In this document: positions 1 through 64,000 of the stretch, piece after piece | Position numbering within the stretch: position 1 is the stretch's first letter | Layout of the letters: each line of letters opens with the position of its first letter | Source: Hyphomicrobium methylovorum | GTDB taxonomy: Bacteria; Pseudomonadota; Alphaproteobacteria; Rhizobiales; Hyphomicrobiaceae | Assembly: GCF_013626205.1 (NCBI RefSeq) | Contig: NZ_QHJE01000001.1 | Span: forward strand, 1,964,501-2,028,500 | Direction of reading: 5' to 3' | Length of the DNA: 64,000 bases | The notes under the pieces: generated by a model | The model's input: the letters and a program-made list of their open reading frames with translations, nothing else | Told to the model about the DNA's origin: nothing | Databases searched by the model: none | Made by a program: the position numbers and the translations under genes

Positions 1-223
1 TCTCGGCCGCGATCTGATCCAGGCCCTTAACGATCTCGCGTGCATCGGATTTGGTAATGATTCCGGCTTCGGCGAGCATCTGGGCGTGCGCCTTTGAGCC
101 GCGAATGTCCTGCGGAGCTAATTGCTTGTCGAAGCCGATGGAGGCATTTATCTCCTGCATGATCTCTGCGGGAGACATTGCGAAGCGGCCACCCCACATA
201 GAGTTGGCGGATTTATCGGTCAC
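1..223 (-). CDS. argH: argininosuccinate lyase, N-terminal part (runs off the left edge)
   Basis: Only the first 74 codons lie in the window. ArgH splits argininosuccinate into arginine and fumarate, the last step of arginine synthesis in the cytoplasm. The reverse strand reads a GTG start, then residues including MWGGRF, the usual ArgH N-terminal signature, followed by the typical helix with [20 protein letters not shown]. The GTG at 223 has GGGAG just upstream; an ATG at 199 (immediately before WGGRF) is the alternative start. It is divergent from tlpA with only 38 bases between the start codons, an arrangement familiar from Hyphomicrobiales. The family call is secure; the gene is incomplete only because of the window edge. 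Confidence 0.93.
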
Positions 224-261
224 GAATGGCTCCCACGGCTTTGAAGGAATAGAGGTATCAG

Positions 262-909
262 ATGGCGGCGAACGGCGCGTCAGTGGCGCAAAAGGCCCTG
301 TGGATTATTGCACTGTCAGCACTCATCGGCTTTGGCGCCGTATACTTGATCGGAGGCCGGTTCGACAACGCGACTTCTCCGGACTCCACCGCCGTTGCGC
401 AGGATATGTCGCCGCCGAGCGTCGGAGCTGGGTCTGAATCCGGCTTCAAACTGGGTAAAATGGCGGCTTTCGTCACGAAGAAGACGCCCGAAGCGTTGCC
501 TGACGTCAGTTTTGAAGACGAGTCGGGGAAGACAGTGATGCTGTCGAGCCTGAAGGGAAAAACGGTGCTGCTCAATCTCTGGGCCACCTGGTGCGCTCCC
601 TGCAAGGAGGAGATGCCCTCGCTCGACCGGCTGCAGCAGAGCCTTGGCGGGGACGGTTTCGAGGTCGTGGCGCTCAGCCTCGATCGGAAGGGCTACGCCG
701 CGTCGCGCAAGTTCCTCGATGACATGAACGCGCATGCGATCAAGCTCTACGCCGATCCCACCTCGAAGCAGGGGATGCAGTTGCGGCCGATCGGAATGCC
801 CACGACGATCCTGATCAACAAGGACGGAATGGAAGTCGGCCGTCTTTCGGGCTCGGCCGAGTGGGATTCCGAGGAAGCGAAATCTCTTATCAAATCGGCG
901 ATGAACTAA
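262..909 (+). CDS. tlpA: TlpA-family thiol:disulfide interchange protein, membrane anchored
   Basis: This 215-residue protein should act as a periplasmic thiol reductase. In this family the role is reducing cysteines during cytochrome c or cytochrome oxidase maturation. Residues 11–30 form one hydrophobic segment that acts as an uncleaved signal anchor. A thioredoxin-like domain spans about 75–215 with the redox motif WCAPC (Cys111, Cys114) and a cis-proline loop GMPTTI. GAGG sits 6 bases before the ATG. The position beside argH matches the conserved tlpA–argH neighbourhood. The substrate cannot be told from the sequence. Confidence 0.9.
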
Positions 910-978
910 CGCCACGAACGAAATGCGCCACGCGTTGCATCCGGTCGATATGCATTCGACCTGGGCAGGCGTGGCGTT
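908..978. terminator. possible bidirectional terminator between convergent genes
   Basis: Arms AACGCCACG (908–916) and CGTGGCGTT (970–978) are perfect 9-base complements around a 53-base loop that has smaller dyads. It lies between the tlpA stop and the stop of the convergent small gene at 1003. The loop is long and there is no strong T-tract, so this is only a candidate. Confidence 0.3.
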
Positions 979-1002
979 TGCTTCGCAACTCAGCGATGAA
1001 AT

Positions 1003-1278
1003 TTAGGCTTTTTTCTTCGCCTTGACCTTCTGGGTCAGCGCGGACGCAGCGGCTGACTTCGCTTCCTTGCTCGCTGTGCGCGAGCGAAGGATTTTCGAAG
1101 CGGCGGTCGCGACCCGGCGGCTTGTCGTTTCTTTTGGGTTGTGCGCCTGCGTCAGCGCCGAAGCGGCAACCGACTTTTCCGCCTTGCTCGCGGTCTTGCT
1201 GCGCAACACTTTCGACGCCGCCGAAGACACCCGCCTGCTGGTGGTTTCCGGTTTAGCCATGGAAGTCTTTTTCGCCAT
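1003..1278 (-). CDS. small basic Lys/Ala/Ser-rich protein with two internal repeats
   Basis: A 91-residue hypothetical protein. It consists almost wholly of two copies of a unit of about 33 residues: each begins TTSRRV, continues with AASK and LRS-(K/R)-TASK, and ends AASALTQ. A lysine-rich tail (KVKAKKKA) follows. The composition suggests a nucleic-acid-associated or histone-H1-like role, but no catalytic motif is present and I claim no function. The ATG at 1278 has AAGGA about 9 bases upstream. The frame is open to 1527, but that part reads unlike protein. A second ATG at 1260 lies in a near copy of the first start context (GCCATGGAAG occurs twice). Short proteins of this kind are common in Hyphomicrobiales. 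Confidence 0.65.
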   Translation of the reverse strand: MAKKTSMAKPETTSRRVSSAASKVLRSKTASKAEKSVAASALTQAHNPKETTSRRVATAASKILRSRTASKEAKSAAASALTQKVKAKKKA

Positions 1279-1503
1279 GGAAGTTTTTCCTTGGGTTGCG
1301 AGCATCCGCGGTAGGCGGATGGGCGGCCGGAGGATGGCTGATTCGTATACGGAGCGTAATTCGCCTTGTGGAGGTACGGCGTGTTTGGAAGGGGAAACCG
1401 AGGCGCCCGGTCTGATCCCTGTGTGAGCCCGAATTGACACCCCGCAAGCAAGGGGCGACAAGGCCTTCCCACAGACACCTGACAGACCGGAGACCTCCTC
1501 GAA

Positions 1504-2346
1504 ATGGCCGACGCAAATCTCAAGCAAACCATCGACGCAGCATGGGAAAATCGCGATGCCATTTCCTTTGCGACCAAGGGCGAGGTGCGCGACGCTGTTG
1601 AAACGGCGCTGGACCTTTTGGACAAGGGTGAGCTCCGCGTCGCCGAGAAGGTTGACGGCGCCTGGACAGTAAACCAGTGGCTCAAGAAGGCCGTGCTTTT
1701 ATCGTTCCGTCTCAATGACATGGAGACGATTTCTGGCGGCCCGGCGGGCAGTCTCTATTGGGATAAGGTGCCGCCGAAGTTCGCTGGCTGGACCGAGGCC
1801 GACTTCCGCAAGGGCGGCTTCCGCGTGTTGCCCGGCGCCATCGTGCGGCGCTCGGCCTACATTGCGCCGGGTGCAGTGCTTCTGCCTTCGTTCGTCAATC
1901 TCGGCGCCCGCGTCGAGAGCGGCACCATGGTCGACACCTGGGCGACGGTCGGCAGCTGCGCGCAGATCGGCAAGAACTGCCACATCTCGGGCGGCGCTGG
2001 TATCGGCGGCGTGCTGGAGCCGCTGCAGGCTGGCCCGGTGATTATCGAAGATAACTGCTTCATCGGTGCGCGCGCCGAAGTGGCCGAGGGCGTCGAAGTC
2101 GGCGAGGGTTCCGTGCTGTCGATGGGTGTCTACCTGGGCGCGTCGACCACGATTTTCGACCGTACGACGGGCGAGAAATTCTTTGGCAAGGTGCCGCCGT
2201 ATTCCGTAATCGTGTCGGGTACAATGCCCGGCAAGCCGCTTCCCAACGGCGAGCCCGGACCGAACCTCTATTGCGCCGTCATCGTGAAGCGCGTCGATGA
2301 AAAGACGCGCAGCAAGACCAGCATCAACGAGCTTCTTCGGGATTAA
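1504..2346 (+). CDS. dapD: 2,3,4,5-tetrahydropyridine-2,6-dicarboxylate N-succinyltransferase
   Basis: DapD transfers succinyl from succinyl-CoA to tetrahydrodipicolinate in the succinylase branch of lysine and diaminopimelate synthesis. The 280-residue length is normal. The N-terminal helical domain covers about 1–100. From about 105 a left-handed beta helix of hexapeptide repeats follows (for example [18 protein letters not shown]), with the conserved segments [17 protein letters not shown] and ENC-type FIGARAEV. It begins with ATG after GGAGACCTCCTCGAA. dapE lies 0.8 kb downstream on the same strand with one membrane-protein gene between them, so the three probably form one operon. Confidence 0.97.
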
Positions 2347-2351
2347 AACCC

Positions 2352-3110
2352 TTGGCGAAGTCGACCCACCTCTATCGCTCGCTGGACGCCGACAAGGTTA
2401 TTGCGACGCTCGACAAGCTCGGGCTTCGCATCAGTCAGCGATTTCCGGGGTCTGGGCTTTCGCGGGTTTGTGAAGATCTGATTTCGCTCGCCAAGCAAAC
2501 GTCGAAGCGTATCGAGTATGTCTCGCGGCCGAACTGGGGCATGCGGATCTTGCTGTTTGTGCTCGTCGCGAGCGTGATCGGTTCGCTCGCGTTTCTTGTG
2601 TCTCAGGCAACGGCTTTCAAGGGCACCGACGAGTGGTCTGAGGCGCTGCAGGGTCTCGATGCGCTGTTCAACATCGCCGTGCTGCTTGGCGGCGCGGCGT
2701 TTTTCATGTCCACATTGGAGACGCGTTGGAAGCGTGCTCGCGCGCTTTCGGCTCTGCATGAGTTGAGGTCAATCGTGCATGTCATCGACATGCACCAGCT
2801 CACCAAGGATCCGAGCATGATGGGTGCGGCGCGCACATCGGATTCGCCCCATCGAGATCTCGATCCCTTTTCGTTGATGCGCTATCTCGATTACTGTTCC
2901 GAGATGTTGTCGCTCACGGCGAAGTGTGCGGCTCTTTATGCGGAGCGGCTGAGTGATGCCGTCGTCGTTGATACGGTTGGCGATATCGAGCGACTGACGT
3001 CAGAGCTTTCAAGTAAGATTTGGCAGAAGATCACCATGGTTCAGAGCCTTGAGGACCGCAACATGCCGGGGCCCGTGGTTAAATACAAACCGAGGGCCGA
3101 CGCGCAATGA
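2352..3110 (+). CDS. hypothetical two-helix membrane protein between dapD and dapE
   Basis: A 252-residue protein of unknown function. Two hydrophobic segments lie near residues 62–84 (ILLFVLVASVIGSLAFLV) and 98–117 (FNIAVLLGGAAFFMS), then a basic segment (ETRWKRAR), then a soluble mostly helical C-terminal half containing HVIDMHQLTKDPSMM. The start is a TTG only 5 bases after the dapD stop; no better start keeps the N-terminus. The stop overlaps the dapE start as ATGA, so translation is probably coupled. Position suggests a link to lysine or peptidoglycan precursor supply, but nothing in the sequence proves it. Confidence 0.75.
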   Translation: MAKSTHLYRSLDADKVIATLDKLGLRISQRFPGSGLSRVCEDLISLAKQTSKRIEYVSRPNWGMRILLFVLVASVIGSLAFLVSQATAFKGTDEWSEALQGLDALFNIAVLLGGAAFFMSTLETRWKRARALSALHELRSIVHVIDMHQLTKDPSMMGAARTSDSPHRDLDPFSLMRYLDYCSEMLSLTAKCAALYAERLSDAVVVDTVGDIERLTSELSSKIWQKITMVQSLEDRNMPGPVVKYKPRADAQ

Positions 3111-4279
3111 CACTTGTTCCGACCGATTCCGTAGCGCTGGCACAGGCGCTGATCCGCTGCGAAAGCGTGACGCCCGACGAGGGCGGGGCATTGACGCTGC
3201 TGCAGAACATTCTCGAACCGGCGGGGTTCACATGCCACCGCCTCGTGTTCACCGAGCCGGGCACGCCGGACGTCGATAATCTGTATGCGCGGCTTGGCAA
3301 TGGACGGCCGCATCTCTGCTTCGCGGGGCATACGGACGTCGTGCCGGTTGGAAACGAAGCCGCGTGGACGGTTCCGCCGTTTGCAGGTGAGATCCGGGAC
3401 GGCATTCTCTACGGCCGCGGCGCCGTTGATATGAAAGGGTGTGTTGCGGCATTTGTTTCCGCAGCGTTGAAGTACATTGATCGGTTCGGTCGTTTGCCAC
3501 GCGGATCTTTGTCGTTCCTGATTACGGGCGACGAGGAAGGGGCATCGATCAACGGAACGGCGAAAGTCCTCGACTGGCTGAAGGCGCGGGACGAGGTGGT
3601 GGATGCGTGTCTGGTTGGCGAGCCCTCGAATCCGCGTGCGCTGGGAGACGAGATCCGTATCGGTCGCCGTGGGTCGCTCAATGCCGAACTTCTGATCCAC
3701 GGCAAGCAGGGTCATTCCGCCTATCCGCAAATCGCGGACAATCCGGTGCCGAAACTGGCGCGGATTATCGATCGGCTGTCCTCGGCTACGATTGATAACG
3801 GGACGGAGAACTTTCAGCCGTCGAACTTGCAGGTGACGGTGATTTCCGTGCCGAATACGGCGACGAACGTCATCCCCGGCCGCGCGCTTGCGAAATTCAA
3901 CATACGTTACAACGATGGTTGGACGCGGCCCAAGATCGAAGCCTGGGTTCGCGAAACGACGGAGCGTGCCGCGGCCGAGATTGGCGCGCAGTACGATTTG
4001 TCGTTCTCGGGAACGGGCGACGTGTTTCTGACGAAGCCTGGTCCTCTGGTGACCACGCTGAAAGAGGCTGTGCGATCGGTGACGGGACGAACGCCCGCGT
4101 TGACGACGGGCGGCGGAACATCCGACGCGCGTTTCATCAAGGACATTTGTCCGGTGGTCGAGTTTGGGCTCGTCAACGCGACGATCCATCAGGTGGATGA
4201 GCACACGAGCGTCAGCGACCTCGAAATGCTGACCGAAGTCTACGGTCGCTTTATCAGCAACTATTTCGCGGACGGCTGA
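3107..4279 (+). CDS. dapE: succinyl-diaminopimelate desuccinylase
   Basis: DapE removes succinate from N-succinyl-LL-diaminopimelate to give LL-DAP, used for lysine and peptidoglycan. It is a dinuclear zinc M20 peptidase-family enzyme of the usual size (390 residues). Visible signatures are FAGHTDVVP (His75, Asp77), RGAVDMKG (Asp108, bridging ligand), and TGDEEGASINGT with the catalytic and ligand glutamates at 143–144. A dimerisation domain lies at about 180–290, and the C-terminal histidine segment is NATIHQVDEH. The start overlaps the upstream stop (ATGA). Confidence 0.97.
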   Translation: MTLVPTDSVALAQALIRCESVTPDEGGALTLLQNILEPAGFTCHRLVFTEPGTPDVDNLYARLGNGRPHLCFAGHTDVVPVGNEAAWTVPPFAGEIRDGILYGRGAVDMKGCVAAFVSAALKYIDRFGRLPRGSLSFLITGDEEGASINGTAKVLDWLKARDEVVDACLVGEPSNPRALGDEIRIGRRGSLNAELLIHGKQGHSAYPQIADNPVPKLARIIDRLSSATIDNGTENFQPSNLQVTVISVPNTATNVIPGRALAKFNIRYNDGWTRPKIEAWVRETTERAAAEIGAQYDLSFSGTGDVFLTKPGPLVTTLKEAVRSVTGRTPALTTGGGTSDARFIKDICPVVEFGLVNATIHQVDEHTSVSDLEMLTEVYGRFISNYFADG

Positions 4280-4333
4280 GGCACTGCGCCGTTCGAAACA
4301 TCTGCTGCGGTCCGGGATTCATTGGGAACGTGA

Positions 4334-4939
4334 ATGGCTGACGACTCTTCTCAGACCATTATCGATCTCTATCGACGTCATGCTCAGACGTGGACGACGG
4401 CGCGGGGCAAGACCCTCATGGAAGGCGCGTGGATCGAACGATTTGCGGCGCTGCTCAGGCCGAATGCGCGGTTGCTCGATATCGGCTGTGGTTCTGGGGA
4501 ACCGATTGCGCGTGCGCTTTCGGGCTTGGGGCATGCTGTGACGGGCGTGGATAGCTCGCCGGAGATGATAGCGCTGTTCCGCGCTAACTTCCCCGAGGCG
4601 GCCTCCCACGTTGCGGATATGCGGCGTCTCAAGCTGGGGACGACGTTTGATGGTATCGTGGCGTGGGACAGTTTCTTCCACCTCGCGCCGGACGATCAGC
4701 GCGCGATGTTTCCGATCTTCCGCGATCACGCTGTATCCGGCGCGCCGTTGATGTTCACGAGCGGTCCAAGTTTCGGGGAGGCGATCGGAACGCTGGAAGG
4801 CGAGCCGCTTTATCACGCAAGTCTTGATCCGCAGGAGTATCGTCAGCTCCTCGATCAGAACGATTTCGATGTGGTCGACCACGTTCGTGAGGATCCCGCC
4901 TGCGGCAATCACACGATCTGGTTGGCGCGCCGACGATAG
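4334..4939 (+). CDS. class I SAM-dependent methyltransferase
   Basis: A 201-residue Rossmann-fold methyltransferase. Motif I is LLDIGCGSGEPIARAL (about residues 48–63), followed by GVDSSPEMI (motif II acid, which binds the ribose of S-adenosylmethionine) and the motif-IV region VAWDSFFHLAPDDQ. The substrate is unknown. GGGAACGTGA precedes the ATG. It follows dapE by 54 bases on the same strand and could be cotranscribed, but it has no clear link to lysine synthesis. Confidence 0.88.
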   Translation: MADDSSQTIIDLYRRHAQTWTTARGKTLMEGAWIERFAALLRPNARLLDIGCGSGEPIARALSGLGHAVTGVDSSPEMIALFRANFPEAASHVADMRRLKLGTTFDGIVAWDSFFHLAPDDQRAMFPIFRDHAVSGAPLMFTSGPSFGEAIGTLEGEPLYHASLDPQEYRQLLDQNDFDVVDHVREDPACGNHTIWLARRR

Positions 4940-5001
4940 GCCGTTGCTGTCCTCAGTATCTCTGCCTGCTGATCTTCATTTGTCAGACACTGCGCATGGA
5001 A

Positions 5002-5029
5002 AAGCCGCCCCGGCAAAGCGGAGCGGCTT
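5002..5029 (-). terminator. rho-independent terminator for the HU gene
   Basis: Arms AAGCCGC (5002–5008) and GCGGCTT (5023–5029) form a GC-rich hairpin. On the minus strand it is followed by TTCC. It lies 28 bases past the stop of the HU gene. Confidence 0.55.
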
Positions 5030-5056
5030 CTATAGAACAGACCTGTCTCGGTCGCC

Positions 5057-5395
5057 TTAGACGAGCTCTTTGAGCTCTTTGGCGGCGCGGAAGGCGATCT
5101 TCTTCGATGCCTTGATCTTGATGGCTTCGCCCGTTGCCGGGTTGCGGCCCATGCGTGCCGGACGTTTGCGTACCTGGAGAACGCCGAGGCCGCCGATGCG
5201 GATGCGGGCGCCCTTCTTGAGGTGCTTGCCGATCGCGGTCACCAGGTCTTCGAGAAGCGCGATGGACTGCTTCTTCGGAATCTCGTGAGCTTCTGCCAGA
5301 GCCGCAGCCATATGCTTCAGCGTGACGGTCTCAATCTTTGCAGCAGGTGCCTTTGCCGCTGTCTTTGCAGCTGCCTTCGCCGGTGCCTTCGCCAT
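5057..5395 (-). CDS. HU-family DNA-binding protein with Ala/Lys-rich N-terminal tail
   Basis: A 112-residue nucleoid protein. A basic alanine/lysine tail (MAKAPAKAAAKTAAKAPAAK) precedes the HU/IHF fold. The DNA-binding arm is recognisable in RIRIGGLGVLQVRKRPARMG-type sequence with the conserved RNPATGE, here GRNPATGEAIKI. The start at 5395 is preceded by GAGGGATAACC; the frame is open five codons further but without a better site. The tail resembles eukaryote-like linker tails found on some alphaproteobacterial HU paralogues. The gene appears monocistronic, bounded by two hairpin terminators. Confidence 0.92.
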   Translation of the reverse strand: MAKAPAKAAAKTAAKAPAAKIETVTLKHMAAALAEAHEIPKKQSIALLEDLVTAIGKHLKKGARIRIGGLGVLQVRKRPARMGRNPATGEAIKIKASKKIAFRAAKELKELV

Positions 5396-5544
5396 GGTTA
5401 TCCCTCTCATCTGCGAATCGGTTTCATCTCGAACACTACATCGTCGAAACTCGAAAACACGCGGTTTTCGGGCCTATTTCGAATGAAGCGCGCGAAAAAA
5501 GCAGCATTTGTGGCGGGAAAGCAAGCGGCAGATTGGCGTTTGTC

Positions 5545-5579
5545 GCAAAAAATCGCCGAAACCGGTGGGTTTCGGCGAT
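5545..5579 (-). terminator. strong rho-independent terminator for the SDR gene
   Basis: A perfect 12-base stem, ATCGCCGAAACC (5552–5563) against GGTTTCGGCGAT (5568–5579), has a 4-base loop. On the minus strand it is followed by TTTTTTGCG. It lies 39 bases past the stop of the SDR gene at 5618 and is the clearest terminator in the window. Confidence 0.85.
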
Positions 5580-5617
5580 GTTTTGGAAATCAGAGGTGGC
5601 CCGACGGACGCGTCAGT

Positions 5618-6390
5618 TTAGAGAACGACGGCCGTTCCGCCGGAGACGTCGATGGTCTGGCCGGTGATCCAGCGCGAGTTTGGTCCGGCGAGAAACGCCA
5701 CAACGTCGGCGATGTCGTTGGTTTTCCCAACTCGTTTCAGCGCCTGTTTGCCCACCATGAATGCGCTGGTATCCGGGTCTGAAACGAGTGCTGCGGCCAT
5801 GTCGGTATCTACGACGCCGGGCGCAATCGCATTCACGGTGATGTTGCGTCCGCCAAGTTCGGCGGCGAGTACCTGCGTGAGAGTGTTGAGCGGCGTTTTG
5901 AGGATTGAATAGGCGGGCAACCCTGTCGCCGGTAGGCGGGCGACCACGCTCGACGTCGAGATGACGCGGCCGCCATCCTTCAAGCGCTTGACGGCTTCCT
6001 GCGTGATGAAGAAGAGCGACTTGACGTTGACGTTATAGATTTCGTCGAACACGGCTTCCGTCGTATCCGCGAACCCCACGAACGGTGCGATGCCCGCATT
6101 GTTGATGAGAATGTCAAACTTGGTGTCGCCGGTGCGGGCGGAGAGTTCTTGGTCGAGGCCTGCGAATAAAGCTTGCGCCGCTCCCGTTTTGCTCAGGTCC
6201 GCGCCGACGACGAAAGCGTCGCCGCCTTTGGCCTTGATACCGGCGACGACCTCGTCCGCTCCGGATTTGCTTTTGCCGTAATGCACAGCAACGAGTGCTC
6301 CCTCGGCGGCGAGCGTTTCTGCGATCGCGCGGCCAATGCCGCGGCTGCCGCCGGTTACGAGTGCGATTTTTCCAGCAAGTTCTTCGACAT
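5618..6390 (-). CDS. short-chain dehydrogenase/reductase, possible frameshift at the start
   Basis: About 257 residues of a classical SDR. Features are the cofactor motif TGGSRGIG, the NNAG motif (INNAGIAP), the catalytic region STSSVVARL ... AYSILK (Ser, Tyr-x3-Lys), and a C-terminal ITGQTIDVSGG. The natural start is odd. An AAGGA site sits 7–8 bases before an ATG at 6390, but that ATG is one base out of frame with the protein (it would read MSKNLLE). Adding one base after ATGTC restores M-S-E-E-L-A-G-K. In frame, the only start upstream is a TTG at 6481, inside the probable operator of the divergent regulator. Either the gene is frameshifted or translation starts unusually. Substrate unknown. 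Confidence 0.75.
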
Positions 6391-6473
6391 GTCTCTGTTC
6401 CTTCGTTTGCAGGTCTCGGACCGCCGCTTGGCGTCCGCCCTTAGCGCCGAGACACCTAAGATCATTAGTCCCG

Positions 6474-6510
6474 TAGTTCAAGAATATGGAACTATTGAAA
6501 CATGAGTTTC
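6474..6510. promoter_or_regulatory. dyads between SDR gene and ArsR-type regulator (candidate operator)
   Basis: Two inverted repeats lie in the divergent intergenic region. TAGTTC (6474–6479) and GAACTA (6489–6494) have a 9-base spacer. GAAAC (6497–6501) and GTTTC (6506–6510) have a 4-base spacer. They end 20 bases before the regulator ATG. ArsR-family repressors commonly bind dyads overlapping their own promoter, so this is a reasonable autoregulatory site controlling both genes. Confidence 0.45.
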
Positions 6511-6529
6511 GTCACTTTACATATGCGAC

Positions 6530-6856
6530 ATGGTGAGACTCTTTGTTCATCCGGCCATCGAACAGGTGACGCTTGAGGGCGTGCTGTACGCGCTTGCCGA
6601 TCCTGCACGCCTTGAAATCGTCAAGCGTTTGGCTGGCGAGACTTGTGGCCTGAATTGCTCGGCGGCTGCGCCGGTCGATTTGCCGAAATCGACGCAGTCG
6701 CATCACTTCCGGATTCTTCGGGAAGCCGGTCTCGTGCGCTCGGAGCGGCGCGGGACGGAAGTCGTCAATGAGCTGCGTTGCGGAGAAATCGAGAAGCGCT
6801 TTCCGGGTGTCGTCTCTGCAATCCTCAAAGCGAGCGAAAAAGCGAAGCGCCGTTGA
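6530..6856 (+). CDS. ArsR-family winged-helix transcriptional regulator
   Basis: A 108-residue repressor-like protein. The fold is visible as ALADPARLEIVKRLAG (first helices), then KSTQSHHFRILREAGLV (recognition helix, with the SQSHHFRxLREAGL pattern typical of ArsR) and a wing SERRGTEVVNELR. Two cysteines (CGLNC) lie at about residues 42–46 and could form a metal or redox site, but they are not in the canonical ELCVCDL position. It is divergent from the SDR gene, which it probably controls together with itself. Confidence 0.88.
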   Translation: MVRLFVHPAIEQVTLEGVLYALADPARLEIVKRLAGETCGLNCSAAAPVDLPKSTQSHHFRILREAGLVRSERRGTEVVNELRCGEIEKRFPGVVSAILKASEKAKRR

Positions 6857-6897
6857 GGCGGTTGCTTCGCATTGGCACGTTGGCTGACTTTGGGATG

Positions 6898-9420
6898 CTA
6901 GTTCGCCGTTAGAGTGCGGAGTTGCTCGTCTGCGGGCGAAGGTGCGCGCACGCTTGGTGCTTTTCTCGCGAGCGTTTCGGGTGTTGCGCGGCGAGCGCTG
7001 GGAGACGGCGATGCCGGAGCGCGCCGGGCCGGAAGAAGATCGCGGCGGGCATTGTTTTTCGCGTGCGTTGCCAGGTCTCGCAGCAGAACGTCGAGCAGCG
7101 GCGCTGCAACCTGCGCGGCGTGCAGATCTCGCGCCCAGGGCTTTGACGCGTTTCCGGTGCCGACGAGTACAACGTAGGAATATGCGGCGCCGTTTGTGAA
7201 TTGCAGACCGCCCGAGGCCCAGGCATCGACAGTTGCATTCGGATCGAGGCCGACGGATGTTCCCGTTTTGGCGAAGTGCAGCCGAAGTCCGGCGCGGCGG
7301 TGCGCGCACCATTGGTTGATCGTTTTCAGTGTGCCGTATGCGGTGCCGCCCGTTTGATAGCAGAGCGGCGCTTCGAGAAGGCTACGGATCAGTCCATTCG
7401 CGCCAGGTCGGATCAGCGATTTTGGAATGATGGCCGGTTGGGCTTCCGCTGCAATGCCTGAACCGCCTTCGCCTTGCTGCGTGTAATCGTAAGCCTTGAT
7501 GAGCGTCGGCTGGTTGACCGGCTTCGTCGCGCGGCCGATCAGGGACGCCAGGATGACGCTCGACATCAGGTGGACGCGGCGCGGGGCGCCGGCGATTTGT
7601 CCGAGCACGACGGCCGTCGATGGTGGTGTTCCACCAGTTGCGGCGGCGGGCGGCATGGCGAATCCGAAGCCGTCGATCAGGCGCTTGACCGGAGCTTGCC
7701 CGAGCGCAGCGCCACGCGAAATGAGTGGCGCGTTGAGCGAACAGGCGAACGAGACGATGGCTTTTCGCGGCTGGCGGCTTGTGCCCTTGGCGCATGTGTC
7801 GAGACCCTGCGCTGGAGCCGACGCGTCGTCGTACAGGCTTTCCGTCGTGTCGCGGCCTTGATTGGCGAGCGCGATGGCGAGCAGCATTTTTCCCGCGGAT
7901 GCGATTTGTCGGTTTTCGGAGCGGGGATTGTAAATTCCATCGCTTGTGTTGCGTGCGGGAAGGGAGCTGAAATAGGCGGCTGTTTCGCCGGTTTCGTAGT
8001 AACGCACGATCCGGCCGTCGGCATCGGCGGCAACGACGATTACGTTCGGTGCCGAGCGGTCGGCGGACGTCTTGCTGGGATCCAGAGTGAAGGCGGGATC
8101 GATGCGTGACATCCACTTCGCATCCAACGTGCGAAGCTCGGAATCGATGCCGTCGCGAAATGCGAGGTTTTCGCCCACGTCGAATGTCGTCGTGACGCCG
8201 CGCACGTAATCGCGCCAGCCAAAGCCGTAGCGTTCCTTCATCTCTTCGCGCAAGCCGAAGCGCGCGGCGGGCAATAGCAGATTGGCGCGGATGACGGGGT
8301 TGGCTTCCGCACGTTTTGTCTGGCCGGGGGCGAAGCGTTCAAGTGCTGCTTCGAGCTTGGGGCGAAGCTTTGGATTGGGCGGACCACCGGCGAGCGCCAT
8401 CAGCTCGAAGACAACGGTCTTCTGTTCGTTTTCATCGGTTAGAAGTTTTTCCGCGCAGGTTCGGGCGCGAACTTCCGTGATGTAACGCCAGCGATCGAGG
8501 CGCACGGCATTCAGCCGGTCATTGCCTTCGAGCAGAATGATCGGCTTGTTGACGGCGGAGGCGAGCACGAACTGCTCGGCCGTCGTCAGGTCCTTGGCTT
8601 CTTTTCCGAATACGACTTGGCTTGTCACTTCGACGCCGTGCAGCGGCTGTCCGCCGGTACGCTGTGCGAGCCAGATGTGATTGGCTGCCCATTGCTTCAG
8701 AAGCGTGTCGTCACCTCCGCGTGTCAGTTCGCGATAGATGACGGGCGCGAGCCACCACTCTCCGAGCTTGCGGCGGAGTTTACCGATGCCGCCTTCATCG
8801 AGGCGCGGCGGTGTTTTGTAGATCACGCGCGCGAACTGCATCGGCAGCGTCGATCCGCCGACGCCGAGGGTTGGCCGCCCAGTGCTGAGAGAATGCGAAA
8901 TGGTCGTCAGGGGGATCTTCAGCACACCGATGAGATCGATGCCGAACGGGTTCAGCGGGCCGCCGAGGTAGCGGTCTTCATGATAGGAAAGGCAACGCCA
9001 GTACTGCTCCGGAACGTCGCGCACGGGGATCGATTTGTGATCCGGGTTGGCTACGTAGTCGCCGAGTTCGATCGCAGAGTCGGTGTAATTCACGTCGCGC
9101 AGGCTATCGAGCCGCGGGTCGAACGTGCCGATGAAGTTTCCCTTCGGATCGTAGATGGCAGTCGCGAGCCAGCGTTCCGCGTCGTAGCCGAGTTTGTCGT
9201 GGAGGGTGAGTTGCCCGATATAGCCGCGGATCGGGGCGGCGACGTAGACGAGGACGAGGGCGAAGAGACCGTAGAGAACAACGGCCGTTGCGACATGGCG
9301 CAGGGGGCCGAGCCGGGGATTGAACGGTATGGCCATCATCAGCGTGCGCAGGATGCGCCGCGGAATAGAGAGGCAGAGGTCGCCGGCGGCGATCAGTTGC
9401 CGCAGTACATGTAAAATCAC
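6898..9420 (-). CDS. bifunctional penicillin-binding protein (GT51 transglycosylase plus transpeptidase), divergent type
   Basis: An 840-residue peptidoglycan synthase. One membrane helix lies at about 44–64. The GT51 glycosyltransferase domain shows EDRYLGGPLNPFGID (about 148–162) and GGSTLPMQ (188–195). The transpeptidase half keeps all three penicillin-binding motifs: SAGK at 508–511, SLN at 561–563 and KTGT at 718–721. A low-complexity Ala/Arg/Pro tail follows. Overall it departs from typical PBP1a/1c in length and spacing. GTG at 9420 is the longest start and lacks a strong ribosome binding site; ATG at 9339 (MMAIPFNPRLG), just before the membrane helix, is a fair alternative. Confidence 0.85.
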   Translation of the reverse strand: MILHVLRQLIAAGDLCLSIPRRILRTLMMAIPFNPRLGPLRHVATAVVLYGLFALVLVYVAAPIRGYIGQLTLHDKLGYDAERWLATAIYDPKGNFIGTFDPRLDSLRDVNYTDSAIELGDYVANPDHKSIPVRDVPEQYWRCLSYHEDRYLGGPLNPFGIDLIGVLKIPLTTISHSLSTGRPTLGVGGSTLPMQFARVIYKTPPRLDEGGIGKLRRKLGEWWLAPVIYRELTRGGDDTLLKQWAANHIWLAQRTGGQPLHGVEVTSQVVFGKEAKDLTTAEQFVLASAVNKPIILLEGNDRLNAVRLDRWRYITEVRARTCAEKLLTDENEQKTVVFELMALAGGPPNPKLRPKLEAALERFAPGQTKRAEANPVIRANLLLPAARFGLREEMKERYGFGWRDYVRGVTTTFDVGENLAFRDGIDSELRTLDAKWMSRIDPAFTLDPSKTSADRSAPNVIVVAADADGRIVRYYETGETAAYFSSLPARNTSDGIYNPRSENRQIASAGKMLLAIALANQGRDTTESLYDDASAPAQGLDTCAKGTSRQPRKAIVSFACSLNAPLISRGAALGQAPVKRLIDGFGFAMPPAAATGGTPPSTAVVLGQIAGAPRRVHLMSSVILASLIGRATKPVNQPTLIKAYDYTQQGEGGSGIAAEAQPAIIPKSLIRPGANGLIRSLLEAPLCYQTGGTAYGTLKTINQWCAHRRAGLRLHFAKTGTSVGLDPNATVDAWASGGLQFTNGAAYSYVVLVGTGNASKPWARDLHAAQVAAPLLDVLLRDLATHAKNNARRDLLPARRAPASPSPSARRATPETLARKAPSVRAPSPADEQLRTLTAN

Positions 9421-9607
9421 TGACGCAAAGCCGCGCTATGCCGCGAGCAGTCTCGGCTCGCAGGGGAACGTCAGTGCTATCTCACCAATGCGGCGCGATC
9501 ACATCGCGTTCGCGGCAGCATCGGATCGGCCATAAGGCATTTCTGCGGCTTGCAAAGGAACGCGCAGGCGCGAGTGTTCGAAGACTCGAACCGAGGCGCC
9601 AGGAGGC

Positions 9608-9700
9608 TCAAAAGTTATTTACGAGAATGAATAGGCCGACGCCGATTGCAGGACCAATTAAGGTCGCGACGACCATCATGACGAATGGTTTCGCCATCAT
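9608..9700 (-). CDS. 30-residue single-helix membrane peptide
   Basis: A short reading frame gives a basic start (MMAKPF) and one long hydrophobic stretch (VMMVVATLIGPAIGVGLFIL) ending VNNF. This is a convincing small membrane protein. GGGG lies about 10 bases before the start codons. Its function is unknown. It sits in an otherwise gene-free 0.7-kb stretch downstream of the two-ATPase unit and on the same strand. A glycine/proline kink in the middle of the helix is conspicuous. Translation is unproven. Confidence 0.45.
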   Translation of the reverse strand: MMAKPFVMMVVATLIGPAIGVGLFILVNNF

Positions 9701-10157
9701 TACACACTACCCCGCACAGAACTTGTACAGTTCGCTCCAATCACGCGGCTGGACCTAGAAATTACCCCGATCCATTTGCCCCCTGGATCGCTGCATTTCT
9801 ATTTCTTATCGCCGAATAAGGGCCGCCCCTCGTCCGGTGAGCTGAGAATTTCCCAAACGCTCAGCCGTCGTCATATTACGCCTGAGGCGAGAAACTTGAC
9901 AGAGGGCGGCCGGGCATTGGAGCCGCAGCCGTGGGCGGCGCACAACAGACACCAAAAGGCGAAATCTGGGCGAAAAAATGAGCACGCCGTAAAAGCGCAA
10001 TTTCTAGAAATATAACAAATTCAAATTGTTGTATTAGAGTCGTTCGATTGCCGCTGCACCTAAAGGGGCAAGCAACTGCACTGCAAGATCACAGAATATG
10101 TCTTGCTCTGAAATGCGAATTGAATGGCGTATTCGCGTTAACGAATTTGACAGGCGG
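9701..10157. other. gene-free stretch with small palindromes
   Basis: No convincing coding region is visible. The DNA between about 9990 and 10050 is AT-rich and holds a perfect 12-base palindrome ATTTCTAGAAAT (10000–10011), followed by a dyad AACAA/TTGTT around 10015–10031. Two GTTAAC hexamers lie near 10137 and 10157. It probably carries the promoter of the small peptide at 9700 and the 3' end of the ATPase transcript. Confidence 0.4.
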
Positions 10158-13100
10158 TTAACGCAGATCAAAGAGCCGGAGCTGGCGCTCGTCAATTCCT
10201 CGCGTTTCCGCCGCCAATTGTTCGATGCGATCGAACGGAACCTGTTCGGCGGCGATCAGCGAGCGCTGCGCCTTGATCGGGCGGACGAGCCCTTCCTGCA
10301 CAAGGTGGAATTCGCCGACCGTCTGGCCCGGCAACGCGCTTGCCGGATCGAGGCCCGATTCCGACTGGAACGCTGCTTTGAGCTTCCTGAGCGCGGTATC
10401 TTCGCGAACGCGGCCGATGAACCAACTCGTGATCTGATCGCGGCTCTTGTAGTCGAGGTCGCCCGGCGACTGGGTGGCGAGCATCATGCCGAGGCCTGCG
10501 GAGCGTGCGCGCTTCAGCAAGCTTTGCAGCGGCTCGGCCGTTGCCGGTTTCGAGTTCGCCGGAATGTAAAGGTCGGCTTCGTCGAACATGACGACGGCCT
10601 GCAGTTCGTCGTTCGGGTTGCGCTGGCAGAAGCGGAGCGCTTCCGAGAGGAATTGCGAGACCCAGAACAGGATATTCTCGTTGTCGCCGAGGAAGCCCGT
10701 GTAAATGACGGAAAGGCGCGTGCGGTTCGGGCGCTGATAGCGGCCGAGACCCAGCAGGCTTTCCATACGCAGGCTTTCGCCGCCGCCTTCGAAGAGTGCG
10801 GCATTGCGCAAGCGCAGGGAGTCGAGCTGCGCAACAAGATCACGGCGGAGTTTGCCCGACGGGTCCATGCGCTGCGTCTGATCGGTCAACTCGGGGTGTT
10901 CGTCCTCGAGGAGGTGGATCAAGTCTGCGAGCGTGACTTCGTTGGTCGAGAGCGAGCCTAGAATGCGCAAGGCCACAGCGAGCACGCCAGACTGCTTTTG
11001 ATGCGTCGCGGAATTCTTCAGATGTAGCATCTCGCCAAGTGCTGCGGCGGAGAGATTGGCAAGCAGTTGCTGCTCGTGGTCCGGCAGTTCGTTGATGCCG
11101 TTCGGAAGCAACGTGATCGAGATTGGTCGGCCCGAAGCGCGGCCGGGCGTATAAACGGCGACGTCGATCGCGTCGGCAAGTTTCTCGCGCTCGGCGCGGC
11201 GGTCTTGTGCTTCGTTGTCGTTGGCGCGCCAGACTTCCGGGTTCGCGTAGCTCGCGAGGTCGCCCTTGCGGTCGATCAGAACCGCCGGAATACCGCGCAG
11301 CAGAAGCTGTTCGATGAGCGACAATGCGATTGTCGTTTTACCGGAGCCGGAGCCGCCGAGGAACGCTGCGTGGCGTTTCAGAACGCTCTTGTTGAGCGTT
11401 ACGGGGCGTGCACCACGATTGCCGACTTCGCGACCCGCAAGGATGCTGGCGCCGTATGTGCCATCCTCGTCGAGAATGACGGACATCGGCAATTCGTCGT
11501 CGTTTGCGGGCAGGCCGGAGGCAGCTTGTTCCGAAGCGTCGACGGGATTGGATTGTTCCGGGCCTTCGTCGAAGCCCGCCAGCGACGTCTGCGGATCATT
11601 CATGTCCTTGGCGACGAGGCGCGGAACTGGACGGCCAAGCAGATCGAGACGCAGAAGATGGATAACCGATAACAGGCTCGACAGCGGCTTCGTGCCTTCC
11701 AGCCACTGCGCCATGCCCGTGTCGCCGCGATGGTGCGCAGTGAACTCGCGCACCGTCATCATGCGTTCCCATTCGGGGATCGGCACGAGAAGCTGGCGTC
11801 CGCCGCCGTCGCGGAATTTGCGGAAGGCCTGAGCCGTCTGGTTCTTTTTATTCGGCGGGAAATCGCTGGCGCGTAGCATGAAGCAGGGCTTGCCCTGCAT
11901 CGCGGGCAGCACCTTGTCGAGCTGGCGCTTGAGACCGCCGCCCTGCGTCGGCCGATTGCACAGGAAGACGCGAATGTCGTTGGCGAAGCCGGTGCGGTGA
12001 CGAACCGTCAGATCGAATGCGGGCAGTTCGTCGCCGAGTTCGAGACGCTTCACCGTGACTTCGATTGAGCGGCCCCATTCGTCGCGCGCGAGGAGCAACG
12101 CGGCGGAAAGGATGTCGACCAGTTCTTGATCGTCGGCGGGCATCTCCGCTTCGCTTTCGTTGGCGAAGCGTTCCCACATCTCGCGGAACTGGACGGCGGA
12201 AATTGCCGGTGTGTCGTCTTCCTGTCCGAAGCCGACGGCCTGGCCGAGAGCCTGCGCCAGCGTGCTGATGAACGACGGCTTGTCGTCGGATTCAGTCTCG
12301 CGCTCATCGCCTTCCGTTGACGTTGCTTCGCGCAGACGCGATTGCGCGTGCTCGAGAAGGCGTCGGGTCGAAAGGCCGCCGAATTCCTCGAAGAACTGCG
12401 GGCCGAAGAACTGCGAAGCGTCGGGGAAGCTCAATCCGCCGCCGCTGATCTCGGACTGATGCGCCAGCCGCTTCGAGATGATGAGGCGCGCTTCTTCCGG
12501 CGTTCTGCTTTCGCGCAGAAGCACGGGGCCGGATTTCTCGATGCGGTCGACGTAGGACTGCGCAACGAGGCCGCGCACCTGCCCGTAGAAGTCTTCGAGG
12601 CACGAGATAATGATGATCGCGTTCGTCAGCCGGTTGGCGATCTGGATGAGGTCGCGAACGGCGCGCTGGAAGCGTTCCTCGGCGTTGTCGAAGAAGCGCA
12701 GGTCTTCCACCTGGTCGATGCAGAAGACGAGCGCCGCGCGATCGACCGTCCAGACGAGGGCGCCGAGTGCGGCAATAATTTCGAATGCGCGGTCTTCGCC
12801 GTCATTCGGGTCAAGCGCGCTCACGGCTTCGTGGGCGATTGGCGTCAACTGGCGGCCGTTCAGATATTGGCGGACGCGCTGGTCGATGCGGGGGTCGCGG
12901 CGCTGCAGGTAAAGGAGCGCGCGCACGATGTTGATGTCGAGTTCGCGCGTCTGAAATTTCTCGCAGGCGACGATTTGGTCGGCGAGGCGGAGGATCAGCT
13001 TGGCGAGTTGCTTGTCGTCGAGCGTAGCATCGCGCAGCTTGTCGAGATCGGCAGACGAGATCACCTCGGAATCAAGCACCATGCGGTTCGTCAGGCGCGA

Positions 13101-13526
13101 GAGCGCGGACTCACCGAAGCGATCGGGATCGTAAGGTTTCTCAAGCGAATTGACAAGGCGGCGCAGATAAAAGTCGGCGTAGTTCTGCACGTCCGGCGTC
13201 ATCTGTGCGTAGCCGAAATAGCTTTGGCCGGTGCGATGGGAGTCCGTGCGCAGCGCGCGCAGCAGGTGCGTCTTGCCCGCGCCGGACTGTCCATGAAACA
13301 GCAGAATGCGCTCAGGGACGTGATATCCGCGTCCCGATGTGACGGTGGTCAGAAGGTCGTTGAATTTCTGTCGGGCCTTGGCATGAATTTCCGGGACGTC
13401 AACCGGATCGGCGCGCCAGAGATCGTCTTCCCAAGTAATCGAATGCTCAAACGCCTCGCTCAGCTTATCTGGAGCAAGGGTTGGAGCAAATTCCGTCTTA
13501 GAGAGTGGACCGCCTTCGACGCCCAT
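10158..13526 (-). CDS. 1122-residue protein with two distinct P-loop NTPase modules (AAA-like plus HerA-like)
   Basis: The N-terminal module (about 25–400) is an AAA/STAND-like ATPase with Walker A GQSGAGKT (79–86) and Walker B ALVFCIDQVED (about 265–275). Residues 440–640 form a region I do not recognise. The C-terminal module (about 680–1110) is HerA/FtsK/VirB4-like: GGSGSGKTT (724–732), a strand LIDRKGDL typical of HerA-DUF87 proteins, Walker B VVMFDEADLYIP (979–989), and the sensor stretch MLATQSPGDLDYK. HerA-like pumps translocate DNA or unwind it; the first module may sense or load. It lies 17 bases after its partner gene and starts with ATG at 13526. Housekeeping or defence role: unknown. 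Confidence 0.85.
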   Translation of the reverse strand: MGVEGGPLSKTEFAPTLAPDKLSEAFEHSITWEDDLWRADPVDVPEIHAKARQKFNDLLTTVTSGRGYHVPERILLFHGQSGAGKTHLLRALRTDSHRTGQSYFGYAQMTPDVQNYADFYLRRLVNSLEKPYDPDRFGESALSRLTNRMVLDSEVISSADLDKLRDATLDDKQLAKLILRLADQIVACEKFQTRELDINIVRALLYLQRRDPRIDQRVRQYLNGRQLTPIAHEAVSALDPNDGEDRAFEIIAALGALVWTVDRAALVFCIDQVEDLRFFDNAEERFQRAVRDLIQIANRLTNAIIIISCLEDFYGQVRGLVAQSYVDRIEKSGPVLLRESRTPEEARLIISKRLAHQSEISGGGLSFPDASQFFGPQFFEEFGGLSTRRLLEHAQSRLREATSTEGDERETESDDKPSFISTLAQALGQAVGFGQEDDTPAISAVQFREMWERFANESEAEMPADDQELVDILSAALLLARDEWGRSIEVTVKRLELGDELPAFDLTVRHRTGFANDIRVFLCNRPTQGGGLKRQLDKVLPAMQGKPCFMLRASDFPPNKKNQTAQAFRKFRDGGGRQLLVPIPEWERMMTVREFTAHHRGDTGMAQWLEGTKPLSSLLSVIHLLRLDLLGRPVPRLVAKDMNDPQTSLAGFDEGPEQSNPVDASEQAASGLPANDDELPMSVILDEDGTYGASILAGREVGNRGARPVTLNKSVLKRHAAFLGGSGSGKTTIALSLIEQLLLRGIPAVLIDRKGDLASYANPEVWRANDNEAQDRRAEREKLADAIDVAVYTPGRASGRPISITLLPNGINELPDHEQQLLANLSAAALGEMLHLKNSATHQKQSGVLAVALRILGSLSTNEVTLADLIHLLEDEHPELTDQTQRMDPSGKLRRDLVAQLDSLRLRNAALFEGGGESLRMESLLGLGRYQRPNRTRLSVIYTGFLGDNENILFWVSQFLSEALRFCQRNPNDELQAVVMFDEADLYIPANSKPATAEPLQSLLKRARSAGLGMMLATQSPGDLDYKSRDQITSWFIGRVREDTALRKLKAAFQSESGLDPASALPGQTVGEFHLVQEGLVRPIKAQRSLIAAEQVPFDRIEQLAAETRGIDERQLRLFDLR

Positions 13527-13543
13527 TGCGAATCGAGATGCCT

Positions 13544-14701
13544 TTAATCTTGAACGCGCACGAAATGCCAGACGGTGTTCTTGTAGAGGATTTTGGAATC
13601 CTCAAGCGATGTCAGATCGCGGCCGTCTTTGAGGTCAGCCGTCGCCAATTCGATCTGACCCGAGCGGTGGGCTTCGGCGAGCATGCCCTTGAAGGCAATC
13701 TCGGAAAGTCCCCAATCAGGCCGGGAGTGGCGAATCGCCTTCCAGACCAAAGAGATAAACGCCTTCCGGTTGCCTGGCCAGCCCTCCGCGACGGGACGTG
13801 CCGCATCGACAACAGCGCGGCAGAATTCCGCCATGTCGGGCGGGGAGATTTTCTGCGCAGGCGCAGCGCCGGACATTGGCGCGGGGTCGTTCGCTGCGCG
13901 CGGCGTTTCGCGGCGGGGCGCGCGGCGTTCCGTGGGAGTCTGCTCGGAGCGCTTCGCGGCTGGTGCGTTTTCCGGTGTCTCGGCCGGTGCGAACATGCTT
14001 CGCAGGACGGCAAGTTCCAGTGCCGGGAGCGCAGCGTCGCGAATTCCAGCAATTTCACAAGCAAGCTGTATTATCAGTTTGCCATCGCTTGCTAATTCGC
14101 GCGGAGATTTGAACAGTTGTCCGGCCAGAAGGCGTCCGGCTTTGGCTGGAAGGCCCGCGCCTTTGGTGAGCCCGGTCTTGATCTTGTTGCCGAACGCCCG
14201 TTCGAGCGCGACGATCGCCAGATCGGCCCTCAAGTTCGCAGGCGAGCGGACGCGGTCGGTTGGTTTTCCGAAATGGTGCTGCAACACAAGGGCGGAGAGA
14301 CCCTCCACGCGCTGGAGCGCTTTGCGGATCGCGGGCGTGTCGGTGGCGGAGAGGGCGCGTAACAGGAGTGCAGTTCGGATTTCTGCCCAGGAGAGATCCG
14401 CTGGCCGTGCTGGACGAAGCGCTGCCATGGCACTTTCGAGACCTTTCGGCGTTGCGGCCAGCCGCCCCTTCGTCTCCGTCACCAAGTTACTGCCGGTCAG
14501 CGAACTGATGGCCAATTCAGCGGATTGGCGAAATTCGGTGCCGGACATGCGCTTCGTCAGCAAAGTCGCCACGTCGCGCTGCAGGTCGGCCCGGGTCGCA
14601 CCGCCGGCTGCGATACGAAGCAGAATGACATCGCGCGGCGTGATGTCCGTCGGTTGATCCGACTTCAGTTTCAGCTCCAGGTGTCCGATGGCTGCCGTCA
14701 T
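13544..14701 (-). CDS. winged-helix-like partner of the double ATPase, unknown function
   Basis: A 385-residue protein from ATG 14701, which has GGAG 11 bases upstream (the frame is open to 14788). The N-terminal third looks like a winged helix: DVILLRIAAGGATRADLQ, then SSLTGSNLVTETKGRLAATPKG. The middle is helical, followed by a Pro/Ala/Arg-rich linker (about 245–290). The C-terminal domain (about 300–385) has AFISLVWKAIR, FKGMLAEAHRSGQIELATADL and a final TVWHFVR. From memory, such a C-terminal domain also occurs beside P-loop proteins in other bacteria; I could not check this. It is the first gene of a two-gene operon with the ATPase. Confidence 0.7.
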   Translation of the reverse strand: MTAAIGHLELKLKSDQPTDITPRDVILLRIAAGGATRADLQRDVATLLTKRMSGTEFRQSAELAISSLTGSNLVTETKGRLAATPKGLESAMAALRPARPADLSWAEIRTALLLRALSATDTPAIRKALQRVEGLSALVLQHHFGKPTDRVRSPANLRADLAIVALERAFGNKIKTGLTKGAGLPAKAGRLLAGQLFKSPRELASDGKLIIQLACEIAGIRDAALPALELAVLRSMFAPAETPENAPAAKRSEQTPTERRAPRRETPRAANDPAPMSGAAPAQKISPPDMAEFCRAVVDAARPVAEGWPGNRKAFISLVWKAIRHSRPDWGLSEIAFKGMLAEAHRSGQIELATADLKDGRDLTSLEDSKILYKNTVWHFVRVQD

Positions 14702-14997
14702 CGAAAGGTGTCTCCGGTTGCGAATCAAATCGCGCTTTTGCGGGGACTGTTGATTATCGAACTCGTTCTTCCAAGTGTGCGTCGGCACTCACTCACAGAT
14801 GTGCGCGGTTGCAAAATGCGATCGAAGTGCTCGCGAATGGGCTTCCTGTCCGGCTTTCGCCCCTCCGGCGTCAAAATCGCGACACGTTGTTGGCGCGAAA
14901 ATCGGTGCGGGGCGGAGTATGGGTTCGCGAGGATTTTCGGGTTATGCGTGCGCCTGTTCGCAAGGGCATTTCATCGGTGCGCCGACGTGGCTGCAGC

Positions 14998-15035
14998 GTT
15001 AACGCGCTCGCCGTTAGCGTTAACACCGGGTTAAC
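14998..15035 (+). promoter_or_regulatory. CtrA-like box upstream of the CAP lipoprotein gene
   Basis: The hexamer GTTAAC occurs three times in 38 bases (14998, 15019, 15030). The last two form TTAA-CACCGGG-TTAAC, an exact match to the CtrA consensus TTAA-N7-TTAAC. The box ends 54 bases before the chosen ATG at 15090, a suitable distance for promoter control. The rest of the 388-base divergent gap (14702–15089) shows no gene. Confidence 0.55.
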
Positions 15036-15089
15036 GGATTTCCGGCAATGATGGTTCTAAGCGCACGTTTCGTGCCGGGAGTATCTTTT

Positions 15090-15758
15090 ATGTACCGCGT
15101 CGCTCTCGCCGGGCTGGTGACCGCTCTTGCCGGTTGCAGTCTCGGTTCGTCCTCGATCTCTTCCGGATTTGCTGAATCCGAAACGACAACAGCTTCGCTC
15201 AGTTCACCCGGTTTCGGGTCCACGGCATCCGCGAAAAGCGTTGGCTTGGGCGGCGAGCCGTCCCGGCCGCGCACGACGAAGGTTGCGGCACTCGACAAGG
15301 CACCGAATGGCTCGTTCGAACGGGCGGAACCCGGCACGCTTTCGGACCGCGACTACTCGCGCACGGCGCTCAATGCGGAAATGGCGCGAGACGTCATCAA
15401 TGCCTATCGCAAAAAGAATAAGTTGAAGCCCCTGCGCCTCAATCCGGAACTGACCGAAGCCGCAAAAGCGCACTCGCGCGATCTTGCGAAGTGGGATCGC
15501 ATTTCGCACTACGGCTCCGACGGATCGAACCCTTGGGATCGTGTAAAGCGCGCTGGATACAATGCGCGGCTGACGGCTGAGAACGTCGGTACGGGGCAGG
15601 TCAATTTCAACGAAGTGATGCGCGGCTGGGAGGAAAGCCCTGGCCACAACAAGAACCTGCTGACGCCTGACGCTGTGCATATGGGCATTGCGCTGGTGCA
15701 GGATCCGAAGACCGAATTCAAATCATTCTGGACGCTCGTCGTCGGCGCCCCGATGTAA
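15090..15758 (+). CDS. CAP (SCP/PR1) domain lipoprotein
   Basis: A 222-residue envelope lipoprotein. Starting at 15090, which has GGGAG 8–9 bases upstream, gives a textbook signal (MYRVALAGLVTALAGC) with lipobox LAGC and Cys16. A Ser/Gly-rich linker follows. The CAP domain covers about 100–222: INAYRKKNKLKPLRL, the histidine AHSRDLAKW, ISHYGSDGSNPWDRV, TAENVGTG and the second histidine SPGHNKNLL. Bacterial CAP proteins are secreted and poorly characterised; some bind cell wall or lipids. The frame extends to 15048 but that would spoil the signal peptide. A CtrA-like box lies upstream. Confidence 0.88.
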   Translation: MYRVALAGLVTALAGCSLGSSSISSGFAESETTTASLSSPGFGSTASAKSVGLGGEPSRPRTTKVAALDKAPNGSFERAEPGTLSDRDYSRTALNAEMARDVINAYRKKNKLKPLRLNPELTEAAKAHSRDLAKWDRISHYGSDGSNPWDRVKRAGYNARLTAENVGTGQVNFNEVMRGWEESPGHNKNLLTPDAVHMGIALVQDPKTEFKSFWTLVVGAPM

Positions 15759-15801
15759 GCGCGGCGTTGTTCGTTAAGCGACGGCTTCGTCGAGTCTTGC
15801 G

Positions 15802-15855
15802 CTGGATCCCCGGTCTTTGACGCGACTTCGTCGCGCTCGACCGAGGATGACGGGG
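15802..15855. repeat. intergenic palindromic repeat element
   Basis: A 54-base element begins CTGGATCCCCGG and ends GAGGATGACGGGG. It contains nested dyads: CGCGAC/GTCGCG (15821–15826 and 15830–15835) and CGGTC/GACCG (15811–15815 and 15839–15843). From general knowledge, short intergenic repeats starting with CTGGATCCCCGG-like and ending GAGGATGACG-like sequence are scattered through many alphaproteobacterial genomes. Only this copy is in the window. Confidence 0.5.
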
Positions 15856-15878
15856 TGAGGGATGGCGGAGTGAACGCG

Positions 15879-17336
15879 TTAGTCGCGTTTGAACTTCGGC
15901 AGGTTGTGCCAGATCGCGATTTCGATGCCGAGGCGGCGGCGGACGACGTAGGCGCTCGTGAGCGCGATGATCGTCAGAGACAGCGCCGTGGCGCCTGCCG
16001 CGCCCTCAAGTCCGAAGCGCGGCACGGCTAAGAAATTCAGCACCACGTTGATCGCGGCACCTGAGAGAAGCACGGCCGCACATGCGCGCTGTTCGCCGAG
16101 CATGTTCAGAAGGTATTCGGCCGGACCCATCGCCGAGCGGAATAGAAATCCGATCACCAGGATGCACATCACCGGATAACCGGTAGAGAATTCTGGTCCG
16201 AAGAGGCTGAGTAGCGGTTTGCCGAGCGTCAGGATCACCAACGCGCTGGCGAGCGAGGGCCAGAAGGTCCAGTTGACGGCGTCGTTGACGAAGGCGCGCA
16301 GCCCGGCGTCGTCGCCGCGCGAATGAAGGGCCGCGAGTTTGTGCGCGACTGCGCTGCCGACGGCGTAGTGGACGAACAGGATGAGTGCCATCGTCTTCCC
16401 GGCTGCAAAGTAGATTCCGACATCCTGGGGCGACATAAAGCGCGAGACGACGAGGATGTCGGTGTTCTGCATCAGCAGTTCAGCCGTCATCATGACGAGG
16501 AGCGGAAGCGAGATCGTCAGCCACGCGGGGAGATCGCTGAGGCGCGGGCCCGGCGGCACGGTTTCTCGCAGGCGGCGGTTGAGGACGAGAGCTTGCACGA
16601 TGCCGGTCAGCCACGTTGCGATGATCGCGGCTGCGGCGGCGGTGGCGGCGTCCATGCCGAGGCCAGATGCTTTGGCCGCGATCATTCCAAGAAGCAACAG
16701 CGACGGGCGCAATAGGTAGGGCGGAATGAGTGCAACGCCCATCCAGGCATTGCCACGACCGAGACCGTCTTGCACGTCCGTCAGCGCATAGAGCGGAATG
16801 CAAACGAGGGCGAGGTATAGCGGCAGCACGTAGTGGCTTTGAATGTGTTCCTGAAAGAGCCAGACGCCCGCGACGCCAGCCAGCATCACGGCGGTTCCGC
16901 TGCCAAGCGCCACCAGCCTGACGCTGCGTGTGAGGCCACGGAGTCGATCGAAGTCGCCAGTTTCTCGGTAAGCCGGGACGAGGCGGATGGCGGCGAGGTT
17001 GAGCCCGAGGTGGGACATCGCGCCGAGGATCAGAACCCAGGTCCAAACGGCAACATAAATGCCGTACTCGGACCCGCCCATCCAACGCGCCAACGCGATC
17101 TGTGTGAGATAGAGAAGGCCCGCACTCATGACGCGCACGGAGAATGCAAGCAACGCGTCGCGCTGGGTGCGTTCCCGCTCGCCTTGCGAGGCAATCACAT
17201 TGCGGGCGATTTCGAATAGCGTGCGTGGGAGAGCCCGCGCGTAATGGAGGGCTGATCGTTCGCGTGCCGCGTCCTCCGGGAGGATGGCAAGCACAGACGG
17301 CGCCGCTTCGAGGCTTGATCCGTTGGCGCGCGTCAC
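15879..17336 (-). CDS. polysaccharide-type flippase (Wzx/MATE-like membrane protein)
   Basis: A 485-residue multi-pass membrane protein with about 12–14 hydrophobic helices. It has the flippase hallmarks LYLTQIALARWMGGSEYGIYVAVWTW near the N-terminus (shown in part), SRFMSPQDVGIYFAAGK in the middle and ALSLTIIALTSAYVVRRR at the end. Members export lipid-linked sugars for surface polysaccharide. The start is GTG at 17336. No glycosyltransferases lie beside it, so it is an isolated flippase. A 78-residue gene ends 18 bases upstream and probably shares its transcript. Confidence 0.85.
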   Translation of the reverse strand: MTRANGSSLEAAPSVLAILPEDAARERSALHYARALPRTLFEIARNVIASQGERERTQRDALLAFSVRVMSAGLLYLTQIALARWMGGSEYGIYVAVWTWVLILGAMSHLGLNLAAIRLVPAYRETGDFDRLRGLTRSVRLVALGSGTAVMLAGVAGVWLFQEHIQSHYVLPLYLALVCIPLYALTDVQDGLGRGNAWMGVALIPPYLLRPSLLLLGMIAAKASGLGMDAATAAAAAIIATWLTGIVQALVLNRRLRETVPPGPRLSDLPAWLTISLPLLVMMTAELLMQNTDILVVSRFMSPQDVGIYFAAGKTMALILFVHYAVGSAVAHKLAALHSRGDDAGLRAFVNDAVNWTFWPSLASALVILTLGKPLLSLFGPEFSTGYPVMCILVIGFLFRSAMGPAEYLLNMLGEQRACAAVLLSGAAINVVLNFLAVPRFGLEGAAGATALSLTIIALTSAYVVRRRLGIEIAIWHNLPKFKRD

Positions 17337-17354
17337 TCGGTGAATTCCCGTCGA

Positions 17355-17591
17355 TTACAAGTTTTCGAGCCGGTCACGCTCGCGATTGCGGACAAGCTCA
17401 GCGACACCACTCCAGGCAGACGATCTGTTCGCGTCACCACGTTCTCCGTGATAAACCGCGAAGAAATCGGCGATTGATGCGGCCCAAGCCCCATGTTTAC
17501 CTTCTAACACCTCGGCCATCGCGTTGACGTCGCGCGGTGTCGGCGTAAACTCTAGCGTTTCGTTCCAAGGCGCTCGGGGCGTCGTGGTCAT
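17355..17591 (-). CDS. hypothetical 78-residue protein upstream of the flippase
   Basis: A small soluble protein without recognised domain. It has a central acidic/aromatic segment (AEVLEGKHGAWAASIADFFAVYH) and a basic C-terminal end (RNRERDRLENL). ATG at 17591 has AGGA at 8 bases. It precedes the flippase by 18 bases on the same strand. Coding support comes from the ribosome binding site and the protein-like composition. No function is claimed. Confidence 0.6.
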   Translation of the reverse strand: MTTTPRAPWNETLEFTPTPRDVNAMAEVLEGKHGAWAASIADFFAVYHGERGDANRSSAWSGVAELVRNRERDRLENL

Positions 17592-17754
17592 CGTAAAGTC
17601 CTACTCAAGCCTTAAATCCAAGTTCACGAGTGGGAAGAGCAAGTTTGACGCCAGGACGTGAGCCAGGGCCTTGTGCCTCTTGCGGAGTCGTTAACGGGCC
17701 GATTTTTGGGGCTCTCTGGGTGCCCTTGCCCCACATTCAGCGAGACCGCGGGCC

Positions 17755-18063
17755 ATGATGTTTCTTTTTCGGGTAGCGATATCCGCGGCGGCGTTCGTGT
17801 CGCTTGGGGCTGCTATGTCCATGGCGGGTGGCTTGGCGACCGACCGTTCCGGAATAGAACGCGTTCAGTCCGGTTCAGATGGTGATGAGCAGGGTGGGCG
17901 TTCAAATGAGGGACGTGACCCAGGCGCTGAAACGCGACCTCGGCAAAAGTCTCGACCCGGTGGAGCGCCGCAGGGCGAGGATGATTCCGATGCGCGCGAG
18001 GGCAATCCTGTCGAGCCGCCCGGGTGCATTTTCCGGGGCCGTCCGCTGGACCTCATCGTCTGA
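17755..18063 (+). CDS. hypothetical secreted hydrophilic protein
   Basis: A 102-residue protein. Residues 1–25 form a signal peptide (FLFRVAISAAAFVSLGAAMSMAG). A disordered, charged middle (Asp/Arg/Gly/Pro-rich) follows, then a compact end PPGCIFRGRPLDLIV with one cysteine. That last motif looks conserved-like and may be the functional part. ATG 17755 or 17758 may be used; the ribosome binding site is weak. It is convergent with the carboxypeptidase gene, 12 bases apart. A GTTAAC hexamer lies 60 bases upstream. Confidence 0.5.
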   Translation: MMFLFRVAISAAAFVSLGAAMSMAGGLATDRSGIERVQSGSDGDEQGGRSNEGRDPGAETRPRQKSRPGGAPQGEDDSDAREGNPVEPPGCIFRGRPLDLIV

Positions 18064-18075
18064 CAAGGCGAGAGG

Positions 18076-19134
18076 TTAGTCTGTCTTCGCTTCGGCGCTG
18101 CTTTGGGGTTTCTCAGTGGGCGCTACGGCGCTCTTCGTCGAAAATGCGTCGTCGTCGGGGGCCTTAGCGGCCGCTGCTGCACCCTTTTTCTTCGCGACCT
18201 TAGCCTTCTTATGACCAGCCTTCTTGCGCGGATGGTCGTTACAGCTCCAGGCGGCAACGGTCGTGCGCACCGATTTCACGTCTTGCGCGTCCGCCGCGAT
18301 CGGCATGGTGTCGATGTTGTTGGCGTTGAAGAGCTGTTTCCAGTCGTACATTTCGAAGCCGTATTCCAGCAGCGCTGCAGAGCGGATCGCGCGTTCGTTG
18401 CCGGAAGATTCACCGAGCACCACGGCCATGAGCTTGCGTCCGTCACGCGTGGCGCTGGCGATGACGTTGTAGCCGGAATCGCAGGTGAAGCCGGTTTTCA
18501 GGCCGTCGGCGCCAGGGAACGTCCGCAGCAGCGCGTTATGGCTGCCAAGGCGGCGCTTGCCGATGTGCATGTCAGGCATCGACCAATAGTGTGCGTACTC
18601 GGGAAATTCCGTAACGATCGCGCGGGCGAGTTTTGCAAGGTCGCGCGCGGAGGAGAGCTGGCCGGGGTCAGGAAGACCGTTCGTATTGTTGTAGTGCGTG
18701 CGCGTCATGCCAAGGCGCTGGGCGGCGGCATTCATGCGTTCAAGGAAAGCTGTTTCGCTTCCTGCAACCGCCTCTGCCAGCATGATCGTTACGTCATTGG
18801 CGGATTTGATGATGATGGCTTTCAGCGCCTGCTCGACGGTTAGCTGGTCACCGACTTTCAATCCAACCTTGCTTGGCGGCTGGAGCGTGGCGACGAGGGA
18901 GCAGGGGATTTTGTCCGTGAGGCGAAGCTTGCCTTCCTTGATGGCCTGGAAGGCCACGTAGGCCGTCATGATTTTGGTGAGCGAGGCAGGATACCAGACG
19001 TCGTCAATGTCCTCGGCATAGAGGACTTTTCCGGTAGATGGTTCGAACAGAAGTGTCGGATTTGCCAAGGCGGGCGCCATCCCACCGAGCCACGTCAGTA
19101 TAATCGTTGCGAATCCGGCCGCTCGCGCCTGCAT
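18076..19134 (-). CDS. D-alanyl-D-alanine carboxypeptidase (DacF/PBP5-like)
   Basis: An S11-family penicillin-binding protein that trims D-Ala from peptidoglycan stem peptides in the periplasm. Starting at 19134, where GGAG lies 8 bases upstream, gives 352 residues with a signal peptide (MQARAAGFATIILTWLGGMA ... ALA). Motifs: SLTK with Ser51 and Lys54, SAN with Ser111 and Asn113, and KTG at 213–215. After about residue 290 the PBP5 C-terminal domain seems replaced by a Lys/Ala-rich tail (HKKAKVAKKKGAAAAAKAP) that may bind wall or envelope polyanions. The longer frame to 19206 lacks a ribosome binding site. Confidence 0.93.
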   Translation of the reverse strand: MQARAAGFATIILTWLGGMAPALANPTLLFEPSTGKVLYAEDIDDVWYPASLTKIMTAYVAFQAIKEGKLRLTDKIPCSLVATLQPPSKVGLKVGDQLTVEQALKAIIIKSANDVTIMLAEAVAGSETAFLERMNAAAQRLGMTRTHYNNTNGLPDPGQLSSARDLAKLARAIVTEFPEYAHYWSMPDMHIGKRRLGSHNALLRTFPGADGLKTGFTCDSGYNVIASATRDGRKLMAVVLGESSGNERAIRSAALLEYGFEMYDWKQLFNANNIDTMPIAADAQDVKSVRTTVAAWSCNDHPRKKAGHKKAKVAKKKGAAAAAKAPDDDAFSTKSAVAPTEKPQSSAEAKTD

Positions 19135-19380
19135 GAAGTGCTCCGGTAGTTTCAATTTTGTTCGGCTAGCATATTCGACGCGGTAGCGCCAATCGAACCG
19201 GGCCAACGGGCACGTTATGAACGATCCATGTTGCTTCTGCGGCGCGTGAACCCGGATTATCCACTGTCGGGCAATTCGTCGCCATTCCGCGAATTGGCAA
19301 TTTTATGCAATCGCGCGTTCAAATGTCCCGAGAAGTGGCGTTTGACGTGATGCGGATCAGCGAAATTCAACGGTGAATGA

Positions 19381-21357
<1,977 letters not shown>

Positions 21358-21358
21358 T

Positions 21359-22234
21359 TTAGCTCGAAGGCTTAGCGATGTCGTTCAACGCCGCGAAGTC
21401 TTCGTCGCTCAAAGAAATCTCCGCAGCCGCTACGTTTTCTTCGAGGTGGCTGACTTTCGACGTGCCGGGGATCGGAAGCATGTTCGGGCTGCGGCGGAGA
21501 AGCCAGGCAAGCGCGATCTGGCTCGGCGCCGCTCCGTGCTTCTTTGCGATGCTATCCAGTTTCGAGCCGGGCTTGGCGAGATCACCGGAAGCAAGCGGGT
21601 ACCACGGGATAAACCCGATGGCGTTCTTTTCGCAGAAGTCCAGCACGCCCTCGCTCGAGCGGTCTGCGAGGTTATAGAGGTTCTGCACGGTGACGACGCG
21701 GAAGTATTTCTGTGCTGCTTCGATTTCGGCGGTGCTGACCTGGCTCAATCCGACGTGGCGAATGAGGCCTTCGCTCTGCATCTCCTTGATGACGCCGAAC
21801 TGCTCATCTTGCGGAACTTTCGGGTCGATCCGATGGAGCTGCCAGAGGTCGATGCGTTCCAGCCCCAGGCGGCGCAAACTGATGTGGACTTGCTGGCGGA
21901 GATATTCCGGCCGGCCGAGGGCTACCCATGTTCCGGCTTTCGGTCGTGTGAGTCCGGCTTTGGTGGCAATCACCATGTCGGGGTAGGGGTGAAGCGCTTC
22001 TCGGATCAGGCGCTCGCTGACGCCTGGGCCGTAGGAATCGGCGGTATCGATCAGGTTGATGCCAAGTTCGGGAAGGCGGCGCAGCGTGCGCAAGCATTCC
22101 GCCCGGTCAGGCGGGTCGCCCCAAACTCCGGCCCCCGTTACGCGCATTGCCCCGAACCCGAGACGGGCAACGGTCAAATCTCCGCCGATGGAGAAGTGGC
22201 CTGAACGGTCAATGGTCTCTGCGGTCAGCGCCAT
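21359..22234 (-). CDS. aldo/keto reductase family oxidoreductase
   Basis: A 291-residue NADPH-dependent oxidoreductase of the AKR fold. Catalytic elements: [15 protein letters not shown] (Asp and Tyr), VIATKAG (Lys), and [14 protein letters not shown] (the His is in LWQLHR). The C-terminal cofactor region is [16 protein letters not shown]. Closest general resemblance is to YakC/pyridoxal-reductase-like AKRs. It is convergent with the MFS gene and the two stops are one base apart. Substrate unknown. Confidence 0.92.
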
Positions 22235-22569
22235 GTTTCGATACCTTTCTGAGGCTAATACTTGCCAGCGGTCAGATCTGGCCGAAGCGTATTTAGGGTC
22301 CGGTGAAGGCGGTGTTACAACCCGAACAGGAAGGGAGACAATGAGTACAATGCTGGACTGAAAAATTGGAGCGGCGAGGCTGAGTGGCGGCCTTGCTTAA
22401 CTCTCGCTTCATTGAGGCCGGTTAATCTCGATTGAACTGATTGTGAGTTTCGTTTTCAATCGCATCGTGCGGACGATCGGGGCGGAACGCAAGTTGATGA
22501 TTGGTCGTTAATTTTTTGATTGGGCGCGGTGTGGCGGGCGCCCTGTTGGCTTCTGCAAGGCTCAGATCA
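22235..22569. other. divergent intergenic region without a visible gene
   Basis: No credible coding frame is visible. It should hold the promoters of the aldo/keto reductase (leftward) and the L,D-transpeptidase (rightward). No clear operator was identified. Confidence 0.4.
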
Positions 22570-24258
22570 ATGTTTAGTAGTTCGGTTGTATCGCGTTTCG
22601 GGATGGTTGCCGGCGCAGCGCTCGTTAGTCTCGCGACGGTCAGCGTGCTCGGTCCGGCAGAGGCACGGAGCCGTAACCAGTCAATCGAAGTTTCCGACGA
22701 CGATCAGGATCGCGTGGATTCCCCGATCACGGCGGGCAAGGCGGCCGTAGCGGTCGTCTCGATCAAAGACCAGCGGATTTCAGTTTACGACGGAAGCGGA
22801 CGCGCGGTGCGCGCGAAGGTTTCGAGCGGCGCGAGCGGCTATGAAACACCCGTTGGCGTGTTCAGCATCCTGCAGAAGCAGGAAGAGCATTATTCAAATC
22901 TCTATGACGATGCGTCCATGCCGTTCATGCAGCGCATCACCTGGTCTGGCATCGCGCTTCATGCTGGCGTGCTTCCCGGCTATCCGGCGTCGCACGGCTG
23001 TGTCCGGTTGCCGGAGAGCTTCGCACAGCAGATCTTTCCTCTGACGAAGCTTGGAATGCGTGTCGTCGTCTCCAAGTATGACGTCGCTCCCTCGCCTATC
23101 TCGCATCCGTTGTTGCTGAAGCCCGACCCGCTGGTGGAAACCGCGATGGCGGTTCCTGCTTCTTATGAAAACGATGGATCGACGGCAGATACGTCGTCGA
23201 GCGATCGTTTTCATCCGGATCTCTCGCATTGGCCCGCACGCGCCGCGCAACTTGAAGCGCTGAAATCCATTGCGGCGGAGAAGAAGCTCGAAGCCGATTC
23301 CGTTACGCCGCTCGCTGAAGAATTGAAGGCGACCGTCAAGACGAAAGAGACGGCCAAGGCACGCCTCCAGAAACGCGTGAAGCGGACCGAGGCCGCGAAA
23401 GTTTCGGCGGATAAGGCCGCTGAACGTGCCGCGAAAAGCTTAGCGTCCGCCAAGACAGAGAAGGCGACGAAGCGCGCTGAAGCCTGGAAAGCCAAGACGG
23501 ATGCCGCTGCCAAGAAGGCGGACGACAACCTGACCGCACTTAAGGACGAGATCGCCAAGACCGACGCTGAACTCGCGACCGCGACCGAAGATTGGAAGAA
23601 GGCCGACGCCATCCGTGCGAAAGCCGTCGCTGCGAAGCAGGCGGCGCAATGGAAAACCTATCCCGTTTCGGTCTTCATCAGCCGCAGGACACAACGGCTC
23701 TATGTCCGCCAGGGCAATGAACCGGTGTTCGACGCGCCGATCACCATTGCCGATCCTGACTTGCCTATCGGGACGCACGTGTTCTCAGCGCTTGACTACA
23801 AAGATCAGGGCAAAGCGCTGCGCTGGAACGTTGTCTCGATTGCGCTGACCGACAACGGCAGCGGCGCGACGAGTTACAGCAAGAAGGACAAGCGTTTCGT
23901 GGAGGCCAACTATGCGCCGCCCGCGACGAATGTTGCCGCAGCCTCCGCTGCTCTCGATCGTATCACGATCCCGCCGGAGGTTGAGGCGCGAATTTCGAAT
24001 TACGTCTGGCCCGGTTCTTCGATGATCGTTTCGGATGAGGAACTGAGCAAGGAAACCGGCACGGCGACGGAGTTCGTTGTCGTGATGAGCGGCGAACCGC
24101 AGGGTGGCCTGAAGAAGCGTCCGCGTAAGCCTGCGCCATCGTCCTACAGCTTCGACGATCCGTATGATCCCTATGCGCGGTACGATCGCTACGACCGGTA
24201 TGATCGTTACGATCGTCGCGGCCGGTATCGTCAGCCGTCGTTTTTCAATTTCTGGTGA
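22570..24258 (+). CDS. L,D-transpeptidase (YkuD) with coiled linker and second YkuD-like segment
   Basis: A 562-residue exported protein from ATG 22570; the open frame to 22501 begins with TTG and breaks the signal peptide (MFSSSVVSRFGMVAGAALVS ...). The catalytic domain (about 57–165) ends with the YkuD signature SHGCVRLP, with His142 and Cys144; it makes 3-3 crosslinks or attaches proteins to peptidoglycan. Residues about 240–355 are a Lys/Ala/Glu-rich coiled coil. A second segment (about 360–440, YPVSVFISRRTQRLYVRQ) resembles the start of a YkuD fold but has no catalytic His/Cys. The end is a Tyr/Asp/Arg repeat (RYDRYDRYDRYDRRG). Confidence 0.9.
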   Translation: MFSSSVVSRFGMVAGAALVSLATVSVLGPAEARSRNQSIEVSDDDQDRVDSPITAGKAAVAVVSIKDQRISVYDGSGRAVRAKVSSGASGYETPVGVFSILQKQEEHYSNLYDDASMPFMQRITWSGIALHAGVLPGYPASHGCVRLPESFAQQIFPLTKLGMRVVVSKYDVAPSPISHPLLLKPDPLVETAMAVPASYENDGSTADTSSSDRFHPDLSHWPARAAQLEALKSIAAEKKLEADSVTPLAEELKATVKTKETAKARLQKRVKRTEAAKVSADKAAERAAKSLASAKTEKATKRAEAWKAKTDAAAKKADDNLTALKDEIAKTDAELATATEDWKKADAIRAKAVAAKQAAQWKTYPVSVFISRRTQRLYVRQGNEPVFDAPITIADPDLPIGTHVFSALDYKDQGKALRWNVVSIALTDNGSGATSYSKKDKRFVEANYAPPATNVAAASAALDRITIPPEVEARISNYVWPGSSMIVSDEELSKETGTATEFVVVMSGEPQGGLKKRPRKPAPSSYSFDDPYDPYARYDRYDRYDRYDRRGRYRQPSFFNFW

Positions 24259-24263
24259 GACGG

Positions 24264-24281
24264 CCGGGCGTTTGCGCCCGG
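24264..24281. terminator. bidirectional terminator between convergent genes
   Basis: CCGGGCG (24264–24270) and CGCCCGG (24275–24281) form a 7-base stem with a TTTG loop. It lies exactly between the transpeptidase stop and the marC stop. Confidence 0.6.
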
Positions 24282-24956
24282 TTATACTCGCAAGTGATCG
24301 AATGTCTGGGTAATTGCGCCTTGCGCGCCAGACAGCAAAATCTGCACGCCGATACAGAGCAGCAGAAACGCAGAGAGCCGCGTGAGGACGCGTGCTCTCG
24401 CCGGGCCGAGCAACGCGACAAGCCGGTCGGCAGAGGAATAACAAACCCCGATCACAACAGCGATGACGGCTGCGGCAGCCGTCGCGCCGATAAAGTGCGG
24501 CAAGACATCCGCTTCGCCTGACGGGCGATTGGCGCTCAAAGCGATCGCGACGGAGATGGTGCCGGGACCGGTCGTGAACGGCATCGTCAGCGGGAAGAAG
24601 GCGACGTCGCTTCCGCTTGACGCAGAGGCAGCATGATCCTGTTTGCGATCTTCGATTTCCTGCGGGCTGTAGAGCATTCCCCACGCGCTTGCCGCGACGA
24701 CCAGTCCGCCGGCTATCCGCAGCGCATCGATGCTAACGCCGAAAAAGCTCATCAGTCCTGCGCCGATCCAGAGCGCAGTGATCATGACGATCGTCGAGTA
24801 CATCGCGACGCGCCAAGCAAGCGCCCGACGTTCTGCTTGTGGGCGGTTGATTGTAATCTGGCTGTAGATCAATGCGCCGCCGATCGGATTGACGATCGAG
24901 AAGAGCGCGGGCAGCGCGACGAGGAAGCTTGTGATCATGGCGCTCAAGAGTGTCAT
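24282..24956 (-). CDS. MarC-family integral membrane protein
   Basis: A 224-residue protein of six hydrophobic helices. The N-terminal half has FSIVNPIGGALIYSQIT and the central half ALRIAGGLVVAASAWGML. The repeat PLTMPFTTGPGTISVAIALS is the MarC hallmark (MPLAIPLLAGPGAIS-like). MarC proteins are named after a multiple-antibiotic-resistance locus, but their transport function is not established. The gene follows the NUDIX gene on the same strand at 6 bases. Confidence 0.92.
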   Translation of the reverse strand: MTLLSAMITSFLVALPALFSIVNPIGGALIYSQITINRPQAERRALAWRVAMYSTIVMITALWIGAGLMSFFGVSIDALRIAGGLVVAASAWGMLYSPQEIEDRKQDHAASASSGSDVAFFPLTMPFTTGPGTISVAIALSANRPSGEADVLPHFIGATAAAAVIAVVIGVCYSSADRLVALLGPARARVLTRLSAFLLLCIGVQILLSGAQGAITQTFDHLRV

Positions 24957-24962
24957 GGCATC

Positions 24963-25409
24963 CTACCAAGCTGACGTGCGTTGCGTCGTGCCGAATATTT
25001 CCCCCAGCCGTCGGGCGGCTCCAGGCGTTATATCCGGTGGCAGCGCGTCGCGCGCGAAGAAGCGTTGCTCGACGATTTCGGCGTTGGGTTTTGGAATGTG
25101 ATCGCGCTGCCAGCGATCGATAATGAACAGCGCGACGTGGTCGCCGGGAAATGCTGCGAAGTTTGTGTAGATCGCGAAGAGACGCGGGCTGTCGATTATC
25201 GATACGCCGGTTTCTTCATTGAGTTCGCGAGCGAGCGCGGTCTCGACCGTCTCGCCCCGTTCGACGCCGCCGCCGGGAAAATGCCATCCGGGACGGTAGC
25301 CATGGCGAACGAGAAGAATGCTGCCGGTTTCGTCCGCCACGACACCTTGCACGCCGAGTGTAATGCGGTCGGCGCGGCGGGAGAGGTAAGATGCGAGGCG
25401 TATCAGCAT
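24963..25409 (-). CDS. NUDIX hydrolase
   Basis: A 148-residue hydrolase of nucleoside diphosphate-X compounds. The Nudix box is complete: GGVERGETVETALARELNEETGV (seen in two pieces, GGGVERGETVETA and ARELNEETGVS), with the metal-binding RELNEE. It starts at 25409, which has GGAGG 8 bases upstream, and overlaps the end of the monooxygenase gene by 7 bases, so the two are likely cotranscribed. The substrate cannot be predicted. Confidence 0.92.
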   Translation of the reverse strand: MLIRLASYLSRRADRITLGVQGVVADETGSILLVRHGYRPGWHFPGGGVERGETVETALARELNEETGVSIIDSPRLFAIYTNFAAFPGDHVALFIIDRWQRDHIPKPNAEIVEQRFFARDALPPDITPGAARRLGEIFGTTQRTSAW

Positions 25410-26587
25410 GGAGGGCACCTCCAGCCGTAGAGCCAATCGAACCCGGCCATGACACGGTGTGGCGGCGTATGCGCCATCACAGCGTTGCGCACGACTGCGG
25501 TAGCGCCTGACATCTGATAGATGCGTCCGTTGCGTTGCGAGGCAGAAGCGACGCGTGCAATGCGCTGGCTGCGGTTTAGATCGTAGGATTTTAGTCCGTC
25601 TTCGATGCGATCGCCTGCAGCGGCGAGGCAGGCCGCAAGCGTTGCTGCGTCTTCCATCGCCAGGACGGCACCTTGAGCGAGGAAGGGAAGGATCGGATGC
25701 GCTGCGTCACCGACGAACACGGTGCGCTCGGCGGTAAAGCGCGGCAGCGGGCGCATCGTGTAAAGCGGCCAGCGCCGCCATTCAGCGGCCGATGCGACGA
25801 GCGTTTGCAGAGGAACTGCGAACGTCGTGATTTTCTGTTGGACGATATCGCGGGAGGCAGCGAAGTCCCAGCCTGCATCAAGATTGGAATCTTTGGCGAT
25901 GAGGACGATTGCGATGTCGCGTCCCGCGTTGACGGGATAGTGCACGGCGTGCGCGCCGCTTGCGAGCCAGATGTGGACGGCGTTGGTGGTCAATTCCGGT
26001 GGCAATGCGGTTGCCGGGATGACGCTGCGGAATGCGGATTTTCCAACGGGCAATGGTGTGGCGTTCGGCACGAATGTTTGGCGCAGTGTGGACCAAAGGC
26101 CGTCCGCCGCGACGAGCAGCGAAGCCGTGGCTTGCTCGCCATTCGCGCCGTGCGCGATGATGCCGTCGCGGTGTCGAGAGACAGAGTCGATCTCGACGCC
26201 AGTGTGTAGAGAGATCAGAGGTTCGGCTTCGGCGCGAGATCGAAGCGCGGCGTGTACGTCACGGCGATGCGCTGTCCAATACGGCGCGCCATGGCGGGCG
26301 GCGATCCAGTCGCCAAGCGGCAGCCGCGTCAGTTCCTTGGCACTTTTTCCGTCGCGAACGCTCAAGACGTCCGGCGTGGCGACCGCAGGTTGCAGAATGG
26401 GCGCGACGCCGAGCTGTTCGAGAATTCGCGTGCCATTCGGGCCGATCTGTATGCCCGCGCCTTCCTCGGGGAATGCCGGGCGGCGCTCGTAAACGTTAGA
26501 CGCGATGCCTGCATTCGCGAGCGCGAGCGCCGTCGTCAAACCGCCGATGCCCCCGCCAGCGATCGCGACATTCGTTTGCTCGGTCAT
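25403..26587 (-). CDS. FAD-dependent aromatic-type monooxygenase
   Basis: A 394-residue group A flavoprotein hydroxylase, salicylate-hydroxylase-like. It has the dinucleotide motif IAGGGIGGLTTALALANAG at the start. The DG motif region is LLVAADGLWSTLR, and GDAAHPILPFLAQG with following EDAATLA binds the flavin ribityl/pyrophosphate. Substrate unknown. It overlaps the NUDIX gene and heads a run of minus-strand genes (monooxygenase, NUDIX, marC). Confidence 0.9.
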   Translation of the reverse strand: MTEQTNVAIAGGGIGGLTTALALANAGIASNVYERRPAFPEEGAGIQIGPNGTRILEQLGVAPILQPAVATPDVLSVRDGKSAKELTRLPLGDWIAARHGAPYWTAHRRDVHAALRSRAEAEPLISLHTGVEIDSVSRHRDGIIAHGANGEQATASLLVAADGLWSTLRQTFVPNATPLPVGKSAFRSVIPATALPPELTTNAVHIWLASGAHAVHYPVNAGRDIAIVLIAKDSNLDAGWDFAASRDIVQQKITTFAVPLQTLVASAAEWRRWPLYTMRPLPRFTAERTVFVGDAAHPILPFLAQGAVLAMEDAATLAACLAAAGDRIEDGLKSYDLNRSQRIARVASASQRNGRIYQMSGATAVVRNAVMAHTPPHRVMAGFDWLYGWRCPPC

Positions 26588-26635
26588 TGTAACGCGAGGC
26601 GGCGCTGGGTTCGGGATATCGGCGCTTGCATGGGC

Positions 26636-26872
26636 CTATGCAGCGACGAGGCTGCCCTTCGGATCGCTCTCGTCTGCTGCGAGGCGGGAGTCGTGAACAT
26701 AGAGCGTGGAGCAATACGGACAGAGAATTTGGCTATCCTGGCCCATGTCGAGATAAACGTGCGGGTGATCAAACGGCGGGCGTGCGCCCATGCAGTTGAA
26801 TTCCTTGACGCCGACGAATATGCGCTCGGCGCCGACATCGTTGGCGAAGTGAGGGATGGGTGCTCCGGCCAT
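26636..26872 (-). CDS. zinc-finger CHCC domain protein
   Basis: A 78-residue protein of the zf-CHCC family related to the mitochondrial complex I subunit NDUFS6. The zinc ligands are FNCMG, PFDHPHVYLD and ILCPYC, in the pattern Cys-His-Cys-Cys. Alphaproteobacterial members are thought to accompany respiratory complex I. It has its own start at ATG 26872 and lies 48 bases before the monooxygenase start. Confidence 0.9.
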   Translation of the reverse strand: MAGAPIPHFANDVGAERIFVGVKEFNCMGARPPFDHPHVYLDMGQDSQILCPYCSTLYVHDSRLAADESDPKGSLVAA

Positions 26873-26971
26873 GATTTTCCCTTTTCCGAGTGGCGCGATT
26901 GGTCTTCTAGCATACCGTCGGCGCGGCGATGATGGTAGGAGCTATCCGCCAATACAGCAGACAGCGACGAC

Positions 26972-27730
26972 ATGAACCATTTCGACAGTGACGGTGTGGA
27001 TATTGCCTTTTCCGACACAGGCGGGGGTAATGGAAAGACGCCGGTTCTTCTCATCCACGGGTTCGCCTCGAATGTCGAGACGAACTGGGGGCATACCGGC
27101 TGGATCGAGGGGCTCAGCAAGGCAGGGTATCGCGTCATTGCGTTCGATAACCGCGGACATGGCGCCAGTCAGAAGCTCTATGCGCTGACTGACTATGGCG
27201 CGCCGCTGATGGCCGAAGACGCGCGCCGACTTCTCGATCATCTCGATATTCCGCGTGCGCATGTCATTGGCTATTCGATGGGTGCTCGCATTGCGGCGTT
27301 TTTAGCGTTGGGGCACCCGGACCGCGTTGCCCGCGTGGTGTTCGGCGGGCTTGGGATCAACATGGTGCGGGGGATCGCGGGCACCGGACCGATTGCGCGG
27401 GCGCTCGAGGCTGAAAGCATCGATGATGTAACGAACCCTGCGGCGCGAACATTCCGCGCGTTCGCGGAGCAGACGAAAAGCGATCTCAAGGCGCTGGCGG
27501 CGTGCATCCGTTCGGCACGAGCGCCGATTACAGCGGAAATGGTGGGCTCTATTGCCGTGCCGGTTCTTGTGGCTGTCGGCGATGGAGACGTTATCGGCGG
27601 ATCTGCGGGAGATCTCGCGAAGATCATTCCGGGCGCGGAGGCCTTCACGATCGTGGGGCGGGATCACAACCGCGCGGTTGGCGACAAGACCTTCAAAGCA
27701 GCAGTGCTGGAATTTTTTGGCGGCGCCTAG
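26972..27730 (+). CDS. alpha/beta hydrolase
   Basis: A 252-residue alpha/beta-fold hydrolase. The oxyanion strand is VLLIHGFASN, the nucleophile elbow GYSMGAR (Ser after Gly-Tyr), and the late histidine lies in IVGRDHNRAVG. A dimer of acidic residues in VAVGDGDVIGG supplies the catalytic acid. The family covers esterases, lactonases and dehalogenases, so the substrate is open. It is divergent from the zf-CHCC gene. Confidence 0.9.
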   Translation: MNHFDSDGVDIAFSDTGGGNGKTPVLLIHGFASNVETNWGHTGWIEGLSKAGYRVIAFDNRGHGASQKLYALTDYGAPLMAEDARRLLDHLDIPRAHVIGYSMGARIAAFLALGHPDRVARVVFGGLGINMVRGIAGTGPIARALEAESIDDVTNPAARTFRAFAEQTKSDLKALAACIRSARAPITAEMVGSIAVPVLVAVGDGDVIGGSAGDLAKIIPGAEAFTIVGRDHNRAVGDKTFKAAVLEFFGGA

Positions 27731-28109
27731 GCGGCATCGCCTTCCGCGCGTCTTCTAATCGGTACGCGGGACAGTTCCGATCGAAGACGCGGGGAGGGCG
27801 CATTCCGGCCGCACGCGGTACAAGTTCAAGCCGGGCTCAGTCTCAGTCTGAGCACGGAGGAAATAGCGGTGCGCCGTGACGGGCTGATTGCAAACCCATG
27901 ACGGTTGTATGTGAACGCTTGAAAGAGCGTGGATAGGACGGGCCGGGCAACGCGTCCGTTTGCGGACAGATCCGTCTCGACAACGCCGCGGTCGCGCCGC
28001 GCTGGTGCCGCGGGTGCGGCGCAAATCAGCCTGAAAAATCCGACAATTTGCGACTCGATAGGGACGCTGCTTAACGCGGCGTTAACGTTACCAGACATAG
28101 CGTCAGGCC
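27731..28109. other. intergenic region with a CtrA-like box, no gene seen
   Basis: I find no convincing coding frame here. The notable content is the box TTAA-N7-TTAAC at 28071–28086, described separately. Confidence 0.4.
28071..28086 (+). promoter_or_regulatory. CtrA-like box upstream of the extensin-like gene
   Basis: TTAA (28071–28074), seven bases CGCGGCG, then TTAAC (28082–28086) match the CtrA consensus exactly. The box ends 23 bases before the ATG at 28110, so it would overlap or abut the core promoter. Confidence 0.5.
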
Positions 28110-28796
28110 ATGGTTCCGCGTCGTATCCGCGTTTTTGGTTCTTTGGCCGTCCTGATGATTTCGGGGCCCGCATTGTTATCGGGCTGCGGGACAACGGGGC
28201 CGACGTTCGTCGTCAAAGACGATCCCTGGCGCTCGCCTGAAGAGCGCGCCTGTCTTGCCTCCGGCATCGTTCGCAATTCTCCGTTTGTGCATGCGCGATC
28301 CGCGCTTGGCGGTCCGAGCGTTTGCGGCGCTGAGCAACCGTTCGAGATGTCGGGTGCTGATGGCGGACGCGTCAGCCTTGTGCCGGCCGCGTCGTTGCGC
28401 TGTCCCATGATTCCGCAAATCGATAGCTGGGTGCGCGATGTCGTGAAACCTGCGGCGCGCTATTATTTCCGGCAAGAATTGGCGGAGGTGAAAGTTATGG
28501 CCTCCTATTCGTGCCGGCCGATGAACAGCGTCGATGGTGCGCGTATTTCGGAGCATGCGTATGCCAACGCTATCGACATCGGTGGCTTCCGGCTGGCGAA
28601 CGGTGACGTTGTGACTGTCAAAGGCGGGTGGCGCGGGTCGCAGGCGGAGCAGGCGTTTTTGCGCCAGGTGCATAATGGCTCGTGCGACTATTTTTCGACG
28701 GTGCTTGGTCCGAACTACAACAGTCTGCACAGCAATCACTTCCATCTCGATCTGGCGCGCCATGGCCGCGACGGAACGATGAGGATCTGCAAATAG
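28110..28796 (+). CDS. extensin-like C-terminal domain protein, probable lipoprotein
   Basis: A 228-residue exported protein. The N-terminus is a lipoprotein signal with lipobox LLSGC (Cys26). The extensin-like domain (about 60–228) has the conserved segments ASYSCRPMN, ISEHAYANAIDIGGF and SNHFHLDLARHGRDG; the His/Asp pattern (HAYANAIDI ... HFHLD) resembles the D-Ala-D-Ala carboxypeptidase (VanY/MepA) zinc site. In bacteria this family probably acts on cell wall, though the activity is unproven. A CtrA-like box precedes it. Confidence 0.88.
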   Translation: MVPRRIRVFGSLAVLMISGPALLSGCGTTGPTFVVKDDPWRSPEERACLASGIVRNSPFVHARSALGGPSVCGAEQPFEMSGADGGRVSLVPAASLRCPMIPQIDSWVRDVVKPAARYYFRQELAEVKVMASYSCRPMNSVDGARISEHAYANAIDIGGFRLANGDVVTVKGGWRGSQAEQAFLRQVHNGSCDYFSTVLGPNYNSLHSNHFHLDLARHGRDGTMRICK

Positions 28797-28911
28797 TCAG
28801 CACATTGGCGGTGTGTGACGCGTGCAGACGCGGCGTAAATCCGCTAGTTTGATCCGGCTTTCGATCGGAAAATCGGTTCCCACATTTCCGGAAGCACTCT
28901 AGAAGCGGCCG

Positions 28912-29559
28912 ATGGACTGGGACGAAGGAACTCGTGGCGCGCGGCGCGGCTATCATCATGGCAATCTTCGTGAAGCCCTGATGAAGGCGGCGCTCGAACT
29001 CATTTCGGCGAAGGGGCCGTCGGGTTTTACGTTCGCGGAGGCGGCGCGTGCGGCGGGTGTCAGCCCTGCGGCTCCGTATCGTCATTACCGGGATCGCGAC
29101 GCGCTGATGGCGGACGTCGCGCGGCATGCGTTCGAATTATTTGAAACGAAACTTCGCAAAGCCTGGAACGGTGGCGCGCCGGATCCGTTCGCCGCGTTCG
29201 AGCGTGTCGGGCATGCTTATCTGGCATTTGCGCGGGAAGCTCCGGCGCAATATTCGGCGATGTTCGAATCCGGGCTTTCGTTTCAGGCTTTCCCGGAACT
29301 GCACATTGCAGGCGAGCGCGCGTTCGATGTTCTGAAGGAAGCATGTGCGGCGCTAGTTGCGAAGATGCCGGATGACAAGAAGCGTCCGCCGGTGATGATG
29401 ATGGCGCTGCATATCTGGTCGCAAGCGCACGGGATCGCTTCTCTGTTTGCGCGCGGCGACGAAGCGCGCCGACCCATTCCGATGACTCCGAATGACCTGC
29501 TGGATGCGGCGGTTCTGATCTATCTGGATGGGCTCGGTTTGAGGAGAAAGGCCCCATAG
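28912..29559 (+). CDS. TetR/AcrR-family transcriptional regulator
   Basis: A 215-residue repressor. The DNA-binding domain is clear at about 15–60: GNLREALMKAALELI, FTFAEAARAAGVSPAAPYRHY, RDRDALMADVA. The C-terminal half is the TetR_C_13/WHG type ligand domain with FLAFAREAPAQYSAMFE-like sequence. Ligand and targets are unknown. A perfect dyad at 29674–29692, downstream and ahead of the DUF2852 gene, may be its site or that of another regulator. Confidence 0.9.
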   Translation: MDWDEGTRGARRGYHHGNLREALMKAALELISAKGPSGFTFAEAARAAGVSPAAPYRHYRDRDALMADVARHAFELFETKLRKAWNGGAPDPFAAFERVGHAYLAFAREAPAQYSAMFESGLSFQAFPELHIAGERAFDVLKEACAALVAKMPDDKKRPPVMMMALHIWSQAHGIASLFARGDEARRPIPMTPNDLLDAAVLIYLDGLGLRRKAP

Positions 29560-29673
29560 GTCGGCTTGCGGCGCTATTCCGCCTCCGAACTCGGCCTGCT
29601 CTCACTTGTAATTTGTTTCAGGAATTTTCTTACCCATCTCTTGAATCCGGCTCTTGCCGTTCCATTTATGTGA

Positions 29674-29692
29674 ATGTAAAATACATTTACAT
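29674..29692. promoter_or_regulatory. 19-base palindromic operator candidate ahead of the DUF2852 gene
   Basis: ATGTAAA (29674–29680) and TTTACAT (29686–29692) are perfect 7-base arms around ATACA. It lies 24 bases before the ATG at 29717, in AT-rich DNA, where a repressor would block transcription or initiation. Confidence 0.5.
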
Positions 29693-29716
29693 CCTAAACC
29701 AAGGAGAGGGTGGCGA

Positions 29717-30145
29717 ATGGCGCAAGTGGTTCAGACACTCGACGATTTCGGTAAGCCGGCGTGGATCCTCGCAGCGGTGCTGGGCTTCGTCGTATTTTGG
29801 CCGGTTGGGCTCGCAGTCCTCGCCTATTTGATTTGGAGTGGGCGCATGAGCTGCGGATGGCATGGTGTTCGAGGACGTTGGGAAAGCCGGTTGGCCGGGC
29901 GTTTTGACCGGGCGCGTAACCGGGTCGAAGATGAGTTCCGAAATTTCGGCAGAGGCGGTGCCTCGAGCGGAAACAAAGCGTTCGACGACTATCGCGAGGC
30001 GACCTTGAAGCGATTGGAAGAGGAAGAGCGCGAGTTCCACTCATTCCTCAATCGTTTGCGGCAGGCCAAGGATAAGTCGGAGTTCGACCAGTTCATGTCA
30101 GAGCGGCGTGATGCGCCTGATAGCGGCGCTGCACCGGCTGTTTAA
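29717..30145 (+). CDS. DUF2852 membrane protein
   Basis: A 142-residue protein with one strong membrane segment (about 15–40, WILAAVLGFVVFWPVGLAVL), a short basic section, then a helical cytoplasmic tail rich in Arg/Glu with FDDYREATLKRLEEEEREFHSFL and KSEFDQFM, which is the DUF2852 signature. AAGGAGAGG lies 8–12 bases upstream of ATG 29717. The function is unknown. A strong hairpin terminator follows, so it is monocistronic. Confidence 0.85.
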   Translation: MAQVVQTLDDFGKPAWILAAVLGFVVFWPVGLAVLAYLIWSGRMSCGWHGVRGRWESRLAGRFDRARNRVEDEFRNFGRGGASSGNKAFDDYREATLKRLEEEEREFHSFLNRLRQAKDKSEFDQFMSERRDAPDSGAAPAV

Positions 30146-30158
30146 AGACGATTTTGTT

Positions 30159-30180
30159 GAGGCGGCTCTCGGGCCGCCTC
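30159..30180 (+). terminator. hairpin terminator after the DUF2852 gene
   Basis: GAGGCGGC (30159–30166) and GCCGCCTC (30173–30180) form a perfect 8-base stem with loop TCTCGG. An AT-rich run (ATTCATTTTCATT) follows. The stem is 14 bases beyond the stop. Confidence 0.7.
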
Positions 30181-30390
30181 ATTCATTTTCATTGTTGCGG
30201 CGGCGCAAACGCGCGGCGGAATGGGTTTGGCGCCGCGTAGATCGATCGCAATTTGAAGACGAAATTTCCCATTTCCATACTAGGTTGCGCAAAATTTAGG
30301 GGAAGTTCCAACCGCTCTCGCTTATGCTTCGCGAGGAAGGGTTGAAGCTGGCTCTGGCTGCCGTTTGGCCAGGAATGACGGGTTCCTGAG

Positions 30391-31116
30391 ATGGCATGGC
30401 AATTTCTGAAAAACGCGGTTGCCGCAACGTATGAAGGCGGCCTGCGTCCGGCACTCGATCGCCTCAGGGGCGCATTCGGGTTTGAGCCGGCACATGGACA
30501 GTGCCGTGTCGCTTTCACGATCGCAGTTGTGGCGCTTGCTGCCAAGATCAGCAAAGCCGATGGCGTTTCGTTGCCTATTGAAGCGCAGGCGTTCGAACGG
30601 CAGTTTTCGGTGCCTCCGTCCGAACAGGCGCATGTGCGCCGTCTTTATGAACTCGCGAGCCAGGATGTCGCCGGGTATGAGGCTTACGCTGCGCAAGTCG
30701 CGCGTTTGCTCGAAGGGCAACCCGATCTCAAGATTTCCGTTCTGGAATGTCTCTTCCACGTCGCGAGCGCCGACGGCGTGTTGCATCCGGATGAGGACAG
30801 TTATCTCGCGCGCGTCGCCGAGATATTCGGTCTCACGACAAAAGAGTTCCGATGTGTGCGTCGCGGCTTCGTGATCGATGCCGATAGTCCGTACGATGTT
30901 TTGAATATTTCGCCCGCTGCCTCCGACAAAGAGATCAAAGCGCGCTATCGCGACCTTGTGAAAAGCCATCACCCCGATGCGCTGATTTCAATGGGCGTGC
31001 CGCCGGAGTTTCTTGCTGGTGCGGAGCGCAGGCTCTCTGCGATTACGTCGGCTTACGAGGCCATTCTCGCGGATCGCGGTCAGCGGGCTGAAAGGGCCTT
31101 GGAACCCAGCACGTGA
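30391..31116 (+). CDS. DjlA-like co-chaperone (TerB domain plus J domain)
   Basis: A 241-residue protein. The TerB-like helical domain covers about 35–160 (CRVAFTIAVVALAAKISKADG, CLFHVASADGVLHPDED). The C-terminal J domain (about 172–235) has PYDVLNISPAASDKEIKARYRDLV and the HPD motif in KSHHPDAL, needed to stimulate DnaK. Unlike E. coli DjlA there is no clear N-terminal membrane helix. Its stop overlaps the GTG start of the amidase gene, so it may serve envelope homeostasis. Confidence 0.9.
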   Translation: MAWQFLKNAVAATYEGGLRPALDRLRGAFGFEPAHGQCRVAFTIAVVALAAKISKADGVSLPIEAQAFERQFSVPPSEQAHVRRLYELASQDVAGYEAYAAQVARLLEGQPDLKISVLECLFHVASADGVLHPDEDSYLARVAEIFGLTTKEFRCVRRGFVIDADSPYDVLNISPAASDKEIKARYRDLVKSHHPDALISMGVPPEFLAGAERRLSAITSAYEAILADRGQRAERALEPST

Positions 31117-31883
31117 CGTTTGCTCCGGACAGTGCGCACGTTTCGGCGGTGTGCTCAGCGAAAAACACGGAAGAGCGTCGCTGCGAAGCTAAGCCATCGC
31201 TGCTCATTCTCCACTACACCGGTATGGCGTCGGCTGCGAAAGCGATCGATTGGCTTGCGCGCGAGGAGAGCGGCGTCTCGTGTCATTACGTCATTGATAC
31301 CGATGGAACGATTACGCAGCTCGTGCCGGAGTGTGAGCGTGCGTGGCACGCAGGCGTTTCCTTCTGGCGCGGAGAGACGGACGTCAACTCGCGTTCGATC
31401 GGAATCGAGATTCAGAACCCCGGGCATGAGCACGGCTATCCCGATTTTCCTGTTCCTCAGCTCGATGCCGTGATCGCGTTGGCGAAGGACATTGTGCAAC
31501 GTCACGGGATAGCGCCGGATGGTGTGTTGGCGCATTCGGACGTTGCGCCTGGACGCAAGATCGATCCGGGTGAAAAGTTTGACTGGGCTTATCTCGCGAA
31601 GGCTGGTGTTGGATTCTGGGTTCGGCCCGTCGACATCTGCGATGAAGATGTGGGTCTAGGACCCGGCGATCAAGACGCACGAGTTGAGCGAGCGCAGCGT
31701 TTGCTCGCGGAGTACGGTTACAACGTACCCATCAACGGTGAAGTCGACGAACAGACAACGAAGGTCTTGCAAGCCTTCCAGCTTCACTTCCGCCCCGCGC
31801 GTGTGGATGGACGGCTCGACCATTCGACCGAATTGACACTGGAACGGCTGATTCAGCGTGTCCGCGGTCAAGTCGCCGCTTGA
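31113..31883 (+). CDS. N-acetylmuramoyl-L-alanine amidase (AmpD-like) with peptidoglycan-binding domain
   Basis: A 256-residue zinc amidase. The amidase_2 domain (about 25–175) shows LILHYTGM (zinc His), GVSCHYVIDTDGTI, SIGIEIQNPGHEHGY and HSDVAPGRKIDPG (His/Asp ligands). A PG_binding_1 domain covers about 190–250 (AQRLLAEYGYNVPINGEVDEQT in part). No signal peptide is visible, so like AmpD it may act in the cytoplasm on recycled muropeptides. It starts with GTG inside ACGTGA, overlapping the djlA-like stop. Confidence 0.93.
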   Translation: MTFAPDSAHVSAVCSAKNTEERRCEAKPSLLILHYTGMASAAKAIDWLAREESGVSCHYVIDTDGTITQLVPECERAWHAGVSFWRGETDVNSRSIGIEIQNPGHEHGYPDFPVPQLDAVIALAKDIVQRHGIAPDGVLAHSDVAPGRKIDPGEKFDWAYLAKAGVGFWVRPVDICDEDVGLGPGDQDARVERAQRLLAEYGYNVPINGEVDEQTTKVLQAFQLHFRPARVDGRLDHSTELTLERLIQRVRGQVAA

Positions 31884-31980
31884 CGGAGTGTCGCCTCCTG
31901 AGATTGATGCCACGGACTAATCCATCGGTGGACGCCGCAACTCGGTTTGCGGGTCGGTTGCCTCAGGCTCAGGATCTTCT

Positions 31981-33642
31981 GTGTTTAAACCTCGTACGCC
32001 AGAGATCCTGTTGCTGCCGGTTGCTGCGTGGCTCGGCATCATTCTCAATCAGCCGTTTTGGTCGCGCTTTTATTCGGTCCTTCCGCCGCAAGACCCGAGC
32101 GACTGGCTGTTCTTCGCGTGCGTTGGCGTTGCTCTCGTTCTCATAATTTACATCGCTTTGCTGATCATTTCGGTGAAGCCGATCGTCCGCATCGCGATAC
32201 TCCTTTTGCTGCCCATTTCTGCGGCTGCGAACTATTTCATGAATGAATTCGGACTGTTTATCGACGTCCATATGGTTCGCAATGTGTTCGAGACGGACGT
32301 GCGTGAGGCGAGCGACCTTCTGACGTTTAAGCTGATTGCCTACGTCGTCCTTCTTGGCATCCTTCCGGCTGTTCTCTTTTGTTTCGTTCCTTGGACGGAG
32401 CGAAGCTTCAAGGACGAAGTGCTGGGGAAGCTGAGGTTCGGGTTGACGTCGCTCGCATTGTTGATGCTGACGGTGTTTCCCGCGTGGGGCGACTACCTGT
32501 CCGTGTTCCGTACGCATCGCGAGCTTCGGTTGACGCTTGTGCCTCTCAACTACGTTTCAGCGTTGGTGCATTATGCTCGGCATAAAGATCGCAAGCCGCT
32601 GACAAAAGTTGCGGCGTTTGGTGAGGATGCGCATCGCGCGGCCTGGAAATCCAGCGACCGGCGGAAATCTCTATTCGTCATCGTTGTTGGAGAAACGGCG
32701 CGAGCGGATCACTTTTCGCTCAACGGATATGAACCTGAGACCAATCCTGAGCTCGCGAAAGTTCCAGGCCTCGTCAATTACCCCAAGGCTTACTCATGCG
32801 GGACGGATACGGCGCAGTCCGTGCCGTGCATGTTTTCGGGGCTTGGCCGCGAGCATTTCTCCAACGATGCGGCGGAACGTAAGGAAAACCTGCTCGACAT
32901 TCTGAAGCGTACCGGGATCGACGTGCGCTGGCGCGATAATCAAGCTGGATGCAAAGGCGTTTGTGCGCGGGTTCCTTACGAGTTTCTCACGGGGCAGAAA
33001 GTCCCCACGTTCTATCCGAGTACGCAGAATTACGATGGCGTTCTGCTCAACGGACTCGAGGCGCAGATCGCATCTCTCGATCGCGATACAGTTATCGTTC
33101 TGCACATGATGGGAAGCCACGGCCCCGCGTATTGGAAGCGGTATCCGGAGGCATTTGAAAAATTCAAGCCGGTTTGCAAGGACGTGCAGTTCAGCCGTTG
33201 CGATCTGCAGCACATCGTGAACGCTTACGACAATACGCTGGTCTACACGGACCACGTTCTTGCTCAGCTGATCGGGATATTGGGGAAGGCGGAGAGCCAC
33301 GGCGTCGATGCGGGGATGCTCTTCGTTTCCGATCATGGGGAGAGCTTGGGCGAGCGCAATATGTACCTTCACGGCATGCCCTATGCGATCGCGCCGGAGG
33401 CGCAGATCCATGTGCCGATGATGGTCTGGTTAACGCCATCGATGCGTACGTCGGCCGGGATCGACAACAATTGCCTGATCGGACATTCCGGCGAGAAAGT
33501 GAGCCACGACAATCTGTTTCATTCGGTTCTCGGGATCATGCATGTCGCGAGCAAAGTCTATGATCCGAAGCTCGATTTCTTTGCCGGATGCCGGACACGG
33601 CAGGTCCAGGCCTTGCAGCCCGTGGGCAGCGTACAAAAATAG
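31981..33642 (+). CDS. eptA: EptA-like lipid A phosphoethanolamine transferase
   Basis: A 553-residue inner-membrane enzyme that adds phosphoethanolamine to lipid A, lowering its negative charge. Five hydrophobic helices lie in residues 8–170. The periplasmic domain has the nucleophile VVGETARADHFSLNGY (Thr239) and SCGTDTAQSVPCMFSGLGR (272–290); the Asp/His metal ligands lie in VSDHGESLGE and YLHGMPYAIAP. Such genes are part of intrinsic polymyxin tolerance in many bacteria. It starts with GTG, with AGGA 6 bases upstream. Product and lipid acceptor are inferred from family. Confidence 0.88.
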   Translation: MFKPRTPEILLLPVAAWLGIILNQPFWSRFYSVLPPQDPSDWLFFACVGVALVLIIYIALLIISVKPIVRIAILLLLPISAAANYFMNEFGLFIDVHMVRNVFETDVREASDLLTFKLIAYVVLLGILPAVLFCFVPWTERSFKDEVLGKLRFGLTSLALLMLTVFPAWGDYLSVFRTHRELRLTLVPLNYVSALVHYARHKDRKPLTKVAAFGEDAHRAAWKSSDRRKSLFVIVVGETARADHFSLNGYEPETNPELAKVPGLVNYPKAYSCGTDTAQSVPCMFSGLGREHFSNDAAERKENLLDILKRTGIDVRWRDNQAGCKGVCARVPYEFLTGQKVPTFYPSTQNYDGVLLNGLEAQIASLDRDTVIVLHMMGSHGPAYWKRYPEAFEKFKPVCKDVQFSRCDLQHIVNAYDNTLVYTDHVLAQLIGILGKAESHGVDAGMLFVSDHGESLGERNMYLHGMPYAIAPEAQIHVPMMVWLTPSMRTSAGIDNNCLIGHSGEKVSHDNLFHSVLGIMHVASKVYDPKLDFFAGCRTRQVQALQPVGSVQK

Positions 33643-33731
33643 TTCTGAGGGCCGAAATTTTGCGCCGCCGCCGTGGATGGGTAGCGCCGGGTAAGCGGTC
33701 CGGTGCATGATGCGGTGATCGCGAGGCTTTG

Positions 33732-34577
33732 ATGGTTTCGAACTCGGTGCGTACGCTCGGAATTGCTTTTTGCCTCAGTGCGCTTTTAGGAGTGCCAGCG
33801 GGGGCTATCGCCGCGGAGGCGACGGAGCCCGTTTCTCAAACTGCTGAAATTAGCGCGCACGCAATCACAAGTTTGCTGCATCGGGCAAAGCCCGGGCATC
33901 GCCCTGATATTTCAGGGAAGTTCCTGGTGTATCTCGATCTTTCCGATCTCGACTTCAAGCGCGCCAATCTCGCGCGTTCGGATTTCTATGGGGCAGACTT
34001 TACCGGAGCCAATCTTTCGGGTGCCGATCTTTCGCATACGCGTCTTGATCGCGCGGTGCTGATCCGAGCCAACCTGTCGGAGGCAAACCTTACCGGTGCA
34101 ACGATTTTCCGCCCGACGATCTATTCCGATCTCTCTAGCAATACGCTCGATGCGCCGAACTTTGCCGGAGCGAATTTGTCGAACGTCCATGTTCAGGCGG
34201 AGCTCTCAGGATCGGACTTCCGGGGCGCTAATCTGGCCGGTGCTGATTTCGCTCCGCTTGAAGTGCGCGCCGGTCAGGGCACGATGGTGACGGCCTATCG
34301 AAACATTCTCAAGTATTGCGATTTCTCCGGCGCAAACCTGCACGGCGCCCAGATGCAGCGCGTGGTGATGTGGTTTGCGAAATTCGTCGGAGCAGATCTG
34401 ACCGGCGCGAACTTCGAGGATGCCGATCTGTCGCGCGCTGATTTCGCGGGCGCCGACGTTTCGGGGGCGAATTTTGCGGGAGCCGATCTCGACGGCGCGA
34501 GTTTTGTTGGAGCGAAAGGCTTCGATCAGGCGAAAGGGCTAGATCAAGCAATCAACCGCGACAGAGCCATTCATTGA
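33732..34577 (+). CDS. secreted pentapeptide-repeat protein
   Basis: A 281-residue protein with a signal peptide (VSNSVRTLGIAFCLSALLGVPAGAIAA, given in short). Then follow three groups of A(D/N)LxX repeats, such as ANLARSDFYGADFTGANLSG, LIRANLSEANLTGA and GADLTGANFEDADLSRADF, which form a right-handed square beta helix. The usual pentapeptide proteins are cytoplasmic; this one is exported. ATG 33732 has GAGG upstream (TTG 33729 is one codon earlier). No function can be assigned. Confidence 0.88.
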   Translation: MVSNSVRTLGIAFCLSALLGVPAGAIAAEATEPVSQTAEISAHAITSLLHRAKPGHRPDISGKFLVYLDLSDLDFKRANLARSDFYGADFTGANLSGADLSHTRLDRAVLIRANLSEANLTGATIFRPTIYSDLSSNTLDAPNFAGANLSNVHVQAELSGSDFRGANLAGADFAPLEVRAGQGTMVTAYRNILKYCDFSGANLHGAQMQRVVMWFAKFVGADLTGANFEDADLSRADFAGADVSGANFAGADLDGASFVGAKGFDQAKGLDQAINRDRAIH

Positions 34578-34730
34578 CCATAAGTCGTCTTGGGGATTGA
34601 AGTATTTGTCAGTATTTGCGGTAGGGCGACACTTTGCACTTCGCCAAAGCGGCAAATCTTGGTAGGTTTTATTAAACCATTTATTGTCAGTATGTTAACA
34701 ACTCCCATTCACACGCGGTGCTGCATGCCT

Positions 34731-35033
34731 ATGCTGAGAGATATGCCATTGCCTCCGACAACGAGAATTGCGTTCGCCGTTGGGCTCGCCATGCTGATGG
34801 GCCTGAGCGCCGTGCCGTCGCAAGCGGTCAGCTTGCGGGTGAAGCTCGCGTGTTCGAGCGATTACCGCGCCCATTGCAGCCGATTTCCTTCCGACAGTGC
34901 AGAGGTTCGTCAGTGCATGCGCGCGGCGGGCGAGAGATTGTCGCCGCGCTGCCTGCAAGCACTCATCTCGGCGGGTGAAGTGACAGAGGCCGAGGTTGCT
35001 GCGCGTCGCGCCGAGCATATGCGCGGCCGCTAG
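34731..35033 (+). CDS. small secreted cysteine-rich protein (GLG1-repeat-like)
   Basis: About 100 residues from ATG 34731 (34743 also possible). A signal peptide (PPTTRIAFAVGLAMLMGLS ... SQA) is followed by a short domain with four cysteines: ACSSDYRAHC, QCMRAAGERLSPRC. The spacing resembles the cysteine-rich GLG1 repeat (Cys-x5-Asp-x4-Cys ... Cys-x8-LS-x2-Cys), which is known mainly from the Golgi protein GLG1 and bacterial homologues. The frame extends to 34590 but that part is not protein-like. Function unknown. Confidence 0.65.
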   Translation: MLRDMPLPPTTRIAFAVGLAMLMGLSAVPSQAVSLRVKLACSSDYRAHCSRFPSDSAEVRQCMRAAGERLSPRCLQALISAGEVTEAEVAARRAEHMRGR

Positions 35034-35058
35034 TTAGTTTGCTGCGATCGCGATCGAA

Positions 35059-35415
35059 TCAGTAAAGCCGACCACCATCCGGCACGCCGTGCTCTGGTTC
35101 CAGAAGCACGACCTCGCCATTTGCGTCTGGCACGCCGAGCGTCAGCACTTCCGACATGAACGGGCCGATCTGCCGAGGCGGAAAATTGACGACGGCTATG
35201 ACCTGTCGGCCGATCAGTGTTTCCGGAGTGTAGTGACGTGTGAGCTGCGCGGATGAGCGCTTCTTGCCCAGAGCTTTGCCAAAATCGATCGTCAGTTTGA
35301 ATGCTGGTTTGCGTGCCTCGGGAAAAGGTTCGGCCGCGACGATGGTGCCGATCCGAATATCGAGCTTCAGAAAATCATCGAATGTCGCCAAGGGCTGGAT
35401 CGTGGGGGCTGTCAT
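35059..35415 (-). CDS. csaA: tRNA-binding protein, CsaA family
   Basis: A 118-residue OB-fold protein of the CsaA/EMAP-type tRNA-binding family. Signatures are FLKLDIRIGTIVAAEPFPEARKP near the start (shown in part), KLTIDFG, SSAQLTRHYTPE and VVNFPPRQIGPFMSEVLTLG. CsaA proteins act as tRNA-binding and chaperone-like proteins. It is convergent with the Cys-rich gene. Confidence 0.93.
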   Translation of the reverse strand: MTAPTIQPLATFDDFLKLDIRIGTIVAAEPFPEARKPAFKLTIDFGKALGKKRSSAQLTRHYTPETLIGRQVIAVVNFPPRQIGPFMSEVLTLGVPDANGEVVLLEPEHGVPDGGRLY

Positions 35416-35585
35416 TGTCTCTCATGCCGTTGGTTGCGTGGATGGGTGATTGATGGCGCGTTTTCGTTCCGAAAGTCTACATTTACGATGAATGCTGGCC
35501 TTGTGGGGCTCGTAAATTAGTTCCGTAGGAACCCTCGCAGCGCACGCCACGTTGTTCTCCAAAATACAGAACGAGGAGAACGCCG

Positions 35586-36188
35586 ATGAAATTGCTTCTC
35601 GGTACGTCAGCGGTTGCCGTTTTATTTGCTACGGCTTCCTTCGCGCAAAATACGAATACGCCGAACACGACCACGCCGAATACGAGCATCGATAAGACGC
35701 TGCCTGAAAGCATGCAGATTCAGCAGAGAGCGCAGCGGCAGTATTCCACCGAGCCCGCTCAGCAGAAAACGGATCAAGAAAATCCTTCAACCGAAGCGCC
35801 GGGAAATCCCACGTCGACGGTTGGCCGTAACCGCATCGATCCCGCTGCACCTAGTCGTCAACGCTTGCAAATCGACGAAGGTCAGAGCGCGCGGGCTCGC
35901 GAAAATCCCGATGCGAACGCGCCGCAGGACGGACGAGGTACGTCCTACAATTCAGTCATTCGTGGCGCACCTTCGAGCAGTGGCACCAGTACGGGTGAAA
36001 GCGGGGCTTCGAATTCCGGCGTAAGCGGCTCCTCCACATCGACATCGCCAAGCGCAACGCCTTCCACCGGTAGCTCGAGTTCGATTGGATCGTCGCCGAG
36101 TTCTGGATCTACGGGTTCGAGCGGCGCGTCGTCAGGATCCGCCGGTGGTGGATCATCGGGCGGTGGCGGTGGTGGCGGCGGAAGCTAA
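35586..36188 (+). CDS. secreted Ser/Gly/Thr-rich low-complexity protein
   Basis: A 200-residue exported protein. MKLLLGTSAVAVLFATASFAQ is a clear signal peptide with the AQ cleavage end. The mature part is low in hydrophobic residues, with Asn/Thr/Pro-rich sequence followed by a long Ser/Gly/Thr run ending GGGSSGGGGGGGGS. It lacks a recognisable domain and is probably disordered. CGAGGAGAACGCCG precedes the ATG. Low complexity makes homology searching unreliable. Confidence 0.7.
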   Translation: MKLLLGTSAVAVLFATASFAQNTNTPNTTTPNTSIDKTLPESMQIQQRAQRQYSTEPAQQKTDQENPSTEAPGNPTSTVGRNRIDPAAPSRQRLQIDEGQSARARENPDANAPQDGRGTSYNSVIRGAPSSSGTSTGESGASNSGVSGSSTSTSPSATPSTGSSSSIGSSPSSGSTGSSGASSGSAGGGSSGGGGGGGGS

Positions 36189-36276
36189 TGCGCCAACAGG
36201 CGTTCCATCCCGATTTGCGCGAGCGCTTTGCGTGTGCTTGCGATGCGAAGGCGAGAATAAACACAGGATATGAGTA

Positions 36277-36495
36277 ATGGACAAAGATCGCGATACACCG
36301 CGCAGGCCGAAGGAAACTGAGAATGGGCCTGACAAATCGAAGTCGCGCCAATCCCGCACTCCAACGCCAATAGAAAGAGCCGAAGCAGAGAAGGAGGATC
36401 ACGTCGCTCGACGCGAAGGGTTACCGCTCCCCCGCGAGGATGGCGATGCGAAGAGTGTCGACGGTCAGCATGATCGCGCAGATCGACGGAACTAA
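36277..36495 (+). CDS. hypothetical 72-residue highly charged protein
   Basis: Charged small protein, rich in Arg, Lys, Asp and Glu with no hydrophobic segment (for example KDRDTPRRPKETENGPDK and EAEKEDHVARREG). AGGA lies 8 bases before the ATG. It sits between the Ser/Gly-rich protein and the PhnA-like membrane protein on the same strand. Its composition is typical of small stress-associated disordered proteins, but this is only a suggestion. Confidence 0.5.
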   Translation: MDKDRDTPRRPKETENGPDKSKSRQSRTPTPIERAEAEKEDHVARREGLPLPREDGDAKSVDGQHDRADRRN

Positions 36496-36597
36496 AACGC
36501 GGATGCGCGCGCTGTTCGAATGCACCGGCCGCTAAGCCAATCGGCGATCGGCCTAGCCGAGATCACGGATTTCCACGATCGATATTGGAGCATTTAA

Positions 36598-37491
36598 ATG
36601 GCCATAAGTAGTTTGACCGAAGACGTCATAGCCGTAACGGAAGCGCCGACGGCGCAAAAGCATGTTGATTGGGCCGCGATCTTCGGAGCGGCCCTTATTG
36701 CGACGGCAAGCGCGCTCATTTTTTCCGCAGCGGGCGCAGCGCTTGGATTTGCCGTGATTTCTCCTTGGACCGGCGCGCCATCTGCGAAGAGCCTTGGTCT
36801 CGCGGCCGCAGCCTGGTTCACGCTCAGCACGCTTTATGCGGCGGCGATTGGCGGATACTCGGTCGGCCGTTTGCGAACGACTGCGCTGGATGCTTCGCTA
36901 GATGAACGCTCGATCCGTGATGGTTTCAATGGCCTGATTGTTTGGGGTGTAGGCGTTGCCGCTTCCGTGCTTCTCGCTGGCAGTCTCTTAGGATCGGCCG
37001 TCAATAAAGCGGTCGACGCTGCATCTGCAGTCGCTGGACCAACGATCGCGGAAGCAGTGAAGACGTCGAGCGGACAAGGCCAAGCCTTTTTCGATTACTA
37101 CATCGATCGCGCCATTCGTCCTGGTCCGACTGCATCCGCGCAGCCTGCGGATACGACGAACGTGAAGCCGGAGTTGACGCTGGTATTGGCGCGAAGTCTG
37201 GCATCTGGCGCGATTTCCAATGATGACCGCGCGTATGTGCAGGCTGTCGTTGCGCGGCATACCGGTCTGAGCGAGGCGGATGCGAAGGTACGGGTCGATC
37301 AGTTGGTCGATGACACCCGCGCTGCATACGTAAAAGCGGAAACGGCAGCGAAGGAAGCCGCAGACACTGCACGGAAGGCTGCAGCTTCGGCCGCTATCTG
37401 GGCCGCGATCATCACGCTGCTTGCCGCCATCTCGTCCTGGTACGCCGCCGTAATTGGCGGACAGCACCGGGATCAACGATCACCCATTTAA
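36598..37491 (+). CDS. PhnA-like membrane protein of unknown function
   Basis: A 297-residue membrane protein. Helices lie near 25–48 (IFGAALIATASALIFSAAG), 66–88, 113–133 and 270–288. Between them are two polar regions, one with PVDDTRAAYVKAETAAKEAADTARKAAA-like helix (in part). It matches the family commonly labelled PhnA-like protein in Hyphomicrobiales; that label does not imply phosphonate metabolism. GGAGCATTTAA precedes the ATG. The DUF3309 gene follows at 11 bases. Confidence 0.75.
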   Translation: MAISSLTEDVIAVTEAPTAQKHVDWAAIFGAALIATASALIFSAAGAALGFAVISPWTGAPSAKSLGLAAAAWFTLSTLYAAAIGGYSVGRLRTTALDASLDERSIRDGFNGLIVWGVGVAASVLLAGSLLGSAVNKAVDAASAVAGPTIAEAVKTSSGQGQAFFDYYIDRAIRPGPTASAQPADTTNVKPELTLVLARSLASGAISNDDRAYVQAVVARHTGLSEADAKVRVDQLVDDTRAAYVKAETAAKEAADTARKAAASAAIWAAIITLLAAISSWYAAVIGGQHRDQRSPI

Positions 37492-37502
37492 TGGAGTAGA
37501 GC

Positions 37503-37658
37503 ATGCTATCTACCGTACTCCTCATCATCATTGTGCTGGCACTCATTGGTGCGCTGCCAACTTGGAATTATAGCCGCGATTGGGGCTATGGGCCCTCGGG
37601 CATCGTTTCCGTCGCGCTGTTGTTGCTCATCGTCATGGCGCTGCTCGGCCGGTTCTGA
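37503..37658 (+). CDS. DUF3309 small membrane protein
   Basis: A 51-residue peptide of two hydrophobic helices (TVLLIIIVLALIGALPTW and GIVSVALLLLIVMALLG) joined by NYSRDWGYGPS, the DUF3309 signature. GGAG lies 6 bases before the ATG. It follows the PhnA-like gene by 11 bases, so the two form an operon ending at the terminator at 37680. Such proteins are frequent in Hyphomicrobiales and of unknown function. Confidence 0.88.
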   Translation: MLSTVLLIIIVLALIGALPTWNYSRDWGYGPSGIVSVALLLLIVMALLGRF

Positions 37659-37679
37659 AGAAATTCCGAATCCCATTGG

Positions 37680-37713
37680 AAAAGTCCCTGCCGGTTTCAG
37701 CGAGGACTTTTTT
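37680..37713 (+). terminator. rho-independent terminator after the DUF3309 gene
   Basis: AAAAGTCC (37680–37687) pairs with GGACTTTT (37704–37711) and is followed by T residues. It is 21 bases beyond the stop. Confidence 0.75.
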
Positions 37714-37783
37714 GTTTGCGGTTGTTGTCAGGAGAAAAGGAGCTCTGTGCGATTTCGATGGGAGAACAGTTGTGTCGCAATCG

Positions 37784-37987
37784 TCACCGCTCAGCAGGTG
37801 TTCCCGCCAAGACGATCGCTTTGAGTTTCTTTGGGTCGCGCTCGCCGTCATCGAGGGCCGCGAACAGTCGACGGGTCATTTCGGCGACCGGATTTTCCAG
37901 GCCCCGAATTTTAGCTTCGGAGATCGCCGCGCCGAGAATTCGATGAAATGATTTCAGTTCGTCGGAATGGTAGCCAACGCCGTCCAT
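37784..37987 (-). CDS. hypothetical 67-residue protein
   Basis: A small protein whose middle reads DELKSFHRILGAAISEAKIR and MTRRLFAALDDGERDPKKLK, consistent with two or three helices. GGAA lies 7 bases before the ATG at 37987. Similar short proteins with a YHSDELKxx-type beginning are common in Hyphomicrobiales, as far as I remember. No function is known. Confidence 0.55.
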   Translation of the reverse strand: MDGVGYHSDELKSFHRILGAAISEAKIRGLENPVAEMTRRLFAALDDGERDPKKLKAIVLAGTPAER

Positions 37988-39792
<1,805 letters not shown>

Positions 39793-39800
39793 TATTTAAC

Positions 39801-39834
39801 GGTGCGGCATCCCCAAAATGGGGTATGCCGCACC
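39801..39834 (+). terminator. hairpin after gdhA
   Basis: GGTGCGGCAT-CCCC pairs with GGGG-TATGCCGCACC (one bulged base) around an AAAAT loop. It lies 9 bases after the gdhA stop. There is no T-tract, so it may stabilise the 3' end or act with Rho. Confidence 0.6.
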
Positions 39835-39987
39835 ACTTCGGCGCTAAAATCAGCCGTTTAATGAATTGATTTCGGATTATATTTACCAGCACGACGTTCA
39901 GTTCAGGCTAAAGCCCCATCAATTCGTATATGGAACCGCGCTTCGTCGGCTGGGGTTCTCCCGGTTAGGTGATCGGGATTTGTTGTT

Positions 39988-40509
39988 GTGGTGTTGCGTC
40001 ATTTGAGAATTGCCCCGGTGTCCGCCTATTTCGGCGGCGTATTTTCATTGATTGCTATCATTGCGGTGTCAGTCGAGGCGCTTGGCGTTGCGGTCGTCAA
40101 GAGCGTGGCCGAGGCTGAGACCAGCAGCGAGCGCCCCGTTTCGCGTGTCGATATCGGCCTTGAGCGTGCCCACCGGATTGCAATGTGGCGGCCCAAGGCG
40201 AGAAAGCCGATTATCGTCGCCAGCACGGAGCTCGATAGCGAAGCCGCCGCTTTCGCGATGGCGCAGAGAATGGATCTCGCTCAGCATTTGGCATCGGAAG
40301 AGTTCGAGGAGATTCAGGTCGTGGCTGCTGAGCCGCCACTGGATCCCGTTCCGCCGGCGCAGCCTGAAGTCGCGCGGCGGCCACCTCCGGTCCTTGCTCG
40401 CGCGCCGGCTGTTGCGGGTTGGATAAAGCGCACGACCAAGACGTCCAAATTTCTCGTCGAAGATCCGGTGGCGCGCATTATCGAGCGCAGCTTACGGGCT
40501 GAGATCTGA
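39988..40509 (+). CDS. hypothetical membrane-anchored protein
   Basis: A 173-residue protein with one N-terminal hydrophobic segment (about 12–36, SAYFGGVFSLIAIIAVSVEALGV) and a soluble Pro/Glu/Ala-rich remainder ending KFLVEDPVARIIERSLR. No domain is recognised. The start is GTG; GTG codons at 39988 and 39991 are both available. Its end overlaps the end of the convergent gene by 18 bases. Confidence 0.5.
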   Translation: MVLRHLRIAPVSAYFGGVFSLIAIIAVSVEALGVAVVKSVAEAETSSERPVSRVDIGLERAHRIAMWRPKARKPIIVASTELDSEAAAFAMAQRMDLAQHLASEEFEEIQVVAAEPPLDPVPPAQPEVARRPPPVLARAPAVAGWIKRTTKTSKFLVEDPVARIIERSLRAEI

Positions 40510-41022
40510 AGCGCCGCCGAGATTGGCTTGGCGGCACCTTCCGCCGAGGTTGCGGTATTCATTGCTTCGAAGTCCCGTCTCCAGAAACACCGCCTTTTTG
40601 GCGTTGAGGTCCAGACCGTAGAGAACGATGCGCGTCGCGCCGTCCGGTGACGTGATCACCGGCGCGTCGTCTTCATCGAGGGAGTACTGCCAATTCGGGC
40701 GATCATCGGCTTCGAAGATCTTTTCAGTTCCGTCGCGTTCAGCTTGTGCTGTTTGCATAAAGCGGGGCGGCGCATCCTTTGGAACCGCAACGTCGAAGTC
40801 GAAGCGCACAACGATGGTTGCGCGTGTGAAGTCGTGGAACCAACACGTCATGGATGGTTTTGCAGCAGCGGGCGATGCTGCAGACGCTTCTTTTTGCGGC
40901 GCGGCGGTTTCGGATGTGGACGTCTGATAAAACGAAGGCGCTACGAAAATGACTGTGAGGGTCGCGACTGCGATACCGGCCAAGAGTAGCATCATAGACT
41001 TGGCATAGGCAGGGTCGTTCAT
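40492..41022 (-). CDS. hypothetical single-pass membrane protein with periplasmic domain
   Basis: A 176-residue protein. Residues 9–28 are a membrane anchor (AKSMMLLLAGIAVATLTVIF). After an Ala/Ser-rich linker, the soluble part includes TCWFHDFTRATIVVRFDFDV, FEADDRPNWQYSLDEDD and ATRIVLYGLDLNAKKAVFLETG, which look like a compact beta-rich domain with one cysteine near its start. The family is not recognised. ATG 41022 follows a TTG at 41025. Confidence 0.6.
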   Translation of the reverse strand: MNDPAYAKSMMLLLAGIAVATLTVIFVAPSFYQTSTSETAAPQKEASAASPAAAKPSMTCWFHDFTRATIVVRFDFDVAVPKDAPPRFMQTAQAERDGTEKIFEADDRPNWQYSLDEDDAPVITSPDGATRIVLYGLDLNAKKAVFLETGLRSNEYRNLGGRCRQANLGGASDLSP

Positions 41023-41282
41023 CAAATACGGCTCGCTTTTTTTGATTTTCAGGAAAGGCGCGCAGCTTCACGCGCCGCAGACTTGCGCTTTCCCGACCGG
41101 GTTGGAAGATTGGTCGGGACTACAATAGCTTCGCTTGACGTCGAATGGCAGTGGAGCGCGGACACAAGTTTGCGAGCGGACTGGATTGAGCAGCTTGCCT
41201 TCGCATCCATCTGCTGTCGTTGATATTGGCCGACGTCGGCATCGCGCTGGGAATGGGACAATCCGGACTGGGAAAGATTGGC

Positions 41283-42482
41283 ATGATCGGAAATTTTGCT
41301 CGCACGATTTTCGCATCGCTCCTTTGGCACATCGGCTTCGCCGCGCTGATCGCCAGTGTATTCGCGGTACCTGCGAACGCGCAGATGCCGTTCTATGATG
41401 CGTCCGCAAGTGATCTCATTGGCAAGCCGGGAACGATTATTCGCCAAGAGTCTGTTTCGGGCGCGCCGTCCGATTCCCTCGCGTATCGCGTGCTGTATCG
41501 CTCAACGAGCTTCGATGGGCAGCCAATTGCTGTATCGGGTTTGATCATCATCCCGACAACGCCGGAACCGGTTGGCGGACGGAAGGTGATCGCTTGGGCC
41601 CATCCGACATCGGGCATTGTCCCGCACTGCGCCCCATCGCTTGCTCTGTTCAAGTTTCAACAGATCCAGGGTCTGCGCGATATGCTGGATCACGGCTACA
41701 TCGTTGCCGCGACCGACTATCCCGGTCTCGGCACGCCCGGTCCGCATCCCTATCTCGTTGGGAAAAGCGAGGGTTACGCTGTGCTCGATTCAATCCGTGC
41801 TGCGCGCGCGGTGGCGCAAACGGGTACGATCCATCGCACTGCGTTATGGGGGCATTCGCAGGGTGGTCAGGCGGTTCTCTATGCAGGCTTGCTCGCAAAG
41901 AGCTATGCGCAGGAGCTCGAAATCACCGGTATAGCGGCCGCGGCGCCCGCGACAGAACTCGGTACGTTGTTGGATGATGACCTCGCCACGCCGGGCGGGA
42001 AGAACTTGCTCGCCATGACCTTGTGGTCCTGGTCACGCGTTTTCAATGCCCCGCTCACGGGCGTCGTCGATCCAGAAGCGATCGCCGTCATTGATCGTCT
42101 CGCCAATGTTTGCCTGGAATCCCTCATTGACGTTATGCCGAGGCGCCGCGCGGGAGAAAATCTGGAGCGCCGCTTTCTCCTCGTTAAAAATTTGACCAAG
42201 CGGGAGCCATGGCAATCGCTGCTGGCGGAGAACACGATCGGCACGTTGCCCTCGAACATCCCCGTGTTTCTCATCCAAGGATCCACGGACGACACCATCC
42301 GCCCCGCTGTCACGCGGGACTACATGCGAAAGCTCTGCGCCGCAGGAAGCCGCGTGCAGATGCTAACGGTTCCGGGCGTTGGTCATGGAATGATTGCGGT
42401 CAAGACTTCGCGCGAGGCCATTAGCTGGCTGTCCGAAAGGTTCGCGGGACAACCTGCAACAAGTGGCTGCGACTCGCCTTAA
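41283..42482 (+). CDS. secretory lipase-type alpha/beta hydrolase
   Basis: A 399-residue exported hydrolase of the secretory lipase (LIP) family. From ATG 41283 a signal peptide runs to PANAQ. Segments typical of the family are VIAWAHPTSGIVPHCAPS, YIVAATDYPGLGTPGPHPY, the nucleophile elbow LWGHSQGGQ and a late FLIQGSTDDTIRP (acid) and VPGVGHGMI (His). Upstream ATGs at 41253 and 41220 are in frame with weaker signals. It probably acts in the periplasm or outside on esters or lipids. Confidence 0.88.
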   Translation: MIGNFARTIFASLLWHIGFAALIASVFAVPANAQMPFYDASASDLIGKPGTIIRQESVSGAPSDSLAYRVLYRSTSFDGQPIAVSGLIIIPTTPEPVGGRKVIAWAHPTSGIVPHCAPSLALFKFQQIQGLRDMLDHGYIVAATDYPGLGTPGPHPYLVGKSEGYAVLDSIRAARAVAQTGTIHRTALWGHSQGGQAVLYAGLLAKSYAQELEITGIAAAAPATELGTLLDDDLATPGGKNLLAMTLWSWSRVFNAPLTGVVDPEAIAVIDRLANVCLESLIDVMPRRRAGENLERRFLLVKNLTKREPWQSLLAENTIGTLPSNIPVFLIQGSTDDTIRPAVTRDYMRKLCAAGSRVQMLTVPGVGHGMIAVKTSREAISWLSERFAGQPATSGCDSP

Positions 42483-42699
42483 GTCGATGTTGTAAAAAGC
42501 GAATTCGGCAAACGCGCTGCGCGGCACCATTTTTTACGGCAACCCAAGTTGCTGCGTGCCGTTCTATTTTCTGGATTATTTCCAGTGGAACAGGCCAAAG
42601 CTCACTGCGAGGCGTGCAACGGCTGGTCTACGCAACGGGAGAGCTTCATATTAGGTTTGGGGAAAGAGCGACAAACGTGAAGGGTCCTGGCCGTTATCC

Positions 42700-43986
42700 A
42701 TGCTGCTTCGAACAATTGCCATTGTTGTTTCGGTGCTCGCGCACGGCATGGTCGGTTATGCGATTTGGCCGTGGCTCGAAAGAGAAAATACCGAAGTTCT
42801 CGAACTGGGTATCGGGAACAGCATCGAACTCTCCCCGCAAGGTTTGATCGCAAATGAAGTGACGACGCTGGGCGATAGCGTCGAGAGTTTGGAGACGCAA
42901 GAGGTCGTCCCCGTCGATCAGAAAAGCCCCACGCCGAAGCCGCCGGTCGAGGCTCCGACAGAACATTTGCAAGACGTTGCTGATCGCGCGGTGAAAATGG
43001 CGCCGCGTGAGGTTGCTTCGCTGGAGGAACAAAAGCCGACGCCCAAAGCGCCAGCCGCTTCCGCTCCGCGGCAGCTTCACGATGTGCCAGACAGAACGGC
43101 GAAAAGTGCGTCGCCTGAGTCAGCCCTTCTGGATGATCAAAACCCGACGCCGCAAGCGCCCGTCGTATCATCCACCGACCCGTTGGCGAATGTCGACGTG
43201 GTCGAAAACAAAAGCACGCCAGCGCTCGATACTACGTCCGAACTGACGCCATCGCCGAAAACTCCGATCCTCTCGCCTGCGGATCAGCTTCAAGGGCTCG
43301 AAGCGCAAGAAACCAGCGCAGCTGAGCAGGAAGTTGCCAGCGCTGCTCAGTCTCCTCTGCCGAAACCCGTCCAGGCGCTCAAGGCTGCAAAGGCTGGCGA
43401 TTTGCCGATGCCGGAACAGCTACATGACCGGCTCGATCAAGAGAAAAGCGCTGCCGAACTGGAAATGATAAGCGCTTCGTCTTCTGCTCTTCCGGCTCCG
43501 CTGAGTGCTCTTAAATCGGACAACGCCAGAGTCGCACCGCCGGAACGGCTGAGGGAAACGAACGAGATTGCGAAGGTTGATGAGCCGTTGCCGCCTGATC
43601 CCGTCAAATCCGAGCGTCCGGAAGAAAGGGAATTGATAGCGCAGCCCGAGCAGGTCGCGATCGTCACTGAGCTGAGTTCGGGCGAAGAGAAGATGGGCGG
43701 GAACGCACAGATCCTCGGCATCTACATGGGAAAAATAAACGCCAAGGTTCAGCGCGCCAAGGTCAATCCGCGTTCGCAGCAAACGGGAAGAGTGCTTCTT
43801 AGATTTACGGTAGCAACCGACGGCTCGCTCGTGTCGAAGCAGGTGGAGTCTTCGTCAGGATATCAAGTGCTCGATGATGCGGCTCTTGCTGCGATTGAAC
43901 GTGCCGCGCCGTTCCCTGCTGTTCCCGCGGAAGTGGGTTTGAAACCGATGACCTTCACGCAGGTTTTTCGGTTTATCGTCCGCTAG
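42700..43986 (+). CDS. TonB-family energy transducer with long repetitive linker
   Basis: A 428-residue protein. Residues 3–25 form the membrane anchor (RTIAIVVSVLAHGMVGYAIW). The long periplasmic linker holds repeats such as SPTPKPPVEAPT, QKPTPKAPAASAP, QNPTPQAPVVSS, and the C-terminal TonB domain (about 335–428) has GRVLLRFTVATDGSLVSKQVESSSG and ALAAIERAAPFPAVP. It would transmit proton-motive force to outer-membrane receptors, such as the siderophore receptor at 45540. ExbB/ExbD are not in the window. Confidence 0.88.
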   Translation: MLLRTIAIVVSVLAHGMVGYAIWPWLERENTEVLELGIGNSIELSPQGLIANEVTTLGDSVESLETQEVVPVDQKSPTPKPPVEAPTEHLQDVADRAVKMAPREVASLEEQKPTPKAPAASAPRQLHDVPDRTAKSASPESALLDDQNPTPQAPVVSSTDPLANVDVVENKSTPALDTTSELTPSPKTPILSPADQLQGLEAQETSAAEQEVASAAQSPLPKPVQALKAAKAGDLPMPEQLHDRLDQEKSAAELEMISASSSALPAPLSALKSDNARVAPPERLRETNEIAKVDEPLPPDPVKSERPEERELIAQPEQVAIVTELSSGEEKMGGNAQILGIYMGKINAKVQRAKVNPRSQQTGRVLLRFTVATDGSLVSKQVESSSGYQVLDDAALAAIERAAPFPAVPAEVGLKPMTFTQVFRFIVR

Positions 43987-44032
43987 GGACGCGCTGCGAG
44001 GTCATAATTGTATTAGCGGGTTCCTCAAACGA

Positions 44033-44058
44033 ATGCCCCGGCGCGTGCGCCGAGGCAT
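44033..44058. terminator. bidirectional hairpin between tonB-like gene and small secreted gene
   Basis: ATGCC-C-CGGCGC (44033–44044) and GCGCCG-A-GGCAT (44047–44058) form an 11-pair stem with one mismatch and a GT loop. It lies between two convergent stops. Confidence 0.6.
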
Positions 44059-44085
44059 CGAGACTTCAAGTCATTCAATCGGGAC

Positions 44086-44319
44086 TCATTGATCCGAAGG
44101 GTTTGCTTTCTTTTCCTCGGGCTTAACGGCTGGGCCTGATTTTGATCCGGTTGGCCCATGGCTTCCGGCTCCTTCAGATGACGCGGGTTTCGCGGTCTTG
44201 GAGCTTTCGGCTTGTCCCGTTTCCTGATCGGACGATTTGACCGTTGAATCCGTGGTGTCCGCAAACGTTGGAGTCGCGAGCAGCAGCGCGCCTGAAGCGA
44301 GGATTAGATATCGATACAT
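44086..44319 (-). CDS. small secreted hydrophilic protein
   Basis: A 77-residue exported protein from ATG 44319, where AAAGGAGAACC gives a strong ribosome binding site. The signal peptide MYRYLILASGALLLATPTFA is followed by a Ser/Thr/Lys/Glu-rich mature part of low complexity. No domain is recognised. It lies downstream of a membrane protein gene on the same strand. Confidence 0.65.
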   Translation of the reverse strand: MYRYLILASGALLLATPTFADTTDSTVKSSDQETGQAESSKTAKPASSEGAGSHGPTGSKSGPAVKPEEKKANPSDQ

Positions 44320-44449
44320 TGGTTCTCCTTTCTTGCCTCTGTGGTCAACGGAGGGAGGCGCGAGCCGTTCCGATAAAACATTGGCGAAAGCTCTGAGACC
44401 CAAGACTCGAAGTAGCAGCCACTGGACCGTACTGATCGGCTGCGGCCTT

Positions 44450-44707
44450 TCAGTTCGCGGATGACCACGTGTTCGAAATTCCAAGCTTAGTGAGAAAAAC
44501 TCCCGGATCGTTTCCTGCCGCGCTCCAAATTAGAAACGCCGCAATGAGTACATGAACGGCGAGCGCCAAACTGTAGACGAAGGGGCGATCGTCGATTTTA
44601 AATTCGATCCCGCGGCTAAAAACGGATCCGCTGTGGACGGCGCGAATGATCGTCCAGATTACAAAAACAGCGAGGCATCCAAAGACGATCCGGGCATAAA
44701 GAGGCAT
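44450..44707 (-). CDS. hypothetical 85-residue membrane protein
   Basis: Two hydrophobic helices are visible (ARIVFGCLAVFVIWTIIRAV and YSLALAVHVLIAAFLIWSA) joined by a polar loop, HSGSVFSRGIEFKIDDRPF. The C-terminus is a short polar tail. ATG at 44707. No family recognised. It precedes the small secreted protein gene (130 bases) on the same strand. Confidence 0.55.
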   Translation of the reverse strand: MPLYARIVFGCLAVFVIWTIIRAVHSGSVFSRGIEFKIDDRPFVYSLALAVHVLIAAFLIWSAAGNDPGVFLTKLGISNTWSSAN

Positions 44708-45047
44708 ATCGATCCGATCACAAAAGCATTGGTTTGAGTGCTCTTCATCACGGCAATTGCGGCTGATTGAGCCCAGCCAGAATCAGATTTCATATTAACA
44801 GTAGGATGATAATTCAGGCAGTGCGGTGCGCGCTGATTCATGCTGTGCGCGCCAGACATGCTGAATTTTCTTTGCTTCCTGTTCAGTTCTTCCGTCTAGC
44901 CGGCCATTCGATATTTTGGCCGTTTCAAAGTGAATATTGAGAAAGCAAATAGCTGAAGCATTCCCTTGTCTTACTGGGAATGACAGGCCAAAGATGAGCT
45001 GTCAGAACAGACGAAAATGGCGCGGAAATCGGGGCAATAGGACGAGC
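44708..45047. other. divergent intergenic region without a visible gene
   Basis: The stretch is relatively AT-rich for this genome and probably contains promoters for both flanking genes. No operator, RNA or coding frame is convincing. Confidence 0.35.
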
Positions 45048-45458
45048 GTGGATAATTCAAAATTCCGAGCGATGCATCAAAGAGGCATTTGGCTCGCCGT
45101 CGGTTTGATACTGGTGACGGTGATGATGTCATCTGCGACGTATGCTTCACCCTCATGTTCCGACGCATTCCGCGCACTGAAGGAATTCGAAACAACCGAC
45201 GCGGACAGACACAACCAAGACGTCGAGGCGCTCCGTGCAGCTGACATGGCCGATCAGAACTGTACGCCTGAAAATCTCGCTCGCGCCGATCGGATATACG
45301 AACGCGCGAAGGCAAAAGCGCCGTTGGCGCGAGCATTTGTGCTGGCTTGCGCTGACAGGCGGGACTTCAGCCGGATCGTCAAAATCTACGACTACGATAA
45401 GGTGTTGGACCCCGTACCATCCGATCTTCACGCCGCATGCGCACGGAATGCAAAGTGA
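45048..45458 (+). CDS. hypothetical secreted protein with four cysteines
   Basis: About 136 residues from GTG 45048 (AGGA 5 bases upstream; ATG 45072 is the alternative). A signal peptide (GIWLAVGLILVTVMMSSATYA) precedes a helical domain with PSCSDAF, DQNCTPEN, VLACADR and HAACARN; the four cysteines suggest two disulfides in the periplasm. The middle (DADRHNQDVEALRAADMADQ) is strongly helical. No family recognised. Confidence 0.55.
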   Translation: MDNSKFRAMHQRGIWLAVGLILVTVMMSSATYASPSCSDAFRALKEFETTDADRHNQDVEALRAADMADQNCTPENLARADRIYERAKAKAPLARAFVLACADRRDFSRIVKIYDYDKVLDPVPSDLHAACARNAK

Positions 45459-45539
45459 AGGAACGACCGGTCACATAAACGACCGTCGACGGAGAGATCT
45501 AGCAAGCTGTCGGCACCCAAGTTTTCGAACGGTCTCGCG

Positions 45540-47840
45540 CTACCACTTGTAGCTGAGCGTCGAGAGGAACGTTCGTTCGCTTCCTAGGAAGCAAGAGCCG
45601 GGCAGGCAGTTCGTGACATAGTATTGATCGGCCACGTTCTGAACGCTTAGGGACAAGCGCGCGCCTCGGAGAGAACTTGAGACGTTCTCCAGGTCGTAAT
45701 GCGCAGCAAGATCGAAGAGCGTATAGGCTGGCTGCGCCAATGTTCCAAACGTCTCTGCCTTTGGGCCGGTGAAACGGACGCCGCCGCCGAAGCCAAATCC
45801 GCGCAGAGCCGTTTCGTGGAATGTATAATAAAGCCAGGTCGACGCGGTGTGTTTTGGCAATCCAGGAAGCTGCGAACCGATCTGGAACTCATCGCTACTC
45901 TGAGTGACTTCGGTATCGAGATAGCTGTATCCCGCGAGGAACTGCAGGTTCCTGCTTAGCTCGGTGCGAGCTTCCACCTCGAACCCGCGCGCTTTCACCT
46001 GACCGACCTGGAGATTGAAATCAGGATTGTCTGGATCGACGGCGGTGACGTTGTCTTGCGTAATGTCGAAGGCCGCGACTGTCAGCAGGGTCTGCGTGCC
46101 GGGCGGCTGGTATTTGACGCCCACCTCAAACTGCTCTCCCGTTGATGGAGAAAACGCCTTGCCGGTCGCGTCGGCACCGAGGATTGGATCGAACGACGTC
46201 GAATAGCTGAAATAAGGAATGAGACCGGGGGCAAGTTCGTAGCCAACGCCAGCTCGATAGGTCGTCGCACTGTCGGTCGGTTTCACGACCGTCGGCGCAG
46301 GATCAAAGAGCACGTACTGCGAGCTCGAGAAGCTATCTGCGATATCCTCGCGAATTCCGAGAGTGAAGATGAAATTCTCGAACTTGATCTGATCCTGGGC
46401 ATAGAAGCCGTATTGATTCAGGAGTTGATCGTTCTTGTACCACGGCGAAATGTTGGGCCGGATGCCGGTATAAACTGGATTGAAGACATCGATCGGTGGA
46501 CCCGGATCAAGGAAGTCGGTGTCGAGCGTATAGTTGAGCGTCGTGCGGCTGTAATCGAAACCGAGAACGAGTTGATGCGCAAAGCGCCCCGTCCAGAAGT
46601 CACCCTGTAATTGCGTATCGGTCGTGACCGCTGTGACGTCAGAATTCGGCTCGATCGCTGCGCGATTGGCTGTGCGCATATCGGGTTCGAGATACGTGAA
46701 CCGGTACGCACGCACGTCCGCATCGATACTGGCGTAGCGGAAGTTGTGACGGAGTTGCCAGACATCGTTGAAGCGATGCGAGAACAGATAGCCAGCCCAA
46801 TACTGCTCACGTTCGAAGGAGTCGTACCCTGGTTCTCCGAGGAAAGTTGATCGCGAGATACGACCATTCGGATTGGGATTGAGCGTCCCATCAGACGGAA
46901 CGTACTGCAGCGGGACTGTACCCTTGTCTCTGCCGTAGTAACCGAGAACCGTTAGGCTCGTGTCTTTGTTGGGCTGCCACGTAAATGAGGGCGCGATGAA
47001 ACCGCGATCATCTTTGGTGTAGTCTATCTGCGTGTCGGCGTTCTGAAGTGATCCGACGACGCGATACAGCAGTGTTTTGTCGGACGTCACTGGGCCGGAA
47101 AAATCAAATCCGGTGGTCGCATTATCGAAGCTTCCGAACTGAACGAACACTTCGTTCTGCGCCGTATCGGTCGGCCGTTTGCTCACAAGGTTGACGATGC
47201 CGCCCGGCGAATTTCGCCCATAAAGAACAGATGCTGGTCCCTTCAGCACCTCGATACGCTCAAGATTGTAGGGTTGGTTTAGCGATTGAGCGAAATCATC
47301 TGCGAACTGCGGCAGCGCCATGCCATCGAGATAATATTTGGCCTCGAAGCCGCGTACCCTCGCGACATCGACGCGTGAGCCTGCGCCGTCGCGTTCGACA
47401 ACGACGCCTGGGGTATAGCGCAATGCCTCGGAAACAGTTTCCGCACCCTGATCCCGCATCTGATCAGCCGGTACGACTGAAATCGACTGTGGCACCTCTA
47501 CGAGCGGCGCATCGGTTTTTGTACCGGTCGCAGACTGGGTTGCGACGTATCCTTTAACCGGTCCGGTGGCGCGTTCTTGCGAGCTATCGATTGACGCAGA
47601 GTTCGTGGGACTGGGCTGCGGATCTGAAGGTGGCGCGGTGGCTTCCTTCTTCGGCGCCGCCTTCTTCGCGGTTTTCACCTTTTTCGGTTTCGGAGTGGAA
47701 GTCACGACGACGTCTGGCAAGTTTACCGACGCCTGGCCGCCTGGATCTGTCGCGGTTCCATCCTGCGCAAATGCCGGACTGTCGGCAAAGCAAGCGAGAG
47801 GTCCAAAAACGAAAATCCCGAGCAGCGTCTTGCTGTCCAC
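45540..47840 (-). CDS. TonB-dependent siderophore receptor
   Basis: A 766-residue outer-membrane receptor for ferric siderophores. From GTG 47840 with GGGGG 4 bases upstream the signal peptide reads MDSKTLLGIFVFGPLACFADS ... AFAQ; the frame goes on to a TTG at 47897. A TonB-box-like stretch PDVVVTST is followed by a Lys/Ala/Pro-rich linker, then the plug (VEVPQSISVVPADQM, EALRYTPGVVVERDG, YGRNSPGGIVNLVSKRP) and a 22-strand barrel that ends in FLSTLSYKW. The terminal aromatic residue suits BAM recognition. It may work with the TonB protein at 42700. Confidence 0.93.
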   Translation of the reverse strand: MDSKTLLGIFVFGPLACFADSPAFAQDGTATDPGGQASVNLPDVVVTSTPKPKKVKTAKKAAPKKEATAPPSDPQPSPTNSASIDSSQERATGPVKGYVATQSATGTKTDAPLVEVPQSISVVPADQMRDQGAETVSEALRYTPGVVVERDGAGSRVDVARVRGFEAKYYLDGMALPQFADDFAQSLNQPYNLERIEVLKGPASVLYGRNSPGGIVNLVSKRPTDTAQNEVFVQFGSFDNATTGFDFSGPVTSDKTLLYRVVGSLQNADTQIDYTKDDRGFIAPSFTWQPNKDTSLTVLGYYGRDKGTVPLQYVPSDGTLNPNPNGRISRSTFLGEPGYDSFEREQYWAGYLFSHRFNDVWQLRHNFRYASIDADVRAYRFTYLEPDMRTANRAAIEPNSDVTAVTTDTQLQGDFWTGRFAHQLVLGFDYSRTTLNYTLDTDFLDPGPPIDVFNPVYTGIRPNISPWYKNDQLLNQYGFYAQDQIKFENFIFTLGIREDIADSFSSSQYVLFDPAPTVVKPTDSATTYRAGVGYELAPGLIPYFSYSTSFDPILGADATGKAFSPSTGEQFEVGVKYQPPGTQTLLTVAAFDITQDNVTAVDPDNPDFNLQVGQVKARGFEVEARTELSRNLQFLAGYSYLDTEVTQSSDEFQIGSQLPGLPKHTASTWLYYTFHETALRGFGFGGGVRFTGPKAETFGTLAQPAYTLFDLAAHYDLENVSSSLRGARLSLSVQNVADQYYVTNCLPGSCFLGSERTFLSTLSYKW

Positions 47841-47975
47841 GTCGCCCCCAAAATGCAATTTTGAAGCCGACTTTGCGGGACCCGATTCTATATTCAATCA
47901 ATAAACAATCTTGACGGCCATATAGGAGCGCGGTGTGGTGATTCCGCTACATCAGCGGTCGTCACCGTCCTTCTA

Positions 47976-48995
47976 TTATTCTTGCGGGAAGATCGATTTC
48001 CAGTCCGTCTTCATGTCAACGATCGACCAGCCCTTTGCCGTTGCTTCGTCGAGCGCTTTGTCGAGTCGTCCAATATCTGACGTTCTGTCGTATGCCCATT
48101 CGCGATCGGCATCGGTGTGGTGGACGAGCCCTAAGAAGCGAGGGCCGTCTCCGGCCGCAGTGTACTGAAGCATTTGCAGGTCACCATCGGAGTTGCCGAA
48201 GGCTAGGATGGGCCGCCGACCGATAAAGCGGTTGATGCCAACTGGCTTGCCGGGTCCGTCGTCGACGAATTCGACCTTCGATTGCTTGATGAGTTGAGGT
48301 TTGCCGTCCTGATCGATCTCGAATGTTACGACCCCAGAGGAGCCGACGACCTGTTCTGGCGGGATGCCGTAAACGTCCTCGGCGAAGCGACGCATGAATT
48401 CGACTCCGCCGCCTGAGACGATGAACGTTTTGAATCCGTTCTCACGCAAGTACGTCAGCAGCTCCAGCATCGGCTGGTAGACCATCTGCGTATACGGGCG
48501 TTGGGTTTTTGGATGCTTCGCATTCGCGATCCAATCGTCGACAACCTTAGCAAAGGTCTCAGTGGTTATACCGGAGTGTGATGCAACGACGATCTGCGCG
48601 ATGCCCTTTTCGCCGGTAGCGAGCGCCGATTTGATGTCGCCTGCGATGAGGCTCTTAAACGGCTCAACCGTTGCCCAGTCGGGATGATCCGGCGCAAGTG
48701 CGCGGACGCGGTCTATTGCAAACGCGAGCTGGAAGTAAAACGGCTTCTCCGCCCAAAGGGTGCCGTCGTTATCGAAGACTGCAATTCGTTGCTCAGGCGG
48801 TACGAAGTCCGGCTCGCCTTCCTTCGTTACCCTGTCGACGAAATCGACAAGAGCCTTTTTGACCTTGGTGTCATTCCAGGAGGCAAGTGGGTCAGTTCCC
48901 AATTCCCTGGAGACGAGAGGCGATGACGCGTAGGTGAAGACGATGAGCGCCAGAAGCAGCGGACGCAGAACAGGCGCTGCGAGAATATATTTCAT
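47976..48995 (-). CDS. secreted HAD-superfamily phosphatase-like protein
   Basis: A 339-residue protein from ATG 48995 with a signal peptide (KYILAAPVLRPLLLALIVF). The HAD motifs are AVFDNDGTLWAEKP (motif I, nucleophile Asp and DGT), FIVSGGGVEFM (motif II), and LAFGNSDGDLQML (motif IV). The cap-type insertion and overall order resemble phosphoserine-phosphatase-like enzymes. Export of a HAD phosphatase suggests a periplasmic phosphomonoesterase role. It lies downstream of the arylsulfatase gene on the same strand, separated by a terminator-like hairpin. GTG 49007 is an alternative start. Confidence 0.85.
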   Translation of the reverse strand: MKYILAAPVLRPLLLALIVFTYASSPLVSRELGTDPLASWNDTKVKKALVDFVDRVTKEGEPDFVPPEQRIAVFDNDGTLWAEKPFYFQLAFAIDRVRALAPDHPDWATVEPFKSLIAGDIKSALATGEKGIAQIVVASHSGITTETFAKVVDDWIANAKHPKTQRPYTQMVYQPMLELLTYLRENGFKTFIVSGGGVEFMRRFAEDVYGIPPEQVVGSSGVVTFEIDQDGKPQLIKQSKVEFVDDGPGKPVGINRFIGRRPILAFGNSDGDLQMLQYTAAGDGPRFLGLVHHTDADREWAYDRTSDIGRLDKALDEATAKGWSIVDMKTDWKSIFPQE

Positions 48996-49029
48996 GACGA
49001 AACCCACAGGTAGCTAAAGGAAACGAGAT

Positions 49030-49054
49030 CGGCCGGACTAAGAAAGTCCGGCCG
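49030..49054 (-). terminator. hairpin after the arylsulfatase gene
   Basis: A perfect 10-base stem CGGCCGGACT (49030–49039)/AGTCCGGCCG (49045–49054) has loop AAGAA. It lies 10 bases past the arylsulfatase stop on the minus strand. A T-tract is lacking. Confidence 0.65.
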
Positions 49055-49064
49055 AGTCATGTCG

Positions 49065-50708
49065 TCAGAGGCCGCCAGTGGCGTTTTTCAGTTGTTCCTG
49101 GATCTTCTTCAAATTGAAGGAGCCAGGTGTCTGGCTCGGCGGATAATCATTCATAGACTGGAGGAATTTTCCGGCCATGGCCTGCATAGGCACGAGGACG
49201 TAGACGCGGTCGATGAACCAGTCGTTGTAAGTGTTTGAGGAGTGTTGCGCTCTTTCGAATGGATCACGCCGTAAATTGAAGAGAAGGGGCACGCGTAGCT
49301 CTACGAACGGTTCACGCCAAACGCCGAAACCTTCTCCGCGATTCTCGAGGAAGACCGCTTTCCATTGGTCGTAGCGCATAGCGACGACTTGGCCGTCGTC
49401 ATTCACATATATGAATTCCTTGCGCGGTGACTCTTTGACGGCGCCGGAGAGATAATCGAGCTGATTGTGACCATCGATGTAGTTGCGATACTTTCGGCCG
49501 TTGAGCTCTACGCCAGCGCGAAGTTTCTCAGCGATATTCGGATCCCCGGCTATCGCGGCAAACGTAGGCAGCCAATCTTCATGTGCGACGATACCGTTCA
49601 GCGTTACGCCAGCCGGGAATTTTCCGGTCCAGCGCGCGAATGCCGGGACACGGTAGGCTCCTTCCCAGTTCGAATTCTTCTCGCTTCGGAAGGGAGTCGT
49701 GCCAGCGTCTGGCCAGGAATTGAAATGCGGACCGTTGTCCGTTGAATAGAACACAATCGTGTTCTTCGTGATGCCAAGGTCGTCTAGAACTTTCAGGAGT
49801 TGTCCGACGTGGCCGTCATGCTCCACCATTCCGTCATGATACTCATCACCACTCGGTCCGGATTTGCCCCGGTTCGACTCTTTTACGTGCGTGCGGAAGT
49901 GCATACGGGTTGCGTTCCACCAGCAGCACCAGGGTTTGCCTGATTTCTGCTGGCGCTGAATGAAATCGACGGCGGCGGACAGCGTCTCTTCGTCTACCGT
50001 TTCCATTCGCTTTTTCGTCAGCGGCCCCGTGTCTTCGATTCTTTGCGTTCCGTCGGGATTTGCCCAGGAGCGAATGACACCGCGCGGACCGAACCTCTTT
50101 CGAAATTCGGGGTCTTTCGGATAATCCTCGTTCTCCGGCTCTTCCTCTGCATTCAAGTGATAGAGGTTGCCGTAGAATTCATCGAAGCCGTGCATTGTAG
50201 GCAGATGCTCGTCCCGATCGCCCTGATGGTTTTTACCGAACTGACCGGTCGAGTAACCCAAGCTCTTCAAAACGGTGGCGAACGTGACGTCCGAATTCTG
50301 CCATCCCTCTTTGGCGCCGGGCAGTCCGACTTTGGTCATTCCCGTGCGCACGGGCACGTTGCCGCCAAGAAAAGCAGCGCGACCCGCGGTGCAGCTTTGT
50401 TGACCGTAGTAATCTGTAAACGAGACGCCTTCGTTCGCAATCCGATCAATGTTCGGCGTATTGTATCCCATCATTCCGCGGCTGTTATGGCTGATATTCC
50501 ACGTGCCAATATCGTCGCCCCAGATAATCAGAATGTTTGGTTTGTCGCCGCCCGCCGGGTTTGAATCTGCCGCTTCGGATTGAGCATTGGCTGTCACGGT
50601 CGACGTGGCTGCGAGGGCCATCATCGATGTGCCGCTTAAAAGGATAGATCTGCGATCTAAGGTGACGCCGCCCTTATTGGAATTTTGGCTTTCATCTTTC
50701 TTACGCAT
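49065..50708 (-). CDS. arylsulfatase (type I, formylglycine sulfatase), Tat-type signal
   Basis: A 547-residue exported hydrolase of sulfate esters from ATG 50708, which has AAGGA 8 bases upstream. The N-terminus DRRSILLSGTSMMALAATS is a twin-arginine-like signal. The family motifs are present: ILIIWGDDIGTW (metal Asp pair) and SCTAGRAAFLGG, where Cys106 in CTAGR is the residue converted to formylglycine. The metal ligands STDNGPHFNSWPDAG and KNHQGD are also visible. The gene directly follows a formylglycine-generating-enzyme gene. Substrate is not predictable. Confidence 0.93.
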   Translation of the reverse strand: MRKKDESQNSNKGGVTLDRRSILLSGTSMMALAATSTVTANAQSEAADSNPAGGDKPNILIIWGDDIGTWNISHNSRGMMGYNTPNIDRIANEGVSFTDYYGQQSCTAGRAAFLGGNVPVRTGMTKVGLPGAKEGWQNSDVTFATVLKSLGYSTGQFGKNHQGDRDEHLPTMHGFDEFYGNLYHLNAEEEPENEDYPKDPEFRKRFGPRGVIRSWANPDGTQRIEDTGPLTKKRMETVDEETLSAAVDFIQRQQKSGKPWCCWWNATRMHFRTHVKESNRGKSGPSGDEYHDGMVEHDGHVGQLLKVLDDLGITKNTIVFYSTDNGPHFNSWPDAGTTPFRSEKNSNWEGAYRVPAFARWTGKFPAGVTLNGIVAHEDWLPTFAAIAGDPNIAEKLRAGVELNGRKYRNYIDGHNQLDYLSGAVKESPRKEFIYVNDDGQVVAMRYDQWKAVFLENRGEGFGVWREPFVELRVPLLFNLRRDPFERAQHSSNTYNDWFIDRVYVLVPMQAMAGKFLQSMNDYPPSQTPGSFNLKKIQEQLKNATGGL

Positions 50709-50761
50709 GTACTGGTCCTTTCCAGATCGTTTTTTTCTCACTGCAGCGATACGTGTTCCGG

Positions 50762-51670
50762 TTAGTTGCTGTGCATGACACATCGAAATCCGACGTGACT
50801 GGTCGAGGTATCAATCGGTTGAGGATGGCGCGCGGCGGGGCGATAGCGCCGGCAGTAATTAGGCGCGCAGAGGTGAGACCCTCCCTTGAGTACTTTCCGC
50901 GGTATTCGGATCTGAGGCTGGTAAGGATCGAAACTCTGCTCGGCAGAGGGTCCGCGTGGATTCTCAGGAATGCAGCAGGGCTTGCCAGCGTCGGCCGGAT
51001 GCGCCGGTGCATACCAGTCGCTTGTCCATTCCCACACGTTGCCAATCATGTCGTAGACGCCGTAGCCGTTGGGCGGAAACGCTTTGACGGGTGACGTCCG
51101 CTCATAGCCATCGAGCTTCAGGTTTTCGTGCGGAAAATTGCCCTGCCACGTGTTGGCCATCTGTTGGCCGCCCGGCGTTAACTCGTCGCCCCAGGCAAAC
51201 TCAGCGCTCTCGAGACCACCGCGCGCTGCAAATTCCCACTCAGCTTCGGTTGGCAATCGTTTCCCTGCCCACTTCGCGTAGGCTTCTGCATCGCGATAAG
51301 CGATGTGGACGACGGGATGGTTTTCTCGCCCTTTGATCCCGCTTCCGCGACCATACGGGTGCCGCCAATCTGCTCCGAAGCGGAATTCCCACCACTCGCT
51401 CCAGTCGCGCGCGTTGATCGATGCCGGTTGAAAAACGAGCGAGCCTGCGTTCAGCATGTGCTCGAGCGCGCCCGGGTAATCTTCCTGATTGGGCGGTGTT
51501 TCAGCGAACGTTATGTAACCGGTTGCGTCGACAAAGCTTTTAAACTGAGAATTTGTGACCGGCGCTTCGTCTATCGAGAAGCTATCTACTGTAACGCGAT
51601 GGCTCGGTGCTTCCTCGCGGTAGTGTTTGTCGGAGCCCATGACAAACGTGCCGCCCGGAATGAAAATCAT
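50762..51670 (-). CDS. formylglycine-generating enzyme (SUMF1-like sulfatase maturase)
   Basis: About 302 residues. It oxidises the cysteine of CxAxR-type sulfatases to formylglycine. Family landmarks are MIFIPGGTFVMGSD at the start, DEAPVTNSQFKSFVDATGY, PVVHIAYRDAEAYAKWAGK, RLPTEAEWEFAARGG, and the C-terminal GGSHLCAPNYCRRYRP with two cysteines (about 268 and 273, C-x4-C) that match the copper-binding/active pair of FGE. The frame is open to ATG 51808, but those 46 residues are not protein-like. The start was set at 51670. It is 53 bases upstream of the sulfatase it probably matures. Confidence 0.9.
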   Translation of the reverse strand: MIFIPGGTFVMGSDKHYREEAPSHRVTVDSFSIDEAPVTNSQFKSFVDATGYITFAETPPNQEDYPGALEHMLNAGSLVFQPASINARDWSEWWEFRFGADWRHPYGRGSGIKGRENHPVVHIAYRDAEAYAKWAGKRLPTEAEWEFAARGGLESAEFAWGDELTPGGQQMANTWQGNFPHENLKLDGYERTSPVKAFPPNGYGVYDMIGNVWEWTSDWYAPAHPADAGKPCCIPENPRGPSAEQSFDPYQPQIRIPRKVLKGGSHLCAPNYCRRYRPAARHPQPIDTSTSHVGFRCVMHSN

Positions 51671-51746
51671 TCCACGGGCGCGCGGAATCTGCGTAACGCT
51701 CGTTGCTCGACAGACATCGTTTTCTCTGTGGTAACAAAACGACGTA

Positions 51747-51766
51747 TTCGTACTAATTTTTCGTAC
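51747..51766. promoter_or_regulatory. direct repeat in the AT-rich promoter between FGE and the Crp-like fragment
   Basis: TTCGTAC occurs twice, at 51747 and 51760, 13 bases apart in AT-rich DNA. This placement suggests an activator site for the FGE–sulfatase operon. The real regulator is unknown. Confidence 0.3.
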
Positions 51767-51834
51767 GCTACATTTGCTAGCAGAATAAATTTGCACCAAA
51801 TGCTTCATTCAGATCAATCGTGGACGGATAATTC

Positions 51835-52170
51835 GTGAGCATCGCAAAATTAACGCCTCTTGATCAGCTTGGTTGGCTCGCGGAACAACCAAAAGAATTT
51901 ATGAATTGGGCTTCCGAAATAGGACGCTGGCGCAGATATGGCGCGGGCCAGTTTGTTTACCAAGCGGGCGATCCTTCCGACGGTATTTATGGTCTGGCGG
52001 ACGGTAGTTTGGAAATTACATTTCCGCTCGTCGCCGAAGAGCCTGTCTCAGTATATCGTGCAGAGGTTGGATTCTGGATTGGCGACGCTGCCGAACTCGC
52101 GAGCGTTCCGAGAATTGTTTCTTTGATGGCAGCGACCGAAAGCAGATTGCTGCACTTGGAGTATCGGTAA
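51835..52170 (+). pseudogene. Crp/Fnr-type regulator, truncated after the cyclic-nucleotide-binding domain
   Basis: A 111-residue frame from GTG 51835. It reads as the N-terminal cNMP-binding beta barrel of a Crp/Fnr regulator: RWRRYGAGQFVYQAGDPSDGIYGLADG and SVYRAEVGFWIGDAAELASV, then RLLHL. Full members are 220–250 residues with a dimerisation helix and a C-terminal helix-turn-helix; both are missing here. The protein stops just after LLHL, where sequence of an oppositely oriented gene fragment begins. It most likely cannot bind DNA, though a remaining dominant sensor protein is possible. Confidence 0.75.
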
Positions 52171-52528
52171 GCAATCTCAGCCAAATCGGAATGGTGACGA
52201 GACACAGAAGCGTGCCTGCCGCCGTAATGGCGGCCGACAGCAGCACATTGCAGCGCGCGAGATAACAGTAAGAATTGGAGATGCCGCCGTTCGGGCTAAG
52301 CGAAAGGAGCAGTAAGCCTGCTGCGACGACTGGAAGCGGGGAAACCAACGCGGAGATGGCGAGCACAACTGGCGGAAGCACGATGAGCGGGCACAGGGCG
52401 CCAATGATTATGCTTCGTGAGTTGTTCGGGAGGTCTAGAAAATCGTCGTGCAAAATCTCCGTGCCTGCGATCAGCATAAGGAGGAACAGGCAACCTGGGA
52501 CGGCGAGATCAGCCAAGAATTGCAGCAT
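52167..52528 (-). pseudogene. bile-acid:Na+ symporter-like protein, C-terminal part missing
   Basis: From ATG 52528 the frame gives about 120 residues of a sodium/bile acid symporter family protein: FLADLAVPGCLFLLMLIAGTE, SLVSPLPVVAAGLLLLSLSPNGGIS (in part) with the PNGGxSN motif, then LLSAAITAAGTLLCLVTIPIWLRLL. Family members have about 290–330 residues and 8–10 helices; only the first 4–5 are present. Beyond 52170 the frame continues as antisense of the Crp-like fragment, which is not homologous. A long 5' extension to 52597 is not protein-like. Confidence 0.7.
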
Positions 52529-52598
52529 TCGATGCGCCCGTGGATTGCGAAATCTTGGGGGGAAGCGCGTATGCTCCCTTAGCATGCACGAATGCATT

Positions 52599-52612
52599 TT
52601 TAGAATTCTAAA
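52599..52612. promoter_or_regulatory. 14-base perfect palindrome upstream of the symporter fragment
   Basis: TTTAGAATTCTAAA reads the same on both strands. It is 71 bases upstream of the symporter start. The half sites resemble those described for iron-responsive Irr operators (TTTAGAA and TTCTAAA), but the usual spacer is absent. Confidence 0.4.
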
Positions 52613-52734
52613 CGGCGACCCGTCCCGTCACTTGCTGCGGCGGTTGCCTTGACGCAGTGGCGCTGCCGAGTGCGGCGTATGCAGAAAATACTGCTTTCGC
52701 GCCAGTGCTCTGGATTATCATGGGATCGATAATT

Positions 52735-52824
52735 TGGCGGAGAGGGAGGGATTCGAACCCCCGGTACGGTTGCCCGTACTCCGCATTTCGAGTGCGGCGC
52801 GATCGACCACTCTGCCACCTCTCC
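52735..52824 (-). tRNA. tRNA-Ser (anticodon CGA)
   Basis: Read on the minus strand, the gene begins GGAGAGGTGGC and ends CCTCTCC-G-CCA. The acceptor pairs are GGAGAGG/CCTCTCC and the CCA end is encoded. The anticodon loop CTCGAAA gives CGA, serine. A long variable arm (GAGTACGGGCAACCGTACC) marks a class II tRNA, and the T loop GGTTCGAATCC is normal. It recognises the codon UCG. The right end of the accessory stretch lies beside it, which makes it a plausible insertion site. Confidence 0.95.
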
Positions 52825-53012
52825 GAAGCCTTTGAGTGCAGCGTTTCCGGGTGCCGCTTGTGCGGTGCCGGGTGTCTGCTTTCTCTCACGGCGCCAGCCG
52901 TCGAAGTGGTCTTTCGACGGTAGCGATCGTGAACGGCGAGCGGCCCTCTTATGACATGCCGCTGATGCTTGCAAGTGTGCGTTTTACGACGCTCATTTCA
53001 GAGTAGGCCGGG

Positions 53013-53042
53013 CGGATGCTGTGCGCGTAGGCGAAGCATCCG
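53013..53042 (-). terminator. hairpin downstream of the 47-residue gene
   Basis: CGGATGCT (53013–53020) pairs with AGCATCCG (53035–53042). It lies 8 bases past the stop of the small minus-strand gene. No T-tract follows. Confidence 0.45.
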
Positions 53043-53050
53043 AAAGAGCA

Positions 53051-53194
53051 TCAGCCGCTCTTGGCGCCCGATTTCGTCGGTTTGCCAGCGTTGAGTTCTT
53101 TTTTCGCGATTTTGGCTTCGCGGCTCTTCGCGTTTTCCAGTTTGCGCTGCCGGGCAACGATCTTGCGGCGGCGGTTATCTGACATCAGAGGCAT
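53051..53194 (-). CDS. small basic 47-residue protein
   Basis: Lys/Arg/Ala-rich protein beginning MPLMSDNRRRKIVARQRKLE and continuing KSREAKIAKKELN, which would form one highly charged helix. AGGAG lies 10 bases before ATG 53194, a clear ribosome binding site. A second ATG at 53185 is weaker. Its composition suggests RNA or ribosome association, which is speculation. Well-conserved short proteins of this type are common in the order, from memory. Confidence 0.6.
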   Translation of the reverse strand: MPLMSDNRRRKIVARQRKLENAKSREAKIAKKELNAGKPTKSGAKSG

Positions 53195-53336
53195 GAAACG
53201 TCTCTCCTAAGTGTGAAATTGATGAGCGCCGATGTTCTTCGGCGCTTTGGCCGACTTCTCTACAGTGTCTCGTGGGGTTTGGACAATCCGGCTTGATTCC
53301 GGCCTATCGTCGCTTGGGCGCTTAAAACGGGTGCGG

Positions 53337-54377
53337 TCAGGGAGCCCATGTCAGATCGAGCGTGGCGGTTGCCGGGGCGAGCGCTTCGTAGCCGCGAGCG
53401 ATCATGCGCCCTTCCTTGGCATCAGCGACCATGGCGATGCGGGTAAAATCATTGAGAATAGGCGTCTGAAGGCACGGAAACTCGGGATCGAAGACGATCG
53501 GCATTTCGGCCATCATGCAGGCGCGCTCGGGGCTTTTTTCGCCACGTGGGCGGCCATGCCAGCCAGCCGATTGCCAATGGTTGGCGGCGACGTGGTCCCC
53601 GTCGCGTATGCGCGCTTCGCGTTCGGTCCGTTCGATGACGGCCGTTTCGCGTGGCTCCAGCCCGGCGAGTGTGAAAATGCCGGGCGTCGCGATCGGACTA
53701 TCCGCCAACATGCGGCGCGCCTCAGCGAATGAGGTTGCCGTTTCGACGACGTGACGCAGAAGATGTGCGGGTGTTGGATAGGGCATGCGCCAGACGCGGC
53801 GACGATTTGCAGCCCAGTCGAGATAGAAGAGGCCGCTGCTCTTGCGCATCGGGGCTTGATTGAGGGAGGCGGAAAAGCGTCCCGGCGCCATGACTTGAAG
53901 GACGCCGCTGTATCCCGGCCAGGTGATGAGCGCGAACGGTCCTGCCGGTGCGCCCGTGACCTTCGCGCAGACGATGTTGGCGCCGAGGCCGGGCGTGCGC
54001 CAGTCCAGGACGCGCATCAGGCGCGCCGAGCGGCCATCGGGCGACGGGGCGGCGCGGCAGGTACAACCCCACTCGTAGTTGACGGAAAAGAAGTAAGCGC
54101 CGGGGCGGCCGAGGGTCTTCGCTATGGCGTCGATCTCTGGCAGGTGAGCGTTATTCCAGCGGGCGAGCCATGCGCGGGATACCGCGTCCAGGGCCTTCAG
54201 AGCGCTCTTCGGATAGCGGTGCGAGGCCGTGTCGAGCAGGGCGTTTGCGCGATCGGCGGCAGCGGCGAGCGTCTCCAGCGGAAAAGCAGGTCCGGTTTCA
54301 ATAATTGGAACATCCGGAAGGGGCGCGGCGGCGCGGCTGGCCCCTGTTGCCATAGGGAGCTCGTGGTGTGATGACAT
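53337..54377 (-). CDS. acid-ceramidase/NAAA-like Ntn hydrolase
   Basis: A 346-residue protein resembling N-terminal-nucleophile amidases of the acid ceramidase and N-acylethanolamine amidase group. The key segment is YEWGCTCRAAP with Cys105 as the probable nucleophile (C-T at the new N-terminus), followed by RVLDW (122–126), corresponding to the conserved Arg-x-Leu-Asp-Trp of this family. Later ALITWPGYSGVLQVMAPGRFSASLNQAP and DHVAANHW fit the Ntn sandwich. Activation would require cleavage before Cys105. No signal peptide was seen. Substrate and activity are unproven. Confidence 0.7.
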   Translation of the reverse strand: MSSHHELPMATGASRAAAPLPDVPIIETGPAFPLETLAAAADRANALLDTASHRYPKSALKALDAVSRAWLARWNNAHLPEIDAIAKTLGRPGAYFFSVNYEWGCTCRAAPSPDGRSARLMRVLDWRTPGLGANIVCAKVTGAPAGPFALITWPGYSGVLQVMAPGRFSASLNQAPMRKSSGLFYLDWAANRRRVWRMPYPTPAHLLRHVVETATSFAEARRMLADSPIATPGIFTLAGLEPRETAVIERTEREARIRDGDHVAANHWQSAGWHGRPRGEKSPERACMMAEMPIVFDPEFPCLQTPILNDFTRIAMVADAKEGRMIARGYEALAPATATLDLTWAP

Positions 54378-54521
54378 GTAGCTCCTGTGGCCCCTTATCT
54401 CGTCGCCTTTTGTAGAGCGGATGTAAGCTCCGGGAAGGCCAATACAAAGTGCCAGCCCACGCGTCTTTTTGCGGGTGCGTTACACTCTTTCGATGGCTAA
54501 GGCCGAAATGCCGCACGGCGA

Positions 54522-54550
54522 TTGACAAGGTAGCTCAGTTCGACAATAAA
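54522..54550 (+). promoter_or_regulatory. candidate sigma-70 promoter for rplU–rpmA
   Basis: TTGACA (54522–54527) followed 17 bases later by AATAAA (54545–54550) is the best -35/-10 pair in the 332-base gap. The rest of the gap (54378–54709) holds no gene apart from the leader hairpins listed next. Confidence 0.45.
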
Positions 54551-54642
54551 CCGGCCTCTGCTCACGCGCGGGAAAAATCCCCCGTGGGACAACGCGCTGC
54601 CCGAGGCTTGGTGCCGAAATATTAACGGCATCCCTTTGAAGT

Positions 54643-54694
54643 CCATCGGTTTTTTCGATGGCGCCACAGGGCGCGGAAACAGGCCTGAAAGGCC
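54643..54694 (+). ncRNA. triple-hairpin 5' leader of rplU (candidate r-protein autoregulatory structure)
   Basis: Three hairpins lie in succession just upstream of the AAGGA of rplU. They are CCATCG/CGATGG (54643–54661, loop of U residues), GCGCC/GGCGC (54661–54674) and GGCCT/AGGCC (54682–54694). The last ends 15 bases before the ATG. Ribosomal protein operons are commonly controlled by such leaders. Confidence 0.45.
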
Positions 54695-54709
54695 GAAAGG
54701 ACTTGAATT

Positions 54710-55024
54710 ATGTACGCTGTCATCAAGACGGGCGGCAAGCAATACCGCGTTTCCAAGGACGATCTCGTCACCATCGAACGCGTGGCGGGCGACGCCGGCG
54801 CGAAAGTTGAATTCGATCAGGTGTTGATGGTCGGAACCGGTGCCGACGTAAAAATCGGCGGACCGATCGTTTCGGGCGCGAAAGTTGTTGCTGAACTCGT
54901 CGAACATTCGCGCGGGCCGAAGATCATCGCTTTCAAGAAGCGCCGCCGCAAAAATTCACGCCGTAAGAAGGGCCACCGTCAGGACCTTTCGATCGTGCGC
55001 ATCACAGACATCTCGGGCGCGTAA
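54710..55024 (+). CDS. rplU: 50S ribosomal protein L21
   Basis: A 104-residue ribosomal protein. MYAVIKTGGKQYRVSKDD at the start is diagnostic, and KIIAFKKRRRKNSRRKKGHRQ (shown in part) gives the basic L21 end. GAAAGGACTTGAATT precedes the ATG. It forms the conserved pair with rpmA, 31 bases downstream, and is followed by a GNAT gene and obgE. Confidence 0.98.
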   Translation: MYAVIKTGGKQYRVSKDDLVTIERVAGDAGAKVEFDQVLMVGTGADVKIGGPIVSGAKVVAELVEHSRGPKIIAFKKRRRKNSRRKKGHRQDLSIVRITDISGA

Positions 55025-55055
55025 GTCGTCGCCGTATTATCCAAGGATCTGAGCA

Positions 55056-55328
55056 ATGGCACAGAAAAAGGCAGGCGGCTCGACACGTAACGGCCGCGAT
55101 TCAGAAAGCAAACGCCTCGGCATCAAACGCTACGGCGGTGAAGCTGTCATTCCGGGCAACATTCTTTGCCGCCAGCGTGGAACGCAGTGGCATCCGGGTT
55201 CGGGCGTCGGAATGGGTACGGACCATACGATCTTCGCCGTCGAAGAAGGCACCGTCCAGTTCGATACCAAGCGCAACGGCCGGATCTACATCTCCGTAAA
55301 GCCCACCAAGGCTGTCGCAGCGGAATAA
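55056..55328 (+). CDS. rpmA: 50S ribosomal protein L27
   Basis: A 90-residue protein with the hallmark start [19 protein letters not shown] and [19 protein letters not shown] (in part), [15 protein letters not shown]. No N-terminal propeptide is present, so it is not of the Firmicutes cleavable type. It follows rplU by 31 bases. Confidence 0.98.
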
Positions 55329-55399
55329 CCGCTCCAGCAGTGGATCCAAGATTTTGGCTTGCGAATTGGGGGTGGCCTTGCCGCTCCCTTTTTGCATTT

Positions 55400-57009
<1,610 letters not shown>

Positions 57010-57117
57010 GGTTGGTACGTTTGTACTGATGCATCGCTTGCGGGCTGTGGTCAGTTTGCGCACAATCTGATTCCGTCGACTGCCCTCCCGCCATGTCAAT
57101 GAAGAAAAAGGAATTAG

Positions 57118-58212
57118 ATGGTCCATTCTGCCAAGACGCCCCTTTGGTCCTGGGCGTTGCCCATTCTCGGTATCCTTCTCTTCGGTGCCACAACCGTAAT
57201 CGGGTTCGGTGAGGATTTCGCCTCTCGCCCGGAAAGTATCGCTCTCGCTGTTCTCGCCATTCCGCTCTTGATCGGCGCGGTGTTCGCGGCCGTCTATCAT
57301 GCGGAGGAAATAGCCCACGCGACCGGTGAGCCTTTCGGCACGTTGGTTCTTACGATCGCCGTTACCGTTATCGAGCTCGCGCTTATTCTGTCTCTGATGG
57401 CAACGGGTAAAGCTTCGCCGACGCTTGTTCGCGACACCGTCTTCGCCGTCGTTATGATCATCGTGTGCGGCTTGGTGGGTTTATGTATCGTCGTCGGTGG
57501 CTTGCGCTATCGTCAGCAGAGGTTCGATGTCACCTCGGCGAAGATCTATCTCGCGGTTCTCATTGTTCTCGTTACGCTCACGACGATATTGCCAAATTAT
57601 ACGCATGCCGCTCCCGAGGGGCTTTATTCGTTCGGGCAGCTTGCCTTCATCAGTGTTTCGATTTTGGCTCTGTATGGAGTCTTTCTGTACACGCAGACGG
57701 TCTTGCACCGAGATTATTTCACGGGTGATTTTAATTCGGATGCGTCTCCGCCAACCGGTGGAAAGTTCTTCAAATCGCTGATCCTGTTATGTCTGGCGCT
57801 GACGACAGTCGTCGTGCTTGCGAAGCTGTTTGCCATTCTGGCGAACGTTGGCGTTGCTTCAATCGGGGCGCCTCCAGGCGTCACTGGCGTCTTGATCGCG
57901 CTTATCGTTCTCACGCCGGAAGCAATTTCCGCTGTCAGGGCCGCCAGCCGGGACGACCTGCAGAAGAGTGTGAATCTTGCGCTTGGCTCGTCGCTGGCAA
58001 CGATCAGTCTCACTGTGCCGGCGATCGCATTTGTGAACATTTTTCAGCAGGTGCCACTCGTTCTCGGTCTGGAACCGAGGGACGTCACGTTGCTCGCAAT
58101 GACGCTCGCGGCGAGCATTTTGACGTTTGGAACAGGCCGCACGAATGTGTTGTTCGGCTTCCTGCACCTCGTGATGTTCGGGACGTTTATGTTCCTCGCT
58201 TTCGTCCCATAG
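57118..58212 (+). CDS. calcium/proton antiporter (ChaA/CaCA family)
   Basis: A 364-residue membrane protein of about 10–11 helices arranged as two repeats. Each repeat has an acidic alpha region: VTVIELALILSLM (first) and LTPEAISAVRAASRDDLQKSVNLALGSSLATISLTVPA (second, in part), the conserved Ca2+/cation antiporter pattern. The ChaA-like members export Ca2+ or Na+ in exchange for protons. ATG 57118 follows AAAAAGGAATTAG. Confidence 0.9.
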   Translation: MVHSAKTPLWSWALPILGILLFGATTVIGFGEDFASRPESIALAVLAIPLLIGAVFAAVYHAEEIAHATGEPFGTLVLTIAVTVIELALILSLMATGKASPTLVRDTVFAVVMIIVCGLVGLCIVVGGLRYRQQRFDVTSAKIYLAVLIVLVTLTTILPNYTHAAPEGLYSFGQLAFISVSILALYGVFLYTQTVLHRDYFTGDFNSDASPPTGGKFFKSLILLCLALTTVVVLAKLFAILANVGVASIGAPPGVTGVLIALIVLTPEAISAVRAASRDDLQKSVNLALGSSLATISLTVPAIAFVNIFQQVPLVLGLEPRDVTLLAMTLAASILTFGTGRTNVLFGFLHLVMFGTFMFLAFVP

Positions 58213-58310
58213 GGCGGGATTGAAGGCTCAGCCGATTGGTAAAGGATTTCCTGGTAAGCGGGATCGCGTATTCCCCTTGCCCGGATATGGAACCTGCGGA
58301 TAAGGCATGC

Positions 58311-59513
58311 ATGGATTTAACCGCAGGTACCTCCCTAGAGTCCGATATGGTTCGCACGCAGACATCCGAAGCTACCCTTGCGGCCGCACGCGCGCGCTGG
58401 GGTGACGCGCGCCGTATCGTCGTCAAGATCGGTTCGGCGTTGCTGACGGACCGTGAGACGGGTCGGCTCAAGTCGGATTGGCTTAACTCGTTCATGGACG
58501 ACGTTGCTGAGCTGGCGAAGGCTGGCAAGCAGATCGTGCTTGTCTCATCAGGATCGATCGCGCTCGGGAGACATGCGCTCAAGCTGCCGAAGGGTGTGCT
58601 TGCTCTGGAGCAGAGTCAGGCGGCAGCCGCGGTCGGGCAGATCAGTCTTGCGCATTCTTATCAGGAGACGGCTGCGGCGCGCGGACTGACGGCGGCGCAA
58701 ATTCTGTTGACGCTTGGCGACACCGAGGAACGTCGCCGCTATCTCAACGCGCGCAATACGATTGAGGTTCTGCTGTCTCTCAAAGCCATTCCCGTCGTCA
58801 ACGAGAATGACAGCGTGGCCACGGCGGAAATTCGTTACGGCGACAACGATCGGCTTTCGGCGCGCGTGGCGTCGATGGTTTCGGCGGATTGCCTCGTGCT
58901 GCTCTCGGACATCGATGGGCTTTATACTGCGCCGCCTTCCGAAGACGCGAATGCGAAGCATATTCCTATCGTCAACGAGATCACGGCCGAGATCGAGGCG
59001 ATGGCCGGAGACGCGGGAACGGAGCTGTCCAAGGGCGGTATGAAGACCAAGATCGAGGCGGGCAAGATTGCCCTCTCGGGCGGTACGCACATGGTCATCA
59101 CCACAGGCAAAATTCTTAATCCGCTGCGCGCGATTTCCGAGGGCGGCCGCGTGACGTGGTTCGTGGCGAAATCCGATCCCGTCGCAGCGAGAAAGCGCTG
59201 GATTTCGGGCCAGCTTGTACCGAACGGACAGGTGTTTCTGGATGCGGGCGCGGAAAAGGCCCTGTTTTCAGGAAAGAGCCTGTTGCCCGCCGGCGTGACC
59301 CGCGTCGAAGGCGTATTTGACCGGGGCGACGCCGTTACCCTACGTTCAGCGACCGGCAGTGAACTCGGCCGCGGCCTCATTGCCTATTCGGCAGACGACG
59401 CGCGTCGTATCATCGGCAAACGGTCGACTGAGATCGCCGCTATCCTCGGTTACGAGGGGCGTGACACGCTCATTCACCGGGACGACATGGCGCTGACAAG
59501 GAGCCAGCGATGA
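58311..59513 (+). CDS. proB: glutamate 5-kinase
   Basis: ProB makes gamma-glutamyl phosphate for proline synthesis. [11 protein letters not shown] marks the start of the amino-acid kinase domain, [14 protein letters not shown] the catalytic glycine loop, and [19 protein letters not shown] the end of that domain. A C-terminal PUA domain ([15 protein letters not shown]) is present, as usual. Start codons 58287, 58311 and 58347 are in frame; 58311 has AAGG 5 bases upstream. The stop overlaps proA (ATGA), consistent with translational coupling. Confidence 0.95.
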
Positions 59514-60796
59514 ACACGGTAGACCGCATCAATCGCGATACAGCGGATCAGATGCGCCGCATCGGCGAAGCTGCGAAGAGCGCAAGCCGGCGGCTTGGTG
59601 TTGCGACTTCTGAAGAGAAGAACAACGCGCTTCTTGCTGCAGCGAAGGCGCTGCGCGAGTCGACGCCAAAAATTCTCGAAGCAAACGCCAAGGACATTGA
59701 AGCGGCCAAGGCTGCGGGACGGCCTTCTGCATTCGTCGACCGGCTGCTGCTGAACGAAAAGCGCGTCGAAGGCATTGCGAAGGGGCTTGAAGAAATTGCA
59801 GCGCTGCCTGACCCGGTCGGCACTGTGCTCGCGGAATGGGATCGGCCCAATGGCCTGAAGTTCCAGCGTGTGCGCGTGCCGCTCGGCACCGTCGGCATCA
59901 TCTATGAGAGCCGTCCCAACGTCACTGCGGATGCGGGTGCATTGTCGCTCAAGGCTGGCAATGCTTCGATCTTGCGTGGCGGCTCTGAAAGCCATCATTC
60001 AAGCGTTGCTATTCACGCGGCGCTGGCTGCGGGTTTGAAGGCTGCCGGGCTGCCGGAAGCCGCTATTCAGCTCGTACCGACGACGGACCGTGAGGCGGTT
60101 GGGCTTATGCTGCGCGGGCTCGACGGGGCTGTCGATGTCATCGTTCCGCGCGGTGGAAAGAGCCTCGTGCAGCGCGTACAAGACGAGGCGCGTGTGCCTG
60201 TGTTCGCGCATCTCGAAGGCATCTGCCACACGTACGTCGATCAGGGAGCGGATCTCAAGATCGCGGTGCCGCTGGTGGTCAACGCCAAGATGCGCCGCAC
60301 GGGAATTTGCGGCGCGACCGAGTGTCTTCTCATCGACAAGAACTCGCGCGCCGATCTTGCTACGCCGCTCATTTCGGCACTTTTAGACGCCGGATGCGAG
60401 GTTCGCGGTGACGAAGCTGCGCAAAAGGTAGATGCGCGCGTCAAGGCCGCGACGGAAGCCGACTATGGCAAGGAGTTCCTGGAGGCGATTATCGCGGTGA
60501 AGTCGGTTGATGGCGTGGATGGCGCAATCGAGCACATCGCGCGTTACGGTTCGCAGCACACCGACGCAATCATCACCGAATGCGAAGGGACAGCGGAACG
60601 CTTTCTCAATCGTGTGGATTCCGCAATCGTGCTCGTCAACGCTTCAACGCAGTTCGCGGATGGCGGTGAATTCGGTTTCGGTGGCGAAATCGGCATTGCG
60701 ACCGGCAAGATGCACGCGAGAGGCCCGGTTGGAGTCGAGCAGTTGACGAGCTTCAAATACAAAGTGCGCGGTACCGGTCAGACGCGGCCGGTTTGA
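59510..60796 (+). CDS. proA: gamma-glutamyl phosphate reductase
   Basis: ProA reduces gamma-glutamyl phosphate to glutamate semialdehyde. The 428-residue NADP-dependent aldehyde dehydrogenase family enzyme has [20 protein letters not shown] (in part), RGGSESHHS and the catalytic Cys in [17 protein letters not shown]. The C-terminus ends [14 protein letters not shown]. It overlaps proB by 4 bases, giving a two-gene operon with nadD further on. Confidence 0.97.
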
Positions 60797-60821
60797 GCGC
60801 ATGCGGATGAGGCTTCTTTAA

Positions 60822-61475
60822 TTGGCGCGCAAGATACCGCCGCAGGATTTCGGTTCAATCCGCGTCCGGACTCCCGATTGTCATCCCGGCCAGCGGATCG
60901 GCATCATGGGCGGTTCGTTCAATCCTCCCCATGATGGGCATCGGATCGCGGCCGAGGCAGCTATCAAGCGACTTCGGCTCGATCAGCTTTGGTGGCTGAT
61001 TACGCCCGGCAATCCGCTCAAGACAGGCAATGGGTCTGGGGCACCCGGGATCAATGGCCGTCGCGATCTCGTGCGCGCGTTCGCGCGCGGGCCGCGAATG
61101 AAGATCACCAGTTTCGAGCATGAGCTCGGCACGCGCTACACGGCGGGAACGCTTGCGTTTCTCAAGCGGCGGCATCCCGCGGTGCGCTTCGTCTGGGTAA
61201 TGGGCGCCGACAATCTGGCGACGTTTCATCGGTGGCAGCATTGGCGCGATATCGCGTCGACGATGCCGATCGCGGTGGTGGACCGTCCGGGTTGGCGCCA
61301 TGCGGCTCTTGCCTCTCCTGCCGCGCAGGTCCTGGCGAAATTTCGCCTGTCGGAGACCGACGCGCCGCTACTGGTGAACCAAAAGCCGCCTGCGTGGTTG
61401 ATTTTGACGACCCGGCTTTCGAGCCTTTCGTCAACCGCTTTGCGCAACGCAACACCGGATGTGGTAAAGCGATAA
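60822..61475 (+). CDS. nadD: nicotinate-nucleotide adenylyltransferase
   Basis: A 217-residue NadD that converts nicotinate mononucleotide and ATP to deamido-NAD. Nucleotidyltransferase motif GGSFNPPHDGHRI is present, with the typical LITPGNPLK, VMGADNL and SSTALRN. The start is TTG 60822 with GAGG about 9 bases upstream; ATGs in the GGSFNPP region are too far downstream. It follows proA by 25 bases and precedes rsfS in the usual alphaproteobacterial order. Confidence 0.95.
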   Translation: MARKIPPQDFGSIRVRTPDCHPGQRIGIMGGSFNPPHDGHRIAAEAAIKRLRLDQLWWLITPGNPLKTGNGSGAPGINGRRDLVRAFARGPRMKITSFEHELGTRYTAGTLAFLKRRHPAVRFVWVMGADNLATFHRWQHWRDIASTMPIAVVDRPGWRHAALASPAAQVLAKFRLSETDAPLLVNQKPPAWLILTTRLSSLSSTALRNATPDVVKR

Positions 61476-61584
61476 CCGCGCATGTCATTGATTTGAAAGA
61501 CATTTTTGTGACAATCGCCAAGGGAAATTCATTTGCCGAGTTTGGCGATGGCGATTACTATCTTACATGTCCGGAATCGTCCGG

Positions 61585-62049
61585 ATGGCACGCGGGACCA
61601 GACAGCAAAGGATGTTTGCCCTGATTCGACCTACAACAGAGGCCGCCCGTAAGGGTTCCTCTCACGCCCAGTCCGCCGCCAAGGCGTCGGATTCGGCCAA
61701 TCTTCTTGCCGATGTCGTTCACTGGCTGGACGAAGCGAAGGCTGAGGAGATCATTACTATCCCCCTCGAAGGCAAATCCGCACTCGGCGATTTCATGGTG
61801 GTCACGTCTGGCCGCAATGATCGTCACGTTGCGGCCATCGCTGAGCAGCTTCGCGAGAAGTTGAAGGCGCGTGGCGAGGCGCGTGTGCGGGTGGAAGGCC
61901 TAAGCGCTTGCGATTGGGTGCTCATCGATACGGGCGACATCATCGTTCACGTCTTCCGTCCCGAGGTTCGTGAATTCTACAACCTCGAAAAGATGTGGCA
62001 GGCGGAGATTCCGCCGAATGCGTCGCTCGCCGATAATTCGCAGCACTGA
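61585..62049 (+). CDS. rsfS: ribosomal silencing factor RsfS
   Basis: About 154 residues. RsfS binds L14 and prevents subunit joining during slow growth. The domain starts near residue 40 with VHWLDEAKAEEIITIPLEGKSALGDFMVVTSGRNDRHVAAIAEQL (identified in part), and continues with DWVLIDTGDIIVHVFRPEVREFYNLEKMW (in part), the characteristic end. Starts at 61567, 61585 and 61612 are in frame; 61585 has GGA 9 bases upstream. Confidence 0.95.
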   Translation: MARGTRQQRMFALIRPTTEAARKGSSHAQSAAKASDSANLLADVVHWLDEAKAEEIITIPLEGKSALGDFMVVTSGRNDRHVAAIAEQLREKLKARGEARVRVEGLSACDWVLIDTGDIIVHVFRPEVREFYNLEKMWQAEIPPNASLADNSQH

Positions 62050-62103
62050 CGGCGAAGTGAAGGCCCGCTCAATTTCGGCCGATGCGTTTTCCGGCAGGTG
62101 ATC

Positions 62104-62589
62104 ATGCGTGTTGTGATCGGAGCCGTCGGCAAGCTGAAAGATGCTGAAGAGCGGGCGATGTGTGAGCGCTATATGAAGCGCTTCAACGGAGCGGGGCGAG
62201 CCATTGGGCTGGGTCCGCTCGATGTTCACGAATTTTCCGAAAGCCGCGCGCAAAGCGCTGACGAACGCAAACGCGACGAGGCATCCCGTTTATTGAAGGA
62301 TGTGCCCGCGGGGGCGTTCATCGTTGCACTCGATCCTGGCGGACGCTCCCTCGATAGCGAGGCATTTGCTGCGCTCATCCGCGACAAGCGCGATGGCGCG
62401 ACGAAAGCAACGGCGTTTCTGATTGGCGGCCCGGACGGTCACGGGCGGAGCGTGTTGGACGATTCATCGATCTTGAAACTGTCTCTCGGTGCGCTGACGC
62501 TGCCGCACGGACTAGCGCGTGTCGTTCTGCTTGAGCAGATCTACAGAGCCGCTACGATACTTTCCGGACATCCCTATCATCGCGCGTGA
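62104..62589 (+). CDS. rlmH: 23S rRNA (pseudouridine1915-N3)-methyltransferase
   Basis: A 161-residue SPOUT methyltransferase acting on helix 69 of 23S rRNA. It has VIGAVGKLKDAEERAMCERYMKRF-type start, VALDPGGRSLDSEAFAALI, AFLIGGPDGHG (the SAM-binding knot) and LPHGLARVVLLEQIYRAATI at the C-terminus, with HPYHR. ATG 62104 follows AGGTGATC at 6 bases. Confidence 0.97.
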   Translation: MRVVIGAVGKLKDAEERAMCERYMKRFNGAGRAIGLGPLDVHEFSESRAQSADERKRDEASRLLKDVPAGAFIVALDPGGRSLDSEAFAALIRDKRDGATKATAFLIGGPDGHGRSVLDDSSILKLSLGALTLPHGLARVVLLEQIYRAATILSGHPYHRA

Positions 62590-62626
62590 TTAGGATGGGT
62601 AACTAAAGCAACCGAGGGGAAATCGC

Positions 62627-63133
62627 ATGGACTCGCTGTCTAAGTGTTGTTTTCCGCCGATCGTCGGGCCCGAGGCTCGAATTCTCGTTCTCGGTACTTT
62701 GCCGGGTGAGGAGTCGCTTAGGCTTCAACAGTACTATGGTCATTCGCGAAATCATTTCTGGCCGATCATCGCTGAAGTTTGCGGTGAAAAACTTCCGAGC
62801 GAATATTCGGATCGAATTGCGATGGTGATGCGAAGCAGGATTGCTCTCTGGGATGTCCTAAAGAGCGCGGTTCGCGACGGGACAGCCTTGGATTCTGCAA
62901 TCGCCAACGAGTGTGCAAATGACTTTGCATCCTTTTTTCGTGAGTATCCGAAGATACGAACGATCGCGTTTAATGGAAATAACGCGCTGAAGTTCTTCAG
63001 GCGTCATGTGCAGAAAACTCAGGATCTACCTGCTGATCTCGTTTTCCTAGAAACACTGCCTTCCACGAGCCCCGCCTATGCTCGGCAGCTCAGCGAGAAA
63101 ACTGCGCGTTGGCAGAACGCGTTCTCTGCATAA
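62627..63133 (+). CDS. DNA-deoxyinosine glycosylase (UDG superfamily)
   Basis: A 168-residue base-excision glycosylase that removes deaminated bases such as hypoxanthine. The family signature is ILVLGTLPGEESLRLQQYYGHSRNHFWP (in part), with Asn in HSRNHFW for the catalytic pocket, and IAFNGNNALKFF later. ATG 62627 follows GAGGGGAAATCGC. It belongs to the hypoxanthine-DNA glycosylase group rather than true uracil glycosylases, judging from the QYY...N pattern. Confidence 0.85.
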   Translation: MDSLSKCCFPPIVGPEARILVLGTLPGEESLRLQQYYGHSRNHFWPIIAEVCGEKLPSEYSDRIAMVMRSRIALWDVLKSAVRDGTALDSAIANECANDFASFFREYPKIRTIAFNGNNALKFFRRHVQKTQDLPADLVFLETLPSTSPAYARQLSEKTARWQNAFSA

Positions 63134-63154
63134 ATTGTGCGCCGAATATCGGCG

Positions 63155-63988
63155 TCAGAACCGTCGGGCGAAGTAGTCGCTGGCGAATTCGGGGAGCAGG
63201 CGGCGCATTGCGGCGGCCATGTAGGTCGGAACGGTTACGTAGTAGTGGCGGCGCGGTCGTGAGCTTTCAACTGCGTGCACGAGGCGTTTCGTAACTGCTT
63301 CCGGTTCGAGCTTGAAACGGTTTGTGCCGCCCGCTTGGAACGCTTCGAGGCGTTCGCGATAGGCGGTGCGATGGGGCGAGTTATCGATATCGATCGTCTC
63401 GACAAGGCGCGCGGCGACGTGTTCGACGAAGCGTGAGCGAATGGGGCCTGGGTCAATCAGGGATACTGAGATTCCCGATCCTTCGAGTTCCAGCCGCAGG
63501 GCCGTCGTCAATGCTTCAAGTGCAAATTTCGAAGCGCAGTACGCGCCGCGATATGGGGCCGAGACGAGACCGAGCACGGAAGAGCAATTGACGATGCGTC
63601 CTTCGCCGTTCTTGCGCATCGCCGGGATGAGGCGGCGCGTGAGATCATGCGTGCCGATGACGTTGACTTCAAACTGTTCTCGCAACAGTGCCGGCGACAG
63701 GTCTTCGACGGCGCCGGGTTGGCCGTAAGCGGCGTTGTTGAAAAGAGCTGTGAGGCTGCCGCGCGTCAACTCAAGGGCGCGTATGGCGCAGGTCGCGATT
63801 GACTGAGGGTCGTTGAGTTCCAGGCGTAGCGCGTCAACGCCATCAAAGTTTTTCAAGCGAGCGATGTCGTCTGCTGTTCGGGCCGTCGCGATGACGCGCC
63901 AACCCCGCTCTCGCATCGTGTGCACCGCTGCACGCCCGATTCCAGACGAACATCCCGTGATGAGAATTGATCGTGTCATTTCGCCCAT
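63155..63988 (-). CDS. short-chain dehydrogenase/reductase
   Basis: A 277-residue SDR. It has TGCSSGIGRAAV (cofactor loop), NNAAYGQPGAVEDL, NCSSVLGLVSAPYRGAYCASK (Ser and Tyr-x3-Lys catalytic residues, in part) and DPGPIRSRF. The C-terminus ends in a helix of aromatic/basic residues (MRRLLPEFASDYFARRF). ATG 63988 has GGAG 5 bases upstream. The substrate is unknown. Its start lies 12 bases before the end of the window. Confidence 0.92.
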   Translation of the reverse strand: MGEMTRSILITGCSSGIGRAAVHTMRERGWRVIATARTADDIARLKNFDGVDALRLELNDPQSIATCAIRALELTRGSLTALFNNAAYGQPGAVEDLSPALLREQFEVNVIGTHDLTRRLIPAMRKNGEGRIVNCSSVLGLVSAPYRGAYCASKFALEALTTALRLELEGSGISVSLIDPGPIRSRFVEHVAARLVETIDIDNSPHRTAYRERLEAFQAGGTNRFKLEPEAVTKRLVHAVESSRPRRHYYVTVPTYMAAAMRRLLPEFASDYFARRF

Positions 63989-64000
63989 CGAAACTCCGGT

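What the first reader, a model, noticed from the sequence alone, without database searches (positions are those of the whole stretch)
10158..14701. Two-gene unit: a double-NTPase (AAA-like plus HerA-like) with a winged-helix partner
A single 1122-residue chain carries two complete P-loop modules of different classes. The first is GQSGAGKT (79–86) with Walker B at about 265–275. The second is HerA-like, GGSGSGKTT (724–732) with VVMFDEADLYIP at 979–989. The two genes are 17 bases apart. HerA-type pumps with an extra AAA/STAND-like module recur in anti-phage, plasmid and chromosome-handling systems, but the domain order here does not match BREX, DISARM, Dnd or HerA–SIR2 systems I can name. The partner has an N-terminal winged helix and a distinctive C-terminal domain. 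It is a real candidate for an undescribed DNA-handling or defence unit, but it could also be housekeeping in this order.
Basis: partly seen in the sequence, partly recalled or inferred. Interest (0 to 1): 0.75.

Follow-up and report, generated by a model that had tools for sequence, protein, structure and literature searches.

The report
Core immune-type DNA pump without nuclease
Two neighbouring genes encode a double-motor DNA-handling machine that resembles predicted anti-virus systems, but here no DNA-cutting gene sits beside it and every sampled member of the bacterium's family carries it, so it probably does a permanent job for the cell rather than being an occasional defence add-on.

Summary
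In detail: an intact 1122-aa chain with two conserved P-loop motors, 17 bp downstream of a 385-aa partner. By fold, the front motor resembles BrxC/Orc-type AAA+ ATPases. A middle domain follows with restriction-nuclease-like helix/strand order but no E-x-K lysine, then a HerA/FtsK motor. The closest published kind is the Orc/CDC6-HerA/FtsK 'capture' systems (PMC10853773), described as mobile and armed with an active nuclease. This version has no nuclease gene beside it. It is in 36 of 36 sampled genomes of its family, 8 of 8 of a second and, strongly diverged, 8 of 8 of a third. It keeps one chromosomal neighbourhood in eight families, and both motors evolve slowly (dN/dS about 0.03). Two-motor relatives in Methylobacterium, Tsukamurella and Nonomuraea do have a DUF559 nuclease gene upstream. 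The third family keeps the AAA+ half and partner but carries a DptH-type HerA motor: a motor exchange inside a core locus. Best reading: immune-type parts retained as a nuclease-less cellular DNA translocase. Whether it acts on self or foreign DNA is open. New variant of a known kind.

The parts
10158..13526 (-). 1122-aa two-motor protein: Orc/BrxC-like AAA+, REase-like middle domain, HerA/FtsK motor
   Evidence: ORF and Pfam; 39 of 39 homologues keep all 18 catalytic positions checked
12315..13394 (-). Orc/Cdc6/BrxC-like AAA+ module, residues 45-404 (boundaries approximate)
   Evidence: Pfam AAA_22; Foldseek 9zll_B BrxC E 3.6e-4, then other BrxC and ORC chains; dN/dS 0.034
13269..13292 (-). 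first Walker A, GQSGAGKT, residues 79-86
   Evidence: translation; residues 79, 84, 85 and 86 invariant in 39 of 39
12702..12731 (-). first Walker B, residues 266-275
   Evidence: translation; D271, Q272, E274 invariant in 39 of 39
11637..12206 (-). middle domain, residues 441-630: REase-like helix/strand order, no E-x-K lysine; probably inactive
   Evidence: secondary structure of the model; C-N-R, C-N-E or C-T-A at the motif position in 16 of 16 rows; no Pfam or PDB sequence match
10161..11456 (-). HerA/FtsK motor, residues 691-1122
   Evidence: Pfam DUF87 and HerA_C; PADLOC mad8 3.7e-20; dN/dS 0.031
11331..11357 (-). second Walker A, GGSGSGKTT, residues 724-732
   Evidence: translation; 724, 729-731 invariant in 39 of 39
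10560..10595 (-). second Walker B, VVMFDEADLYIP, residues 978-989
   Evidence: translation; D982 and E983 invariant in 39 of 39
13544..14701 (-). 385-aa partner protein
   Evidence: ORF; directly upstream in 73 of 79 loci; model pLDDT 85.7
14411..14641 (-). partner winged helix, residues 21-97; fast-evolving
   Evidence: model; dN/dS 0.248
13547..13840 (-). partner C-terminal domain, residues 288-385; slow-evolving, inferred docking domain
   Evidence: model; 94% median identity, dN/dS 0.057
15048..15758 (+). CAP-domain gene, divergent conserved neighbour; not thought to be part of the machine
   Evidence: Pfam CAP 3e-24; divergent within 4 kb in 52 of 60 loci and 10 of 10 loci of seven other families
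6898..9420 (-). PBP-like transglycosylase gene downstream, a less constant neighbour
   Evidence: Pfam Transgly 4.8e-14; same strand within 7.5 kb in 32 of 58 loci

Best explanation
The pair is a core, vertically inherited DNA-translocating complex built from the parts of 'HerA/FtsK capture' systems but without their nuclease. Shown: both NTPase sites are strictly conserved; the partner gene is always adjacent where the contig allows a look; all sampled genomes of three families have the unit; no nuclease gene flanks it in the window; two-motor relatives elsewhere have a DUF559 nuclease gene upstream; the HerA half differs in origin between two lineages that share the AAA+ half and partner. 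Inferred: the HerA halves form a ring that pumps DNA; the Orc/BrxC-like AAA+ part loads or gates it; the partner docks by its conserved C-terminal domain and reads DNA, or a DNA-bound factor, by its faster-evolving winged-helix half; the middle domain is a dead nuclease fold used as scaffold or DNA grip. With no cutter of its own, the most likely job is to move, strip or exclude DNA rather than to destroy it: former immune parts used as permanent DNA-handling equipment.
For: 36 of 36 genomes of the family, f33 8 of 8, f30 8 of 8. The ATPase gene is open in a 1.8-Mb genome of the family. The CAP-partner-ATPase order holds in 52 of 60 loci and 10 of 10 loci of seven other families. ATPase identity follows DapD identity (Spearman 0.91, 28 genomes). 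dN/dS is 0.034 and 0.031 for the motors against 0.141 and 0.125 for two flanking genes. The own genome has no match to the DUF559 nuclease gene of the relatives; 31 of 60 genomes have matches, nearly all limited to its short nuclease part. Fold match to BrxC and Orc. HerA exchange.
Against: All function is inferred; no experiment is available. The partner's winged-helix half evolves fast, as sensors in conflict systems do. The relatives look like immune loci, and a truncated pair of the f30 type lies on a conjugative plasmid. A nuclease encoded elsewhere is not excluded: 22 of 36 family genomes have some DUF559-like match, and other nuclease families were not searched. The middle domain's fold and inactivity rest on predicted secondary structure. 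Foldseek TM-scores are low (target-normalised 0.27-0.34 for BrxC chains), with low-probability isocitrate lyase matches interspersed. Five of 24 other families is a minority.
Confidence: 0.5

Rival explanations
1. A working anti-invader system of the capture kind that happens to be stably inherited: the partner recognises foreign DNA or its proteins, the pump reels it in, and a nuclease encoded elsewhere, hidden activity of the middle domain, or exclusion alone does the damage.
For: All part types occur in described capture systems (PMC10853773); relatives have an upstream DUF559 nuclease gene; fast-evolving winged-helix half; HerA exchange with a DptH-type motor; a plasmid-borne relative.
Against: Universal in three families, fixed neighbourhood, kept in a 1.8-Mb genome, no nuclease gene beside it, no defence genes recognised among 10 nearby proteins apart from a generic methyltransferase match.
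Confidence: 0.33
2. A DNA repair or end-processing motor comparable to HerA-NurA, using a general nuclease.
For: HerA homology and purifying selection.
Against: NCBIfam repair HerA model 13.7 bits against a cut-off of 800; a separate HerA-type protein exists in the own genome; the Orc-like half and the fast-evolving partner are not explained. NurA itself was not searched.
Confidence: 0.08
3. The motor that moves the chromosome through the hypha into the bud.
For: Found throughout Hyphomicrobium and Filomicrobium, including cultured strains; HerA/FtsK motors pump DNA (established knowledge); in Hyphomonas neptunium the stalk step is 'driven by an unknown mechanism' and an FtsK-type translocase is suggested (PMC6650430, passages).
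Against: No membrane-spanning stretch (highest 19-residue Kyte-Doolittle mean 1.83). Not found outside the order in the class samples, although stalked budding also occurs in Hyphomonas, which those unnamed samples may or may not include. Two-motor relatives lie in actinobacteria. Morphology of f30 and f33 members is unknown.
Confidence: 0.05

Closest known systems
Orc/CDC6-HerA/FtsK capture systems (PMC10853773)
   Same: Orc/Cdc6-like AAA+, REase-like middle domain, HerA/FtsK motor, additional fast-evolving winged-helix protein, and HerA motors of different origin in related systems.
   Different: No nuclease gene beside it, single fused chain, family-wide presence and a conserved chromosomal neighbourhood instead of a mobile one.
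DUF559-WH-AAA/HerA three-gene loci (L145, L146, L147)
   Same: Two-motor protein of similar size and layout; the HerA half matches at 90-152 bits.
   Different: They have a DUF559 nuclease gene. Their small middle protein has no detectable sequence match to the partner (under 2 bits), and the front half matches weakly (7-61 bits).
DndFGH/DptFGH
   Same: The HerA motor of the f30 relatives is of DptH type (315 bits to the 1776-aa protein after annotated dptF-dptG).
   Different: The window's HerA scores only 12 bits there; no DndF or DndG match to the partner or front half.
BREX (BrxC)
   Same: Fold of the front motor (9zll_B, E 3.6e-4).
   Different: No BrxC profile match at E 1 in PADLOC; no PglZ or BREX methylase recognised among the neighbours scanned.
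mad8 (PADLOC 'mads_8')
   Same: Best PADLOC profile for the HerA half, 70.7 bits.
   Different: It covers the HerA part only (314-aa profile); no mad operon recognised.

Membership tests
Orc/CDC6-HerA/FtsK capture system | Orc/CDC6-family AAA+ ATPase | tested here: met
   AAA_22 in Pfam; BrxC and ORC chains lead the Foldseek list. Fold level only; TM-scores are low.
Orc/CDC6-HerA/FtsK capture system | HerA/FtsK motor | tested here: met
   Pfam DUF87 and HerA_C above cut-off
Orc/CDC6-HerA/FtsK capture system | inactive REase inserted between the AAA+ core and its C-terminal wHTH | tested here: inconclusive
   helix/strand order and missing lysine fit; no sequence confirmation; no clear wHTH after it in the model
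Orc/CDC6-HerA/FtsK capture system | wHTH protein | tested here: met
   winged helix in the partner model; weak fold matches to winged-helix proteins, none under E 0.001
Orc/CDC6-HerA/FtsK capture system | active REase in the operon | tested here: not met
   flanking genes are CAP and a transglycosylase; own genome has no match to the relatives' nuclease gene. A nuclease elsewhere is not excluded.
Orc/CDC6-HerA/FtsK capture system | mobile gene neighbourhood | tested here: not met
   fixed neighbourhood and family-wide presence
DndFGH | DndG and DndF partners, DndH-type HerA | tested here: not met
   no match of the partner or front-half profiles to Priestia DptG or the DptF part; window-type HerA 12 bits against 315 for the f30 type
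BREX | BrxC sequence family with PglZ and methylase neighbours | tested here: not met
   no BrxC match in PADLOC at E 1; none recognised among the 10 neighbours scanned
Stand-alone anti-phage HerA (NCBIfam HerA_antiphage) | NF042943 score at or above 800 bits | tested here: not met
   26.5 bits
HerA-NurA repair | NF040937 HerA at or above 800 bits, with NurA | tested here: not met
   13.7 bits; NurA not searched
FtsK/SpoIIIE | FtsK_SpoIIIE domain and membrane anchor (anchor recalled) | tested here: not met
   18.9 bits, below the 24-bit cut-off; no membrane-spanning stretch

The most novel reading that the evidence does not exclude
An immune Orc-HerA machine has lost its nuclease and become a family-wide motor that moves or clears the cell's own chromosome, in Hyphomicrobiaceae possibly through the hypha into the bud, the step of unknown mechanism in stalked budding bacteria.
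Probability: 0.12. Interest if true: 0.93.

Novelty: new variant of a known kind. Interest (0 to 1): 0.58.

Why it matters
HerA/FtsK capture systems are presented in PMC10853773 as predicted, mobile defence loci. A version that is a core gene pair of whole families, without a nuclease beside it and with a different HerA motor in one branch, would show how immune machines turn into permanent cell equipment. It can be tested by deletion in culturable Hyphomicrobium strains, and it offers a concrete candidate for an unknown DNA motor in hyphal budding bacteria.

Tried and rejected
Defence-island reading: 10 nearby window proteins scanned with PADLOC gave only a mad2 match for 4334-4939, which Pfam reads as a generic methyltransferase domain. 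Phage origin: PHROG matches are motor or short P-loop segments; the viral contig scan had 116 pattern matches and confirmed none; the phage collection gave 2 records with a HerA segment annotated yjgR; BFVD fold search of the partner gave none under 0.001. Kleisin-like partner: a JetABC chain leads the PDB fold list, but at E 0.065. Partner as DptG: no match. Partner as homologue of the small protein of the DUF559 loci: under 2 bits, so alike only in place and size. Middle domain as an identified REase: no Pfam or PDB sequence match.

Limits. The A2 profile misses distant forms: in the order sample (31 of 297) 3 genomes of f30 scored weakly, while a search of that family with P0003 found 8 of 8; therefore speak for the near form only. 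The class search with A3 gave 3 of 289: own genome plus two P-loop-only matches. The phylum search with P0003 at E 1e-10 gave 5 of 299: own and one same-order genome in the front half, three others in the HerA part only. One search counts 54 of 60 because weak HerA-only matches are included; the 41 of 60 is the better figure, and 2 of its 5 other-family positives (G043, G050) are short pieces at contig ends. One search confirmed 131 stretches and returned 80, 79 distinct. Alignment A1 uses 38 of the 79 plus the window; A2 uses 46 of 73 plus the window. dN/dS rests on 8 close relatives (7 for the PBP gene) with dS near 1, so the values are rough. The DapD comparison used 28 of the 35 other family genomes (seven whose ATPase match was split were left out); two of the 28 have partial ATPase matches. 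'Hyphomicrobiaceae' for the window's family is inferred from named loci. I did not build trees or predict the complex.
Full report
WHAT IS THERE. The minus-strand pair is real: a 385-aa protein (13544-14701), then after 17 bp a 1122-aa protein (10158-13526). Pfam sees AAA_22 in front and HerA (DUF87, HerA_C) behind. NCBIfam, PADLOC and PHROGs see motor segments only. The partner has no match above a curated cut-off (best Pfam line for it E 0.11; best among 47 relatives 0.012) and no PDB sequence match alone or as a profile.

ANATOMY. The ATPase model has mean pLDDT 70.3. Most blocks between residues 41 and 360 and between 451 and 630 lie at 80-95; the HerA half is poor. Foldseek against the PDB has one match under 0.001, the BREX BrxC N-terminus (9zll_B, E 3.6e-4). 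Other BrxC chains, ORC/Cdc6, TnsC and HerA chains follow, with low-probability isocitrate lyase matches between them and low TM-scores throughout. Residues 466-600 run helix, three strands, helix, strand, helix, strand, the order of a PD-(D/E)xK nuclease core (recalled). Where E-x-K would lie, 16 of 16 rows read C-N-R, C-N-E or C-T-A, with no lysine. No sequence search confirms the fold, so 'dead nuclease domain' is inference; it agrees with the inactive REase described for capture systems. The partner model (pLDDT 85.7) has a winged helix, a helical middle, a low-confidence linker (245-279) and a compact C-terminal domain. Fold searches of it give no match under 0.001 in the PDB or BFVD.

RATES. 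Against eight close relatives the AAA+ and HerA modules have dN/dS 0.034 and 0.031 and the middle domain 0.052; the flanking PBP-like and CAP genes have 0.141 and 0.125. The partner is split: winged helix 0.248, helical middle 0.139, C-terminal domain 0.057 with 94% median identity. The simplest reading is a conserved docking domain on a conserved engine, with a fast-changing front end.

DISTRIBUTION. With a profile of the front half that includes distant forms, 36 of 36 genomes of the window's family (own included) and 5 of 24 single representatives of other families of the order are positive. Family f33 is 8 of 8: seven near full length at 54-55% identity, one as two contig pieces. Family f30 is 8 of 8 with a strongly diverged form (32-100% to P0003 by piece). 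A family member with a 1.8-Mb genome keeps the ATPase frame open. Class samples of 337 and 289 genomes and a phylum sample of 299, drawn mostly from outside the order, gave no further two-part match. ATPase identity follows DapD identity in the family (Spearman 0.91, 28 genomes).

SITE. In 79 loci from named records the partner is directly upstream in 73, and the other 6 contigs begin inside the ATPase gene. The CAP gene lies divergently within 4 kb in 52 of 60 loci with enough upstream sequence, and the PBP-like gene on the same strand within 7.5 kb in 32 of 58. The CAP-partner-ATPase order holds in 10 of 10 loci of seven other families. The f30 form lies elsewhere; in four loci of one genus its neighbours are largely shared, and between genera they differ. 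Descent at one chromosomal place is well supported for the near form. For f30 only family-wide presence is shown.

RELATIVES WITH A CUTTER. Three plasmid-collection records hold two-motor proteins of about 1085-1110 aa: Methylobacterium aquaticum, Tsukamurella tyrosinosolvens (between ribosomal-protein genes) and Nonomuraea gerenzanensis. Their HerA halves match clearly; their front halves match the front-half profile weakly (A3 whole-protein scores 22, 41 and 58 bits). Each has a small protein gene directly upstream and, before that, a gene with a DUF559 domain (E 5.1e-9, 4.5e-13, 7.5e-11). In 60 relatives of the window's genome (own included) I searched the Methylobacterium nuclease gene: no match in the own genome, matches in 31 of 60, nearly all limited to the short DUF559 part, and none at all in 14 of 36 family members. 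The near form therefore has no cutter beside it. Whether it lost one or the others gained one is not resolved.

MOTOR EXCHANGE. Profiles of the two halves disagree. For the front half, near and f30 forms match at 70-151 bits; near and DUF559-locus forms at 7-61. For HerA, near and DUF559-locus forms match at 90-152 bits; near and f30 only at 7-22, less than the near profile against another HerA of the own genome (42.7). The f30 HerA profile scores 315 bits on the 1776-aa protein that follows annotated dptF and dptG in Priestia megaterium, where the near profile scores 12; PADLOC DndH profiles agree (4.7e-25 to 3.7e-32). So one platform and partner carry HerA motors of two origins, the 'capture' behaviour described in PMC10853773, here in loci that are family-wide. 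A truncated f30-type pair next to IS3-type genes on the conjugative plasmid pXAUT01 (partner 129 bits, AAA+ 236 bits) shows that the lineage can also move.

WHAT IT IS LIKE, AND WHETHER IT IS ONE. It works like the Orc/CDC6-HerA/FtsK capture systems (PMC10853773: sections 22 and 26 read in full, passages otherwise). Two of their features were tested and not met, an active nuclease in the operon and a mobile setting, so I do not file it as a member; I call it a new variant built from the same parts. The BREX paper PMC12839542 (abstract, outline and passages) describes Orc-type BrxC and a further HerA/FtsK-BREX composite. Searches of the open-licence library for HerA with Hyphomicrobium (0 papers), capture-system terms, HerA with core genome and Rhizobiales and DUF559 with HerA (2 papers, listing only) listed no paper that appears to describe this core form. 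Subscription papers and supplements were not searchable. PMC10853773's main text does not contain 'hyphomicrobi', 'rhizobiales' or 'alphaproteobacteria'; its supplements were not seen.

HOW IT PROBABLY WORKS. Inferred: partner on DNA, AAA+ part as loader or gate, HerA ring as pump, dead nuclease fold as scaffold. Without a cutter, moving, stripping or excluding DNA is more likely than destroying it. I give 0.5 to permanent DNA-handling by former immune parts, 0.33 to stable immunity, 0.08 to repair and 0.05 to the hyphal chromosome pump. For the last, the stalk step in Hyphomonas is stated to be of unknown mechanism with an FtsK-type motor suggested (PMC6650430, passages), but the lack of a membrane anchor and the relatives in another phylum argue against it. 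The wider novel case, any own-chromosome motor role, gets 0.12 and overlaps the first and last of these.

Noticed in passing
L146:4244-9212: Three-gene DUF559 nuclease / small protein / two-motor ATPase cassette lying between ribosomal-protein genes on a Tsukamurella plasmid record.
   Followed up: partly
L152:7901-11718: Truncated f30-type pair (Xaut_4854, Xaut_4853) next to IS3-type transposase genes on the conjugative plasmid pXAUT01 of Xanthobacter autotrophicus Py2.
   Followed up: partly
L104:6023-10212; L131:7842-11874; L106:9513-14077: Diverged two-gene units of family f30 with a DptH-type HerA motor.
   Followed up: partly
window 6898-9420 (-): 840-aa protein for which Pfam reports only a transglycosylase domain; no transpeptidase domain was listed at E 1.
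   Followed up: no
window 34377-34504: 30-bp tandem repeat inside ORF 33729-34577; its unit suggests pentapeptide-repeat coding (read by eye).
   Followed up: no
window 17013-17092 (-): ARAGORN tRNA-Ile(tat) call inside the flippase ORF, not reported by Rfam at gathering threshold; probably spurious.
   Followed up: partly
window 4334-4939 (+): Methyltransferase-domain protein after dapE matches the PADLOC mad2 profile (5.8e-17), probably through the generic fold.
   Followed up: partly
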